A stretch of DNA of 64,000 nucleotides from Motilimonas sp. E26 (GTDB lineage Bacteria; Pseudomonadota; Gammaproteobacteria; Enterobacterales; CBDFNC01), in contig NZ_JAIBHJ010000002.1 in the NCBI RefSeq assembly GCF_021278025.1, forward strand, positions 133,043-197,042, read 5' to 3'. The notes beneath the pieces were generated by a model that did not search any database, was not told the origin of the DNA, and was given only the letters and a program-made list of their open reading frames with translations. The position numbers and the translations under genes are program-made. Below are positions 1 through 64,000 of this stretch, piece after piece; positions within the stretch are counted from its first letter, which is position 1, and every line of letters starts with the position of its first letter.

Positions 1-229
1 AAACAAGGCCTAAACTTTTACATCGGCCACTCAGGGCGAAAAAGGCCGGCATTCATTTCAAGCAAAAGCCCATTGATAAAATGCATCATGCCTCCTTTTT
101 GATTTAAGAACACTTATCCATATTGGACAAACAAGGCCTAAACTTTTACATCGGCCACTCAGGGCGAAAAAGGCCGGCATTCATTTCAAGCAAAAGCCCA
201 TTGATTAAATACATCATGCCTCCTTGTTG
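1..229 (-). repeat. Tandem direct repeat (period 128 bp) holding two micro-ORFs
   Basis: Bases 1-101 and 129-229 are near identical: I count three mismatches, at 78/206, 83/211 and 98/226. A 27-base spacer separates them. Read on the minus strand, each copy carries a strong ribosome site (AAGGAGG), then ATGATG and a 22-23 codon frame ending in TAA (18-89 and 146-217). The peptides start MHFINGLLLE and MYLINGLLLE and share the rest. Two of the three differences change an amino acid. The copies lie directly downstream of astA, where astD is expected in this group, and AstD proteins commonly start M-x-x-(F/Y)-I-x-G. My inference is that these are duplicated, frame-broken astD 5' ends. They could instead be a translated leader or an unrelated repeat. 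The left copy may continue outside the window. Confidence 0.75.
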
Positions 230-246
230 AATTATTTAGTGAGTGG

Positions 247-1263
247 TTACAAACTCAGCACTCGCACTGTATCCCCTGCTACTATTTTTAACGCATCGGC
301 CACATCATGACTTAGCACCGCTTTATGATGCTTAAGTGACACACTGATAGATGCCACCGTGGCACGAAAATCAGTGACTGATATGTTGCTCACTATGTAT
401 TCAGCTTGGTCTATAGGTGAGCCAATTTCCACTTGCAAGCGCAAACAATCTCGCACCGAACGAATATGTTCAATTGGGCACTCAACGGTTGGCCCAGCAT
501 CAAAAATGTCAATATAGCCATTTTGATGAAACCCCTCTTTCTCTAGCAATTTTAGCGCAGGTAAGGTTTTTTCATGCACTTTACCAATCACCTGTTGCGC
601 TTGTGGGCTAAGTAAACTGATATAAATAGGATATTTAGGCATTAATTCGGCAATAAACTGCTTATTACCTAAGCCAGTTAAATGATCTACAGTGGGAAAA
701 TCGACAGAAAAAAAGTGCTGCTCAAGCCAAGCCCAAAAAGGCGAACGGCCATCTTGATCACTCACACCACGCATTTCTGCAATCACAGTGCGGGCAAAAC
801 GATTACGATGCTCCGCCATCAATAAAAAACGACAACGTGATAACAATCGGCCAGCATGACCACTGCGGTAAGGCTCACGTAAAAATAAGGTGCAAAGCTC
901 TGACACCCCAGTGTAATCGTTACTTAAAGTTAAGGTTTCAACTAAGTTATAGACCCCAAGTGTAGGGGAAGAGTGCACCACTTTGCCAACATGGTAATTA
1001 TAAAAAGGCGCGGTCATTCCCACCGCTGCTTCAATGGCTGTCGTGCCGACGATTTCACCCGAATTTAGGTCTTCAGCCACCATCAAATAGCCTTGATCGC
1101 CGGCTTGTTTTACTTCTTTGCTAAAGGAGGTAACAGAATGGTCAATTTTACGCTGCAATAATGCTTCGTTGACCGGCAGAGAGGTAAACCCCACACCTGA
1201 CTCCTCTGCCATTGCTAACAACTGGAACAAGTCTGAAGCTTTAATTGGACGGATCACTAGCAT
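247..1263 (-). CDS. astA: Arginine N-succinyltransferase AstA
   Basis: First enzyme of the arginine succinyltransferase (AST) pathway: transfers succinyl from succinyl-CoA to the alpha-amino group of arginine in the cytosol, allowing arginine use as nitrogen and carbon source. The 338-residue length is normal for AstA, and the N-terminus (MLVIRPIKASDLFQLL...) and central EMRGVSDQDG / FWAWLEQHFF stretches are family-like. The ATG is preceded by GGAG about 8 bases upstream. It lies 71 bp downstream of argD on the same strand, an arrangement typical of Shewanella and Vibrio (argD-astA-astD). The next gene should be astD, but the sequence after the stop is the 128-bp tandem repeat. Confidence 0.95.
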   Translation of the reverse strand: MLVIRPIKASDLFQLLAMAEESGVGFTSLPVNEALLQRKIDHSVTSFSKEVKQAGDQGYLMVAEDLNSGEIVGTTAIEAAVGMTAPFYNYHVGKVVHSSPTLGVYNLVETLTLSNDYTGVSELCTLFLREPYRSGHAGRLLSRCRFLLMAEHRNRFARTVIAEMRGVSDQDGRSPFWAWLEQHFFSVDFPTVDHLTGLGNKQFIAELMPKYPIYISLLSPQAQQVIGKVHEKTLPALKLLEKEGFHQNGYIDIFDAGPTVECPIEHIRSVRDCLRLQVEIGSPIDQAEYIVSNISVTDFRATVASISVSLKHHKAVLSHDVADALKIVAGDTVRVLSL

Positions 1264-1334
1264 AAGCGTACTCCATCATAATGCCCCAGCAACTAGGCTG
1301 GGGCTAAACTATCCATTCACGATAGCACAGATTA

Positions 1335-2561
<1,227 letters not shown>

Positions 2562-2642
2562 CTACTATCACGCCCTGAAAACAGAACAAACAACCAAACC
2601 ATGTTAATGTTTTGTTAATTATGTGGGCAAATTTAAAATTCG

Positions 2643-2656
2643 ACAATATTTATGCA
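2643..2656 (-). promoter_or_regulatory. Possible weak ARG box upstream of argD
   Basis: On the minus strand this reads TGCATAAATATTGT, a partial match to the ArgR half-site consensus TGAATNNNNATTCA with three mismatches in the ten conserved positions. It lies about 95 bp upstream of the argD start, in an A+T-rich stretch suitable for a promoter. It may act together with the stronger site at 2773. Confidence 0.35.
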
Positions 2657-2772
2657 AAAAAAGACTGCTTTTGCTACAGCTACACCGCCATCAAAAAGTA
2701 AATATTAAGTCACCTTTATTGAATAAAATAACCGAACACCCCAGATAAATCTAGGGGTAAAATATGAAAACA

Positions 2773-2786
2773 TGAATAAAAATTCA
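2773..2786. promoter_or_regulatory. ARG box (ArgR operator)
   Basis: TGAATAAAAATTCA matches the ArgR consensus TGAAT-N4-ATTCA at all ten conserved positions. It sits just after the pabA stop, 224 bp upstream of argD, in the only long gap of this cluster. ArgR with arginine represses biosynthetic promoters and can activate AST genes in enterobacteria; which applies here cannot be told from sequence. I see no second full box three bases away. Confidence 0.7.
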
Positions 2787-2800
2787 AAATAAAAGAATGA

Positions 2801-3379
2801 CTATTTAACCTGGCGAACAAAGTTATCTAACAACTGCAGTCCTTGCTGCGATAAAATGCTCTCTGGATGAAACTGCACCCCTTCCACCGCCAAGGTTTTA
2901 TGGCGAATAGCCATGATTTCACGCGGCCCTAAATGTTCGGTATAGGCACTCAGCTCAAAACAATCGGGTAAGCTTTCTGGCTCAAGCACTAAGCTATGAT
3001 ATCGCGTCACGGTTAACGGATTTTCAAGGCCAGTGAAAACACCAAGGCCATCGTGGGTAATCGGGCAAGTCTTACCATGCATCACCTGATTCGCACGCAC
3101 TACCTGAGCACCAAACACTTGGCCAATACTTTGATGGCCTAAGCAGACTCCCAACAAGGGGATCTCACCGGCAAAACGTTCAATCGCGGCCAGCGAAATT
3201 CCGGCATCGTTTGGCGTGCAAGGCCCGGGAGAGATCACTAAGTGCCCCGGCGCCATGTCTTTTATTTCTTTTAAAGAGATTTGATCGTTGCGTTTCACGA
3301 TCACCTCAACCCCTAGCTCACCAAAATATTGGTATAGGTTGTAGGTGAAAGAGTCGTAGTTATCGATCATTAGTAGCAT
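2801..3379 (-). CDS. pabA: Aminodeoxychorismate/anthranilate synthase glutamine amidotransferase subunit
   Basis: Class I glutamine amidotransferase of 192 residues that releases ammonia from glutamine for PabB (folate pathway) or TrpE. Visible are the N-terminal [19 protein letters not shown], the oxyanion [10 protein letters not shown] segment, the nucleophile in [11 protein letters not shown] (Cys79) and the His/Glu of FHPESIL near the C-terminus. It is placed upstream of argD-astA as in related genomes and not next to trp genes, so PabA is the likelier name; some such proteins serve both pathways. Confidence 0.93.
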
Positions 3380-3567
3380 GATTTACCTATTCCAAAATTT
3401 GCCATCAGAGGTGCACAAAAAGAAATCGCTATCATACCTACAATCAATGAGGGTGCAATTATTGCTGCATTCAATATCGGTTAAGGCAAGATTTGATAAT
3501 ATTATCGAAACGCAGCTAATCGCGATAATATAGCAAAGTGGTTCAAACAAATGCCCAAGGAGTCAAA

Positions 3568-4317
3568 ATGTCAAACCAATTCAAAGGACTGCTCGCAACT
3601 GCCGCACTTGTACTGCTTGGTGGCTGTAACTTTATCATCACCAATGGCGATGTTTGGCGTAATGAAACCCAATTTCGCGCCATCAATTTTATTGCGCCGC
3701 AAATCGATGTGCAAAACACCGATGAAAAAGGAATTTGGACCAATAATCTGGTGCAAAATCTTAATTATCGTGAAGTATCTCAGCAAGTTAAGTTTGACTT
3801 AGGCAATGACAATCAACGCGATTATTTAATTAAAGCCGTTGATTCTAATAGCCGTGAAGACATAGTCACCACTCACCGCGTCTCCTTGCAACAAGACATG
3901 GAGTATTTACTGTATCAATATGGCGATGTGACCAGCGTCGGCAACACTCGGCCATTAATGAGAACCAGTCAGATCTTTACCGATAAGGTGAGCGATGGCT
4001 TTGTTCGTACCCGCTTTATTCATGTGCTGCCTAGTTACGCTCAAGACGTAGATGTATACCTTGACAACTATAAACAAATTTCTGACTTAAAATATGGTTT
4101 TGTCTCGGCGACCCGCTCTGTTAGCTCCAGCACTGGCGGTTATTTATTACGGGTAGTCAAAGCCAAACAAAACCCAGATGTGTTAGCTAACCAACTGCTA
4201 AACAAAACCATTTACTTGGACAACAACAGCAGCTATCAAATCTTTATTTCCCCTGCCTCAGCCAACGGTAATGGCGTTGGCGTAGATGCCACCTTATACC
4301 GCGAGCCCACCGAATAA
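3568..4317 (+). CDS. DUF4397-type outer-surface lipoprotein
   Basis: Predicted lipoprotein of 249 residues. The signal peptide MSNQFKGLLATAALVLLGGC ends in a lipobox (LGG-C20). The C-terminal half (VRTRFIHVLPSYAQDVDVYL and following) fits the DUF4397 pattern, in which an I-H-x-x-P segment is followed by a D-V-Y-x-D strand. The start at 3568 is preceded by AAGGAG with seven-base spacing; an upstream in-frame start at 3538 lacks a ribosome site and would place extra residues before the signal peptide. Function unknown; the family is extracytoplasmic and thought to be ligand- or carbohydrate-associated. It is monocistronic, divergent from pabA. Confidence 0.75.
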   Translation: MSNQFKGLLATAALVLLGGCNFIITNGDVWRNETQFRAINFIAPQIDVQNTDEKGIWTNNLVQNLNYREVSQQVKFDLGNDNQRDYLIKAVDSNSREDIVTTHRVSLQQDMEYLLYQYGDVTSVGNTRPLMRTSQIFTDKVSDGFVRTRFIHVLPSYAQDVDVYLDNYKQISDLKYGFVSATRSVSSSTGGYLLRVVKAKQNPDVLANQLLNKTIYLDNNSSYQIFISPASANGNGVGVDATLYREPTE

Positions 4318-4383
4318 AGATCTGATCGGCCACCCGCGGCGTTTAACTACACTCACACTAGGTAAACGCACGCGGATATTCTA

Positions 4384-5958
4384 ATGACGATGGCCAACTA
4401 CCACACTCTGCGCCTGATTTTAGGCGATCAGCTCAACGCCCATCACTCTTGGTACCAAACCAAAGATAGTGGGGTGCTGTACTTGATTGCCGAGCTAAAA
4501 CAAGAAACCGATTATGTGGCGCATCACGTGCAAAAGGTGTGCGCGTTTTTTGCTGCGATGCAAGGCTTTGCTAACGCATTAAAGCAAGCTGGTCATCAGG
4601 TATTGCACTTAACCTTAGATGACAGCCAAGTCTATCAAGACTTACCCGATTTACTCACGCAGTTGTGCCAACAACACGGCATTAGCCAGTTACAGTTTCA
4701 ACGCCCCGATGAATATCGGTTGCGCCAACAGCTTATTAATTTACAAATAGACAAGGTGAATATCAGTGAGTGGGACAGCGAACATTTTTTAGTGCCTTTT
4801 TGCGAGCTAGGTGATTATTTCGCCCCAAATAAACATGTATTAATGGAAGGCTTTTATCGCAAGCTGCGCAAACGCTTTAACCTGCTGATGGAAGATGATG
4901 GCAAGACGTTAGGGGACAAGCCTCTGGGTGGAAAGTGGAATTACGATGCGCAAAACCGCAATAAGTTTAAGAGTGCCGATCTCGCTAACATTCCCGCGCC
5001 CCTACTATTTGACAACCCGATTGAAGAAATTTTAGCCCGCCTTAAGCGCCATCAAATTAACACCATAGGTGAAGTAGCTGAGCACTTACCTTGGCCGATT
5101 AACCGCAAGCAATCATTGGCGTTATTGGATTTTTTCTGCCAACACTGCCTGCCAAATTTTGGCCAATTTCAAGATGCAATGACCGCCAACAGTCCGCATC
5201 AATGGAGCTTGTATCATTCGCGCTTATCCTTTGCCCTCAATGCAAAAATCTTACATCCGATGCAAGTGATTCAAGCGGCCATTAGCGCGTTTGAGCAGCG
5301 CCCCGAGCACATTAGCTTGGCGCAAGTAGAAGGTTTTGTAAGGCAAATTTTAGGCTGGCGCGAATACGTACGCGGCGTGTATTGGGCCAATATGCCCCAT
5401 TATAGCGAGCTAAATAGCCTCGATGCCCAGCGTGCCCTGCCCGCATTTTATTGGCACGGTAACACCAAGATGAACTGCATGGGCCATGCCATTAAGCAAT
5501 CCCTTGAAACCAGCTACGCTCATCACATTCAGCGTTTAATGGTCACCGGCAATTTCGCCCTGCTCACTGGCATTCACCCCGATGCCATGGATGAGTGGTA
5601 TCTAGGCATTTATATCGACGCCATTGAATGGGTAGAAATGCCCAACACCCGCGGCATGAGCCAGTTTGCCGACGGCGGCATTATTGCTACCAAGCCCTAC
5701 GCCGCCAGTGGCAATTACATTAATAAAATGAGTGATTATTGCAAAGGTTGCCACTATCAAGTCAAGCAACGTGATGGCGAAGGCGCCTGCCCCTTTAACA
5801 GCTTATATTGGCAATTTATGATTAAACACCGCGCGCGCTTAGCCAACAACCCACGTATTGGCATGGTGTATCGCAATTGGGATACACAAACGCCCGAGCA
5901 ACAGCAAAGTATCTTAGCTCAGGCGCAGGATTATTTAGCCAATATTGACGATTTGTGA
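4384..5958 (+). CDS. Iron-sulfur bacterial cryptochrome/photolyase (FeS-BCP, (6-4) photolyase type)
   Basis: Flavoprotein of 524 residues in the deoxyribodipyrimidine photolyase-related family. The N-terminus (LRLILGDQLNAHHSWY) is the antenna-domain start of the family. Cysteines at 365, 453, 456 and 469 (NCMGH, YCKGC, GACPF) have exactly the 88-3-13 spacing of the four 4Fe-4S ligands in Agrobacterium PhrB. The FAD pocket segment around RLMVTGNFALLTGIHPDAMDEWYLG is well preserved. PhrB-type enzymes repair (6-4) photoproducts with blue light. ATG at 4390 is an alternative start; neither has a strong ribosome site. No chaperone or regulatory partner is adjacent; the 3' flank holds a pair of inverted REP sequences. 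Confidence 0.88.
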   Translation: MTMANYHTLRLILGDQLNAHHSWYQTKDSGVLYLIAELKQETDYVAHHVQKVCAFFAAMQGFANALKQAGHQVLHLTLDDSQVYQDLPDLLTQLCQQHGISQLQFQRPDEYRLRQQLINLQIDKVNISEWDSEHFLVPFCELGDYFAPNKHVLMEGFYRKLRKRFNLLMEDDGKTLGDKPLGGKWNYDAQNRNKFKSADLANIPAPLLFDNPIEEILARLKRHQINTIGEVAEHLPWPINRKQSLALLDFFCQHCLPNFGQFQDAMTANSPHQWSLYHSRLSFALNAKILHPMQVIQAAISAFEQRPEHISLAQVEGFVRQILGWREYVRGVYWANMPHYSELNSLDAQRALPAFYWHGNTKMNCMGHAIKQSLETSYAHHIQRLMVTGNFALLTGIHPDAMDEWYLGIYIDAIEWVEMPNTRGMSQFADGGIIATKPYAASGNYINKMSDYCKGCHYQVKQRDGEGACPFNSLYWQFMIKHRARLANNPRIGMVYRNWDTQTPEQQQSILAQAQDYLANIDDL

Positions 5959-5967
5959 CCGGTAGGC

Positions 5968-5995
5968 GTAGGAACCGCAGTCATGCGGCGATAAA
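5968..5995 (+). repeat. REP element, forward copy
   Basis: GTAGGAAC head, stem CGCA-GTCA-TGCG, tail GCGATAAA. It belongs to the family whose consensus is GTAGGAGC-stem-AGTNAT-stem-GCGATAAA and lies just after the photolyase stop. With the inverted copy at 6016 it forms a head-to-head pair between two convergent genes. Confidence 0.8.
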
Positions 5996-6015
5996 TTGTT
6001 AGACTCAACAGACCC

Positions 6016-6042
6016 AATCGCCCCATGACTGGGGCTTGCTAC
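6016..6042 (-). repeat. REP element, inverted copy
   Basis: On the minus strand: GTAGCAAGCCCCAGTCATGGGGCGATT. The stem GCCCC/GGGGC differs from the neighbouring copy, but pairing and the AGTCAT loop are kept. It sits just downstream of the MATE gene and could also help end transcription of both convergent genes. Confidence 0.78.
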
Positions 6043-6050
6043 ATAAAAAA

Positions 6051-7460
6051 TTACGCGGCAACTGCTGGCACAGTGTCAGTTGGCGCGGTCTCTGGTTCAT
6101 TGACTAGATTAGCTAACCAGCGCTTGCCGTGGATCCGTCTTAATACCAACACTATCTTAACGACCTCTTCGGTTAAGATTGCCATGATCACCCAAGGTAA
6201 GGGCCAACCGAGAACAAAGATGGTGAACAAGGCAATCGGAATACCAATCCCCCATAACCCAAAGATATCGATAAAGGCAGCGTACTTCATGTCACCACCA
6301 CTGCGCAGCGCCCCCGAGATCCCCATCATGTTGAATACGCGTAGTGGAATGGCAAAAGCCAAAATCAGCAGCACTTGCAAAGCCATATCTAACTCAGGTG
6401 TATTAAGCAACACTAAACCTTGCTTGATCCAATCCAGCGTTAAGTAAGTCAGCGGACCAATACACATGGCAACAGCAACACCGCTTATGATTAACAGCCA
6501 AGCTTTATTCCACGCTCGTTCGTATTGCTCGGCGCCTAATTCTTGGCCAACTAAGGTCGCCGTTGCCACGCCTAGGCCAAAAAAGCCAGATAATACGAGG
6601 GATTCTATCGGCCCTAAAATACTCATTACAGCTAGCGCACTAATACTAATGTGGCCAAGTAAAAAGCTATAGGTCACTGTACCAAGAGCCCAGCCCCCAT
6701 TTTGCAACATAGCGGGAACGGCAATACTGAAATAGCGCTGGCGCGCCTTTTTAGCTAAGCCATCTTTATAATCTTGCCAGCGAGGCGCGTATTGACCACG
6801 CCATTGATACATATATGCCACCAGCATCACCGTTTGTACAAAACGCGATACAGCAGTACCAACTGCGGCCCCCATCACACCCCACTGCGGAAAGCCCCAT
6901 AAGCCAAAAATTAACAAAGCGTTTAAGCCAGCGTTAAGCACCACGGCAAAGACACTGATGTAAGTTGGCATTTTCGCTTCACCAACGGCGCGTAACATAG
7001 ATTCAATGGGCACAGCCACGGCGGTAAAAATCACCGTCCAACCCGTTATTAATAAATACTGCGTGGCAAGCTCACTAAAGCCAGCTTCTCCCCCTGCCAA
7101 TCCTATCACCACATCAGGAGCAAAAAGATAAAGCAAAACAAATGGCAAGGTAATAACTAGCGACACCATAAAAGCTTGAGCTAAGGTTCGTTTAACCCCA
7201 GCAATATTGTTCGCGCCAAAATACTGCGCAGCCAAAATCGCCACCCCAGCACTGCTACCGATAATAGCCAGTAAATTAAAAAACAATACTCGACCGCTAA
7301 GGCCTACGGCCGCAACAGCCTGTTCGCCAAGACTAGCAACCATCAATGCATCGACCAGAGCCAACATAGAAAACAACAAAGATTGGATCGCAACTGGGAC
7401 AGCGATACTGCGAACTTGACGCCAAAACTGGCTGTCTGCTGACTGAAAAAGGGCTTTCAT
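6051..7460 (-). CDS. MATE-family multidrug/toxin efflux transporter
   Basis: Inner-membrane protein of 469 residues with about twelve hydrophobic segments in two related halves, the size and topology of MATE (NorM-like) antiporters that expel cationic drugs in exchange for Na+ or H+. Family-like features include the PVAIQSLLFSMLALVDALMVASLG start and repeated LGxxAxAAxGL-type segments. The start has a GGAG site. It diverges from an AraC-type regulator across 107 bp, which suggests direct regulation by that protein. Substrate cannot be told from sequence. Confidence 0.9.
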   Translation of the reverse strand: MKALFQSADSQFWRQVRSIAVPVAIQSLLFSMLALVDALMVASLGEQAVAAVGLSGRVLFFNLLAIIGSSAGVAILAAQYFGANNIAGVKRTLAQAFMVSLVITLPFVLLYLFAPDVVIGLAGGEAGFSELATQYLLITGWTVIFTAVAVPIESMLRAVGEAKMPTYISVFAVVLNAGLNALLIFGLWGFPQWGVMGAAVGTAVSRFVQTVMLVAYMYQWRGQYAPRWQDYKDGLAKKARQRYFSIAVPAMLQNGGWALGTVTYSFLLGHISISALAVMSILGPIESLVLSGFFGLGVATATLVGQELGAEQYERAWNKAWLLIISGVAVAMCIGPLTYLTLDWIKQGLVLLNTPELDMALQVLLILAFAIPLRVFNMMGISGALRSGGDMKYAAFIDIFGLWGIGIPIALFTIFVLGWPLPWVIMAILTEEVVKIVLVLRRIHGKRWLANLVNEPETAPTDTVPAVAA

Positions 7461-7524
7461 ACTGGCTCCAAGTGATCATTGACACAATCGCTATAGAATA
7501 CGCTTAAGCCCCAAAAAGTGATTA

Positions 7525-7533
7525 TGCTATACT
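7525..7533 (+). promoter_or_regulatory. Extended -10 promoter for the AraC-type gene
   Basis: TGCTATACT is a good extended -10 element (TGN-TATACT) about 35 bp upstream of the AraC-type start; the -35 region is weak. It lies in the divergent 107-bp intergenic region shared with the MATE gene. Confidence 0.45.
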
Positions 7534-7567
7534 CGCAGCTAGTTATTAAAAACTATCATTCTAGATT

Positions 7568-8452
7568 ATGCCTATATCACCTTGCCATTTTACTATTTCA
7601 CCAAAATGCCAGCAAAAAGTTCTGGGGCCAGAAGAGCTTGCAGCATTAGCAACACAACAAATTATTCAATGTGGCAGTTGCCTTGCGATAGAGGAGTTTT
7701 CAATTTCTCGTCCTAATCCTGATTTTGTGACCTTACTTTTTACCTTTAGTGGTAAGGGCCAACTGCACACCAAAGATCACGACTACGAACTTGAGCCTGG
7801 TAGCCTATTAATCATACCGAACAATTTTGCCAATCGGATTGAACTAGCGGATAAAGAATGGCAACTGGCTTGGATGATGATGCAGCCAGACGCCCCTTTG
7901 GTAAAAGGTATCAAACAACAAGTCCAGCTACTCTATATGCCCTACGGTGAATTGCTAAAAAATTGCATCGATGGCTTGGTATTAACACAAGGGCTATCTG
8001 CTTTATCCCACTCCAAAATTCAGCCTTTGCTGATCGCGCAAATGATCCAAGTATTAACCGCAAGCTTAGCGGATCAATCAGCCCATGATAGGCAAGCACT
8101 GCGTTTGCGCCAAGTTTTTGAGCAAGTAGAACAAAAGCTAGACCATAACTGGAGCGTGGAAGAAATGGCTAGGCTAGCGCACTTTTCGTCGCCCCATTTT
8201 CATCGTTTATGTAAACAGTATTACCAAAGTAGCCCGCTACAACAGGTGATTAAATTACGTATGAATCAAGCCAAACGCTTGCTCAGCGGCACTGATTGGC
8301 CGATCCAAGATATCGCCGAATTAGTGGGATACAGTGAGCTAACCAATTTTTCTACCCGGTTTCGCAAGCTTCATGGACTAAGCCCAACCGGGTTTAGAAA
8401 ACAACACACTAGCTTTGATACGTCTACGCTAGCCACTGCACAATCAAGCTAG
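7568..8452 (+). CDS. AraC-family transcriptional regulator
   Basis: Cytosolic DNA-binding regulator of 294 residues. Residues about 30-110 form a cupin-like sensor domain (GKGQLHTKDHDYELEPGSLLIIPNN). Residues about 185-285 are the AraC/XylS DNA-binding domain with two helix-turn-helix units (WSVEEMARLAHFSSPHFHRL and IQDIAELVGYSELTNFSTRF, then LSPTGFRKQ). The ATG at 7568 gives a full-length family member. The gene diverges from the MATE transporter, its most likely target. Its last 29 bases overlap the 3' end of the convergent kinase gene. Confidence 0.9.
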   Translation: MPISPCHFTISPKCQQKVLGPEELAALATQQIIQCGSCLAIEEFSISRPNPDFVTLLFTFSGKGQLHTKDHDYELEPGSLLIIPNNFANRIELADKEWQLAWMMMQPDAPLVKGIKQQVQLLYMPYGELLKNCIDGLVLTQGLSALSHSKIQPLLIAQMIQVLTASLADQSAHDRQALRLRQVFEQVEQKLDHNWSVEEMARLAHFSSPHFHRLCKQYYQSSPLQQVIKLRMNQAKRLLSGTDWPIQDIAELVGYSELTNFSTRFRKLHGLSPTGFRKQHTSFDTSTLATAQSS

Positions 8453-8942
8453 CACCTTGCTCGGGCGAAAGTTGGGTAGTATCTAAGGTGAAATCATAAT
8501 TAAACACTTTATGTACTAGCGGATACTCATATTCAGCTAAGCCGATAGCGCGATCCCCTCGCGCCAACTCCCGTCGTTGAGCCTCGGCCAAATCACAATA
8601 CACGCCAATAACACAAACTTGATATGGACTGAGTAGGGTCATTAAGCTATCTACTTCTGCGGCATCAATCCAAGCATTGTCGATAATCAGTTTGCAGCCC
8701 GCGTCAAGTAAGCTAGGCAAGCAGCGGTGATAACCATCCACCAATTGAGCGTAATCATAACCACCTCGGGTAATAGGTTCGCCTTTCATCATGTTGGCTA
8801 AATCACTCGGTGGTAACGCATAAAGCACGCTATCAATACTAAAATTTAAGTATTGCTCTACCAGTTGCTCCTGTAGCGCCTTCGCCACGCTGGTTTTACC
8901 TGAGCTTCCCGTCCCATTTAATATAATGACTTGTGGCAACAT
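8424..8942 (-). CDS. Chloramphenicol phosphotransferase-like P-loop kinase
   Basis: Small P-loop enzyme of 172 residues similar to the CPT family typified by Streptomyces chloramphenicol 3-O-phosphotransferase. Visible: Walker A GTGSSGKTS near residue 12, acidic motif IIDNAWID, GVYCDLAEAQRRELARGDRAIG (lid region with arginines) and the C-terminal YDFTLDTTQLSPEQ. The ATG at 8942 follows GGAGG at five-base spacing; an upstream in-frame ATG at 8954 lacks one. Real substrate unknown: many homologues are not resistance genes. It overlaps the AraC-type gene tail to tail by 29 bp. With the neighbouring MATE pump this gives a small xenobiotic-flavoured group, though no shared promoter is evident. Confidence 0.75.
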   Translation of the reverse strand: MLPQVIILNGTGSSGKTSVAKALQEQLVEQYLNFSIDSVLYALPPSDLANMMKGEPITRGGYDYAQLVDGYHRCLPSLLDAGCKLIIDNAWIDAAEVDSLMTLLSPYQVCVIGVYCDLAEAQRRELARGDRAIGLAEYEYPLVHKVFNYDFTLDTTQLSPEQGASLIVQWLA

Positions 8943-9028
8943 GTGTTCCTCCAACTATTAAATTTTATTCGGCTTAGTTACCAAATAAGATATTACATTC
9001 AAATAGTTAAAGAAAACATTTTTGAAAA

Positions 9029-9476
9029 TCAATTTAGTGATAGGCTAGCCGTGTTAATCACGCAATCTCGCCCCGCTGGTTTACCCATATATAATGCACG
9101 ATCTGCTTGCTTTAACAGTGCTTCAGTATCCTTGATATCACTCGAACCGGCTAATCCAATAGTGATCGTTAATACTTCGCTGAATCAACTTAATAGGTCA
9201 GCAGCAATGCTCTTACCCCTTGACGATCTTTCTCTGCAGCCGCCATGGCTTCCACGGCAGAAGTATGGCGTAAAATTCTTCAACACCAAAACGGGCTACA
9301 TTGCCTTGGCCTTCACGCGCTAGCTGAGTTAAACAATGAGCGACTACCTGCATAGCTTGGTCACCTCCGTCGTGACCACGTAAATCATTAAATTTTTTAA
9401 AATGATCAACGTCTATCATCATCACGGTAAAGGGCTCATTGGTACGTTGAGCCAAGCGCATTTGTGGCACCAACAT
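9029..9476 (-). pseudogene. Decayed GGDEF (diguanylate cyclase) domain
   Basis: Remnant of a c-di-GMP synthase domain. The first piece, 9213-9476, reads MMIDVDHFKKFNDLRGHDGGDQAMQ... up to RFGVEEFYAILL, where the signature GG(D/E)EF has become GVEEF. Near 9240 the match moves to another frame (AAEKDRQGVRALLLTY then stop near 9190), and a third frame, 9178 down to 9029, restores the domain C-terminus (LTITIGLAGS... LLKQADRALYMGKPAGRD). So there are at least two frameshifts plus loss of everything before the metal-binding helix, and no sensor domain remains upstream. I call it non-functional. Confidence 0.85.
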
Positions 9477-9506
9477 TTAGCTCATATAATGAGCACTAAT
9501 TAGATA

Positions 9507-11411
9507 CTATTGATACTCTCTCGGGCCGAGATCAACCCCTTGGCCCCGCTGCCTAGCATTGCCGGCCATGTCTGTATTCGGTACTTCAGTAAACAAAATT
9601 GGCATACCTGAAGTTAAACCCTGATCGACACCAATAAAAGTATTCGGGTCGGACAATTGACCGGTCTGCAGCTCTAAGTTTGTTGGTGTATTGCAAATAT
9701 CATTACCACCATAAGGGCAACCAGGGAAACCACCGCTGAATTTAATGTCGCCACCCACTAGGTTGTAATCTATGTCATAGTTCATTACCTGAGCGGGATC
9801 CGATTCAGTGTAAATATAAAAAGTGTTATCGCCAAGCGTAGACGCCTGAGGTTGTCCCATAATGATATTATTCACTAGCGCAAGTCGATTTTCCGCCGTT
9901 AACTGTGAACGACGCTGACCACTGCCTAGTGAAATTAGGCCATCGCCTAGCCCAGTTATATAATTGTTTACTAGCACCGCCTGCGCATTATCGTTGGCAA
10001 AAGACACAGAAAGACTGACACCTGAAGCGCGGCAATGGGTTAAATCTGCCAATTCGGGGCGGTTTTCAAACCAATTACATTGACCATTGATGACACTATT
10101 GGCGATCAGTAATTGCTCCCCAGCCACCTTAACCTGATTACCTGCATTGGCATACGCTTGCAAGCCATAAATGGTGACATTGCCATCATTGTTATACAGT
10201 AAATCTAAGCCATCGGAGGTGTTGTGATGAATACTGCCGCCTTCAAAGATCCAGTTGCCGCCAGTATCACCAGTGCCCAAGCCATCACCATAACCCCCCG
10301 CCGTTTGTCCCCAGCAGCCACGGTAACTGCCATCAAGTTGTTCAATACAGCCATTCCATGCTATTTCAGTATGTTTAAAATGCACTAAACCTGAGCTTTT
10401 AGCACTCGGCTTACCATCGCCTTCCCAGCCCACCCAAGCATTACCTACAATACGGCTTTGCTCTATGCGCACATCTGTTACCCGAGGAGCGACCACCCCA
10501 GCATTGGCAAGACCGTGAATGTTTATATTTTTTAATAATATATGCTTGGCATCGGCGCCATAGACTCCAGTCCCCGCCCAATCACCTTGTGGAACAGGAT
10601 CATTAACCCGAGTACAAGCTTGAGCCTGTTGTTGGTAAATACCATGATTACTGTGGTTTGGATCGGCAAAGCCATGTAAATGAAATTCACCACAGGCTTG
10701 ACCATCGGTTATTTCAAAACAGTTCACCTCAACAAATTCCGCTGCCGCTAAATTAATAACGCGCTTAGCCCGCTCAACCCCAACTAATTTCGGAGGTGCA
10801 GTGCAACCTTGCCGCCAAGATTCGCCATATAACCGAGTTGGCTTATCCTGTGTCCCTGAAGGTAACACCGCCATGAAACAGTTCCATGGCCAGTTAGCAT
10901 CGCAGTCGCTAAATCGATGGCTATCAACTTGGTTAGCAATACGCCCCAGACGATATTCGCCACTCGCGACCCAAACCTTATCTCCCCCTTGCATATTCGG
11001 TGTTTCACCCGGCGGCAATAGCTCGAATAAACTTCCTAAGGCGCAGGCTTGGTTTAGGCCTGAGCCGGGATAAGCTTGATTACTTTTTCCATCACATTGC
11101 CCCCATAGCCCACCGTCGGGGCGAATGTACCAGTCAAACTTAGTCTCTTTAACCAAGGTTTGGGGAATATTAGCAGGCGGTAATTTCACCCCTAAATCGG
11201 ATGGCGGAGCAATGGGGGCAGAGGTTGGTGAGGGGGAAACACTTGGCACAATTGACGGTGAAACAGAAGGGACTAACGTTGGTGCGACCACAACAGACGA
11301 TAGCATTGGGTCAGCGTCACCACCGCCACCACAACCATAGAGCAAAGTAAGCCCCATCAAAAAAACAACGAAGACTCCAACCGAACCTTTCTTTTTATTG
11401 TCTCTATTCAT
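9507..11411 (-). CDS. Beta-helix-type surface lipoprotein
   Basis: Predicted lipoprotein of 634 residues. A short basic N-terminus and hydrophobic segment end in the lipobox LLYGC, followed by GGGGD, a signature common in outer-membrane lipoproteins. Residues about 40-85 are a Pro/Ser/Thr/Val-rich linker with repeats of the VSPS/VPS type. The rest, from WYIRPDGGLWGQCDG, has many N-x-x-I, G-x-x-V and G-D-G-L segments (HHNTSDGLDLLYNNDGNVTI) typical of right-handed parallel beta-helix proteins; about a dozen cysteines may form disulfides. This fold is common in polysaccharide lyases and adhesins, but I see no catalytic signature. ATG at 11411 is preferred; the TTG at 11423 is a longer alternative. 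Confidence 0.72.
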   Translation of the reverse strand: MNRDNKKKGSVGVFVVFLMGLTLLYGCGGGGDADPMLSSVVVAPTLVPSVSPSIVPSVSPSPTSAPIAPPSDLGVKLPPANIPQTLVKETKFDWYIRPDGGLWGQCDGKSNQAYPGSGLNQACALGSLFELLPPGETPNMQGGDKVWVASGEYRLGRIANQVDSHRFSDCDANWPWNCFMAVLPSGTQDKPTRLYGESWRQGCTAPPKLVGVERAKRVINLAAAEFVEVNCFEITDGQACGEFHLHGFADPNHSNHGIYQQQAQACTRVNDPVPQGDWAGTGVYGADAKHILLKNINIHGLANAGVVAPRVTDVRIEQSRIVGNAWVGWEGDGKPSAKSSGLVHFKHTEIAWNGCIEQLDGSYRGCWGQTAGGYGDGLGTGDTGGNWIFEGGSIHHNTSDGLDLLYNNDGNVTIYGLQAYANAGNQVKVAGEQLLIANSVINGQCNWFENRPELADLTHCRASGVSLSVSFANDNAQAVLVNNYITGLGDGLISLGSGQRRSQLTAENRLALVNNIIMGQPQASTLGDNTFYIYTESDPAQVMNYDIDYNLVGGDIKFSGGFPGCPYGGNDICNTPTNLELQTGQLSDPNTFIGVDQGLTSGMPILFTEVPNTDMAGNARQRGQGVDLGPREYQ

Positions 11412-11630
11412 CTTATGTTCCAAACCGTTTGACCATTAAATTTATGCAACTTGTAGCACAGCAAAGAATGGCATATTTAATAGCTAAGAAACACAAGTTT
11501 AAAGCTAAGACTAGACACAAGTAGTGATTTTAATAACTAACAAATAAAGCATCGACATTGCGGACCAGAGTTATGACCCCGCAGTTAAATCGAGTATAGC
11601 CAATGGCCACCAGCTTCAAAATGGGGGTAC

Positions 11631-11655
11631 AAAAAAAGCAGCCTAGGCTGCTTTC
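11631..11655 (-). terminator. Intrinsic terminator after lpd
   Basis: Perfect stem AGCAGCC-TA-GGCTGCT (11637-11652), followed on the minus strand by a run of seven T. It is placed 28 bp after the lpd stop and ends the pyruvate dehydrogenase operon. The interval 11424-11630 shows no other clear feature. Confidence 0.85.
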
Positions 11656-11679
11656 TATCATTCGTATTTGAAACTTAAA

Positions 11680-13107
11680 TTACTTCTTCTTAACCGCTTT
11701 TGGGTTAGGTAGGTCGGTAATTGAACCTTCATATACTTCTGCTGCTAGACCCACTGATTCGTGTAGCGTTGGGTGAGCATGGATAGTTAGTGCGATGTCT
11801 TCTGCATCTGCACCTAGCTCAATCGCTAAACCGATTTCGCCAAGTAGTTCACCTGCGTTAGTACCTACAACAGCACCACCAATCACGCGATGCGTGTCTT
11901 TATCGAACAGAAGCTTAGTCATGCCGTCAGAACAATCTGATGCAATCGCACGGCCTGATGCTGCCCACGGGAATACTGCTTTCTCGTAGTTAACGCCCTG
12001 CTCTTTCGCTTCTTTCTCAGTTAGACCAACCCAAGCAACTTCTGGCTCAGTGTAGGCAATTGATGGAATCACTTTAGGATCAAAGTAATGCTTCTTACCA
12101 GCAATCACTTCTGCAGCCACGTGGCCTTCATGCACACCTTTGTGAGCTAACATGGGTTGACCCACGATGTCACCGATAGCATGAATGTGTGGCACATTAG
12201 TGCGCATTTGCTTATCAACTTCGATAAAGCCACGCTCAGTAACATTAACGCCAGCTTTGTCTGCATCTAGCCCAAGACCGTTTGGTACACGACCTACTGC
12301 CACTAATACTGCATCATATGCTTTCGCCTCTGCAGGTGCGTTTTTACCTTCAAACGTCACATAAATAGCGTCTTCTTTAGCTTCAACTGCAACTACTTTG
12401 GTTTCTAGCATGATGTCGAATTTCTTCTTCACGCGCTTAGTGTAAACCTGAATAACATCTTTATCGGCAGCTGGAATGAGCTGGTCAGCAAATTCAACTA
12501 CGTCAATGTTTGAACCTAGTGCGCTGTACACTTGGCCCATTTCTAGACCTATGATGCCGCCACCTAAAACAAGTAAACGCTCAGGCACTGTTTTCAGCTC
12601 TAGGGCACCCGTTGAATCCCAAATACGCGGGTCATCATGCGGGATGAACGGTAATTTAACCGGACGAGAGCCAGCCGCAATGATCGCGTTGTCAAAGTTA
12701 ACGGTAGTTTTACCGTCTTTACCGTCAACTTCAATTGAGTTAGGGCCAGTAAATTTACCGAAACCTTCAATCACTTTCACTTTACGCATCTTAGCCATAC
12801 CGCCAAGACCGCCAGTTAGTTGGCCAACTACTTTGTCTTTCCAGATACGAATTTTATCGATGTCTGTTTGCGCTTCACCAAAGATAACACCATGCTCAGC
12901 AAGGGCTTTGGCTTCTTCAATTACTTTTGCAACGTGTAACAAGGCTTTTGAAGGAATACAGCCTACGTTAAGACATACGCCACCTAAGGTAGAGTATTTT
13001 TCGATTAACACGGTTTCCAAACCTAAATCTGCTGCACGAAACGCGGCAGAGTATCCGGCAGGGCCGGATCCTAGCACAACGACCTGTGCTTTCACTTCGT
13101 TACTCAT
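11680..13107 (-). CDS. lpdA: Dihydrolipoamide dehydrogenase (E3)
   Basis: FAD/NAD flavoprotein of 475 residues that reoxidises the lipoyl arms of the pyruvate (and usually 2-oxoglutarate) dehydrogenase complexes. Visible: FAD motif VVLGSGPAGYSAA, redox disulfide GGVCLNVGCIPSK (Cys45/Cys50), NAD motif VLGGGIIGLEMG, and the His-Glu pair in HAHPTLHES near residue 445. It lies downstream of aceF, separated by 108 bp that include a terminator-like hairpin, so expression may be partly independent, as expected for an E3 shared among complexes. Confidence 0.97.
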   Translation of the reverse strand: MSNEVKAQVVVLGSGPAGYSAAFRAADLGLETVLIEKYSTLGGVCLNVGCIPSKALLHVAKVIEEAKALAEHGVIFGEAQTDIDKIRIWKDKVVGQLTGGLGGMAKMRKVKVIEGFGKFTGPNSIEVDGKDGKTTVNFDNAIIAAGSRPVKLPFIPHDDPRIWDSTGALELKTVPERLLVLGGGIIGLEMGQVYSALGSNIDVVEFADQLIPAADKDVIQVYTKRVKKKFDIMLETKVVAVEAKEDAIYVTFEGKNAPAEAKAYDAVLVAVGRVPNGLGLDADKAGVNVTERGFIEVDKQMRTNVPHIHAIGDIVGQPMLAHKGVHEGHVAAEVIAGKKHYFDPKVIPSIAYTEPEVAWVGLTEKEAKEQGVNYEKAVFPWAASGRAIASDCSDGMTKLLFDKDTHRVIGGAVVGTNAGELLGEIGLAIELGADAEDIALTIHAHPTLHESVGLAAEVYEGSITDLPNPKAVKKK

Positions 13108-13183
13108 TCTGGCCTCTTATCTTTTGGCTTGTCGGGGTACAAAAATCCCAACAAGTTTACAATCATGTTAAGAAAATGGAAGT

Positions 13184-13207
13184 AAAAAGGTCGGCAAACG
13201 CCGACCT
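13184..13207 (-). terminator. Terminator-like hairpin between aceF and lpd
   Basis: Minus strand stem AGGTCGGC-GTTT-GCCGACCT followed by TTTTTAC, starting only 8 bases after the aceF stop. It would reduce readthrough from aceEF into lpd, implying partial termination or a separate lpd promoter within 13108-13180. Confidence 0.75.
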
Positions 13208-13215
13208 CTTAACAT

Positions 13216-15195
13216 TTACAGGACTAATTTACGTAAATCAGACAGTAAACCATTAATTGTGGTGATGAAACGTGCGCCATCAGCGCCGTCAATCACACGG
13301 TGATCGTAAGAAAGCGCTAATGGAACCATCAAGCGAGGTTCAAACTCTTTACCGTTCCATTTTGGCTTCATTTCAGACTTAGACACACCTAAGATAGCCA
13401 CTTCTGGCGCATTAACGATTGGCGTAAACTGCGTGCCACCGATGCCGCCAAGACTAGAAATACTCAGTGAACCACCTTGCATGTCTTTACCTGTTAGCTT
13501 GCCATCACGCGCTTTCTTAGAGATTTCAGCCAAATCGCGGCTTAGCTCGTGAATGCCTTTGCGGTTAGCATCTTTAACAACCGGAACCACTAGACCGTTT
13601 GGCGTATCTACCGCTACACCAATGTTGATGTATTTCTTGTAGATGATGTGCTCGCCGTCTTCAGCTAGTGACGTATTGAACTTAGGATGCAGTTCAAGGG
13701 CTTTCGCGACCGCTTTGATGATGAAGATCAGTGGGCTAATTTTAATGCCGTTACCGATTTTCGCATTCATCGCGTTTTCGCTTTGACGGAATGCTTCTAG
13801 CTCAGTGATATCCGCTTCGTCAAATTGCGTTACGTGTGGAATAGTTACCCAGTTGCGATGTAGCGCAGGACCAGAAATTTTCTGGATACGAGACATTTCA
13901 ACGGTTTCGATTTCACCAAATTTAGAGAAATCAACTTTTGGTGCTTTCACAACTTGTAAGCCGTTACCACCGCCAACTGACGTTGTTGCCGTTGCTTTTG
14001 GACGTGACAATTCATATTTCACATATGCTTGTACGTCTTCTTTGATGATGCGAGCTTTACGCCCCGAGCCCTTAACCTTAGTTAGGTCTACACCAAATTC
14101 GCGCGCTAAACGACGCACTGATGGTGAAGCGTGCACTGTACCTGAACCTTTGCTTTCTGCTGCACTTGGGTGATGCGGCACTGGTGGCGGCTTAGGTGCT
14201 GCTTGTTGTGGCGTAGCTTGAGCTGGCGCAGGCGCTGCTGCAACAGGAGCCGGTGCCGCATTAGCGGGTGCAGGTGCCCCGGCAACGGTTACTTCAACAA
14301 CAGCCACTAAGGTACCTTCAGATACCTTGTCACCGACGTTAATTTTTAGCTCTTTGACTACACCCGAAAACGGTGCTGGTACTTCCATTGAAGCCTTATC
14401 GCCTTCAACAGTTAGTAGACCCGCTTCTTCTTCGATAGTGTCGCCAACTGAAACAAGTAGCTCAGTGACTTCAACTTCATCGCCGCCGATATCAGGCACG
14501 TGAACTTCTTTAAGCTCAGTCGTTGATGCTGCACTTGGCGCTGCTGCAGGAGCAGGTTCAGCAACTGGTGCAGGCGCTGCTTGAGCAGCTGGTGCCTCTG
14601 CAGCAGCTGAGCCAGACTCAACGACCACAATCAAAGTGCCTTCAGACACCTTATCGCCAACCGCTACTTTAATTTCTTTCACTACACCGCCAAATGGTGC
14701 CGGTACTTCCATTGAAGCTTTATCGCCTTCAACCGAAATCAAGCCTTGCTCTTCTTCAATCGTGTCGCCAACGGCTACTAAAATCTCAGTAACGTCAACT
14801 TCATCAGCGCCAATATCTGGCACCGTGATTTCAAGCAGCTGGCTTGCGCCAGCTGGCGCTGCGGCTGCTGGCGCTGCGGCTGCTGGAGCTGGTGCTTCAG
14901 GAGCCGGCGTCGTAGGAGCCTCTTGCGCAGCAGGCGCTTCTGCTGCAGGCGCACCGCCCGCCGCTTCCACAGTAATGATAAGAGTACCTTCAGACACTTT
15001 ATCGCCAACTGCTACTTTGATTTCTTTTACTACGCCGCCAAACGGCGCAGGTACTTCCATTGATGCTTTATCACCTTCAACAGAAATCAAACCTTGCTCT
15101 TCTTCAATGGTGTCACCCACGGCGACTAAAATCTCGGTTACATCGACTTCGTCTGCGCCAATGTCAGGAACCAGAATTTCTTTAATATCAGACAT
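13216..15195 (-). CDS. aceF: Pyruvate dehydrogenase E2, dihydrolipoamide acetyltransferase
   Basis: Core subunit of the pyruvate dehydrogenase complex, 659 residues. It has three N-terminal lipoyl domains (about residues 5-75, 120-195 and 225-300), each with a GDKAS lipoylation motif (first lysine Lys43), linked by Ala/Pro-rich hinges. A peripheral subunit-binding domain ([22 protein letters not shown]) follows near 355-390, then the acetyltransferase domain ending with the catalytic [12 protein letters not shown]. Lipoyl domains 1 and 2 are identical over 65 residues although their DNA differs at many third positions. The start is 17 bp from the aceE stop, so the two are co-transcribed. Confidence 0.97.
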
Positions 15196-15212
15196 TCTCT
15201 TAATACCTATTG

Positions 15213-17876
15213 TTATGCGTGCAGTGGGTTAACTTTGTTTACATCAATGCCGAATTTAGCAATCGCTTCCGCAACCACTGATTTCTCAATGCTGCCTTGC
15301 TTCGCTAGTTCGCCTAACGCAGCAACCACTACGTAAGATGCGTTAACTTCAAAGTGACGACGTAGATTTTCACGGCTATCACTGCGGCCGAAACCATCAG
15401 TACCCAATACCTTGTATGGGCCTGGTACGTATGCACGTACTTGGTCAGCGTAAGTTTTCATGTAGTCCGTTGCCGCAACCGTTGGTACGCCAGCTTCAAG
15501 AACAGTCGTAATGTAAGGTACTTGCTCTTCGGCTAGTGGGTTTAGCATGTTTAGACGCTCAACCGCTTGACCATCACGCGCTAGCTCGTTGAATGAGGTT
15601 GCGCTAAATACGCTAGCATCAACGCCGTAATCTTCCGCTAGAATGCGCGCCGCTTCGCGAACTTGCAGCATGATAGTACCCGAGCTTAGCAATTGGATCT
15701 TAGCTTTACCTTGGCCTTTCACTTCGTCTAGCTTGTAAATACCTTTACGAATACCTTCTTCCGCACCTTCTGGCATGGCTGGTTGCTCGTAGTTTTCATT
15801 CATTACCGTTAGGTAGTAGTAAATGTTTTCGTTGTCTTCGTACATGCGTTTCATGCCGTCTTGAACAACCACTGCTAGCTCGTAACCGTATGTTGGATCG
15901 TAAGTGATACAGTTCGGGATCACGTTCGCTTGTACGTGCGAGTGACCATCTTCATGCTGTAAACCTTCACCGTTTAATGTTGTACGACCTGCAGTACCAC
16001 CAATCACAAAACCACGTGCTTGTTGGTCACCCGCTAACCATGCCATGTCGCCAACACGTTGGAAACCAAACATAGAGTAGTAGATGTAGAATGGGATCAT
16101 CGGGCTGTTGTTGGTGCTGTATGATGTCGCCGCGGCAACCCAATCTGCTTTCGCACCTAGCTCGTTAATACCTTCTTGTAGTACTTGACCTTTAATGTCT
16201 TCTTTGTAGTAAGCCACTTGGTCTTTATCTTGTGGGGTGTATTTCTGACCTTGACGAGAGTAAATACCCACTTGACGGAACAGACCTTCCATACCAAAAG
16301 TACGCGCTTCATCTGGGATGATAGGCACAATACGCTTACCAATTTGCTTGTCTTTTAGCAGTACCGTTAGGATACGCACAAACGCCATGGTAGTTGAAAT
16401 TTCACGGCCGTTTGAACCTTTCAATACCGCATCAAATGCACTCACTGGTGGGATCGGCATTTCAATGTCAGAGTTAATACGACGCTGTGGCAAGAAACCT
16501 TTTAGGGCTTCACGGCGCGCCTTCATGTATCTTACTTCTTCCGAGTCTGGACCTGGGTTGTAGTAAGGAATGTTCGGTAAATCTTCATCCGAAATTGGAA
16601 TATTGAAACGATCACGGTAGTGCTTGATCGCATCTAGATCCATTTTCTTCACGCCGTGAGCGATGTTTTTACCTTCGCCTGCTGCGCCCATGCCGTAACC
16701 TTTAACGGTTTTAGCTAAGATAACCGTTGGACGACCTTTGGTTTCAGCCGCTTTTTTGTAAGCTGCATAAACCTTGTATGGGTCGTGACCACCACGGTTT
16801 AGACGCCAGATATCTTCATCTGACATGTTAGCAACCATTTCGGCCGTTTCTGGGTACTTACCAAAGAAGTGCTCACGGGTGTACGCGCCGCCTTTGGCTT
16901 TAAAGTTTTGGTATTCACCGTCTACGGTTTCTTCCATTAGCTGCAGCAGTTTACCTGACTTGTCTTGTGCTAATAGTGGATCCCAGTAGCGACCCCAGAT
17001 AACTTTTAGCACTTCCCAGCCGGCGCCGCGGAAGGTACCTTCAAGCTCTTGAATGATCTTAGAGTTACCACGAACTGGGCCGTCTAGACGCTGTAGGTTA
17101 CAGTTGATAACGAAACATAAGTTATCTAGGCCTTCACGTGCAGCCATGCCGATAGCACCTAATGATTCAGGCTCATCACACTCACCGTCACCTAAGTAAC
17201 AATAAACGCGCTGCTGTGAACAGTCTTTAATGCCGCGGTCTGTTAAGTATTTAAGGAAACGAGCTTGGTAAATAGCTGAGATTGGACCCAGACCCATAGA
17301 TACCGTAGGGAACTGCCAAAAATCAGGTAGTAACTTAGGATGTGGGTAAGAAGGTAAGCCCTTACCGTCTACTTCTTGACGGAAATGGTCTAGCTGCTCT
17401 TCTGTCAAACGGCCTTCAAGGAATGCACGCGAGTAGATACCCGGAGAGATATGGCCTTGGAAGTAAACTAAATCGCCGCCGTCTTGTTCGTTTGGACCAC
17501 GGAAAAAGTGGTTAAAACCTACATCGTATAACGTGGCAGAAGACGCGAAGCTTGAGATGTGACCACCTAGGTCTAAATCTTTCTTCGATGCACGTAATAC
17601 CATCGCTAACGCATTCCAACGCACGATAGCGCGGATACGACGCTCTAACGCCATGTCGCCAGACATGTGTGGCTCTTGACCCGGTGGGATGGTATTAACA
17701 TAAGCAGTGGTCGCGTCAAACGGTAAGTGACCACCGCTACGACGTGTTTTATCAGCTAGCTTTTCAAGTAGGTAGTGAGCACGCTCAGTACCTTCTTCTG
17801 AAATGACCGCTTCTAAAGCCTCTAACCATTCCGCAGTTTCCTGTGGGTCGAGATCTTGCTTCTGGATATCTGACAT
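15213..17876 (-). CDS. aceE: Pyruvate dehydrogenase E1, homodimeric type
   Basis: Thiamine diphosphate-dependent decarboxylase of 887 residues, the normal size of the AceE homodimeric family. Visible: the TPP/Mg motif [24 protein letters not shown], the active-site histidine loops ([21 protein letters not shown]) and [19 protein letters not shown] in the pyrimidine domain. It converts pyruvate to acetyl-lipoyl E2. It follows pdhR by 76 bp and precedes aceF by 17 bp. Confidence 0.98.
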
Positions 17877-17898
17877 GGCAGTTTCCTATTTGTTATTC

Positions 17899-17948
17899 AC
17901 GATAACGTGACTGCTTTCACGCACAAACGAAAGTGTGATTATTCACAC
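17899..17948. promoter_or_regulatory. Inverted repeats between pdhR and aceE
   Basis: The 76-bp gap holds CACG-ATAA-CGTG near 17899-17910 and GTGTGA-TTAT-TCACAC at 17933-17948. The second resembles a CRP site but with a four-base instead of six-base spacer. They may be operators or mRNA hairpins tuning aceE relative to pdhR. Confidence 0.3.
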
Positions 17949-17952
17949 CCAG

Positions 17953-18717
17953 TTATTCTTTAATTTGCTGAATTCGACGCAAAGAGCGCTCAAGGCGGTT
18001 TTCTTCACGACTAATTTCAAGCAGGGTTTCTTCAATAAAAACCAGATGGCGATCAGACGCGTCTCTGGCTTTTTTAGGCGCTTTGCCCAAAATCGCATCA
18101 AGCAACATTTTCCGGTGCTCACGAATTGCTTCGGTAATTTCCGGACGACGCTGCAGTTGTTCTAAATTGTGTAATACGTTTTGCTCTAATAACGGTAATA
18201 AACCGCGCATCAGATGCATCAATACCAAATTATGAGAGGCTTCGACGATGGCCAAATAAAATGCCACTACTACCTTAGCTTCTGCTTCAAGATCTTGATT
18301 TAATTGCACCTGCTCTATATTAGAGAAGGTTTGGCGAATTTGCTCAAAATCGGTCTCGGTGCCACGCAACGCTGCATAAAACGCCGAAATACCCTCAAGG
18401 GCATGACGAAATTCTAATAAATCATACTGTGATTCCGGCGTTGAGTTGAGCAAGTCGTACAAAGGATCGGTTAATCCTTGTCTAAGCTCGGCGCCAACAA
18501 AAGTGCCACCGCCATGACGACGAGTCAGCAAACCACGCGCCTCAAGACGTTGAATTGCTTCACGCAGAGATGGCCTTGAAACATCAAATTGCTTAGCTAA
18601 TTCACGCTCAGGCGGCAGCTTCTGACCGGGATTTAAGCTCCCTTCCAGAATCATGCTTTCCAATTGCGCTTCAATCACGTCGGCAATTTTAGGCTGTTTT
18701 ATCTTTTGATAGGCCAT
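17953..18717 (-). CDS. pdhR: Pyruvate dehydrogenase complex repressor PdhR
   Basis: GntR/FadR-subfamily regulator of 254 residues. The N-terminal winged helix is clear ([44 protein letters not shown], about residues 35-80), followed by the all-helical FCD ligand domain. In enterobacteria pyruvate releases PdhR from DNA and derepresses pdhR-aceEF-lpd. The same gene order and a perfect PdhR box upstream support autoregulation here. Confidence 0.96.
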
Positions 18718-18746
18718 GGTTTCTCTTTTCGAGTACGCTTAGAGCA

Positions 18747-18761
18747 ATTGGTATTACCAAT
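18747..18761. promoter_or_regulatory. PdhR operator overlapping the pdhR promoter
   Basis: ATTGGTATTACCAAT is a perfect match to the PdhR consensus ATTGGT-N3-ACCAAT, and the palindrome extends one base on both sides. On the minus strand a -10 like TAAAAT (18760-18765) abuts it, so a bound repressor would cover the transcription start. It is about 30 bp upstream of pdhR. Confidence 0.88.
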
Positions 18762-18812
18762 TTTATTTGGCGCAAAAAATAGCAAAGCACTAACATTTTG
18801 TCTAGCGAAAAG

Positions 18813-18826
18813 CTGATCAAGATCAA
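18813..18826 (-). promoter_or_regulatory. FNR/EtrA-like site upstream of pdhR
   Basis: TTGATCTTGATCAG on the minus strand matches the FNR consensus TTGAT-N4-ATCAA at nine of ten positions. It is roughly 50 bp upstream of the PdhR box, a place compatible with oxygen-responsive control of the PDH operon. It could also be read by a CRP-family relative. Confidence 0.5.
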
Positions 18827-18948
18827 ACGATTTTATGTAACAGCTGCAATTTCATGCCAAAAAGGTCAGACCAATGCACTTGTTTTACATTCATTCAACC
18901 TTAACAGCACATTTTGACAACTTTGTTAAAAGCAAGTTATCCCTCAAC

Positions 18949-18977
18949 CTAGGAGCCCTAGTAATGGGGCGATAAAA
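18949..18977 (+). repeat. REP element upstream of the RAYT gene
   Basis: CTAGGAGCCCTAGTAATGGGGCGATAAAA: head AGGAGC, stem GCCC(T)/(T)GGGGC, loop AGTAA, tail GCGATAAA. With the copy at 19501 it brackets the transposase gene in the same orientation. Confidence 0.78.
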
Positions 18978-19034
18978 TGACAGGCACTATAAATCACCTA
19001 TATTAAATTCATCTATTCTAATGAGAATAAACTC

Positions 19035-19490
19035 ATGCCCTTTCACGGCTATCGATTACGGTTAGGTAGAGTGTCACAAAGCAATCGTATTTACTCGATC
19101 ACTTCAGTGACTTATCAAAGGCAACCACTGTTTAACGAGTTTAACTCTGCTCGCATACTTATTCATGCAATGGCAAAATCAGATAGCGAGCAACAATGCT
19201 CAACCTTAGCTTTTGTGGTGATGCCCGATCATTTTCATTGGCTGGTGCAACTGCACTCAAACCTAGAGCTAAAAGATCTCATTGGCCAAGTTAAGCGCCG
19301 TACCAGCTATCAACTTCATCAACAAGCGATAGCCAAGGATAAAGTCTGGCAGCATGGCTATTATGATCACAACCTCCGCCACGAAGATGAAATACTACCC
19401 ACTTGCCGCTACATCGTGGCCAATCCTTTACGTGCCAAATTAGTCACCAGTGTTAAAGATTATCCGCATTGGGATTGCTGTTATTTGTGA
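19035..19490 (+). CDS. rayT: REP-associated tyrosine transposase (RAYT)
   Basis: IS200-like Y1 transposase of 151 residues. Visible: RIYSITSVTYQRQPLF start strand, the HUH motif in VVMPDHFHWLVQL (His66 and His68), the presumed nucleophile tyrosine in WQHGYYDHNLR (Tyr109/Tyr110), and the C-terminal YIVANPLRAKLV...YPHWD block characteristic of RAYTs. These single-copy domesticated enzymes bind and cleave REP hairpins. Here the gene is intact and flanked at both ends by REP sequences, with more copies of the same family elsewhere in this window, so it is the likely driver of that family. Confidence 0.92.
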   Translation: MPFHGYRLRLGRVSQSNRIYSITSVTYQRQPLFNEFNSARILIHAMAKSDSEQQCSTLAFVVMPDHFHWLVQLHSNLELKDLIGQVKRRTSYQLHQQAIAKDKVWQHGYYDHNLRHEDEILPTCRYIVANPLRAKLVTSVKDYPHWDCCYL

Positions 19491-19500
19491 TGTTCCGCCC

Positions 19501-19528
19501 GTAGGAGCGCCAGTAATGGCGCGATAAA
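19501..19528 (+). repeat. REP element downstream of the RAYT gene
   Basis: GTAGGAGC-GCC-AGTAAT-GGC-GCGATAAA, a full family consensus copy, 10 bp after the RAYT stop and directly before the convergent ampD end. The stem GCGCC/GGCGC differs from that of the upstream copy. Confidence 0.85.
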
Positions 19529-19537
19529 AGCGCGATA

Positions 19538-20095
19538 TTAATTCACAGCCCAACCTTGCAAATATCGCTGCCAATCAAACCCAGTGCCGGGGTCGGTTTT
19601 GCGCTCTGGGGCGATGTCACTATGGCCAGTGATCCGCTGCGGGGTAATCAATGGATAACGCGTTAAAATGGCATCGGTTAATTGAACTAAACGAGCATAT
19701 TGCGCATCGGTAAACTCGCTGTCATCGGTGCCCTCAAGCTCAATGCCAATAGAAAAATCATTACATTTTTCTTGTCCGGCAAACTCTGACACGCCCGCAT
19801 GCCAAGCCCGTTTATCAAGAGGCACGTATTGTACTAATTCACCGTCACGGCGGATCAGAGCATGGGCGGACACTTTAAATTGGTGAATAATCTCAAAGTA
19901 TGGATGTTCACTCGGATTAAGCTGACCGGTAAATAACTGGTCAATATACGGCCCACCAAATTGTGCCGGGGGCAAACTAATGGAATGGATCACCAATAAA
20001 GAAATGGACGCATCCAGCGGGCGAAAATCACAAAAGGGCGAAGGCACTTGGCGGGCTTGCGCTATCATGCCTTGGCTATCGATAGTAACAGACAT
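19538..20095 (-). CDS. ampD: 1,6-anhydro-N-acetylmuramyl-L-alanine amidase AmpD
   Basis: Cytosolic zinc amidase of 185 residues in the N-acetylmuramoyl-L-alanine amidase 2 family. It removes the peptide from anhydro-muropeptides in peptidoglycan recycling. Zinc ligands are visible as LVIHSISLPP and GHSDIAPERKTDPG (His and Asp); QFGGPYIDQLF and the VSAHALIRRDGELVQYVP / AWHAG segments are typical. I chose the ATG at 20095, with AGGA six bases upstream; the longer frame from 20128 lacks a site. In many bacteria loss of AmpD induces AmpC beta-lactamase. It is next to nadC as in related genomes, but a protease gene intervenes on the other strand. Confidence 0.95.
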   Translation of the reverse strand: MSVTIDSQGMIAQARQVPSPFCDFRPLDASISLLVIHSISLPPAQFGGPYIDQLFTGQLNPSEHPYFEIIHQFKVSAHALIRRDGELVQYVPLDKRAWHAGVSEFAGQEKCNDFSIGIELEGTDDSEFTDAQYARLVQLTDAILTRYPLITPQRITGHSDIAPERKTDPGTGFDWQRYLQGWAVN

Positions 20096-20265
20096 ACATT
20101 TCCTAAACTCAATGCCATTAATCCGCATATCCTGCCATTTCCAACACCTTAACTAAAGTCTGATCTGCTAAGACAGGTTGTCTTTTCAAGTAAAGCGCGT
20201 AATTATCAAGGTAAGCAGGTTTAAGTAAGAGTAGCAATTAACCCGCATTAGATTTCGCTGGGTTA

Positions 20266-20312
20266 TATACCCAATCACCTTGAAGATGCATGTTTCAAGC
20301 ACCTCTAGGTTG
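20266..20312. repeat. Palindromic element (nested inverted repeats)
   Basis: Outer arms TATACCCAATCACCT and AGGTTGATTGGGTGTA pair with one bulge/mismatch; inside them CTTGAA...TTTCAAG forms a second stem around GATGCATG. The 47-bp structure lies between the divergent ampD and protease genes. It may be a small repeat, transcription element or cruciform; a related partial string (TATACCCAA) is seen near 62590. Confidence 0.5.
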
Positions 20313-20352
20313 ATTGGGTGTAAATAAGCCGAAAAGAATAGATGAGGAAGTC

Positions 20353-21736
<1,384 letters not shown>

Positions 21737-21768
21737 GACTTTGTGGATTGCCCGAAGGAGTGTTTTTT

Positions 21769-21827
21769 GTAGGTTCTAAGTTTGCTCAGGGAATTTGTGA
21801 TATTTGCTTAACAAGCTCATCTCCTAC
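21769..21827 (+). repeat. REP-like inverted pair, diverged subtype
   Basis: Forward part 21769-21804 (GTAGGTTCTAAG, TTTGCTCAGGGAATTT, GTGATATT) and inverted part 21806-21827, which on the minus strand reads GTAGGAGATGAGCTTGTTAA. The same two-part arrangement recurs at 27394-27452, with better-preserved stems there. Confidence 0.65.
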
Positions 21828-22044
21828 GATCGGTGCGACCGTGAAAAATAGCGCGACACAGCTTTCGGAGCGGTTTGATCTCTGATTTAAACCGCGAAAC
21901 ACCAAGTAACTTGCAAAATCAACCTTAGATAAATGCGGCGTTAATCCCTATAGCAATCGACAGCAATAATACTTTTCTCTTAAATATCAAGACTTAGGTT
22001 TTACTGAGTCAAGTCTCAATTTTGCTAAAAGCATACGAAATAAC

Positions 22045-22114
22045 TTGATAAAAAGGTGAGAGGTTCATTAGAATCGCCGCGTTGGTTACGATTATTTACA
22101 TAATTGCTGCGGCG
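22045..22114 (+). promoter_or_regulatory. Strong sigma70 promoter with G+C-rich discriminator, orphan
   Basis: TTGATA, 18 bases, TAGAAT, then CGCCGCG: the layout of stringently controlled rRNA/tRNA promoters. No stable RNA gene or start codon follows closely; pilA starts 310 bp later. Downstream, CGCCGC (22075-22080) can pair with GCGGCG (22109-22114). It could drive pilA with a long leader, or a small RNA. Confidence 0.5.
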
Positions 22115-22384
22115 TTAATCTGTCAATTTCGCCGCTTAACACATAGAGCAAACCGTATAGTGTTGTGATAACCATTACAGAGTTAAACGAATCTCTGGCC
22201 AGTTTATCTGTATAAAGTGTGAAACACACCACTGTGTTCTAAAGTAAATATGTGAAAACATGATCTAGCTAACTTGTGTCAGATCAAGTTTCTTGAGATG
22301 TTACACCACAGGTAATGAAGCCTTAAATAAACTTCTATTACCTACCCTTATCCCTAATAAAACCGTAAGTGAAGGACAACCTTT

Positions 22385-22816
22385 ATGAACAAGCAAATGA
22401 ACAAAGCACAACAGGGTTTTACCCTAATCGAATTGATGATCGTAGTAGCGATCATTGGTATTTTGGCAGCGATTGCATTGCCGGCATACCAAACCTACAC
22501 CAAAAAAGCAAAATTTTCAGAAGTTGTGCTAGCCGCATCTTCAGTTAAAAGCGCAGTCGATGTTTGTTACCAAACTCGCGGTGATAATGACCTAACAAAA
22601 TGTGACACAGCAGCAGAGGTAGGCGTTAGTGCTGCTCGTGTAACTGCGGGCTCTCATGTTGCAAGCCTGTCTTGGGATTCAAATGGTGCATTTACCGTAA
22701 CAGGTGAAGCAAGTGTTGATGGTGCAGATTATAGATTAGCACCATCAGAAGTTAATGGTTCACTAACTTGGGCAACAGTTAGTTCATCAACCTGTATTGC
22801 TGCAGGCTTATGTTAA
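22385..22816 (+). CDS. pilA: Type IV major pilin PilA
   Basis: Type IVa pilin precursor of 143 residues. A short leader ends in G before the N-methylated phenylalanine ([19 protein letters not shown]), with Glu5 of the mature protein present and a hydrophobic assembly helix. Two cysteine pairs are visible: Cys in DVCYQ and TKCDT, and STCIAAGLC at the end. PilD would cleave the leader. A GAAGGA site lies about 8 bases upstream. It is followed by a strong terminator, so it is probably transcribed in excess over pilBCD. Confidence 0.95.
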
Positions 22817-22835
22817 TCTAACTCTATTTTCGACT

Positions 22836-22863
22836 AAGGCATGAGATATCTCATGCCTTTTTA
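22836..22863 (+). terminator. Intrinsic terminator between the two pilin genes
   Basis: Perfect stem GGCATGAGAT-ATCTCATGCC followed by TTTTT, 20 bp after the pilA stop. It should uncouple pilA from the downstream pilin and pilBCD. Confidence 0.9.
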
Positions 22864-22883
22864 GTTTTATGAGGCAATGTAAT

Positions 22884-23309
22884 ATGGCAGGTAAATATAA
22901 AGGATTTACACTAATTGAGTTGATGATAGTAGTAGCTATCATAGCAATTCTTGCCAGTATTGCGTTACCCGCTTACTTAAACTACACCAATAAAACTCGT
23001 TTTTCTGAGGTTATTCTTGCAGCAAGTAATTTGAGAAAAACAGTTGACCTATGCTTTCAAGTCAATAATGTTAACGATTTAACTCAATGTAATAGTCTGA
23101 ATAAATTAGGAGTTTCTAAAGCAAGCTTAACAGTTGGTAATTTTGTCGCTGATGTAGATATTGATTCTGTAGGCTCAATCACAGCGACAACAGTCTCAAA
23201 TAATGGCTTTAACTCTGAGAATTATATTCTGACACCATCTGTTAATTCTGGAACACTAATATGGCAATTTGATGCTAGCTCAACATGCAAAACAAAAGGC
23301 CTATGTTAA
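22884..23309 (+). CDS. Second type IV pilin, PilA paralogue
   Basis: 141-residue pilin precursor: leader MAGKYKG then [29 protein letters not shown]. It parallels PilA along its length, including the cysteines in DLCFQ / TQCNS and the C-terminal STCKTKGLC. ATG at 22884 has GAGG nine bases upstream; the in-frame ATG at 22869 has no site. The gene is clearly A+T-richer than pilA, with AGA, ATA and GGA codons, suggesting a different recent history. It could be an alternative major pilin or a minor one. Confidence 0.88.
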   Translation: MAGKYKGFTLIELMIVVAIIAILASIALPAYLNYTNKTRFSEVILAASNLRKTVDLCFQVNNVNDLTQCNSLNKLGVSKASLTVGNFVADVDIDSVGSITATTVSNNGFNSENYILTPSVNSGTLIWQFDASSTCKTKGLC

Positions 23310-23364
23310 GGTTGTTGATTTTTTTGGCACCACTTCTCTGTAATATTTTCAAGGTAGATTAGCT

Positions 23365-25068
23365 ATGAACGTTAAAACCACCTCTTCTGGTCTAATACAT
23401 AATTTAGCCACAAGGGGCCTAATAGCTAAAGATAAAAGTGCCTCCATTTTAGCAGGCTGCAATAGCGAAAAGATTCCGTTAGTGACTTATCTAGTCAATC
23501 AAAAACTGCTTTCCTCAAAAGAGCTAGCTGACTTCTGCGAATCCGAGTACGGCATTCCTTTGCTCGATCTTGATTCTTTCCAGTTAGAAGATATTCCCGA
23601 TAAGTTTATTAATGAAAAACTTATCGAAAAGCATCACGCACTGCCGATTTATACCCAAGGACACACGCTCTACATTGCAATGTCTGATCCCACTAACGTG
23701 GGTGCACTGGAAGACTTTGGTTTTAGCTTTGCTATGCATACCGAAGCTTTATTGGTTGAAGAAGACAAGCTGCAAAAAGCCATTGAAAAACTGACCGAAG
23801 ATGACACCTCAGCTTTAGGTGAACTTGACGAATCAGACATTGGCGATATCGATGTTGATGATACTGAGTCTCGTCTAGATGAAGCGCAAAATATGGGCGA
23901 TGATGACGCCCCGATAGTTAAATACATAAATAAAATCCTTTCTGATGCCATTCGCAAAGGCGCTTCGGACATTCACTTTGAACCTTATGAAAAGAAATAT
24001 CGTGTTCGTCTACGTATTGACGGCATACTGACTGAGGTGGCGACGCCGCCGGTCAATTTAACGAACCGTTTTTCTGCGCGGTTAAAGGTTATGTCTAAGC
24101 TGGATATTGCCGAGCGTCGCATCCCACAAGATGGCCGTATAAAACTGCGCTTATCTAAAAATAAGTCAATGGATTTACGTGTTTCAACCCTACCAACCAT
24201 GTGGGGCGAGAAAATCGTAATGAGGATATTGGATAGCTCAGCGGCTAAACTTAATATTCATGCCCTAGGCTATAGTGATAAGCAAAAGAAACAGTATTTA
24301 GACGCTATTGAAAAACCGCAAGGAATGATTTTAATTACTGGGCCTACTGGTTCGGGTAAAACCGTATCTTTGTATACGGGTTTAAATATTCTAAATACCC
24401 CAGAGCGCAATATTTCTACTGCGGAAGACCCTGTTGAGATTAACTTGGAAGGCATTAACCAAGTACAAGTAAACCCGAAAGCGGGCTTAACTTTTGCAAG
24501 TGCGCTACGTTCATTTCTACGTCAAGACCCTGATATCGTGATGGTGGGGGAAATTCGTGACTTAGAAACCGCCGAAATTGGCATAAAAGCGGCGCAAACC
24601 GGTCACTTAGTATTGTCTACTTTACATACAAATTCAGCTTCTGAAACATTGACTCGCTTATTGAATATGGGCGTGCCCGCGTTCAACGTTGCCTCGTCGG
24701 TCACTCTAATTATGGCGCAGCGCCTAGCCCGGCGCTTATGTGAGCACTGTAAAACCCCTGAACAAATTCCATCCTCGGAGCTATTAGCCTTAGGCTACAC
24801 TCAAGCGCAAGTAGCCAAGGGCATCACCACTTATAAGGCGGTAGGTTGTGATAAATGTACCGATGGCTATAAAGGCCGAGTTGGTATTTATGAGGTAATG
24901 GTAATGTCGGAAGCCATCAGCCGCGCCATTTTAGATAATGCCAATGCTATGGTGCTAAATGATATCGCGCAAAAGGAAGGTATGCATACCTTAAGACAAT
25001 CTGCTTTAATCAAAGCTGTCGAAGGCGTCACCAGCCTTTCTGAAGTCACTCGCGTAACCAATGACTAA
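23365..25068 (+). CDS. pilB: Type IV pilus extension ATPase PilB
   Basis: Cytosolic hexameric assembly ATPase of 567 residues of the GspE/PilB family. N-terminal MshEN-type domain (residues about 5-150), then [19 protein letters not shown], Walker A GPTGSGKT, Asp box [12 protein letters not shown], His box [12 protein letters not shown], and a tetracysteine zinc site (CEHCK ... [17 protein letters not shown]). It powers pilus extension together with PilC. The start has a modest AGGT site; 55 bp separate it from the second pilin. Confidence 0.97.
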
Positions 25069-25089
25069 ACAAATCAATTTAAAGGAATC

Positions 25090-26328
25090 ATGATGGCAGT
25101 TGCAAAAGCCAAGAGCACTCCTAAAGTCTTCACCTTTAAGTGGAGCGGTGTAAACCGTAAAGGCAAAAAAGTTTCCGGTGAAATGCAATCAGAATCAGCC
25201 ACACAACTAAAAGCCGAAATGCGTCGTCAGGGCGTCAATATAACTAAGGTGGTGAAAAAAACCGAAACTATTTTTGATAGGCTTGGTAATAAAGTTAAGC
25301 CAATGGATATAGCAATTATTTCTCGGCAAATTGCTACTATGCTTTCTGCTGGTGTTCCCTTAGTTCAAAGCTTACAAATGATTGCAAAGAGCAATGAAAA
25401 ACCAGCAATTAGAGATTTGATAGGAACTATATCAACAGAGGTAGAGACTGGGACTCCCCTATCTGAAGCCCTTAAAAAACATCCGAAATATTTTGACGAT
25501 TTATATTGTGATTTAGTCCAAGCTGGTGAGCAATCTGGTGCTCTGGAAAGCTTATTTGATCGTATCGCTGTTTATAAAGAAAAAGCTGAAGCTCTTAAAT
25601 CTAAAATAAAAAAAGCAATGTTTTACCCTGCGATGGTTGTTGTAGTAGCTATAATTGTAACAACCATACTCCTTCTTTTCGTTATTCCACAGTTTGAAGA
25701 GATATTTAATGGATTTGGAGCTGAGTTGCCTGCATTTACACAGTTTGTAATAGGTATCTCAAACTTAATGCAAAGTTATTGGTACATAGTATTTGGTACT
25801 ATAGCGATAATTATCTTCGCTTTTAAAAGGGCACATTTAAGCTCTCAGAATGTAAGAGACAATACTGATAAGTTTGTATTGAAAATACCTGTGATAAGCA
25901 CCATATTACATAAAGCGGCTATGGCTCGCTTTGCCAGAACATTGTCAACAACATTTGCTGCTGGTATTCCTTTAATTGATGCACTTTTATCTGCTGCAGG
26001 AGCATCTGGTAACTACGTTTACCGCAGTGCCATTTTAAATATCCGTAACGAAGTTATTGCTGGCATGCAAATGCATGTGGCGATGCGCACCACGGGTGTC
26101 TTCCCTGATATGGTGACGCAAATGATCATGATCGGTGAAGAATCAGGAGATTTAGATGGCATGCTAAATAAGGTTGCTGATATATTTGAGCGCGAAGTAG
26201 ATGACGCTGTAGATGGCCTAACCAGCATGCTAGAACCACTTATAATGGTAGTTTTAGGTGTCGTTGTTGGCGGATTAGTTATCGCAATGTACCTTCCAAT
26301 ATTCACTCTCGGTCAAGTCGTCGGCTAA
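25090..26328 (+). CDS. pilC: Type IV pilus inner-membrane platform protein PilC
   Basis: Polytopic GspF/PilC protein of 412 residues with two GspF domains and three main membrane segments (about residues 180-205, 228-250, 380-405). The start MMAVAKAK may be either of two adjacent ATGs after AAGGA. Codon use is uneven: about 25270-26010 is A+T-rich with AGA, ATA and GGA codons like the second pilin, while both ends match the genome style, suggesting recombination inside the gene. It follows pilB by 21 bp. Confidence 0.96.
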   Translation: MMAVAKAKSTPKVFTFKWSGVNRKGKKVSGEMQSESATQLKAEMRRQGVNITKVVKKTETIFDRLGNKVKPMDIAIISRQIATMLSAGVPLVQSLQMIAKSNEKPAIRDLIGTISTEVETGTPLSEALKKHPKYFDDLYCDLVQAGEQSGALESLFDRIAVYKEKAEALKSKIKKAMFYPAMVVVVAIIVTTILLLFVIPQFEEIFNGFGAELPAFTQFVIGISNLMQSYWYIVFGTIAIIIFAFKRAHLSSQNVRDNTDKFVLKIPVISTILHKAAMARFARTLSTTFAAGIPLIDALLSAAGASGNYVYRSAILNIRNEVIAGMQMHVAMRTTGVFPDMVTQMIMIGEESGDLDGMLNKVADIFEREVDDAVDGLTSMLEPLIMVVLGVVVGGLVIAMYLPIFTLGQVVG

Positions 26329-26364
26329 TCTTAAAGCTGTATTTTTGAAAGGTAAACAGCAGTA

Positions 26365-27252
26365 ATGCAAGATGTCATTTTACAAATGGAGGCCTACCCC
26401 GCCTCCATTATTGTTTTTGCTGGGGTGCTTGGTTTAATGGTTGGCTCATTTTTAAATGTGGTTATCCATCGTTTACCTATAATGATGCAAAAAGATTGGC
26501 AGTCGGAATGCCGCATTTTGCTCAGTGATGAGCTTAAGTCTCCGCCTAAAGAAGACGAGATAGCTCCTCGTTATAATTTAGTTGTCCCACGCTCGGCTTG
26601 TCCTAACTGTAATCACCAAATCACCGCGTTAGAAAATATCCCCGTTATCAGCTGGTTAATGCTTAAGGGTAAGTGCAGTGAATGTGCAACCCCCATCTCA
26701 GCGCGCTACCCAGGTGTTGAGCTATTAACGGGTTTGATGTCTATCGCAGTCGCCTTTGTTGTGCCCTTTGGTTGGCCGCTAATGTTAGCCCTTACTTTAA
26801 CTTGGTTTCTTGTGGTAATGACCTTTATCGACTTTGATACCATGCTATTGCCAGACCAACTGACCTTGCCGTTATTGTGGCTTGGTTTGCTGGCGAACTG
26901 TTTTGGCACCTTTACCGATTTACAAAGTGCGGTGCTAGGCGCGGCGGCGGGTTATTTAAGCCTGTGGAGTATTTACTGGGCGTTTAAGCTGCTAACTGGC
27001 AAGGAAGGCATGGGTTATGGCGACTTTAAGCTATTAGCAGCCTTAGGCGCTTGGTTTGGCTGGGTGTCGTTGCCGGTGATTATCTTGCTATCATCTTTTG
27101 TTGGCGCGGTTGCAGGCATTGCCTTGATGGTGCTAGCGAAAAATGGCCGTGGTCAACAAATTCCGTTTGGCCCCTATTTAGCGGGTGCGGGTTGGTTGTA
27201 TTTGGTTTATGGCCAAGAATTAATTGAGCTGTATTTTTCGGTGATTTTGTAA
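26365..27252 (+). CDS. pilD: Prepilin peptidase / N-methyltransferase PilD
   Basis: Bifunctional inner-membrane aspartic protease of 295 residues that cleaves and N-methylates type IV prepilins and type II secretion pseudopilins. Visible: the cytosolic zinc loop with CPNC and CSEC, the first catalytic Asp in IDFDTMLLPDQLTLP, and the second in GMGYGDFKLLAALGAWFGW. About eight membrane segments. It ends the pilus operon. Confidence 0.97.
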   Translation: MQDVILQMEAYPASIIVFAGVLGLMVGSFLNVVIHRLPIMMQKDWQSECRILLSDELKSPPKEDEIAPRYNLVVPRSACPNCNHQITALENIPVISWLMLKGKCSECATPISARYPGVELLTGLMSIAVAFVVPFGWPLMLALTLTWFLVVMTFIDFDTMLLPDQLTLPLLWLGLLANCFGTFTDLQSAVLGAAAGYLSLWSIYWAFKLLTGKEGMGYGDFKLLAALGAWFGWVSLPVIILLSSFVGAVAGIALMVLAKNGRGQQIPFGPYLAGAGWLYLVYGQELIELYFSVIL

Positions 27253-27270
27253 CATCGAGTTCACGGATTC

Positions 27271-27296
27271 GTAGGAGCAGAATTTATTCTGCGATA
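27271..27296 (+). repeat. REP element
   Basis: GTAGGAGC-AGAA-TTTA-TTCT-GCGATA: head and tail of the family with stem GCAGAA/TTCTGC. Confidence 0.82.
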
Positions 27297-27337
27297 TGTT
27301 TAAGCATAATCACAAAAACACATCACAGATGGAAGGT

Positions 27338-27364
27338 TTATCGCGCCATGACTGGCGCTCCTTG
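27338..27364 (-). repeat. REP element, inverted
   Basis: Minus strand reads CAAGGAGC-GCC-AGTCAT-GGC-GCGATAAA, essentially the same stem as the copy next to the RAYT gene. Confidence 0.82.
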
Positions 27365-27393
27365 TATGTTGAACTTGTTGATTCGTGTTTTTT

Positions 27394-27452
27394 GTGAGAC
27401 CTGAGCTTGCTCAGGGAATTTGTGATATTCGCAGAGCAAGCTCTGCTCCTAC
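27394..27452. repeat. REP-like divergent pair
   Basis: Forward unit 27394-27430 (GTGAGACCTGAGCTTGCTCAGG then GTGATATT) and inverted unit 27431-27452 (minus strand GTAGGAGCAGAGCTTGCTCTGC). It recurs in diverged form at 21769-21827. Confidence 0.7.
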
Positions 27453-27456
27453 GGAT

Positions 27457-27645
27457 TTAATAATCATCAAGATCTTGCTTTTCTGGCACAAATGCTGGCT
27501 CGCCGGCAATGCGTTTTTCTTCATCGGCCCACTCACCTAAATCAATCAATTTACAACGTTCACTGCAAAATGGGCGAAATTCAGATTCAGGTTGCCAAAT
27601 AACTTCCGCTTGGCAGGTGGGACAGTTTACTTTGGTAATCGACAT
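27457..27645 (-). CDS. yacG: DNA gyrase inhibitor YacG
   Basis: Small zinc protein of 62 residues: CPTC near residues 8-11 and CSERC at 27-31, followed by [15 protein letters not shown], the usual YacG signature. YacG binds GyrB and inhibits gyrase in E. coli. I start at ATG 27645 (MSITKV); the frame extends upstream through a TTG codon. It is 2 bp downstream of zapD, the common zapD-yacG arrangement. Confidence 0.93.
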
Positions 27646-27647
27646 AA

Positions 27648-28373
27648 CTAACAACTCGCAATTTGGAAGGGGATATCTTGGGCTTGTTCATCGCCATGGG
27701 GTAAAAAACGAATGGCGAAGCGGCTTTTATGACCACTTACGGTGGGATAAAAACCTAACATCGGCGATATTTTAATACGGATCATATCGGTATTATCCGC
27801 GTTATCTTGATAGAAACCATTCTTAGCCACTTCATTATTAAAATGACTACTATCGCGGCTCAGCTTCAGATTAAGCTGTAAGGCGCCAATGAGGGGCTGG
27901 AAGTCGGCAAGCCAGCGCTTACAGTCTGCCGCTTTTTCCTCTTCCGATAAGTTAAGCCAAAAATACAACTGAGGTAAATCGAAGCTGCATAAACCACCAG
28001 GAATTGAAAAACGCTGCCTCACCGCGGACAAAAAGCGATCTTCTTTTAAGGTTTGGGTGATGCGACTCAGCCTTGGCAGTTGGTAAATAAATTTACTCAA
28101 TTGCTCTTGCAGCAGGTGAATGCGGTTTAAATCAACACCGGGAATAGTGGCCCAGTGGTTAACAGACTCTAGGTGCTTCTCGAGATCTTTCGTTAAGTCA
28201 CCGCGAATTTCGCAGCGCTCCATCAACTCATGTAAATCGAGAATGCCTTTGAAGAATGCTTCTGGATCGCTGGACGCAGTTAAATGTCGACTCTTAGCTA
28301 TTTGACCGAAGATATACTCTAGGCGTAAATAGCTTCTGCTTTTCTCGTTAAGTGGATGTTCGAAAATGACCAT
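27648..28373 (-). CDS. zapD: Cell division protein ZapD
   Basis: FtsZ-bundling protein of 241 residues (DUF1342). The start [22 protein letters not shown] and central [16 protein letters not shown] are family-typical. ZapD crosslinks FtsZ filaments at the Z ring. Usual neighbours coaE and yacG are present; the coaE stop is 89 bp upstream. Confidence 0.95.
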
Positions 28374-28462
28374 TCAGGTACAAAAATCCTCAAGCTGTTG
28401 GAAAAATCAAAGTTTAGCGCTTAAGTGACAAAATGTTGAGTGTTATGTGGATTAATTTCAGT

Positions 28463-29059
28463 TCATGCTTGTGACAGTATCACTTGATGTAAGTCTTTAA
28501 CCTGCTGCGCCAGTGCGTTAACTTCAGCGGAATTATCTAACACGTAATCTGCGAGTTTTAAACGCTGGGCTCTGGAGACTTGCGCCGCCATAATAGATTC
28601 AATTTGCGCTTTGGAGTTGTTGTCTCTGGCCATCGCGCGCTTTAGCTGTACATCTTCTGGCACATCAACAATAACCAGCTTATCAATGTAGCTCAACAAG
28701 TCATTTTCAATCAGTAATGGCGCTTCTAAAATAGCGTATTCACCTTGGCAAGCTTGCAATTGAGAGAGTAGAGATTGGCGAATTAATGGATGTAATAAGT
28801 TATTAAGCCATTGCTTTTCTGTGACATCGGCAAAAACTTTTTCACGTAGCTTGGCGCGGTTAAGCTGACCATCGGGCAATAGAATGTGTTGGCCGAAATG
28901 CGCTGCAATTTGAGAGAGTGCGCCGCTACCCGAAGTCGGCATTACCACTTCGCGAGCAACAACATCAGCATCGACTACCGGTACCCCCAATGTTTTGAAA
29001 ACACCACTAGCGGCTGATTTACCCGAGCCAATGCCACCAGTGAGGCCTAAAATAAACAC
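28463..29059 (-). CDS. coaE: Dephospho-CoA kinase
   Basis: Last step of coenzyme A synthesis: phosphorylates the 3'-OH of dephospho-CoA. 198 residues; P-loop GLTGGIGSGKSAASG at residues 5-19, DADVVARE, and the lid RAMARDNNS. It starts 4 bp after the mutT stop, so the two are translationally close. Confidence 0.96.
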   Translation of the reverse strand: MFILGLTGGIGSGKSAASGVFKTLGVPVVDADVVAREVVMPTSGSGALSQIAAHFGQHILLPDGQLNRAKLREKVFADVTEKQWLNNLLHPLIRQSLLSQLQACQGEYAILEAPLLIENDLLSYIDKLVIVDVPEDVQLKRAMARDNNSKAQIESIMAAQVSRAQRLKLADYVLDNSAEVNALAQQVKDLHQVILSQA

Positions 29060-29063
29060 GCTA

Positions 29064-29453
29064 CTAATCCGCTAACAGTTTATCGACAATCGGTTGATTG
29101 GCATCAGGGAAGGTGTAATTTGGCAAATCAGCTTTCGCTACCCAACGTACTTCTTGGCCTTCAAGGCCTTGCGCCTCACCACTAAAATCAGTGCTAATCA
29201 TAAAGTCCAATAGTACTTGCTTGTCAGGATAATCAAAACTAATGGAGTCAAACAAACGAGCGCTGTTGACGAGAATATTTACTTCTTCTTGCAGCTCACG
29301 GATCAATGCTTGCTCGGGGGTTTCGTTAGCTTCTACCTTGCCACCGGGAAACTCCCATTTGCCACCTTGATGTTGATGGTCAAGACGACAGCTGATTAAT
29401 ACTTGTTGCTCGGAGTTGATAATGATGCCAGCGGCGACATGGATACGTTTCAT
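29064..29453 (-). CDS. mutT: 8-oxo-dGTP diphosphatase MutT
   Basis: Nudix hydrolase of 129 residues that removes 8-oxo-dGTP from the nucleotide pool. The Nudix box is complete (GGKVEANETPEQALIRELQEEV, residues about 37-58). N-terminal IHVAAGIIINSEQQVLIS is MutT-like. The usual position between secA and coaE supports MutT over other Nudix enzymes. Confidence 0.94.
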   Translation of the reverse strand: MKRIHVAAGIIINSEQQVLISCRLDHQHQGGKWEFPGGKVEANETPEQALIRELQEEVNILVNSARLFDSISFDYPDKQVLLDFMISTDFSGEAQGLEGQEVRWVAKADLPNYTFPDANQPIVDKLLAD

Positions 29454-29471
29454 AATAGCCTTTAGGGGAAT

Positions 29472-29498
29472 GTAGCAGCAGAAGTCATTCTGCGATGA
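29472..29498 (+). repeat. REP element
   Basis: GTAGCAGCAGAAGTCATTCTGCGATGA: stem GCAGAA/TTCTGC with the AGTCAT-type loop. Confidence 0.78.
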
Positions 29499-29545
29499 TG
29501 GTGTTGCAATGTTCGCATCTGTATCTGTGAATATTTCATAAAATG

Positions 29546-29571
29546 TATCGCAGAATAAATTCTGCTCCTAC
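29546..29571 (-). repeat. REP element, inverted
   Basis: On the minus strand this is base-for-base the same as the forward copy at 27271-27296 (GTAGGAGCAGAATTTATTCT then GCGATA), 2.3 kb away in opposite orientation. Confidence 0.85.
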
Positions 29572-29590
29572 GAAAGAGATATCTCACCCT

Positions 29591-29615
29591 GTAGGAGCAG
29601 AAGTCATTCTGCGAT
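29591..29615 (+). repeat. REP element
   Basis: GTAGGAGCAGAAGTCATTCT then GCGAT; the third copy in the secA-mutT gap. The gap 29454-29632 holds these three elements and nothing else that I can identify. Confidence 0.83.
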
Positions 29616-29632
29616 CTTAGCAGCTAGAACGC

Positions 29633-32368
29633 TTAGCTTAATTTACCGTGGCATTGCTTGTACTTTTTACCTGAACCACATGGGCAAGGTTCATTACGGC
29701 CTACTTTTGGCTCTTCACGCACGAATGTCTCTGCGCTTTCGCTTTGCTCTTCTGCAACGGCGTCGGCTAATTGGCTGTGCGCGCTTTCATGTTGGTAAGC
29801 TTGTTGCTGTGCTTGTGCTTCACGACGACGTTGCTCTTCTACTGCATTAACGTCGTTCTGAGTTTGCACTTGCACCTTCGCTAGTATCGCCACTACATCA
29901 TGTTTGAGGTTTTCTAGCATTTCTGTAAATAGCTCAAACGACTCGCGCTTGTACTCTTGCTTTGGATTCTTTTGCGCATAACCACGTAAGTGGATACCTT
30001 GACGTAGATGATCCATTGCTGATAAATGCTCTTTCCACAAACCATCTAGGGTTTGTAGCATTACCGCTTTTTCAAAGTTTTGAATAACTTCAAGACCAAC
30101 CACTTCTTGTTTAGCTTTGTAAGCAAGGCGAGATTGATCGAGAATTTGCTCACGCAACTTCTCTTCGTCAAGCTTATCGTCTTTATCTAACCATTCTTGT
30201 AATGGTAGATCGAGTGCAAAGTCACTCTTCAAGCGGGCTTCTAAATCTGCAATTTGCCACATTTCTTCTAGTGACTGTGGTGGAATATATTGATCAATAG
30301 TACTGCTAATTACATCACCCCAAACCACCTCAATGGTTTCTGAAATATCACCACTGTCCATGAGTTCATTACGTTGCTCGTAAATGACCTTACGTTGGTC
30401 ATTGGCAACATCATCATATTCAAGCAGTGATTTACGCATATCAAAGTTACGGCCTTCAACTTTGCGCTGCGCATTTTCAATGGCGCGAGAAACCCAAGGG
30501 TGTTCAATCGCTTCGCCTTCTTCCATACCCAACTTTTTCATCATGCCTGAAACTTTATCCGAGGCAAAAATGCGCATTAATGGATCTTCCATCGACAAGT
30601 AGAAACGCGTTGAACCAGGATCACCTTGACGACCAGAACGGCCACGTAACTGGTTATCGATACGACGAGATTCATGTCGCTCAGTACCAATAATATGTAA
30701 ACCTCCGGCTTCCAATACCGCGTCATGTACTTTTTGCCAATCCGCTTTAATATCTTCTAGCTGTGCTGGCGTTGCGCCTTGTTCTTCAGCGTCAGTTAAA
30801 CGTACTTGCAAGTTACCACCAAGTACGATGTCGGTACCACGGCCAGCCATGTTAGTTGCAATAGTGACTGCACCAGGCGTACCCGCTTGAGCAACAATTT
30901 CCGCTTCTTTTTCGTGAAACTTAGCGTTCAATACTTGGTGTTTAATTTTGGCTTTTGTCAGTAGCTTAGATAAAATTTCTGAGCTTTCGATCGATACCGT
31001 ACCAACCAGCACAGGTTGCTTACGCGCTACACACTCTTTGATATCAACGATGATGGCTTCGTACTTCTCCATCGTAGTTAAGTAAACTAAGTCACCCATG
31101 TCTTTACGGATCATCGGTTTGTTGGTTGGCGTCACTACAGTTTCTAAGCCATAGATGCTTTGAAATTCAAATGCTTCTGTATCTGCCGTACCTGTCATAC
31201 CCGCTAGTTTTTCATATAGACGGAAGTAGTTTTGGAAAGTGATAGATGCCAGCGTTTGGTTTTCGTTTTGAATTTTAACGCCTTCTTTGGCTTCAACCGC
31301 TTGGTGTAAGCCTTCAGACCAACGGCGACCGGGCATAGTACGCCCAGTGTGCTCATCAACAATAACAATTTCATTATCTGGGCTAACAATGTAGTCAACG
31401 TCTTTTTCAAATAATGTGTGAGCACGCAGCGCTGCATTAACATGATGCAATACTGAAATGCTGGAAGCGGCAAATAACGACGCGCCGTCTTCTAAGATTC
31501 CGCGCTCTTGCAAAATTTCTTCTACTTTAATCTGACCACGCTCGGTTAAGAAGGCTTGCTTACTCTTTTCATCAACGGTGTAATCACCTTCACCGACGTA
31601 ATCTTCAGTATCTTCTTTCTCTTGTTGCTCTAGCAGCGGAATAACTTTATCAAGTTGCTGATAAAGCTCTTGGTTGCCTTCTGTTGGACCAGAAATAATC
31701 AATGGCGTACGTGCTTCATCAATTAAAATTGAATCCACTTCATCCACAACCGCGTAGTAAAGTTCACGCTGGGTACGGGCAGCAGGCTCAAACGCCATGT
31801 TGTCGCGTAAGTAATCAAAACCAAATTCGTTATTGGTACCATAAGTGATATCGGCGGCATAAGCGGCACGCTTTTCATCTGGCGTCATACCCGACAAGTT
31901 AATGCCAACCGACAGGCCTAAAAATTCAAATAAACGTCGGTTCCACTCAGCATCACGCTTGGCTAGGTAGTCGTTCACGGTAATAACGTGTACGCCCTTA
32001 CCGGTAATAGCGTTTAAGTATGCGGGTAAGGTAGCGGTTAATGTCTTACCTTCACCGGTACGCATTTCAGCAATTTTGTTGTCATGTAAAATCATGCCGC
32101 CCAGTAACTGCACGTCAAAATGACGCATACCAAATACACGCTTTGAACCTTCTCGAACGACGGCAAAAGCTTCTGGTAGCAACTCATCCAAGGTTTTACC
32201 TTGCTGGAAAGCATCTTTAAACTCTTGCGTCTTAGCACGTAGCTCTGTATCACTAAGGGCTTGAAATTGTTCTTCTAGATCATTGATCTGTTTAACAACT
32301 TTACTTAATTTTTTCAGAAGTCGGTCGTTTCTACTGCCGATGATTTTGGTTATTATTTTGTTAAACAT
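29633..32368 (-). CDS. secA: Protein translocase ATPase SecA
   Basis: Motor of the Sec pathway, 911 residues. Walker A MRTGEGKT at 102-109, [14 protein letters not shown] around 207-220, the NMAGRGTDI and [10 protein letters not shown] helicase motifs, and a C-terminal zinc SEC-C motif ([15 protein letters not shown]) that binds SecB and lipids. It lies downstream of the M23 peptidase; no SecM-like leader is present in the 77-bp gap. Confidence 0.98.
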
Positions 32369-32445
32369 CTATCAACTCTCGCGTTTTAATCATTAAAGCT
32401 TGCTCAATCCTTGGCAAGAAAGTTATTTTCTAATTTGTGCTTGGT

Positions 32446-33369
32446 CTAACCGGCTTTTCGGTAAATATATTTACGCGGATTAACCTGTACGCCATCTTTT
32501 AGGACTTCGTAGTGCACATGGGGCCCCGTTGAACGCCCCGTTGTTCCCATTAATGCAATGGTTTGACCGCGGGTAACGACATCGCCCTCAGCTACGTTGA
32601 CGGCTTTAGCATGAGCATAACGAGTAACAAATCCATCGCCATGATTTATCTCAACTAATTTACCATAACCCGTTTTAGTTCCAGCCCAGCTAACAATACC
32701 CGCCGCCGTGGCGGTGATGGGCATGCCATTACGCCCAGCAATGTCGACACCTTTGTGGTAGCGCGCACGTCCAGTAAATGGGTCACTGCGAACACCGAAT
32801 AAAGAAGTGACATAGCCTTTACCTTTAACTGGCATACCAAAAATGAAGCTGTCATCAGAGATATGGTGATTCATTAACACAGATTCAAGTAATTGCATCT
32901 GTTCTTCGTTAGTTTTTATTTCAAAAGCCACTTCTTCAATCTGCTGAGTCAGTGTTTTTAGATCTACGCTGAGTACGAGATCATTATCTGAAATAGGGCC
33001 ACCCATCGGCATAGGTTGAGAAAAATCAAATTCGCCGTCTTCCAATTCTGCTTGCTCAGCTAAGCGGCCGCCCAATGCATTCAAGCGACTAACTTGTGCT
33101 TGTAGCTCACCTACTTTCGTCGCCAACATAATTAACTGCTGATCAGATTCTTGTTTTAAGCGGGTTAGTTGCTCGTTTTTTTTGCTTAGATTGCCTGTAA
33201 TACTGGCAATTTTATATTGCATTAGTGTGGCAGAATAGCCGTCGTAGAGGCGATGTCCGACCATTGCGGTGACAAAGGCAAATAGCACTAATAAAAACCA
33301 AATCCATTTGAGCTTTATCACTATGCTGTGCCGATGTTTCTGACCGGCGTAAATAACTGTTACACTCAT
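32446..33369 (-). CDS. M23-family metallopeptidase with N-terminal anchor and coiled coil
   Basis: Inner-membrane anchored periplasmic protein of 307 residues: one transmembrane segment (WIWFLLVLFAFVTAMVGH, about 25-43), a coiled coil (about 60-160) and a C-terminal LytM/M23 domain with HKGVD and HVHYEV zinc-ligand motifs, all apparently intact. It probably cleaves peptidoglycan cross-links or activates amidases, as EnvC/NlpD and related proteins do. Genes of this type between secA and lpxC are usual in the Shewanella group. Its start is 31 bp from the divergent dciA start. Confidence 0.9.
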   Translation of the reverse strand: MSVTVIYAGQKHRHSIVIKLKWIWFLLVLFAFVTAMVGHRLYDGYSATLMQYKIASITGNLSKKNEQLTRLKQESDQQLIMLATKVGELQAQVSRLNALGGRLAEQAELEDGEFDFSQPMPMGGPISDNDLVLSVDLKTLTQQIEEVAFEIKTNEEQMQLLESVLMNHHISDDSFIFGMPVKGKGYVTSLFGVRSDPFTGRARYHKGVDIAGRNGMPITATAAGIVSWAGTKTGYGKLVEINHGDGFVTRYAHAKAVNVAEGDVVTRGQTIALMGTTGRSTGPHVHYEVLKDGVQVNPRKYIYRKAG

Positions 33370-33400
33370 GGTTATACTACTCGATTAGATCTTAAATAAG

Positions 33401-33886
33401 ATGCGTAAAAATCATCCTTGTCCACTTACCAAATTGGCTTCTGACTCTAATTTCAGAAAATTGAAAGAGCGAGCCGATCAATTATCAGCGCTCGACAGGG
33501 TACTACAAAGTGTGTTGGAACAACACCAGATTAAACATTGCAAGATCGCAAATTTTAGAACTGGAACCTTATTCCTCGCCGTTTCCAGCGCAGTTTGGTT
33601 AACAAAATTCAATCAAAAGCGCAGCGATATTTTATCCGACCTACGTCAAAGTATTCCGGCATTGGTTAGCATTGAAGCTAAAATCAATCCTGAACTAGCC
33701 AAAAAAGTAACCGTAAAGGTCAATGAACCCGTTCAATTTAAAGCTAACCCTAGGAGGATCTCTGAAACTTCAGCGGGCTATATTTTGAGCGCTGCTGAAC
33801 ACGCATCGGGGAAACTGAAGGAAAAGCTAGAAAGATTAGCTGCACTGGCTACAGAGAGACGAGCCAGTACAGATAACGATAATTAG
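33401..33886 (+). CDS. dciA: DciA-like DUF721 protein
   Basis: 161 residues with the DUF721 domain (about 20-105: LDRVLQSVLEQHQIKHCKIANFRTGTLFLAVSSAVWLTKF...LRQ). DciA loads or helps load the replicative helicase DnaB in bacteria lacking DnaC. The C-terminal third is charged and variable. The position next to lpxC and secA is conserved in gammaproteobacteria. Convergent with lpxC and divergent from the M23 gene. Confidence 0.85.
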   Translation: MRKNHPCPLTKLASDSNFRKLKERADQLSALDRVLQSVLEQHQIKHCKIANFRTGTLFLAVSSAVWLTKFNQKRSDILSDLRQSIPALVSIEAKINPELAKKVTVKVNEPVQFKANPRRISETSAGYILSAAEHASGKLKEKLERLAALATERRASTDNDN

Positions 33887-33931
33887 CCTAAGACTATTAG
33901 CCTAATTAAATCAAACGCAGTTTATTAGTTA

Positions 33932-33956
33932 CAAATAGTTTTAGCTAAACTATTTG
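33932..33956. terminator. Hairpin between convergent dciA and lpxC
   Basis: Perfect 10-bp stem CAAATAGTTT / AAACTATTTG around a five-base loop, directly after the lpxC stop. The stem is A+T-rich and no long T run follows on either strand, so it is a weak or bidirectional terminator at best. Confidence 0.45.
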
Positions 33957-34871
33957 TTAAGCAAACGCTGGCGATAGGTATGTCACCGCCTCTTCTGCTT
34001 CTTGCTCAAAGCTCACCATTTCCCACGCAGTTTGGTCTGCTAACAGCGCACATAACAATTTATTGTTTAGTGCGTGTCCGGTTTTGTAGGCTTTTAACTC
34101 ACCTAAAATAGTGTAGCCACCTAAGTATAAGTCACCAATAGCGTCCAATACTTTGTGTTTTACAAACTCGTCTTCATAACGCAGACCGTCTTCGTTTAAC
34201 ACACGGTAATCGTCTAAACCAATCGCATTGTCTAAACTCGCACCTAGAGCCAAGTTGTTAGACTGCAAATACTCAACATCACGCATAAACCCAAAGGTAC
34301 GTGCGCGGCTGATTTGCTTTAAAAACCAAGGACCAGAAAACTCACTAACAATGTGTTGGTTTTGCCCTTCAATTACCGGGTGAGCAAAATCAATCGCGAA
34401 ATCTAAACGGAAACCCTTATTAGTCGGGTTTAGCTCCGCCCATTTATCCCCATCCTCTACGCGAACAGGCTTTTTAATGCGGATAAATTTCTTCGCGACG
34501 TTAAGTTCTTCTATGCCGGCAGACTGAAGCAAAAACACAAAAGGACTGGCACTACCATCCATAATTGGAATTTCTGGTGCATCCACGTCAATCACAATAT
34601 TATCGATACCTAAGCCCGCTAAAGCAGCACTTAAATGCTCAACTGTTGAAATTTTTTCGCCAGACTCGTTCACTAAACAAGTACAAAGCATGCTCTCTTG
34701 CACTGCCTGCGCGGTAGCCTTAATGCTTACCACAGGATCTAAATCGACCCGACGATAAACAATACCTGTATTAGCTGGAGCGGGACGCAAAGTCATCGTG
34801 ACTTTATTACCCGAATGCAGGCCAATACCGGTTGCTTGTACGCTTTGTTTTAATGTTCTTTGTTTAATCAT
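33957..34871 (-). CDS. lpxC: UDP-3-O-acyl-N-acetylglucosamine deacetylase
   Basis: Committed step of lipid A synthesis; zinc deacetylase of 304 residues. Visible: [16 protein letters not shown] start, [10 protein letters not shown] (zinc His), and [14 protein letters not shown] with the second His and the Asp ligand. It is 173 bp downstream of ftsZ, as in E. coli, with room for its own promoter. Confidence 0.97.
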
Positions 34872-35044
34872 TGAGTCTTCCGTTTTTCAACACAGTCGTA
34901 TAAATAATAGCGTCATTACCCAGTATCCGATATATAGACAAACGCCTACTTTTATAGGGGCCATACTAGATAATAGACTGTATTTCACGCGTTATTACGC
35001 AACATGTTAACACATGTCACAGAATTTCCAAATATGATGATTAT

Positions 35045-36211
35045 TTAGTCTGCTTGCTTTCTTAAAAAAGCAGGAATATCTAAATAGTCAATGTCCGATT
35101 TGGCTTCTGCTGCTGGTTTCGCCTTGGGCTCTTCAGCTGGTTTCGCAACAGCTTGTTGCTGTACCGCCGCAGACGATTCATTAATAATTGGCGCATTAAC
35201 TGCTGTTTCACGTACCACAGGCTTAGGGTTAACTAATGTGATATCTGGCTTACGCTCACCGCCAATACCTGTTGCAACAACCGTTACTCGTAGTTCATCA
35301 GACATTTCTGGGTCGATAACAGCACCGACAACCACAGTGGCATTTTCAGATGCAAAAGTACGTACTGCATTACCAACCGTTTCGAACTCTTCAATGGTGA
35401 TATCAAAACCAGCTGTGATGTTGACCAGAATACCGCGCGCCCCCGCTAGATCGACATCTTCGAGCAGTGGACTAGAAATCGCTGCATCTGCCGCTTCTTC
35501 AGCACGATCATCGCCACGAGCAACACCGGTACCCATCATGGCCGTACCCATTTCTTTCATTACGGTGCGTACGTCGGCAAAATCCACGTTGATCAAACCT
35601 GTGCGAGTAATTAGCTCGGCAATGCCTTGAACTGCGCCAAATAAAACATTGTTAGCTGCTTTGAATGCGTCCAATAGGCTGATACCACGACCGAGTACTT
35701 TTAACAGCTTATCATTTGGAATAGTGATTAACGAATCCACTTCCGTCGCTAATTGTTCAATTCCTTGCTCGGCATAACTTAAGCGCTTTTTACCTTCAAA
35801 AGCGAATGGCTTAGTCACCACTGCTACGGTCAAGATGCCCAACTCTTTAGCAATGCTTGCTACAACTGGCGCGGCGCCTGTACCCGTACCGCCGCCCATA
35901 CCGGCAGCAATAAAGATCATATCAGACCCTTCAAGTAATTCTTTAATGGCTTCACGATCTTCTAGTGCTGCTTCACGTCCCACTTCTGGGTTCGCGCCAG
36001 CACCTAAACCTTTAGTGATACCAGAGCCAATTTGTAATGTGGTCCCTGCATTTGAATTACGCAGTGCCTGCGCATCGGTATTCACCGAAATAAACTCAAC
36101 ACCTTCAATGTTTTGAGTCAACATATGTTCAACAGCGTTGCCGCCGCCGCCACCTACACCAACGACCTTGATGACAGCTTCGTCTGCATGACTGTCCATT
36201 ATTTCAAACAT
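35045..36211 (-). CDS. ftsZ: Cell division protein FtsZ
   Basis: Tubulin-like GTPase forming the Z ring, 388 residues. GTP signature [11 protein letters not shown]3/T7 loops, a disordered Ala/Pro/Lys linker (about 315-370) and the conserved C-terminal peptide [14 protein letters not shown] that binds FtsA and ZipA. It follows ftsA by 39 bp. Confidence 0.98.
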
Positions 36212-36250
36212 AACTCTCTCTCCGTTTACCTTTGCCTGTTCGCAAAAAAT

Positions 36251-37507
36251 TTAAAATTCGCCTTTAAACCAACTATGCACTCGCTTAACGAATGAACCAA
36301 CCCCTTGGCTCTGCTCTTTCTCTTGCCAAGTGGTGATCTGGTTTGCCTTTTGATACTGCAGTAATCCAACCACGGTTGAAAAAACTGGTGAGTCTACATA
36401 CTCAGTTAACCCTTTAACATTGAGTGGCTTGCCTACACGAACCTGAGATTGAAAAGTCACTTCCGCACTCTCAACTAAGCCCTCAATTTGCGCCGCACCT
36501 CCTGTAAGTACAACGCCTGCAGCAAGCTGGTGTTTAACCCCTTGCTTTTTTAACTTTTCTTGTAGCTTATCAAGCTCTTGCTTTACTAAACCTAATAATT
36601 CGCTATAGCGAGGTTCAATCACCTCGGCCAGCGTTTGTCGTTGTAGGCTACGCGCTGGCCTGCCACCAACACTTGGCACTTCAATGGTGTCTTCACGACT
36701 GACTAATGAGCCCATCGCACAGCCATATTTCACTTTTACGACTTCCGCATCGGATGGCGGTGTGCCAAAGGCATAAGCAATATCGCTAGTCACTGCATGG
36801 CCAGCGTAAGGGATCACCGCAGTATGGCGCAGAGCGCCGCCAGTGAATACCGCTAAATCCATGGTGCCACCGCCAATATCGACCACGCACACACCCAGTT
36901 CTTTTTCGTCTTCTGTTAACACGGCATAGCTTGAAGCCAAAGCAGAAAAAATAAGTTGGTCAACTTTTAAATCACATCGTTCAACCGCTTTAACAATATT
37001 TTTTGCCATGTCGTTATGACACGTGATCAAATGAACCTTGGCTTGCATCCGCACACCGGATAAGCCCACCGGGTTTTTAATGCCCTCTTGGTAGTCAATG
37101 GCAAACTCTTGCGCCAACACATGTAAGATTCGGTGCTCATCACGGATCCGCACCGATTTAGCGGTGTGGATCACATTGTCAACATCATCTTGGGTCACTT
37201 CTTCATCAGAAATAGGCACCATACCAATTTCGTTTTGACAACTAATATGTTTACCTGAAATACCTAAATAGACCGAAGATATCTGACAATCAGCCATTAA
37301 CTCAGCTTCTCGCAGCGCGCGTTCAACCGACTTGACTACCGAGTCCAGATCATTGACCCCCCCCTTGTCCATACCTTTAGACTGGTGGGTTCCCATGCCA
37401 ATAATATTTAACTCTCCATCGGGTAATACCTCACCGATCAGAGCGGCAACTTTAGTGCTACCTATATCTAAGCCAACTATTAATTTTTTATCCGTTGCTT
37501 TGGTCAT
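36251..37507 (-). CDS. ftsA: Cell division protein FtsA
   Basis: Actin-like ATPase of 418 residues tethering FtsZ to the membrane. Visible: IVGLDIGSTKVAALIGE phosphate 1, VCVVDIGGGTMDLAVF phosphate 2, VVLTGGAAQIEG adenosine motif, and the C-terminal amphipathic helix VGSFVKRVHSWFKGEF. Start overlaps the ftsQ end by 20 bp. Confidence 0.98.
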   Translation of the reverse strand: MTKATDKKLIVGLDIGSTKVAALIGEVLPDGELNIIGMGTHQSKGMDKGGVNDLDSVVKSVERALREAELMADCQISSVYLGISGKHISCQNEIGMVPISDEEVTQDDVDNVIHTAKSVRIRDEHRILHVLAQEFAIDYQEGIKNPVGLSGVRMQAKVHLITCHNDMAKNIVKAVERCDLKVDQLIFSALASSYAVLTEDEKELGVCVVDIGGGTMDLAVFTGGALRHTAVIPYAGHAVTSDIAYAFGTPPSDAEVVKVKYGCAMGSLVSREDTIEVPSVGGRPARSLQRQTLAEVIEPRYSELLGLVKQELDKLQEKLKKQGVKHQLAAGVVLTGGAAQIEGLVESAEVTFQSQVRVGKPLNVKGLTEYVDSPVFSTVVGLLQYQKANQITTWQEKEQSQGVGSFVKRVHSWFKGEF

Positions 37508-38294
37508 CTGGCTCTCTTTTTGGTTTCCATCCTACTGCTACGCCGGTGTCATAACGTAAATCGACATAAGCTACTTTTTCAGCATCCAGTAAAGGATAAA
37601 TATCAATAAATCGTTGTACTCTATCTACTCTTTGCTCACGGCCAAGTTTTAACTCAATACCTTGCTTAAGTTGTATATTCCATGCGTAGCGATGGGTCAG
37701 TTCAAGGGCTTCAATATTAAAGCCATTCAGCATCAGCAAGCTTTCTAACTGTTTATATACTTCTAACACTTCTACCGAGCTTTGGTTTGGCCCGTATAAA
37801 TACACCAGCTGCTCAGTAATTTTATCTTGTGGTGCGTTGAAGACCTCACCTTGGTTATTCAGCAAATCCTCTTCATTCCAATACGCACTTACTGTTTGCT
37901 CTTGTAAAAACACTTTTAATCTATCTGGCCAACGCTTACGTATTGACGCAGAATAGACCCAAGGCAGTGATTCTAAGTTTTCTTGCAATTGTGCCACATC
38001 TAAGGTGAAAAAGTTCTGCGACTCAGGGATTGCCAATAATACTTGGCGAACCTCATCATCACTCACGTATTGGCGATCGCCCAACACAATAAGTTCACTC
38101 ATTGGCAACCTTTTCTGGTCTGTCAACCACTGTGCCACTGTTAATCCTGTCCAATACAACCCGGCAAGTACCAATAAAAAGAACAATAAGCCAGCGAAAA
38201 AAGCAGCACGACTTTGTGAATGTATGACCACTGAATCAGATTCATTAGACACATCAGCACGGCTCTTTTTTTGCTTAGCGACAGGTTCAGCCAC
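37488..38294 (-). CDS. ftsQ: Cell division protein FtsQ
   Basis: Bitopic divisome protein of 268 residues: cytosolic tail, one transmembrane helix (AFFAGLLFFLLVLAGLYWTGL, about 30-50), POTRA domain and beta domain (LPWVYSASIRKRWPDRLKVFLQEQ). It links early and late division proteins with FtsL and FtsB. The gap to murC (38295-38457) contains no ddlB and no other gene. Confidence 0.95.
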   Translation of the reverse strand: MAEPVAKQKKSRADVSNESDSVVIHSQSRAAFFAGLLFFLLVLAGLYWTGLTVAQWLTDQKRLPMSELIVLGDRQYVSDDEVRQVLLAIPESQNFFTLDVAQLQENLESLPWVYSASIRKRWPDRLKVFLQEQTVSAYWNEEDLLNNQGEVFNAPQDKITEQLVYLYGPNQSSVEVLEVYKQLESLLMLNGFNIEALELTHRYAWNIQLKQGIELKLGREQRVDRVQRFIDIYPLLDAEKVAYVDLRYDTGVAVGWKPKREPDDQSNG

Positions 38295-38457
38295 TCATTT
38301 CCCTTTTACCGATGTTATGAACAAAAATTACGCCTTGTTTCTACTTCAAAAAGCCGTTAAACGCTGCATTATATCGAGCATTATTCTGGGTTCAATGTAA
38401 TTACTGCGTCAAAACACAACAAAACATTCAAATCTGAACAAATATGAGTAACAGATG

Positions 38458-39921
38458 CTAATCTAACACTGCTGAGCGTTTCATTGCTGCAACATTTAAC
38501 TCAAATTCAGCTAATTCTTTTACTGCACCACCAATATTGCCGGCTCCTTGCGTCAATACCAAATCGCCATCTTGCATAATATCAGCTAATACCGCGGGCA
38601 ACTCTTGCACCGTGGGAACATGAATGGGCTCTCTATCACTACGTTGTCGTATGGTTCTGCATAAAGCGCGACTATCCGCACCCGGTATTGGTTGCTCACC
38701 CGCGGCATAAACATCAAGTAAGATTAACTGATCAACTTGCGACAACACATTAGCAAAATCTTCATATAAGTCACGTGTACGGGTAAAGCGATGAGGCTGA
38801 TAAGCCATCACTAAACGACGCTCTGGCCAGCCCGCTTTTGCTGCTTTAATGGTCGCCAATACCTCACTAGGATGATGACCATAGTCATCCACCAGCATAA
38901 CTTTGCCTTTGCCCGTTTCAAACTCGCCATAATGCTCAAAGCGACGGCCAATACCAGCAAAATTTTCCAGAGCAGCAAGGATCGCATCATCTTCAATATT
39001 GTCTTCGCTGGCCACAGCAATCGCCGCTGCCGCATTTAGAGCATTGTGACGACCCGGCAAGTTCAAGGAAATGGCCAACGGCTCTTTATCTTTACGATGA
39101 ACATTGAACTGACAGGCACTTGCTGTTTGTACAAAATCCGAAATACGTACATCAGCTACATCCGAAAAACCGTAAGTAACATAGTGACGGCCAACACGAG
39201 GCAGTAAAGATTCCACCACTTCGTCATCAACACATAATACCGCCACACCATAAAATGGCAGGTTATGTAAAAATTCAATAAAGGTATTTTTCAATACCTC
39301 AAAATCACCTTGGTAAGTATCCATGTGGTCAGCTTCGATATTGGTCACCACAGAGACCATTGGCTGCAGGTGCAAAAATGAAGCATCGCTTTCATCAGCT
39401 TCTGCAATCAGGTAACGACTAGCCCCTAATTTTGCGTTAGTGCCCGCACTATTAAGCAAGCCCCCAATAACAAAGGTAGGATCTCGCTCGGCTTCACCAT
39501 AAATACTGGCGATTAAGCTGGTTGTGGTGGTTTTGCCATGAGTACCAGCAATCGCAACACCATGGCGATAGCGCATCAATTCCGCCAACATTTCGGCGCG
39601 GCGCACAATCGGAATTCGTAGTTCTTGAGCGGCTATAATTTCTGGGTTTTGCTTATCAATGGCAGTAGACACCACCACCACAGAAGCGCCGGCAATATTA
39701 TCAGCACCATGACCAATGGTAATGATCGCACCCAATCCACGTAAACGCTGCACTACTTGGTTTTCACCTATATCAGAGCCGGTGATCTTGTAACCTTCAT
39801 ACAATAACACCTCAGCGATGCCGCCCATGCCAGCACCACCAATGCCAACAAAATGGATATGCTCGACACGGCGCATTTCAGGGATCATGGCTCTAATTTT
39901 ATCTAGTTCAACGTTAATCAT
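38458..39921 (-). CDS. murC: UDP-N-acetylmuramate--L-alanine ligase
   Basis: Adds L-Ala to UDP-MurNAc; 487 residues. [17 protein letters not shown] nucleotide motif, ATP-binding [15 protein letters not shown], and the [10 protein letters not shown] segment specific for MurC. Its ATG overlaps the murG stop by one base. Confidence 0.97.
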
Positions 39922-41027
39922 TACTTCTTCTCAGTTAATTCATTACATATTGCAGCAACACGCAAGGTCGCATCCACAATCCCTTGCTCACGTGCTTTAG
40001 TTGCCATTTCAAGCAATTGCCTTGGCTGCTGGGTCAATTTGTTTATTTCGTTAGCAAGTGAGTTTGCTGTTAGTTCAGTTTGTGGCATTAAAATAGCAGC
40101 ACCACTGGTTACTAGGCTCAGTGCATTTTTGGTTTGATGATCGTCAACCGCATGGGGCAAAGGCACAAAAATAGCGGGCAATCCGGCGACCGCCAACTCC
40201 GAAACCGTTAACGCCCCAGCACGGCAGATAACTAAATCAGCCCAGTCATAAGCCTGCGCCATATCATCTATAAAATCAGACACTTCAATTGTTGGTATTG
40301 TTGCATCTGCCTGATAATTAGTTTCAGTATAAGCTTGCAACACCGCCGCACTGTTACCACGCCCTGTTTGATGGCGAATATGAACACAGGGATTAGCCAA
40401 ATGGGCTAAAACCTGTGGCAAAGTATCATTTAGTACTTTAGCCCCCAAGCTACCACCCACCACTAACAGATTTAACGGCAAGCTTGGCTCTGATAATGAC
40501 AGCTTGCCTAGGGCGACCACTTCTTGACGCACCGGGTTGCCCACTCGCTCTGCTTTAGGTAAATTTACCGTATTGGCAAACGCAGCTAAAACCCGCTTGG
40601 CAAACTTCGCTAAAATGCGATTAGTCATTCCTGCCGCGGCATTTTGCTCATGAAGCACCAACGGCACACCACTCAGCCAAGCCGCAATGCCACCTGGGCC
40701 ACTAGCAAATCCGCCCATGCCAAGCACCACATCTGGCTGCTGTTCTTTTAATACCTGACGCGCTTGCAAGATAGATTTAACAATTCTAAATGGCGCTAAT
40801 ACTAACCGCTTTAACCCATTACCACGCACGCCCGCAATGTCGATAAAGCTGATGTCGTAACCGTGTTTTGGTACCAATTGCGCTTCCATTCTGTCGGCTG
40901 TGCCCAGCCAGTGTATGCGCCAACCTTGCTGCGCTAACTCTTTGGCAACCGCAATGCCAGGGAACACATGGCCTCCGGTGCCTCCAGCCATCACTAATAA
41001 GGTTTTGTCACCAGACTTATTTGTCAT
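39921..41027 (-). CDS. murG: Lipid II synthase MurG
   Basis: Membrane-associated glycosyltransferase of 368 residues that transfers GlcNAc from UDP-GlcNAc to lipid I. Motifs: [33 protein letters not shown], and [28 protein letters not shown] for the UDP-sugar. Overlaps ftsW by 11 bp. Confidence 0.97.
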
Positions 41028-42189
41028 GCTTTACCTCTCGCGCTTGGCTAGTATCACGGCGAAACTCATAATCAATGCGCAGCAAAATAGCTACCGCCAG
41101 CGCCATCATTAACAAACTTGATCCCCCATAACTGACCAAAGGTAAAGTCAATCCTTTGGTGGGTAGAATACCGGCTGCCGCGCCAATATTTACTGCGGTT
41201 TGAAAACTAAACCAAATGCCAATCGCCATGGCTAAATAGCCACTGTAAAGCTGATCGTGCTGTAAGGCTTTTTTGCCGATTAATAGCGCTTTAATCGCCA
41301 ACCAAAGTAATAAGCTCAGCACTACAACTACGCCAATAAAGCCCATTTCCTCGGCTAAAATAGCAAATACAAAGTCGGTATGAGCTTCAGGTAAATACTC
41401 AAGCTTTTGCACTGAATTACCTAAGCCTTGGCCAAACCAGCCGCCGCGGCCAAATGCCATTAAAGATTGTGTTAATTGATAGCCACTACCAAAGGGATCT
41501 TGCCAAGGGTCTAAAAATGAGGTGACACGGCGCATCCGGTAAGGCTCAAGCACGATCAACAAGATCACAGCTGACACCCCAGTGATAAAAATCGCGATGA
41601 ATTGACCCAGCTTAGCGCCGGCCAAAAACAATAAACCAATAGTGGTTACCATCATCACCACCACCGAGCCAAAATCTGGCTGTGATAGTAATAAAACCGC
41701 CAGTGCAAATAACACTATCAAGGGCTTAAAAAAGCCTTTTAAGGTTTCTTGTACCTCTTGCTTCCGTCGTGCCAAATAGCTAGCTAGATAAGCAAATAAG
41801 GCAAACTTAGCAAATTCAGCGGGCTGAATATTAATCGGCCCCACACCAATCCAGCGCACAGCACCATTAACGCTGCGACCGATAACGAGAACGGCAATTA
41901 ACATCACAATAGCCAGCAACAAAAACCGCCCGCTGTTTTCTTGCCAAAAATTCACTGGCAGCATTAATACCAACGCGCCAACCACTAAAGCGGCGAGCGC
42001 AAAAATGCCATGGCGTTTTACAAACATCATTGGGTCGTTATTAATTGCAATACCTTCAGGGATCGACGCCGAGGCCACCATGATCATGCCAATCACAATT
42101 AAACTGAGCGCCAAAACCAACAACTGGCGATCATATAAGCTGCTTGTGGTTGCTGGAAATAACCAGCTTTTAAAGCTGCTTAGTGACAT
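41017..42189 (-). CDS. ftsW: Septal peptidoglycan polymerase FtsW
   Basis: SEDS-family glycosyltransferase of 390 residues with about ten membrane helices, working with FtsI. Typical segments: [37 protein letters not shown] (with the conserved Asp region), [10 protein letters not shown], and [18 protein letters not shown]. Overlaps murD by 10 bp. Confidence 0.97.
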
Positions 42190-43499
42190 GGCAACTCCTC
42201 GACCAGCGCGCGAAAGGCATCGCCGCGAGCCATGTAGTTAGTAAACATGTCTAAACTGGCACAAGCCGGTGATAACAGCACCCAATCTGCTGGCTCTGCG
42301 ATCTTGGCGCAATAAGCCACCGCCTCTGCTAAATCATTCACCACCACACACTTACTGTTCAAACGGGCTATCTGGTGCTTGTCTTGGCCAAAGCAAACCA
42401 CGCTGGCAATTTGTTGTGCAAACGCTTCTTTTAGTGGTGAAAAATCACCACCTTTACCATCACCACCGGCAATCAAGTGCAGCTTCCCTTGGATCACAGG
42501 TGCTAAGCCATCAATGGCTGCTAAAGTCGCACCGACATTGGTGGCTTTAGAGTCGTTAATCCAACGAACGCCGTTCACCTCTTTAATAAACTCACAGCGG
42601 TGAGGCAAGCCGGTGTAGGTTTTTGCAGCGCGAAGTGCGGCTTGGCGATCGACCCCCGCCGCATCAACAAGGGCTAACGCCGCCAGCACATTAGCGATGT
42701 TATGAAGGCCTGAAAGAGCTAATTCATCAGCATAAACCAATACCTCACCACAATGAGTCAAACCAAGTCCACGCTCAGTGGCGCGCAGACCATAATCTGA
42801 CTCGGCATCGGTACCAAAAGACACTAACTGTGCTGATGTTTTTTCCGGGAATGTCAGTGGGTCATCACGGTTAATTAATACTTGCTGCGCCCCTTGATAG
42901 ATGGTTAATTTAGCTTGGCGATAAGCATCAAAGGAATCATAACGGTCCATGTGATCTTCGGTCACATTCAATACCGTAGCGATGCAAGGCTGCAAACTAT
43001 GAGTAGTTTCGAGTTGAAAGCTAGACAGCTCTAACACATACAAGTCGCAATCTTGCTCCAACAACGATAACGCAGGCACCCCAATGTTACCGCCAACGCC
43101 CACTTTTACACCGGCTTGCAACGCCATTTCACCCACTAAGCTGGTCACGGTACTTTTACCATTTGAGCCAGTAATGGCGATAACTGGCGCTTTCACGGCG
43201 CGGGCAAACAGCTCAATATCACCGATGATTTCAACGCCCGCCGCAGCTGCTTCTTTGAGTGCTGCTGAGGCCAGCGCTATTCCTGGGCTTGCCACAATTA
43301 AATCGGCTTGATTAAGAATACTTTGCGGGATTTCTCCTGCATGAAGAGTAACATTATCAGGCAGTTTATCTTGCCCAGGAGGCTGAGCACGGGTATCAAT
43401 CACAACAGGCAAAATACCTTGTTTTAGGCAATAGTGAACACAGGACAATCCTGTTATACCTAGACCTAAAATAACTACATTTTGCTGCTTCATATTCAA
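42180..43499 (-). CDS. murD: UDP-N-acetylmuramoyl-L-alanine--D-glutamate ligase
   Basis: Adds D-Glu to UDP-MurNAc-Ala; 439 residues. Motifs: [22 protein letters not shown]-loop [36 protein letters not shown] and the C-terminal [22 protein letters not shown]. Confidence 0.97.
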
Positions 43500-43519
43500 C
43501 TTCCGTTAACCTTTATTGA

Positions 43520-44602
43520 TTAGCGTAACTTCAACGTTACTAAGCCTACTAACACCAACACCAAGGTGATAATCCAAAAACGCACTATCACACGCGGCTC
43601 AGGCCAACCTTTTAACTCATAATGATGGTGGATTGGCGCCATGCGGAAAATTCGTTGGCGGCGCAGTTTATAAGAGCCAACTTGCAAAATCACCGACAGC
43701 GTTTCCATGACGAATACCCCGCCCATGATCACTAAAAGAATTTCTTGACGCACCAGTACCGCGATGGTGCCAAGCAATGCACCTAAGGAAAGCGAACCTA
43801 CATCCCCCATAAACACTTGCGCGGGATAAGTGTTAAACCATAAAAAGCCTAATCCTGCCCCCACGATAGCCATACAAACAACCAATACCTCACTCGCTTG
43901 CGGAATGTGAGGAATAAATAAATAGGAAGAAAAATTCGCGTTGCCGGTAAGATAAGCAATAATACCAAACGCTGCCGCGACCATAACAGTTGGCATAATA
44001 GCAAGGCCATCAAGGCCATCAGTTAGGTTGACCGCATTACTACTGCCAACAATAACAAAGTAAGTCCAAATAATAAAAAACAAGCCTAGCTGCGGCATTA
44101 CCTCTTTAAAAAAAGGTACAACAAGCTGAGTTTGACCATCACTATTCGCGGTGAAATATAAAAAGGCTGCCACCGAGATCGCCGCGGCAGAAAGCCAAAA
44201 ATACTTCCAACGCGCAATTAATCCATCGGTATTTTTGTGTACTACCTTACGGTAGTCGTCAACAAAGCCGATAGCCGCAAAACTAAACAGCACAAAAAGC
44301 AGCACCCAAATGTAGCTATTATCAAGTCGAGCCCAAAGCAAGGTGGAAACGGCGATCGCCGCAACAATTAACACCCCGCCCATGGTAGGCGTTCCACGTT
44401 TACTAAAATGCGATTCAGGGCCATCGTGACGAACAACCTGTCCAATTTGCATCATTTGCAATCGACGAATCAATTTAGGTCCCATCCACAATGACACCAC
44501 TAGCGCCGTTAATACACTCATCACTGCACGAAAAGTCAGGTATGAAAAAACATTAAAAAACGAAAATTGGGCAGTTAACTGCTCCGCCAACCAAACTAAC
44601 AT
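43520..44602 (-). CDS. mraY: Phospho-MurNAc-pentapeptide translocase
   Basis: Integral membrane enzyme of 360 residues making lipid I from UDP-MurNAc-pentapeptide and undecaprenyl phosphate. Ten helices; FVDDYRKV (Asp pair), [25 protein letters not shown] and [16 protein letters not shown] (HHH motif). Overlaps murF by 7 bp. Confidence 0.98.
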
Positions 44603-45972
44603 GCTTGTGCCTTCTGACTTTGATTTAAAAATGCCACGACTTCTTCCATATGGGCACTACGTGAACCTTTCACCAATATGCTAATGGTTTGATCTTGAGC
44701 GTTTAGCTGAGCGTCTAACCAAGTATATAAGGCTGACTTCTCGGAAAAATAATGGCCAATACTGCCCGCACCTTCAGCGGTGTTTAAGCTTAAAACCCCT
44801 ACCGCGGCTACCGCAGTAATGCCTTTTGCTAGAGCATATTCACCTAGCTCTTGATGATAGATACGCGCTTCATCGCCTAGCTCTCCCATGTCGCCAACCA
44901 CAAAAATTTGCTTACCAGGGTAAATACTAAGTAAATCGATAGCCGCCTTAGCCGAGGCTAAATTAGCGTTGTAGGTATCATCGATAACAGTTAAGCCATC
45001 GCGTACTTGCAACACATTTAGCCGGCCTTTGGCACATTGCATATGACCAAAACCTGTCGCGATGGTGGCCAGACTAACGCCCAACTCTAAACACAAACTA
45101 GCTGCAGCAAGGGCATTGGCTACGTTATGTAAGCCCGGCACAGGTAGGCTAATTTGCTGCTCGCCTTGCGGGGCATGCAACATAAAGGATGCTAAGCCTT
45201 GCTGATCAAGCTGAATATTAGTGGCAAATACATGTGCATTTTGATCTTGAGTTGAAAACCACTTCAATGGTTTATCTTTAACTCTTTGTTGCCAATAGCC
45301 AAGGTATTCGCTGTCGCCGTTAACAATGGCAACGCCGTGCTCTTGTAAACCAGAAAAAATTTCACTTTTAGCTTGCGCCACGCCTTGAATAGAACCGAAT
45401 CCTTCAATATGGGCCGGCATCACATTATTAATCAAGGCGACATGAGGGCGAACCAATGAACTGGTGTAGGCGATTTCACCTTTGTGATTCGCGCCTAATT
45501 CAATCACAGCAAACTGATGTTCATGAGTAAGACGAAGTAAGGTTAATGGCACCCCAATTTCATTGTTAAAGTTACCTGCCGTTGCCAGCACTTGGCCTTC
45601 ACAGCCTAAAATAGCAGCTACCATTTCTTTCGTGGTGGTTTTACCATTACTGCCCGTAATGGCGATGGTCTTCGGATTCACTTGCGCTTTCACATAAGCG
45701 CCTAAGGCACCTAAAGCATGTTGCGTATCCGCCACAATAACCTGCGGTAAACCGCAATCCACTTCACGTTCAACAAGCAATGCCGCAGCGCCTAACGCCT
45801 TAGCTTGTAAGGCAAACTCGTGGCCGTCAAAAGAAGTGCCTACCAAGGCAATAAATAAATCACCTACGCTAATATTTCGCGTATCGGTAGTAACATTGCT
45901 AATTGAGCAGTTGTCACCATTTAGCTGCCCATCAACCGCAGCTGCTATCTCAGCAAGATTTAAACGGATCAT
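44596..45972 (-). CDS. murF: UDP-N-acetylmuramoyl-tripeptide--D-alanyl-D-alanine ligase
   Basis: Adds D-Ala-D-Ala to the tripeptide precursor; 458 residues. N-terminal [15 protein letters not shown] uridine-binding part, ATP P-loop [30 protein letters not shown], and the C-terminal VVGDMGELG. 34 bp after murE. Confidence 0.97.
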
Positions 45973-46006
45973 GCTTTACCTACTAATAAATAAGGGGCGA
46001 AATGAG

Positions 46007-47491
46007 TTAAACAGTACATGAGTCGCCCACTAATAAGGATTCGATCGCTTCGCGATCACTGTAATATAAGGTTTCGTTACCAATAATCTGGTACGTTTCG
46101 TGGCCTTTCCCTGCCACTAAAATCACATCTGTTGCATCGGCATGGGCCAACGCATAAGCAATGGCTTGTTTACGATCGTGGATCACTTGAACATTTTCTG
46201 TCGTGGTAAAGCCTGCCAAAATATCTTCAACAATAGCCGCAGGACTTTCAGTTCGTGGGTTGTCATCCACCACGATAACCTGATTGGCGTAAGCTTGCGC
46301 AGCCTGAGCCATTTCTGGTCTCTTGCCCTTGTCGCGATCACCGCCGCAGCCAAATAACAACCAAAGCTTGCTCTCGCAGTGTAGCTTTAAGCCTTGTAGC
46401 GCTTGTGCGAGTGCATCAGGGGTATGCGCGTAATCCACCACAAAAGCAGGTTTATTTGGCGCAGAAATATATGCCATACGACCATCGACAGCCTCTAATT
46501 CCGGTGCCTGCGCCACTAGTTCAGATAATTCATAGCCTTGGCATAACAACGCCACTAAAGCACAAGCTAAATTAGACACATTAAATTTGGCGTAAAGTGG
46601 TGCACTGATTTTCCCTTCGCCCCAGCTAGAAACAAAAGTAAACCGGATGCCATTATTCAAGTATTGCGCATCAAGAATGTGCAAAAAGCGGCCTTGATGA
46701 GCAATCGGCTTATGGAAGCCAACGCTAATGGCATCAGGCATTTGCGCTAACCAAGCTTGGCCTATTGCATCATCCGCATTAATAATTTTGTGCTGTAAGC
46801 TAGTAAACTCAAATAACTGCTTCTTCGCTTTGCCGTAAGCATCCATAGTGCGGTGATAATCTAAATGATCACGGGTTAAATTAGTAAAAATGGCGGTATT
46901 AAATGGCAGCGCCGCCACTCGGTTTTGTACTAATCCGTGAGAAGAAACCTCCATTGCGACATGAGTTGCACCTTGCTCGTGCATTTTTTGCAATTCATGC
47001 TGGATTTCAATTGGGCTTCCCGTGGTATTTAAACCTTGGCAAAGCTGACCAAACAGACCATTACCTAATGTGCCGAGCATGCCAGCTTTGGCGCCAAGTA
47101 AAGTCAGCCAATTAGCGATAAGCGCACAAATAGTGCTTTTACCGTTGGTTCCCGTGACACCAATTAATGACATATTCTCCGCAGGCTGCTGGTAATAACG
47201 CCCAGCAATGGCCGATACTTGCCGGCCTAACTGATAAATATAAATAACTGGCTCAGCCTGCTCTTTGTTCACCAGCTGTCGATCAAGCTCAGGTTTATCT
47301 GTTTCAACCAATGCCGCGATTGCCCCATTGGCAATGGCTTGTGGCACAAAGGCGGACGCATCTTGCTGCGATCCAGTTATCGCGATAAACACATCGCCTT
47401 TGGTCACCTTGCGGCTATCTAGGCAGATCCCTTTAATGTTGAGCATGGCCAACGAATCAGGAAGTGAATGTATTAAATCAGATAATTGCAT
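46007..47491 (-). CDS. murE: UDP-MurNAc-L-Ala-D-Glu--meso-diaminopimelate ligase
   Basis: Adds meso-diaminopimelate; 494 residues. LDSRKVTKGDVFIAI, ATP P-loop VTGTNGKSTICALIANW, MEVSSHGL, and VDDNPRTESP, in which the DNPR motif marks meso-DAP (not lysine) specificity, as expected for a Gram-negative. Separated from ftsI by one base. Confidence 0.97.
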   Translation of the reverse strand: MQLSDLIHSLPDSLAMLNIKGICLDSRKVTKGDVFIAITGSQQDASAFVPQAIANGAIAALVETDKPELDRQLVNKEQAEPVIYIYQLGRQVSAIAGRYYQQPAENMSLIGVTGTNGKSTICALIANWLTLLGAKAGMLGTLGNGLFGQLCQGLNTTGSPIEIQHELQKMHEQGATHVAMEVSSHGLVQNRVAALPFNTAIFTNLTRDHLDYHRTMDAYGKAKKQLFEFTSLQHKIINADDAIGQAWLAQMPDAISVGFHKPIAHQGRFLHILDAQYLNNGIRFTFVSSWGEGKISAPLYAKFNVSNLACALVALLCQGYELSELVAQAPELEAVDGRMAYISAPNKPAFVVDYAHTPDALAQALQGLKLHCESKLWLLFGCGGDRDKGKRPEMAQAAQAYANQVIVVDDNPRTESPAAIVEDILAGFTTTENVQVIHDRKQAIAYALAHADATDVILVAGKGHETYQIIGNETLYYSDREAIESLLVGDSCTV

Positions 47492-47492
47492 A

Positions 47493-49223
47493 TTATTGCT
47501 CCTGCGCCATTGGTTGATGACGACTTAAACGAACTTCTTTATCGTCGGGGGCAACATTCAACAGCTGTAACGAACCATCCATCACTTCTGCAAACACTGG
47601 CGCAGCAACGTCGCCACCATAATAGCGATCGCCTTTTGGCTCATTCACTATCACCGCAATCGCTAGTTTCGGATTAGATACCGGCGCAACACCTGCAAAT
47701 ACCGCGACATAGTCATCACCGTAACCACCGGCCACCGCTTTACGAGAAGTACCGGTTTTACCTGCTACACGATAACCTTCAACCTGAGCTTGAGTCCCTG
47801 TGCCACCCAATTTAGTCACGCTTTCAAGCATGCTAACTACTTGTAATGCCGTTTCTCTTGGTATGACTTGCTCACCTTGCGGTTTTTCATCACGTTTGAT
47901 AATTGAAAGGGGATAGCTCACGCCGCCGCTACCTAAAATTGCATAAGCTTGCGCTAGTTGCAGTGTATTAGCTGTAAACGCATAGCCAAATGACATAGTG
48001 GCTAATTCAAAATCAGACCAACGACGGCGTACAGGTAGCACCCCGGATGTCTCACCAATTAGCCCTATTCCCGTATCCGAGCCAAAACCAAATTCAGCAA
48101 ACGCAGCCTGTAATCTCGGAGCTGTAAGCTCCAGCGCTAATTTACTCACGCCGATATTGCTCGATTTTTGCAATATCATGGTCAAATCCATCTTGCCATA
48201 ATTGCGGTGATCAGCCACACGACGCCCACCAATGCGCATCCAGCCCGGCGAGGTATCAATAATTTCATCAGGCTCAACAACGTTATTAATCAAGGCTCCC
48301 GCAATAACAAATGGTTTCACCGTAGAGCCCGGTTCAAAGGTATCAGTGATAGCGCGATTTCGCACCCGAAAGCTTTGATATTGACCGCGATTATTAGGAT
48401 TAAATGAAGGCGAGTTAACCATGGCCAACACCTCACCATTAGTCACATCGATCACTACCGCGGATCCCGATGTGGCTCTATTTAGCTTGACGTATTTTTT
48501 CAAGGCTCGATATGCGATAGATTGAATACGCTGGTCAATACTTAAAGTGATATCCTTGGCCTGCTGCGCTTCTTTGACAACGGCAATGTCTTCAATTACT
48601 CGACCATGGCGATCTTTGCGAACTTGACGTTGACCAGGGATACCCGTCAGCCAATCATCATAAGCCTTTTCGATGCCTTCTTGTCCTTTATCATCAATAT
48701 TAGTAAAACCAATAATCTGTGAAGTGATCTCACCAGCGGGGTAAAAGCGACGTGACTCAGGTTTAAGATAAACCCCCGGCAAAGCGAGCTGTTTAACATA
48801 TTGCGCCATTGCGGGACTCACCTGACGCTGAAGATAAATAAAACGTTTTTTGGGGTTTTTAACCTTATTAATTAACTTATCGGTTTCTACTGACAACACA
48901 TCAGATAAGGCCTGCCAAGCCTTGACATTGCTTAGGCTGCCTTTTTCATGAATCACTTTAGGATCAGCCCATACCGCTTGTACAGGTACACTGATAGCAA
49001 GAGGTTGGCCATTACGATCACTAATAATACCTCGCTGCACCTGGGTTGAGGTGGTGCGAAGACTACGCAAGTCGCCCTCTTTTTGTAACCGATCGGGTTC
49101 AATAATTTGGATATAAGCAGCACGCGCCAAAAGCGATGAAAACACCAACACGATCACCACCGATACCGTCATAAAACGCCAGTTGATAAAGTTAGGCTTA
49201 GCTTTCGGATTTCGTTTTATCAT
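47493..49223 (-). CDS. ftsI: Septal transpeptidase FtsI (PBP3)
   Basis: Class B penicillin-binding protein of 576 residues with one N-terminal membrane helix (about 18-38). Transpeptidase motifs: Ser300-Thr-Val-Lys, SSN at 354-356 and KTGTSRK in the C-terminal third. Cross-links septal peptidoglycan with FtsW. Start overlaps the ftsL stop by 4 bp. Confidence 0.98.
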   Translation of the reverse strand: MIKRNPKAKPNFINWRFMTVSVVIVLVFSSLLARAAYIQIIEPDRLQKEGDLRSLRTTSTQVQRGIISDRNGQPLAISVPVQAVWADPKVIHEKGSLSNVKAWQALSDVLSVETDKLINKVKNPKKRFIYLQRQVSPAMAQYVKQLALPGVYLKPESRRFYPAGEITSQIIGFTNIDDKGQEGIEKAYDDWLTGIPGQRQVRKDRHGRVIEDIAVVKEAQQAKDITLSIDQRIQSIAYRALKKYVKLNRATSGSAVVIDVTNGEVLAMVNSPSFNPNNRGQYQSFRVRNRAITDTFEPGSTVKPFVIAGALINNVVEPDEIIDTSPGWMRIGGRRVADHRNYGKMDLTMILQKSSNIGVSKLALELTAPRLQAAFAEFGFGSDTGIGLIGETSGVLPVRRRWSDFELATMSFGYAFTANTLQLAQAYAILGSGGVSYPLSIIKRDEKPQGEQVIPRETALQVVSMLESVTKLGGTGTQAQVEGYRVAGKTGTSRKAVAGGYGDDYVAVFAGVAPVSNPKLAIAVIVNEPKGDRYYGGDVAAPVFAEVMDGSLQLLNVAPDDKEVRLSRHQPMAQEQ

Positions 49224-49531
49224 GGTAATTCAACCACTTGCTCAAACTTCCCTGTAGCACGATGCATATTCAGCTGTTCATTAGCAATGCGACGAATGCG
49301 GCTGTGCTCCACTAAAGCGTTTTGCTCTAACAATAAATTACGCCATTCAATATCTAACTTATCTTTTTCTCCGCGCAGCATTTCACGCTTTGCGGTCATC
49401 AATCTCGTTTCATGGGTCGCCAAAATCACCGAAAAAGCGCTGACGACCACGGCAACGGCAATTAAGATGGTGAACTTATGTTTAAGCAGGTCTTTAACGA
49501 CTATCTGCAATAAACTTGGCTTAAATATCAT
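49220..49531 (-). CDS. ftsL: Cell division protein FtsL
   Basis: Small bitopic protein of 103 residues: one membrane helix ([20 protein letters not shown], about 19-38) followed by a periplasmic coiled coil with a leucine-zipper-like pattern. Forms the FtsQLB complex. It overlaps both rsmH and ftsI by 4 bp, showing tight translational coupling. Confidence 0.93.
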
Positions 49532-50472
49532 GCTAACCTTTTAGCTACGCGCAACACTGAGCTTCTTGCACGAGGATTGTGTTCGATTTCTAATGGGCTC
49601 GGTTTTAATGCCTTACCCACCGATTTTAATGTTCTGTCACGATTTAACTGATCTTCCGTCAGAGGTAGCCCTGCCGGTACTTCTGGGCCTTTTTCTTGAT
49701 TACGAATGAAACGTTTAACCATACGGTCTTCTAACGAATGAAAACTGATCACAGATAAACGCCCCTCAGGTTTTAATACTGCCAATGAGCCCATTAATGC
49801 TTTATCTATTTCTTCTAGCTCACTGTTAATATAAATGCGGATAGCTTGGAAGCTGCGTGTGGCGGGATGTTTGTTTTTTTCTTTACTGGGATTCACCCTT
49901 GCAATCATCTCTGCCAATGGTTTAGTACGGGTATAAGGTTCGCGCTCTACTCGGTCCATCACTATCGCACTAGCAATTTTACGGGCGTGGCGCTCTTCAC
50001 CAAAGGTTTTTAATACCCAAGCAATATCATCAACGTCCGCTTTGGCTAACCAATCAGCCGCACTGATCCCCGAAGTAGGGTCCATACGCATATCCAAAGG
50101 GCCATCACGTAAAAAACTAAAACCACGTTCAGCATCATCAAGTTGTGGTGATGAAACACCTAAGTCCATCAGTACGCCATCAATTTGCCCAGTTAAACCA
50201 AGCTCTTCGATATAATCCGCTAAACCTGAAAATGGGCCATGAACAATTTGAAAGCGCGGATCTTCTGCAGCCAGCGCATTACCAACGGCAATCGCCTGTG
50301 GATCACGATCGATTGCAATCAAACGGCCCTTATCACCAAGTTGCGATAATATGTGACGCGAATGACCACCGCGACCAAAGGTACAATCCACATAAATACC
50401 GCTTGGGTGAATATTCAAACCCGCAACGGCTTCATCTAATAAAACGGTGGTATGGGCAAATGCAGTTGTCAT
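49528..50472 (-). CDS. rsmH: 16S rRNA m4C1402 methyltransferase RsmH
   Basis: SAM-dependent methyltransferase (MraW) of 314 residues that N4-methylates C1402 of 16S rRNA; RsmI, also in this window, adds the 2'-O-methyl at the same residue. Motifs: [40 protein letters not shown] and [15 protein letters not shown]. One-base overlap with mraZ. Confidence 0.97.
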
Positions 50473-50930
50473 TAAAGAGAAAATTCCTGTAATCCTTCGG
50501 AAAGCGCTTCATTACTGAGTTGCTGAGCCAACAAATCTTGTTCAACTTGTTGCTGCCACTTAGCGTCATCCCAAAGTTCAAATTTATTGAGCTGGCCGAC
50601 TAACATCATCTTTTTATCGAGGCCAGCGTACTGTCGTAGCGGTGCTGTTAACAATATCCGCCCTGATTTATCTAGTTCGCAATCTGTGGCATATCCCAAC
50701 AGTAAACGCTGCAGTCTGCGCTCTTGAGGGTTCATGCTCGACAGCTTGCTTAATTTCTTTTCTATTTCTAGCCATTCATTAAGTGGGTAAAGTAATAAGC
50801 TCGTTGAATTAATATCCACTGTGCATACCAATTGCCCTTGGCATTCATCAGAAAGCCAATCTCGATATTTGGTTGGAATCGCAAATCGCCCTTTTGAATC
50901 AAGGTTGATTGCATGGGCACCCCGTAGCAC
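50472..50930 (-). CDS. mraZ: Transcriptional regulator MraZ
   Basis: DNA-binding protein of 152 residues, first gene of the dcw cluster; two AbrB-like repeats, each with a DSKGRFAIP / DKSGRILL type motif. It begins at a GTG codon ([11 protein letters not shown]... read as Met) because the MraZ consensus start M-(F/L)-R-G aligns there; the ribosome site AGGGG is rather far away. MraZ represses its own operon through repeated GTGGG boxes, which are present upstream. Confidence 0.95.
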
Positions 50931-50959
50931 GTGTTATATACCCCTAATAAATCAATTTT

Positions 50960-50984
50960 CCCACAAAATGACACTTTTCCCCAC
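50960..50984 (-). promoter_or_regulatory. MraZ-binding repeats
   Basis: On the minus strand GTGGG (50984-50980), GTGTC (50974-50970) and GTGGG (50964-50960) lie at an exact 10-base period, each followed by an A/T-rich spacer, as in known MraZ operators (repeats of TGGGN with 5-base spacers). They sit about 30-55 bp upstream of mraZ. Confidence 0.8.
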
Positions 50985-50992
50985 AAAGACTA

Positions 50993-51020
50993 ATTTTAAG
51001 GCTGTTTTCAACCAATGCAA
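50993..51020 (-). promoter_or_regulatory. Probable dcw (mraZ) promoter
   Basis: Minus strand TTGCAT (51020-51015), 16 bases, TAAAAT (50998-50993). Transcription would start near 50986, so the MraZ repeats fall at the initial transcribed region. Confidence 0.5.
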
Positions 51021-51212
51021 GCAGGGATCGTGATTACATGTCGCATTATTTTGCTTAAAATCCAAGCAAGTTCAGGAAGCCTCTGATTTAGATGAATTAA
51101 AATGACAAGTAAAAGATAAAAAATATCTTGGCATTCAAGTTTGTGAAAAATAATTCATCTTCAACAAGGACTTAGAATTGAGCACTGTTGATTTTTAAGC
51201 ATTTTTTAGCCA

Positions 51213-51248
51213 CAAAAAAAGCCAGGTAGATTTTCATCTACCTGGCTG
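51213..51248 (-). terminator. Intrinsic terminator after rnpB
   Basis: Minus-strand stem AGCCAGGTAGAT-GAAA-ATCTACCTGGCT followed by seven T. It starts a few bases after the RNase P RNA 3' end. The interval 51021-51212 contains no other gene. Confidence 0.93.
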
Positions 51249-51253
51249 AATTT

Positions 51254-51610
<357 letters not shown>

Positions 51611-51619
51611 AGGGCGCGG

Positions 51620-51648
51620 ATTATAGCGAGGTGGTGCACAAATAGCAA
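51620..51648 (-). promoter_or_regulatory. rnpB promoter
   Basis: Minus strand TTGCTA (51648-51643), 17 bases, TATAAT (51625-51620), then a G+C-rich discriminator CCGCGCC, the layout of stringently controlled stable RNA promoters. It ends about 10 bases before the RNA start and lies inside the gap to rsmI. Confidence 0.85.
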
Positions 51649-51678
51649 TGCCATAGCAACAGCTGAAATATTGTGTTT

Positions 51679-52515
51679 TTACAAGTTATCCAGCCCCCAT
51701 TTATAGAGGGCATTTTTCTTCACTTGATGGATTTCAGCGGTAAGTGCAGCCGCTTTTTTCAGTGGGAGCTCTTTACTTAACAAGGATAAGGTTTGCAAAA
51801 CAGCTTGCGATAACGCATTGGGATCAGCTTTAAAACCCGCTATTAATAAAACAAACTCACCGCGACGACGATTTTCATCTTCTAATAACCAAGGCAGCAC
51901 TTCACCTGCCGAGCCGCCATGAATAGTTTCAAAAGTTTTACTGAGCTCTCTTGCCAGCACTATTTTTTTGTCAGCTCCCATCACGCTAATAATTTTTTCT
52001 ACTGTATCAAGAACACGGCGCGGTGATTCATAGAAAATCATCGTCCGCGGCTCTTCCAGTAATGCCGTTAAGGTATCGGTTTTCGCCTTATCTTTGGCTG
52101 GTAAAAAACCTTCAAAAGAAAAACGATCAGAAGGCAAGCCAGATGCACTTAACGCGGTAATAGCTGCACATGGGCCGGGCAATGGCACAATTTTTATTCC
52201 TGCCGCACGACAATCATTGACTAAATGATAACCCGGATCGCTGATCAACGGTGTTCCAGCATCTGAGACGAGCGCAATATTTTGCCCCTGCTGCATTTTA
52301 GCAATCAAGATGGCCGATTTTTGCTGCTCATTATGATCATGCAGTGCAAAGCAAGGTTTACTGATTTGATAATGATTAAGTAGTTTAGCTGTGTGGCGAG
52401 TATCTTCTGCGGCAATTAAATCAACTTGATTTAACACGGCAATGGCGCGCTCGGTAATATCTTGAATATTGCCAATGGGGGTTGGCACGATAAATAGAGT
52501 AGATGTTTCTAACAT
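51679..52515 (-). CDS. rsmI: 16S rRNA 2'-O-ribose C1402 methyltransferase RsmI
   Basis: Tetrapyrrole-methylase-fold enzyme (YraL) of 278 residues that 2'-O-methylates C1402. Motifs: [61 protein letters not shown] and ARELSKTFE. It diverges from lpoA; the pair lpoA/rsmI is conserved in gammaproteobacteria. Confidence 0.97.
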
Positions 52516-52706
52516 TTTATTGGTTAATCCTTTGAGCGCTGCAGCCCGGTCGCGATTGTTTTTACTTGGGTCAGGTTATTCAAGCTTGAGCAAACCCATT
52601 AAAAACAAGCAAACATGAATAAATTCCCACTGTTATCGTCGCAATCATTGTTAAAAAAACATCAGACGATTAAACTATGCACACATTTATAGTGGAAAGT
52701 GAGCTA

Positions 52707-54719
52707 ATGGTTTTGAACCCTTTTTTTAAGTCTTTTAGTGTAACACGCACCAGCCTTTGTTTAACGACTCTTCTTGTATTAAGCGCCTGTACCAGTACAG
52801 ACCAGTCCAAGACAGCCAATGAACTAACGCCGCCTGCTGTCATGGCGCCATTAACGGCAACCTCAGACTACTACTTAGAACAAGCAACCAAGACTGCCGG
52901 GGCCAATAGCGTTAACTGGCAATTACTCGCGGCTCGTTCTTTTCTTGCTGGTGGCCACACACAACAGGCTCTAGCGGTGTTACAACAGCTTGAGAAGCTG
53001 CCTCTCTCACCCAAACAACTGGCAGAAAAGAACCTGATTCAAGCGCAAAGCTTTGCTGGCGAGGGAAATCTCGAGCAAGCATTAACTCAGCTAAAGCAAG
53101 TTGATACTCAATATTTAGATCCATCTGCCTGGCCAAGTTACCTCACGCTGAAAGGTCGTGCTGAACAAGAGCAAGGTCAAATCACTGCTGCTATGTTCAG
53201 TCAAATGCAGCTTGCAGAATACCTAACAGATGCTGAGCAAATCCAAGCCAATAATGACACTATCTGGCAACTGATGACGCTCCATAATCAAGCCCAATTA
53301 CGTGAATTGTCACAACAAACTGTCGATAGTAGTATTCTAGCTTGGTTAGAGTTAGGCCTGATCAGCAAGCAATATAGCATTCAGCCTGAGGTGCTGAAAC
53401 AACAAGTTGCATTCTGGCAAAGCCAATTTGTGGCACACCCAGCATCGCTATATTTACCAACAGCTCTGTTACAAGACTTCAACTCGCAACCCCTTACGAC
53501 CGATAATGTAGCCGTTTTCTTACCATTAACTGGTAAATATGAAGTTCAAGGCCAAGCCATTCGTGATGGTATGCTCAAGGCATATACCGATAGCAATTCT
53601 ATTTCAGTGGTTAACTTTTACGATACGAATGCCAACGATATGACTAGTTTGTACCAAACGGCACTGAACCAAGGCAGTAACTTTATTGTTGGACCGCTAT
53701 TAAAAAGTAACGTGGAAAGCTTGGTTAAATTAAATACAGAATTGCCAATGCTAGCACTTAATCGTGTTGAGGGCATTCGCCAAAACAATCAACAGTTTTT
53801 CTTTTCTCTTTCACCTGAAGGAGAAGCAGAGCAAACAGCACAAAAAATGTTTGATGACGGCCGTACCTACCCTGTCGTAGTAGCCTCAAAAGGCAGTTTT
53901 GGCTCTCGTATGGCAACAGCATTTAGTGATAAATGGCAACAGCTAACAGGCAACACGCCGGAAATTCATTACTTTTTAAACAGAAATCAACTGCAAAAAT
54001 TCGTACCTAGCTTAATGCATGGAGATTTAAGCCGAGGCCGCAGTAACCGAATTAAGCAACAAGTATCGTTTAATGTGAAAAGCAATACTCGTCATCGCCA
54101 AGATATAGATGGTTTTTATGTTGTCGCTCAACCTATTGAACTGCGCATGTTTAAACCATTCTTAGATGTTACAGTTGACCCAAGGTTGCCGCCAATTCAA
54201 ATTTACTCAGGCGCTCGCAGTCATCCTGAAAATATGAATCATTCAGAAAAGCAAGATTTAACCGGTGTTCTTTATAGCGATCTGCCTGTGATCCTCGAGC
54301 CAGACAATCCAGTGTTAACCGAAGCAAAAATGCTTTGGCCAAATCGGGGTTTAGATGATTTACGCTTCTATGCAATGGGCATCGATGCTTGGCACCTTAT
54401 TCCTGAACTGGCAGCATTACGCGCAGATCCTAATTATCAAGTGCAAGGTTTATCAGGTGCGCTACGCTTAGATGGTGATGCATTTATTGATAATTATCTT
54501 GCTTGGGCCAGCTACGAAAATGGTGAGCGCATATTAGTTTCACCAGTGACTATCACCCAAGATGGAAACCACTATGGCACCGCTAAGTCTGTAACCGAGG
54601 ATAGTAGTGCTAATCCCTTATTAGATGATGAGAGCCGTATTAGCTTTGACGAAGAGGTGTTAATTGAAGCACCTAATACTATAGACGAATCTGTATCAGC
54701 AGATGAGAGCAATTATTAA
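52707..54719 (+). CDS. lpoA: Penicillin-binding protein activator LpoA
   Basis: Outer-membrane lipoprotein of about 670 residues that stimulates PBP1A from outside. Signal peptide ending in lipobox VLSAC, then a TPR-like N-terminal domain (about 50-260) and a periplasmic-binding-protein-like C-terminal domain (VAVFLPLTGKYEVQGQAIRDGML onward). I start at ATG 52707 because it places the signal peptide at the N-terminus; an in-frame ATG at 52677 would add ten residues. Its end overlaps yraN by 17 bp. Confidence 0.94.
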   Translation: MVLNPFFKSFSVTRTSLCLTTLLVLSACTSTDQSKTANELTPPAVMAPLTATSDYYLEQATKTAGANSVNWQLLAARSFLAGGHTQQALAVLQQLEKLPLSPKQLAEKNLIQAQSFAGEGNLEQALTQLKQVDTQYLDPSAWPSYLTLKGRAEQEQGQITAAMFSQMQLAEYLTDAEQIQANNDTIWQLMTLHNQAQLRELSQQTVDSSILAWLELGLISKQYSIQPEVLKQQVAFWQSQFVAHPASLYLPTALLQDFNSQPLTTDNVAVFLPLTGKYEVQGQAIRDGMLKAYTDSNSISVVNFYDTNANDMTSLYQTALNQGSNFIVGPLLKSNVESLVKLNTELPMLALNRVEGIRQNNQQFFFSLSPEGEAEQTAQKMFDDGRTYPVVVASKGSFGSRMATAFSDKWQQLTGNTPEIHYFLNRNQLQKFVPSLMHGDLSRGRSNRIKQQVSFNVKSNTRHRQDIDGFYVVAQPIELRMFKPFLDVTVDPRLPPIQIYSGARSHPENMNHSEKQDLTGVLYSDLPVILEPDNPVLTEAKMLWPNRGLDDLRFYAMGIDAWHLIPELAALRADPNYQVQGLSGALRLDGDAFIDNYLAWASYENGERILVSPVTITQDGNHYGTAKSVTEDSSANPLLDDESRISFDEEVLIEAPNTIDESVSADESNY

Positions 54720-55056
54720 ACGTCAAACCGGCGATCAATACGAGCAACGGGCCTGTGATTTTTTAATAAGCGCAGGCCTAAGCCTTGTCTGTAAAAACTA
54801 TGTCTGTCGATTTGGTGAAATAGACCTAATCATGCAGCATGATGATACGTTAGTCTTCGTTGAAGTGCGCTATCGAGCTGATAGCGACTTTGGCGGAGCA
54901 ATCGCTTCTGTAACAAGAAGCAAGCAGCGACGTATCATCAAAGCGGCTAAGGCTTATCTTATGCAACGTCCCTTCGAGGTTTACTGCCGCTTTGATGTGG
55001 TCGCCTTCGAGTCACAACACGATCCCATTTGGTTACAAAACGCATTTCAGGAGTAA
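54703..55056 (+). CDS. yraN: UPF0102 protein YraN
   Basis: 117 residues with a restriction-endonuclease-like fold: RQTGDQYEQRACDFL, NYVCRFGEIDLIM, FVEVRYRADSDFGGA (Asp/Glu and V-E-V-R in place of the usual E-V-K) and SKQRRIIKAAKAYL. Predicted nuclease of the Holliday-junction resolvase group, role unclear. It overlaps lpoA and is followed by diaA after 6 bp, so lpoA-yraN-diaA-dolP is one operon. Confidence 0.92.
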   Translation: MRAIIKRQTGDQYEQRACDFLISAGLSLVCKNYVCRFGEIDLIMQHDDTLVFVEVRYRADSDFGGAIASVTRSKQRRIIKAAKAYLMQRPFEVYCRFDVVAFESQHDPIWLQNAFQE

Positions 55057-55062
55057 TTTAAG

Positions 55063-55650
55063 GTGCGCGACAAAATAAAAGAAAACTTTACCGAAAGCAT
55101 TCAAACCAAGATCGCCGCGGCTGAAGCCCTACCTGAATATATAGAAAAAGCGGCACTTATGATGGTGCACAGCTTACTAAGTGGTAATAAAATTATTGTT
55201 TGTGGTAATGGTGGTAATGCCGCACTCGCGCAGATTTTTGCATCACACTTGCTGAACAAATTTGAAACCGAGCGACCAAGTTTGCCAGCTATTTCAATCA
55301 CACCGGATTCGACTCTAATTTCAGCGATTGCCACGGATACCCATTTTGATGAAATTTATGCCAAACAAGTAAGAGCCCTAGCCCAAGGTGGCGATATCTT
55401 GTTGGCCATTTCCCATGGCGGCAACAGCCGTAACGTTATAAAAGCTGTTGAAGCGGCAGTGAGTCGGGATATGAAAATTGTCGCACTGACTGGCGGTGAC
55501 GGCGGTGAAATGGCTGGTTTACTCAGTGAGACAGACGTTGAAATTAGAACCCCTTCACCGAAGGGCTGTCGAATCGAAGAAATGCACTTATTTGTCTTAA
55601 ACTGCATTAGTGATCTAATAGATCAAACCCTTTTTTCTACCGATAGATGA
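55063..55650 (+). CDS. diaA: DnaA initiator-associating protein DiaA
   Basis: SIS-domain protein of 195 residues; in E. coli a DiaA tetramer binds DnaA and helps assemble initiation complexes. Motifs: [33 protein letters not shown] and [21 protein letters not shown]. GmhA (phosphoheptose isomerase) is the closest relative, but the operon context favours DiaA. Starts with GTG; the AAGG just before it and GGAG 15 bases away give a weak ribosome site, possibly relying on coupling to yraN. Confidence 0.92.
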
Positions 55651-55660
55651 GTATAGTTAA

Positions 55661-56236
55661 ATGAAAAAACGCCTAAGTTTCGCTTTGATTGCCAGCTTAA
55701 GTTTAGTTCAAGGCTGTGCTGGCCTTTTTGTTGCAGGCGCTGCAACTACAGCCGTGGTGGCAAATGATAGACGCAGTATCGGTACCCAACTTGATGATCA
55801 AAACATTGAGTTAAAAGCTATCAATGCGTTAGCAAAAAATGAGTTACTTTATAAAGCATCGCGCATTTCAGCCATTGCTAATAATGGTAATGTGTTATTG
55901 GTCGGGCAAACACCCACTACTGAATACCAAAAGCAAGCTGAAAAAATAGTAGATGACATTTCGGGTGTACGTCGAGTATTTAACGAATTACGCCTCAATA
56001 AACCAATCAGTTTGGGTCAACAAACCTCTGACACTTGGATCACAACCAAAACTAAGTCACTCATCTTAGACGATCCAGCAATCAATACATTGAAGCTAAA
56101 AGTGGTGACTGAAGATGCCGAGGTCTTCTTGATTGGTCTCGTCACCGAGAAAGAAGCCGAGAAAGCAGTGGAGATTGCCCGTCATGTAAAAGGCGTTAAA
56201 CGGGTAGTGAAAGTGTTTGAATACGTTGCCGAGTAG
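55661..56236 (+). CDS. dolP: Dual-BON-domain outer-membrane lipoprotein DolP
   Basis: 191 residues: lipoprotein signal with lipobox VQGCAG, then two BON domains (about 45-115 and 125-190: VLLVGQTPTTEYQKQAEKIV, VFLIGLVTEKEAEKAVEIARHVKGVKRVVKVFEY). DolP (YraP) binds anionic phospholipid, supports outer-membrane integrity and the BAM complex, and localises to the division site. Last gene of the lpoA operon. Confidence 0.94.
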   Translation: MKKRLSFALIASLSLVQGCAGLFVAGAATTAVVANDRRSIGTQLDDQNIELKAINALAKNELLYKASRISAIANNGNVLLVGQTPTTEYQKQAEKIVDDISGVRRVFNELRLNKPISLGQQTSDTWITTKTKSLILDDPAINTLKLKVVTEDAEVFLIGLVTEKEAEKAVEIARHVKGVKRVVKVFEYVAE

Positions 56237-56255
56237 CTTAATATTTATGTTGAAA

Positions 56256-56286
56256 AATAAAAAACCGCTTTTCAGCGGTTTTTTTT
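56256..56286. terminator. Bidirectional terminator between dolP and sspB
   Basis: Stem AACCGCT-TTTC-AGCGGTT with T run on the plus strand and A run upstream that serves the minus strand. It separates two convergent operons; its end touches the sspB stop. Confidence 0.9.
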
Positions 56287-56698
56287 ATTTAACGACACGT
56301 AAACCCGGTTTTCCTTTAGGTGGGGGTGTCGGCTCTGGAGCTTCTGTTGGCGTTTCTTCAGTCAACTGAGCGTCGTAAAAAGGCTCTGCAGGAAACATAG
56401 TTCCCGCACCATTTTCACGCGCATAAATCGCCTCTACCGCATACATAGGAATGTAGACCTGGAACGGGGAGCCAGAAAATCGAGCATTAAAGCTAACCGC
56501 TTCTTTACTCATGTCAAAAGCAGTCACCGCTCCCGGAGCAATATTTAAGACAATTTTACCATCTTTAATAAATTGCTCAGGCACATTTACATGGGGTAGA
56601 AATGCACTGACCACTAAATGAGGGGTCATGTCATTATCTAAAATCCAGTCGAAAAATGCCCTTAATAGATAAGGGCGATTTGGTGTCATTTCACTCAT
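56285..56698 (-). CDS. sspB: ClpXP protease specificity-enhancing factor SspB
   Basis: Adaptor of 137 residues that delivers ssrA-tagged proteins to ClpXP. PNRPYLLRAFFDWILDN start, substrate-binding domain to about 110, Pro/Glu/Thr-rich linker, and C-terminal ClpX-binding tail GKPGLRVVK. Starts 2 bp after sspA, the standard pair. Confidence 0.96.
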   Translation of the reverse strand: MSEMTPNRPYLLRAFFDWILDNDMTPHLVVSAFLPHVNVPEQFIKDGKIVLNIAPGAVTAFDMSKEAVSFNARFSGSPFQVYIPMYAVEAIYARENGAGTMFPAEPFYDAQLTEETPTEAPEPTPPPKGKPGLRVVK

Positions 56699-56700
56699 AA

Positions 56701-57336
56701 TTAGATAAGTACGCGAATGTCGCGCTCTGTCTCTGTTAATGCCGCTTGGAATGATTCACGATCAAAAATACGGATCATGTAACCCTTCATACCTTTCATT
56801 GCTGGGCCATTTAGCTCAATACCCAATTCTGGTAAACGCCATAACAGCGGAGCCATATAGCAATCAACCAAAGTAAACTCTTCACTCATGAAGTAGTCCA
56901 TTTCATCAAACACAGGTGCAATGGTTGTTAGCGACTCTTTCAATTTTGCGCGCGCTGCGGTTGCTTGCTCGGCCGAGCCTTTCATGATCAGGTCAACTAA
57001 AGAGTACCAATCATTTTTGATGCGATGCATCATAAGACGACTGTTACCACGAGCAACCGGATAAACAGGCATCAATGGTGGATGAGGAAAGCGTTCATCC
57101 AAGTATTCCATGATAATGTGTGATTCATAAAGAACCAGTTCACGGTCTATCAGAGTAGGAACTGAATTGTATGGATTAAGCTCCACGAGTTCAGTCGGTA
57201 AATTGTCTGGATCAACTTGTGTGATTTCGACACTTACGCCTTTTTCAGCCAGCACAATGCGAACCTGATGACTGTATAAATCTGATGCACCTGAAAACAA
57301 GGTCATCACAGAGCGTTTATTAGCAGCAACTGCCAT
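56701..57336 (-). CDS. sspA: Stringent starvation protein A
   Basis: Glutathione-S-transferase-fold RNA polymerase-associated regulator of 211 residues. N-terminal thioredoxin-like part (MTLFSGASDLYSHQVRIVLAEKGV, VPTLIDRELVLYESHIIMEYLDERFPHP) then helical domain. SspA usually responds to starvation and acid stress. Downstream of the cytochrome bc1 operon, separated by a terminator. Confidence 0.96.
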   Translation of the reverse strand: MAVAANKRSVMTLFSGASDLYSHQVRIVLAEKGVSVEITQVDPDNLPTELVELNPYNSVPTLIDRELVLYESHIIMEYLDERFPHPPLMPVYPVARGNSRLMMHRIKNDWYSLVDLIMKGSAEQATAARAKLKESLTTIAPVFDEMDYFMSEEFTLVDCYMAPLLWRLPELGIELNGPAMKGMKGYMIRIFDRESFQAALTETERDIRVLI

Positions 57337-57362
57337 TTAATCCTCCAACTCTTCAAAAACAT

Positions 57363-57394
57363 AAAAAGGCAATGAGGGTAAAACCCCCATTGCC
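57363..57394 (-). terminator. Intrinsic terminator after petC
   Basis: Minus strand GGCAATGGGGGT-TTTA-CCCTCATTGCC followed by TTTTTAT: a long G+C-rich stem (with one bulge or mismatch) and T run, 29 bp after the petC stop. It separates the bc1 operon from sspA. Confidence 0.88.
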
Positions 57395-57423
57395 ATTAAT
57401 AACACATTTTATTATCGATTCGT

Positions 57424-58161
57424 CTAATGATGAACGTCGCGCCAGAACTCTTTCTTCAGTAAATAAGCAATAATGAAGAAGATAAATATAAAGCCAAGGA
57501 CAAACATCCCTAAGCGTTCACGCTCAACGCGCATCGGCTCACCCGAATAGACCAAGAAGTTTACCATATCTAGCACAGCTTGGTTATATTCATCTTTACT
57601 TAGTTCACCGCTACCATCAGCTTCGATTGAAACTAAGGTTTTATGCTCAACGCCATCAACCATTTCCGTTTCGAAAACTGCATTCGGCACACCTTGTAAT
57701 TCTTCTAGCACATGGGGCATCCCCACATCTGGAAAAACCGTGTTATTCACGCCAAATGGACGGCTTGGATCAGCATAAAACGAACGTAAGTAAGTATACA
57801 ACCAATCAGCACCGCGCACACGAGCCACTAAGGTTAAATCCGGTGGCGCAGCACCAAACCATTTAGCGGCTTCTTTTTTATGCATTGAGTTAGTCATTAG
57901 GTCACCAATTTTTTGATCGGTAAACACTAAGTTATCTAACATCAGGTCATTAGGGATATCTAAGTCATTCGCAACTCGCTCATAACGTTGATAACCCATG
58001 GTATGACAACCTAGACAGTAGTTGATGAACAACTTAGCACCGTTTTGCAGCGATGCTTTATTGGTTAAATCATAATTTGCCTTATCCAAAGGGATACTTG
58101 GACCTGCAGCAAACACTAAGCTAGGCAGCAGGGCAAATAAAGTAATCAGTAACTTTTTCAT
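57424..58161 (-). CDS. petC: Ubiquinol-cytochrome c reductase cytochrome c1
   Basis: Electron carrier of the bc1 complex, 245 residues: signal peptide to about residue 18, haem c motif CLGCH (Cys49, Cys52, His53), distal Met in the GMPHVLEEL region, and a C-terminal membrane anchor (MFVLGFIFIFFIIAYLL). Overlaps petB by one base. Confidence 0.96.
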   Translation of the reverse strand: MKKLLITLFALLPSLVFAAGPSIPLDKANYDLTNKASLQNGAKLFINYCLGCHTMGYQRYERVANDLDIPNDLMLDNLVFTDQKIGDLMTNSMHKKEAAKWFGAAPPDLTLVARVRGADWLYTYLRSFYADPSRPFGVNNTVFPDVGMPHVLEELQGVPNAVFETEMVDGVEHKTLVSIEADGSGELSKDEYNQAVLDMVNFLVYSGEPMRVERERLGMFVLGFIFIFFIIAYLLKKEFWRDVHH

Positions 58162-59438
58162 TATTTAGTGATCCTCTCTGGCACTGGCTTACATTTCTCG
58201 TTTTTACTGTAAATAAACAGCAAGGCAAAGAAGGCGAAATAACCAAATGAACATATTTGAGAGATCACTGTGTATAACGGTGTTGCTGGCAATGCACCAA
58301 GAATACCTAATACGATGAAACAAATAATAAACTGTGTAATATTCAGCTTATGTAGCGTACTACGGTAGCGAATAGAGCGAACCTTACAACGGTCGAACCA
58401 AGGTAAGAAACACAGAATAAGTACCGAACTACCAAATACAATAACACCTATTAATTTGTCTGGGATCGCACGCAAAATCGCATAAAACGGTGTGTAGTAC
58501 CAAACTGGCGCAATGTGTTCAGGCGTTTTCAGGCCATTTGCTGGCTCAAAGTTAGGTGGCTCAAGGAAATAACCGCCGCCTTCTGGCCAGTAAAATATAA
58601 CCGCAGCAAACAAGAACAAGAACACCGCTACGCCCACTACATCTTTCACCACAAAATAAGGAAAGAAAGGTGCCGCATCTACAATGTCTTTTTTATCAGA
58701 GAATTGCTTATGGTATTTAAATGGACTTAATTCACTTTCAGGAACTGAGCCCTTCTTCTTCTTGATCTCGATACCTTCAGGGTTATTCGAGCCCACTTCA
58801 TGCAGTGCCACAATATGCAAGAACACCAATACCACGAGTACTAGCGGTAAAGCGACCACATGCAAAGCGAAGAAACGCGTTAGGGTTGCCCCAGATATAA
58901 CAAAGTCACCACGGATCCACTGTGTTAGGTCATCACCAATAATTGGAATGGCACCGAATAGCGAGATAATTACCTGAGCTCCCCAGAATGACATTTGGCC
59001 CCATGGCAGTAAGTAGCCCATGAATGCTTCGGCCATCAACACTAGGAAGATAAGCATACCGAAAACCCAAATTAGCTCGCGCGGCTTTTGGTAAGAACCA
59101 TAAATCAAGCCGCGGAACATATGCAGGTAAACAACGATAAAGAAGAATGACGCGCCCGTTGAGTGCATGTAACGCAGCAACCAGCCGTATTCCACATCAC
59201 GCATAATATATTCAATAGAAGCAAACGCACCTTCAGCAGAAGGATTGTAGTTCATTGTCAACCAGATACCTGTAAGAATCTGATTAACCAGCACTAGCAT
59301 GGCTAAAGAGCCAAAGAAGTACCAGAAATTAAAATTAATTGGCGTTGGATATTGGGCTAAATGTTTATTCCAAGTGTCTGTCATGGGGATGCGTGCATCT
59401 ACCCAATCAATCACACCTGTCACTAGTCCTTTAATCAT
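58161..59438 (-). CDS. petB: Ubiquinol-cytochrome c reductase cytochrome b
   Basis: Integral membrane subunit of 425 residues with eight helices. Haem b ligands occur as His pairs in helix B (MHSTGASFFFIVVYLHMFRG) and helix D (FALHVVALPLVLVVLVFLHIVALHEVG). The PEWY-type quinol site reads as PVWYYTPFYAILRAIP, matching the P-x-W-Y pattern. Ends by one-base overlap with petA. Confidence 0.97.
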   Translation of the reverse strand: MIKGLVTGVIDWVDARIPMTDTWNKHLAQYPTPINFNFWYFFGSLAMLVLVNQILTGIWLTMNYNPSAEGAFASIEYIMRDVEYGWLLRYMHSTGASFFFIVVYLHMFRGLIYGSYQKPRELIWVFGMLIFLVLMAEAFMGYLLPWGQMSFWGAQVIISLFGAIPIIGDDLTQWIRGDFVISGATLTRFFALHVVALPLVLVVLVFLHIVALHEVGSNNPEGIEIKKKKGSVPESELSPFKYHKQFSDKKDIVDAAPFFPYFVVKDVVGVAVFLFLFAAVIFYWPEGGGYFLEPPNFEPANGLKTPEHIAPVWYYTPFYAILRAIPDKLIGVIVFGSSVLILCFLPWFDRCKVRSIRYRSTLHKLNITQFIICFIVLGILGALPATPLYTVISQICSFGYFAFFALLFIYSKNEKCKPVPERITK

Positions 59439-60028
59439 TATGCATCTCCCTCTGATACGCCCACAAGCACGGTATTATCATCTTTGAAATGATAAGGAGG
59501 TATCACTAAGTTCAACGGCGCAGGTACGTTTTGGAACACTCTTCCCGCCATATCAAACTTAGAGCCGTGACATGGACAGAAAAAACCGCTCTTAACGCCT
59601 TCAACCAACTCTCCAAAACCATCTGGTAAATAAGTTGGCGAACACCCTAAGTGGGTACAAATACCTACAGCAACAAATATTTCAGGTCTGATTGAACGTG
59701 CGGGGTTAGCCGCATAATCAGGCTGTTGAGGCTCCTCAGAATTAGGATCTCGTAATTTGTCATCATGAGCTGCAAGATCTTTCATTGCAGCATCAGTACG
59801 GGACACAACCCATACCGGTTTACCTTGCCATTCAACACGAATTAATTGGCCAGGCTCTATTTTACTTACATCCACTTCCACCGGGGCACCAGCTGCTTTA
59901 GCCTTAGCACTCGGGTTCCATGATTTGATAAATGGCACGGCGACTCCCGCAGCTCCTACAGCTCCGACAACAGCTGTTGTCGCAGTAAGAAACATACGTC
60001 GGCCAGTATTCACAGGCGCATTGCTCAT
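59438..60028 (-). CDS. petA: Ubiquinol-cytochrome c reductase Rieske iron-sulfur subunit
   Basis: 196-residue Rieske protein. Twin-arginine signal (NTGRRMFLTATTAVVGAVGA) retained as anchor, then the 2Fe-2S domain with CTHLGCSPTY and CPCHGSKFD. ATG at 60028 follows GGGAGAG; a longer frame from 60085 has no ribosome site and would add 19 residues before the Tat signal. First gene of petABC. Confidence 0.96.
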   Translation of the reverse strand: MSNAPVNTGRRMFLTATTAVVGAVGAAGVAVPFIKSWNPSAKAKAAGAPVEVDVSKIEPGQLIRVEWQGKPVWVVSRTDAAMKDLAAHDDKLRDPNSEEPQQPDYAANPARSIRPEIFVAVGICTHLGCSPTYLPDGFGELVEGVKSGFFCPCHGSKFDMAGRVFQNVPAPLNLVIPPYHFKDDNTVLVGVSEGDA

Positions 60029-60150
60029 CCAAAAACTCTCCCTACGGACTCCGCGATTATTATTATTTCCCTTGCGGTAAATCAATTCTAGCGTTTAAGC
60101 AGATTTCTGCATTACGGGGTCGGTACAATTGTCACAGAAAAATCGTGTGA

Positions 60151-60179
60151 ATTCTAAAGAAATAGGCGCAATTTGACAA
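60151..60179 (-). promoter_or_regulatory. Promoter of the bc1 operon
   Basis: Minus strand TTGTCA (60179-60174), 17 bases, TAGAAT (60156-60151). It gives a leader of about 115 bases before petA. The 60029-60283 interval shows nothing else beyond this and the rpsI terminator. Confidence 0.65.
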
Positions 60180-60283
60180 GCTGATAATGTCTTTAACATT
60201 TTTTCAGCATCCAATTCTGAGAGTTGCCACGTTTGTTTACAACTTAACGAAATAGCAATCAGAAAGTTCAATTAGCCTAAAAC

Positions 60284-60309
60284 AAAAAAACCCGACATAA
60301 GCCGGGTTT
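60284..60309 (-). terminator. Intrinsic terminator after rpsI
   Basis: Minus strand AACCCG-GCTTATGT-CGGGTT followed by a run of T, 21 bp after the rpsI stop. Confidence 0.88.
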
Positions 60310-60330
60310 TGCATACTCGATAAACGAAAA

Positions 60331-60720
60331 TTAACGTTTTGAGAATTGTGGACGCTTACGCGCTTTGTGTAGACCCACTTTCTTACGTTCAACTTTACGT
60401 GCATCACGAGTTACGAAGCCAGCTGCACGCAATTCAGCGCGTAGTGTCTCGTCGTATTCCATAAGTGCACGAGTGATACCGTGACGGATTGCACCCGCTT
60501 GACCAGTAGTACCACCACCTTTAACTGTAACTTTGATATCAAACTTATCAGTTAGTTGAACTAGCTCAAGAGGTTGATTAACAACCATGCGAGACGTTTC
60601 ACGACCGAAGAACTCTTCAAGAGTACGATCGTTGATAGTTAGGTTACCGCTACCCGCTTTTAGGAAAACGCGAGCAGTAGAGCTTTTGCGACGACCAGTG
60701 CCGTAGTATTGATTTGCCAT
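60331..60720 (-). CDS. rpsI: 30S ribosomal protein S9
   Basis: 129 residues; [18 protein letters not shown] start, [19 protein letters not shown], and the basic C-terminal tail [14 protein letters not shown] that reaches the P-site tRNA. One residue shorter than E. coli S9. 16 bp after rplM. Confidence 0.98.
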
Positions 60721-60736
60721 TTGCCTGAATTCCGTA

Positions 60737-61165
60737 TTAGATGTCTAAAACTTGTGGTTGTTGAGCCGAATGTTGATGCTCAGAACCCGCGTAAACTTTC
60801 AATTTACGGAACATTGCACGGCCTAGAGGGCCTTTTGGCAACATACCTTTAACAGCTGATTGAATAACACGCTCTGGCGCTTTTTCGATTAGCTTTTCGA
60901 AAGAGATAGATTTCAAACCACCTGGGTAACCAGTGTGAGAGTGATAAATCTTACCTGCAGCTTTATTACCAGTTACGGCAATTTTCTCACAGTTTACAAC
61001 GATGATGTAATCACCAGTGTCAACGTGTGGAGTGTATTCTGCTTTATGCTTACCGCGTAAACGAGAAGCGATTTCAGTAGCTAAACGACCTAAAGTTTTA
61101 CCTTCAGCATCTACCACATACCAGTCGCGTTGAACGCTCTCTGGTTTTGCAACAAAAGTTTTCAT
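60737..61165 (-). CDS. rplM: 50S ribosomal protein L13
   Basis: 142 residues, the same as E. coli L13. Starts at [20 protein letters not shown] (ATG 61165); a TTG upstream in frame adds five residues and is not needed. Also [19 protein letters not shown] and [21 protein letters not shown]. In E. coli L13 represses its own operon at the leader. Confidence 0.98.
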
Positions 61166-61264
61166 TAAACTCTTACCCAAAAATTAAAAAATGTTACGAA
61201 ATGACTACTTAATTCAAAGTAGCGATTAAATACCACCTTCGTACCCCTTCGAATACGAACACTT

Positions 61265-61319
61265 GGTGCCAACAAATCCACCAAAGTTGGTGATTGTAAC
61301 TGGGGGTCGCAAGATTATA
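61265..61319 (-). promoter_or_regulatory. rplM promoter and structured leader
   Basis: Minus strand TATAAT (61319-61314) followed by a G+C-rich discriminator (CTTGCGACCCCC). In the leader, CACCA-ACTT-TGGTG (61292-61279) forms one hairpin, while GGTG of its right arm can instead pair with CACC of GGCACC (61270-61265), giving two exclusive structures. It may be the target for autoregulation by L13. Leader length is about 140 bases. Confidence 0.5.
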
Positions 61320-61373
61320 CGGAAAAGCTTTTTAGAAATCATCCTTTTTTGCTGCTATTTTACCCACAGATAA

Positions 61374-62480
61374 TTAAGCCAGATGTTCACGAGCCAAATA
61401 TTCTGTACTTTGCATTTCTTGTAAGCGAGAAAGGCAACGTTGAAACTCAAAACTCAAGCGACCACCTTGGTAAAGTTTATCCATGGCCACTTCCGCGGAA
61501 ATGATCAAAGTGACATGACGCTCATAAAATTCATCGACCATGGCTATAAAGCGCCGCGCGGCATCATCACTGTCTCCGCCCATTACGGTCACATTAGCCA
61601 ACAGTATAGTGTGGTAAATTTTAGACAGCTCAATATAGTCAACTTGACTGCGTGCACTGACGCATAAAGCCGAAAACTCAATAAACAACACGCTATCGGC
61701 CTCTGCCCTTACCGGAATCTGACGATTAAGAATTTCAATATAGTGTTCATATTGCCTTGGTTCGAAAGAGAGCTGCTGGAAATAGCGATTGAGGTTTTCT
61801 TCCGCCAGTTGATCAAGAGGGAAGTGATAAATTTCAGCTTGCTCTAAGGTTCGCATACGGTAATCAATGCCGCTATCAACGTTGACGATTTCACAGTTTT
61901 CATTAATCAGTTTAATCGCAGGTAAAAAACGAGCGCGCTGCAAGCCGTTACGATACAGATCATCAGGAATAATATTTGAAGTGGCCACTAACACCACGCC
62001 ACGTTCAAACAAAGCTTCGAACAAGGTGCCTAACAACATAGCATCAGTGATATCAGAAACAAAAAACTCGTCAAAGCAAATCACTCTTGCTTCAGCAGAT
62101 AACTTATCAGCAATAATAAGCAAAGGATCTTCTTGGTTTTTTAACAAACCTAGCTCTTGATGCACTCGGTGCATAAAGCGGTGAAAATGCACTCGCATTT
62201 TTTGCGAAAACGGCAAGCAATCAAAAAATGTATCGACCAAATAAGTTTTTCCGCGGCCAACTCCCCCCCAAAAATACAACCCCTTAATGGTTTCAACAGG
62301 CTCAGGGGGCTGAAACTTTTGCTTAATCTTATCTAACCAGCTTGTTGATTTTACACTTGGCGCAGGCTTAACTAAATCTTGATAAAGGCGCTCAAGAGCA
62401 AACACGGCTTGCTCTTGCGCCGCATCATAGAAAAAATCATCTTGTTTTAGGTCGCTTTGGTACTTGAGTAATGGCGTCAC
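61374..62480 (-). CDS. zapE: Cell division protein ZapE (AFG1-like ATPase)
   Basis: AAA+ ATPase of 368 residues; Walker A WGGVGRGKTYLVD at about 66-78, Walker B VICFDEFFVSDITDAM, sensor region VATSNIIPDDLYRNGLQRARFLPAI. ZapE is needed for division at high temperature or low oxygen in E. coli and interacts with FtsZ. Genomic position opposite zapG and upstream of rplM is conserved. Confidence 0.96.
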   Translation of the reverse strand: MTPLLKYQSDLKQDDFFYDAAQEQAVFALERLYQDLVKPAPSVKSTSWLDKIKQKFQPPEPVETIKGLYFWGGVGRGKTYLVDTFFDCLPFSQKMRVHFHRFMHRVHQELGLLKNQEDPLLIIADKLSAEARVICFDEFFVSDITDAMLLGTLFEALFERGVVLVATSNIIPDDLYRNGLQRARFLPAIKLINENCEIVNVDSGIDYRMRTLEQAEIYHFPLDQLAEENLNRYFQQLSFEPRQYEHYIEILNRQIPVRAEADSVLFIEFSALCVSARSQVDYIELSKIYHTILLANVTVMGGDSDDAARRFIAMVDEFYERHVTLIISAEVAMDKLYQGGRLSFEFQRCLSRLQEMQSTEYLAREHLA

Positions 62481-62605
62481 AGGCTTTATTAATATCCATA
62501 CAGGTTTATCAGGTATAAACTTGCACTTTGCATCCTAATGGGTTGCAAGCACTATATAACAATATTGCAACAGTTTAGGTTGCTTTGTATATACCCAAGT
62601 CATGC

Positions 62606-62611
62606 TAAAAT
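62606..62611 (+). promoter_or_regulatory. Possible zapG promoter -10
   Basis: TAAAAT preceded by TGC makes an extended -10 (TGC-TAAAAT), 65 bp upstream of zapG in the divergent zapE/zapG gap; -35 unclear. Confidence 0.35.
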
Positions 62612-62675
62612 CCCATGCCGTGCGTTTTGTGGTATATCAATGGTGTACCCTTATTTTCAGTGAGTTGGAGTAGAT

Positions 62676-63242
62676 ATGACAGAAATTACATTAATCAGTA
62701 CTTTTATTTTTGCCCTTATTATTGGCTTTATGATTGGCCGTCGCTTCCCGAGTAATAAACAAGCCGCCCAATTTGAGAAACAGGTTACTTCACAGCAACA
62801 AAAAATGAATGACTACCAACATCAGTTGGATAAATGCCAAGCGCAAATAAAACAACAAACAAACGATCAAAGCAAATATCAGCAACAAGTATCGACCCAC
62901 TTTGCGAAAACAGCCGATTTAATGGATAGCATCGCAAATCAATATCAAACCTTGTATCAGTACATGGCACAGCAATCAGAACAACTGTTACCTGAAGCAG
63001 AAGCCAACCGTAACATTTCAATTTTTAGACGTAACAAACGCGTCGATGACACAACTTCAACCGACTCCCAAGAGCTTGAGACAAAAGCCACTGAACTAAA
63101 CACACAGCAAGATGACGCATCTACTCAACATTCAGATAACGCTGATATCAAAAATCCCCTCGCGGTGAACCTTGAAAACCCCCAAACCGACCCTAGTCTA
63201 GTTGAGAAAGTAACACCGAAGTCGCCTGAAAAAGTGTCGTAG
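62676..63242 (+). CDS. zapG: Z-ring-associated protein ZapG (DUF1043/YhcB)
   Basis: 188-residue inner-membrane protein: one N-terminal helix (LISTFIFALIIGFMIGRRF), a long Gln-rich coiled coil (about 28-110) and a low-complexity acidic tail that is longer than usual. YhcB/ZapG coordinates envelope growth and division in E. coli. GGAG site upstream of the ATG. It precedes the deg protease gene, as in E. coli (yhcB-degQ-degS). Confidence 0.9.
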   Translation: MTEITLISTFIFALIIGFMIGRRFPSNKQAAQFEKQVTSQQQKMNDYQHQLDKCQAQIKQQTNDQSKYQQQVSTHFAKTADLMDSIANQYQTLYQYMAQQSEQLLPEAEANRNISIFRRNKRVDDTTSTDSQELETKATELNTQQDDASTQHSDNADIKNPLAVNLENPQTDPSLVEKVTPKSPEKVS

Positions 63243-63362
63243 AAGTGCCTTACAGTGAAGCAATGTCAACTTGGGTAAAGTACTGTAAAGAGCTGAACAG
63301 ATTGTTAATTTTAGACTCTATTAAAGGTATAAATTGAGTAACTTTGACTCTAGGAGAGCAAG

Positions 63363-64000
63363 ATGAAAAAACCGATTTCTATTTTTACTGCTGTTGCCCT
63401 TTCAACTGCCTTAGCCTTAGGTAGTTTACCAGCACAAGCCGCTCACCCAGTGGCGATACAAGGGCAAGAATTGCCCAGCCTGGCACCATTACTTGAAGAA
63501 GTCAGCCCTGCGGTGGTTAATATTTCTGTTGCTGGTACCAAAGTTTCGCGGCAAAACATCCCTGAGCCTTTCCGTCATTTTTTCGGACCTGACGCCTTAG
63601 CTGAAGGAGCTAAACAACCGTTTAGGGGGTTAGGATCTGGCGTTATTATCGATGCCAAAAAAGGATACGTGATCACTAACTATCATGTGATCCACCAAGC
63701 TGATGAAATTAAGGTTACGTTAAACAACGGCAAAGAGTACACCGCAAAGAAAATTGGTGAAGATCAGCAAACCGATATTGCATTGTTACAAATTGATGCC
63801 AAAAACCTGACCGCCATTAAGCTGGCCAACTCAGATGAACTGCGCGTGGGTGACTTTACCATAGCTATTGGTAACCCTTTTGGCTTAGGTCAAACCGTCA
63901 CCTCTGGCATCGTTAGCGCACTGGGTCGCAGTGGCTTAAATATCGAAAACTATGAGAACTTCATCCAAACCGACGCTGCAATTAATAGCGGTAACTCCGG
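63363..64000 (+). CDS. degQ: DegP/DegQ-type periplasmic serine protease (5' part only)
   Basis: HtrA-family protease, cut by the window end after about 212 residues. Signal peptide (MKKPISIFTAVALSTALALG...AQAA), LEEVSPAVVNISVAGTKV, catalytic His in VITNYHVIHQAD, Asp in QQTDIALLQID, and TDAAINSGNSG, just before the catalytic serine. ATG follows GGAGAGCAAG. The Q-linker (RQNIPEPFRHFFG) is short, favouring DegQ over DegP; PDZ domains lie outside. zapG-degQ is the expected order. Confidence 0.92.
   Translation, partial: MKKPISIFTAVALSTALALGSLPAQAAHPVAIQGQELPSLAPLLEEVSPAVVNISVAGTKVSRQNIPEPFRHFFGPDALAEGAKQPFRGLGSGVIIDAKKGYVITNYHVIHQADEIKVTLNNGKEYTAKKIGEDQQTDIALLQIDAKNLTAIKLANSDELRVGDFTIAIGNPFGLGQTVTSGIVSALGRSGLNIENYENFIQTDAAINSGNS

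Follow-up and report, generated by a model that had tools for sequence, protein, structure and literature searches.

The astA-astD locus and its repeated gene starts

The window, by which we mean the whole stretch of DNA that was analysed (64,000 nucleotides of the Motilimonas sp. E26 genome, G000:C12:133043-197042), opens at the ast genes. The gene order here is astC/argD - astA - astD, and the corresponding families TIGR03246, TIGR03244 and TIGR03240 are matched above their cut-offs. Following astA, and on the same minus strand, lie two copies of a 106-bp segment, designated A and B, whose features are collected in Table 1. The two copies and their period are read directly from the DNA. They align without gaps at 102/106 positions and stand 128 bp apart, the edge of copy B being separated from the astA stop by 12 bases. 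It appears that an ungapped 106-bp pair with 96% identity lies far beyond what chance would provide. The four mismatches are found at window positions 78, 83, 98 and 103 (numbering of the left copy). Two of them fall within the first codons and change the residue (H/Y and F/L); the other two precede the ribosome site. All of the tail to the right of the assembly gap described below is contained in bases 1-77 of the left copy, a stretch identical to bases 129-205. The array is not listed by Tandem Repeats Finder; the window holds fewer than two full periods of it.

Each copy carries the ribosome site and start given in Table 1, followed by a short frame ending in TAA. These micro-ORFs comprise 22-23 codons, 22 if counted from the second ATG. 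The unit of the array consists of the astD ribosome site with about 11 codons, then about 83 bp of other sequence which supplies the early stop. The layout reads 33 bp of start, 95 bp of insert and 33 bp of start. The stop of micro-ORF B is 56 nt away from the first ATG of copy A. Two copies of about 100 bp at a 128-bp period, each with a perfect ribosome site and a short frame, had been noted in a preliminary description of this DNA, and the observation is confirmed here.

Table 1. Features of the astA-astD locus (window coordinates unless marked L003)
Feature	Coordinates	Strand	Remarks
Left window edge, right edge of the 100-N gap	1..1	.	third start copy beyond the gap
Repeat copy A (middle copy)	1..106	-	on the reverse strand: ribosome site, astD-like codons 1-11, tail to the assembly gap
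Micro-ORF of copy A	18..89	-	MMHFINGLLLEMNAGLFRPEWPM*
AAGGAGGCATGATG of copy A	84..97	-	
Repeat copy B (adjoins astA)	129..234	-	102/106 identical to copy A, period 128
Micro-ORF of copy B	146..217	-	MMYLINGLLLEMNAGLFRPEWPM*
AAGGAGGCATGATG of copy B	212..225	-	
astA, arginine N-succinyltransferase (TIGR03244)	247..1263	-	upstream neighbour
Third start copy, start of intact astD	L003 2872-2943		across the gap from the window
Intact astD	L003 1444-2904	minus	486 codons, MMHLINGIWLEGRGEPIVSV..., normal end

An assembly gap within the array and an intact astD beyond it

Immediately to the left of window position 1 lies a run of 100 N (G000:C12:132943-133042). From their place and orientation, the short frames had been proposed to stand where astD should begin. 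They are indeed copies of the astD start, since a third copy across the gap runs into astD itself. This is the further copy that was to be sought to the left of position 1, and the N-terminus of the AstD protein, MMHLINGIWLE, matches the micro-ORF peptides. At least three astD starts are present at the locus, that of astD itself included.

The astD gene is directly seen to be intact. Its product scores 803 bits against TIGR03240 (cut-off 579), an equivalog-level profile match obtained with a query that bore three extra N-terminal residues, having been started at L003 2913, three codons upstream of ATGATG. A broken astD, one of the readings first put forward, is rejected on these grounds: 486 codons of uninterrupted gene lie beyond the gap. 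The companion suggestion that the copies are relics of a duplication is strengthened by the third start copy and by the intact gene that it begins.

The copy on the astD side is 90% identical to copy A over 72 nt, and 63% identical to copy B over the same 72 nt, the left flank of copy B being different. Within the start proper (46 nt), astD differs from copy B at 6 positions and from copy A at 7. The astD divergence is 12.9%.

The order of the copies is head to tail at a constant period. Copies A and B are 128 bp apart, and the astD copy and copy A are separated by 228 positions, 100 of which are N. The gap is flanked by GGAC and AAACAAGG, the same junction that occurs ungapped within the array. 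The spacing of 228 equals 128 + 100, and the assembly broke within the array. The gap probably stands for repeat that the assembly could not resolve, and it may hide further copies. The assembly comprises 84 contigs and 4,625,348 bases; Table 1 of PMC13182010 gives it as an Illumina assembly of 84 contigs and 4.6 Mb at scaffold level.

Other repeats in the window and genome

A dispersed repeat of about 69 nt is found at window positions 21760-21828 and 27385-27453, and again at L003 490-557, past the end of astD. We counted 19 matches in the present genome and 25 in that of M. cestriensis (G002); M. eburnea (G001) and M. pumila (G003) gave none at an E value of 0.001. A copy taken with its flanks folds only mildly better than shuffled sequences (z -1.1). 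Five matches to this repeat lie near one another on one strand at G000:C2:125960-127382, three of the four steps between them being about 250 bp; perhaps these form a tandem array. A 659-residue frame on the minus strand (window 13216-15195) has three similar N-terminal repeats, and a 203-nt repeat is present there in three copies at 14306-15180. The resemblance is to the lipoyl domains of pyruvate dehydrogenase E2, which we take to be ordinary.

The astA-astD spacer in relatives

By AstA identity, the closest named relatives are M. cestriensis (96%), M. eburnea (88%) and M. pumila (66%), each of which has a single astD start after astA. According to PMC13182010, E26 is placed with the sister strains Spo1_1 and 1_MG-2023 G1M02 in a possible new clade. 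Spo1_1 has a complete Nanopore genome, GCA_051055415.1, and the assembly of 1_MG-2023 G1M02 is GCA_030547455.1. In a wider comparison of 35 rows, made up of the best 30 of 176 matching genomes (among 295) and five loci of the closest relatives, astD lies downstream of astA in all 35. Without the row of this genome, and with the three congeners that occur both among the 30 and among the five added loci counted once, there remain 31 distinct other genomes. When the astD start was compared with its own upstream region, the best local score was 87 in this genome and 10-18 in all 34 other rows. This local match search detected no upstream copy of the astD start in any of the 31, three of which are congeners; the sample has one genome per species, is weighted towards near relatives and cannot stand for all 176. 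Most spacers in these relatives are shorter than 80 bp, which leaves no room for an array, the tabulated lengths being about 9 nt short for Motilimonas and resting on extrapolated starts in the other genomes.

In searches with the DNA of the array, matches among 59 relatives were obtained only in this genome, M. eburnea and M. cestriensis, in the latter two over the start only. Among the 295 genomes of the order, the same three were recovered together with G247, whose 28-nt match stays within the start segment (query 11-38); in this search two candidates were scored per genome row listed, and weak matches may escape it. The tryptophan of MHLINGIW is kept in the AstD of all four Motilimonas genomes, whereas both micro-ORFs have leucine, as expected if the copies ceased to code for enzyme.

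In the literature surveyed on Motilimonas, astD and related topics, no paper on such a duplication at astD was recognised, and the main text of PMC13182010 contains neither 'arginine' nor 'tandem repeat'. The heptamer repeats near starts described in PMC4679880 are a different thing.

Regulatory signals and conservation of the start segment

The preliminary description also raised the possibility of a translated leader controlling astD. On that proposal, the tandem micro-ORFs would load ribosomes in front of astD and modulate its expression, be it by decoy initiation, Rho protection, reinitiation or stalling. In every copy the ribosome site and start are complete, and the sequence is better preserved across the 33-bp start segment than over the 13 bases that follow. 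Relative to astD, copy B differs at 1/33 positions in the segment and at 5/13 in the following bases (Fisher p 0.005), and copy A at 2/33 and 5/13 (p 0.014), with the 33/13 boundary picked after the data had been seen and with copies A and B not independent of each other. This better-kept segment is the sole positive hint for a leader. Either selection on initiation or a recent exchange between the starts by recombination could account for it. Over the stretch that copies A and B share up to the gap they differ at three positions, all of them inside the start segment.

Scans of the region for regulatory signals gave the leader little support. RNA folding is no better than that of shuffled sequences, with a z score of 0.41 for 260 nt and scores of -1.26 to -0.17 for four shorter stretches. 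Neither terminators (0) nor a sigma-70 promoter were found in the 801 bases scanned outside the gap, and the array region has no Rfam match. ArgR-type boxes are represented only by sites with two mismatches to the consensus, a count made without a chance control. The micro-ORF has no run of arginine codons, containing one R in 23 residues.

The distance between the frames can be argued either way. Translational coupling is most efficient at small distances and declines as they grow, yet one gene pair described in PMC12548453 is coupled even at +62 nt, against the 56 nt from stop to ATG measured here. That source attributes the exceptional pair to an unfolded hairpin. Since the array is also lacking in the 31 distinct other genomes, three congeners among them, we regard a regulatory leader as unlikely.

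A more specific version of the proposal treats the array of abortive starts as an adjustable decoy or ribosome-loading leader, in which the copy number, possibly variable and hidden by the gap, sets the ratio of AstD to AstA. Were this so, the better-kept 33-bp start segment would be under selection. We consider it very unlikely.

Origin of the tail

The source of the sequence that follows each copied start was sought in the spacers of the congeners and elsewhere. In M. cestriensis, the spacer between astA and astD resembles the 95-bp insert: 3/2000 dinucleotide shuffles score as well in local alignment and 5/2000 in semiglobal alignment. With loose scoring, 5/1584 comparisons with real sequences are as good. 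With strict scoring the match is weak, 82/1584 being as good, as are 0.055 of single-base shuffles. The M. eburnea spacer has no similarity to the unit (1158/2000 and 1166/2000 shuffles as good). A decayed start copy within the M. cestriensis spacer was considered as well and is not supported, shuffles being as good in 284/2000 local and 702/2000 semiglobal comparisons. The likeness of the tail to the M. cestriensis spacer suggests a local origin, and derivation of the tail from the astA-astD spacer seems likely, as a suggestive reading of the alignments. If the tail is spacer, the unit amounts to spacer plus gene start, and the stop of the micro-ORF arises where the copied start meets the copied spacer.

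The 33-95-33 bp layout would formally suit a different history, in which a foreign element of about 95 bp was inserted with a 33-bp target duplication and amplified later. Elsewhere in this genome the insert does not recur, which such an origin would allow. Nor does it occur in the other three genomes of the genus, where, as in this genome, 87 of its 95 bases were used for the search (best other match, E 0.098). With the 240-bp array as query, blastn at E 0.1 gave no match in phages or plasmids; viral contigs contain no exact match to one 25-base piece of the insert, and the region has no inverted repeat of 12 nt or more. Moreover, the insert agrees with the corresponding astD codons at 8 of its first 13 bases, and the resemblance to the M. 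cestriensis spacer likewise speaks against a foreign source. A mobile-element or phage origin of the tail is rejected, nothing beyond the array having been found in the genome, the genus, phages or plasmids, and the insertion scenario as a whole is highly improbable.

That one region was simply assembled more than once, as the 100-N gap inside the array might suggest, is scarcely credible, the copies in the window differing at 4/106 sites on one contiguous stretch with astA, and the third copy differing at further sites and joining astD.

A probable local tandem duplication

We conclude with good confidence that the array arose by local tandem duplication between astA and astD, is specific to a single marine lineage of Motilimonas and is probably near-neutral. 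Events of this kind and size are commonplace. We infer that a segment holding the astD ribosome site, roughly its first 11 codons and probably some spacer DNA was first duplicated ahead of astD. Amplification at the 128-bp period would have followed; the probable mechanism is slippage at, or unequal recombination between, the 33-bp copies of the start. Ribosomes should be able to initiate at every additional copy as they do at astD, to run into sequence that is not astD and to stop after 22-23 codons. The astD gene retains its own equally good ribosome site and its intact frame, and its expression from the same message probably continues. Some translation of the micro-ORFs is likely, probably without a selected role. 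The visible effects are a longer spacer and the gap in the assembly.

The observations that may be counted against the duplication include the weak match of the tail under strict scoring, the better-kept start segment and the missing tail at astA. Concerning the last, a single clean duplication of spacer and start would leave a tail segment in front of the astA-proximal copy; none is there, so a further deletion must be assumed.

With astD intact and the micro-ORFs being partial copies of its start, neither a broken pathway nor a new family of leaders is needed to account for the locus. If the copy number varied among strains, the locus would offer a modest natural experiment on the effect that repeating a ribosome site within an operon has on the output of the gene downstream.

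Comparison with known systems

Like bacterial regulatory uORFs and leader peptides, the micro-ORFs precede a gene, are short and have good ribosome sites. Unlike them, they were not found in the sister species and come with no terminator, folding signal or run of arginine codons, and the frame repeats, in truncated form, the start of the downstream gene. The locus agrees with the ast operon of the arginine succinyltransferase pathway in gene order and families, and departs from it in the extra start copies between astA and astD. Intergenic tandem repeats of the minisatellite or VNTR type arise by local tandem duplication. The array shares with them its head-to-tail 128-bp units, its presence in one genome and not in relatives, the high identity of its copies and the failure of the assembly to resolve it. 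It differs from them in that the unit here happens to carry a gene start.
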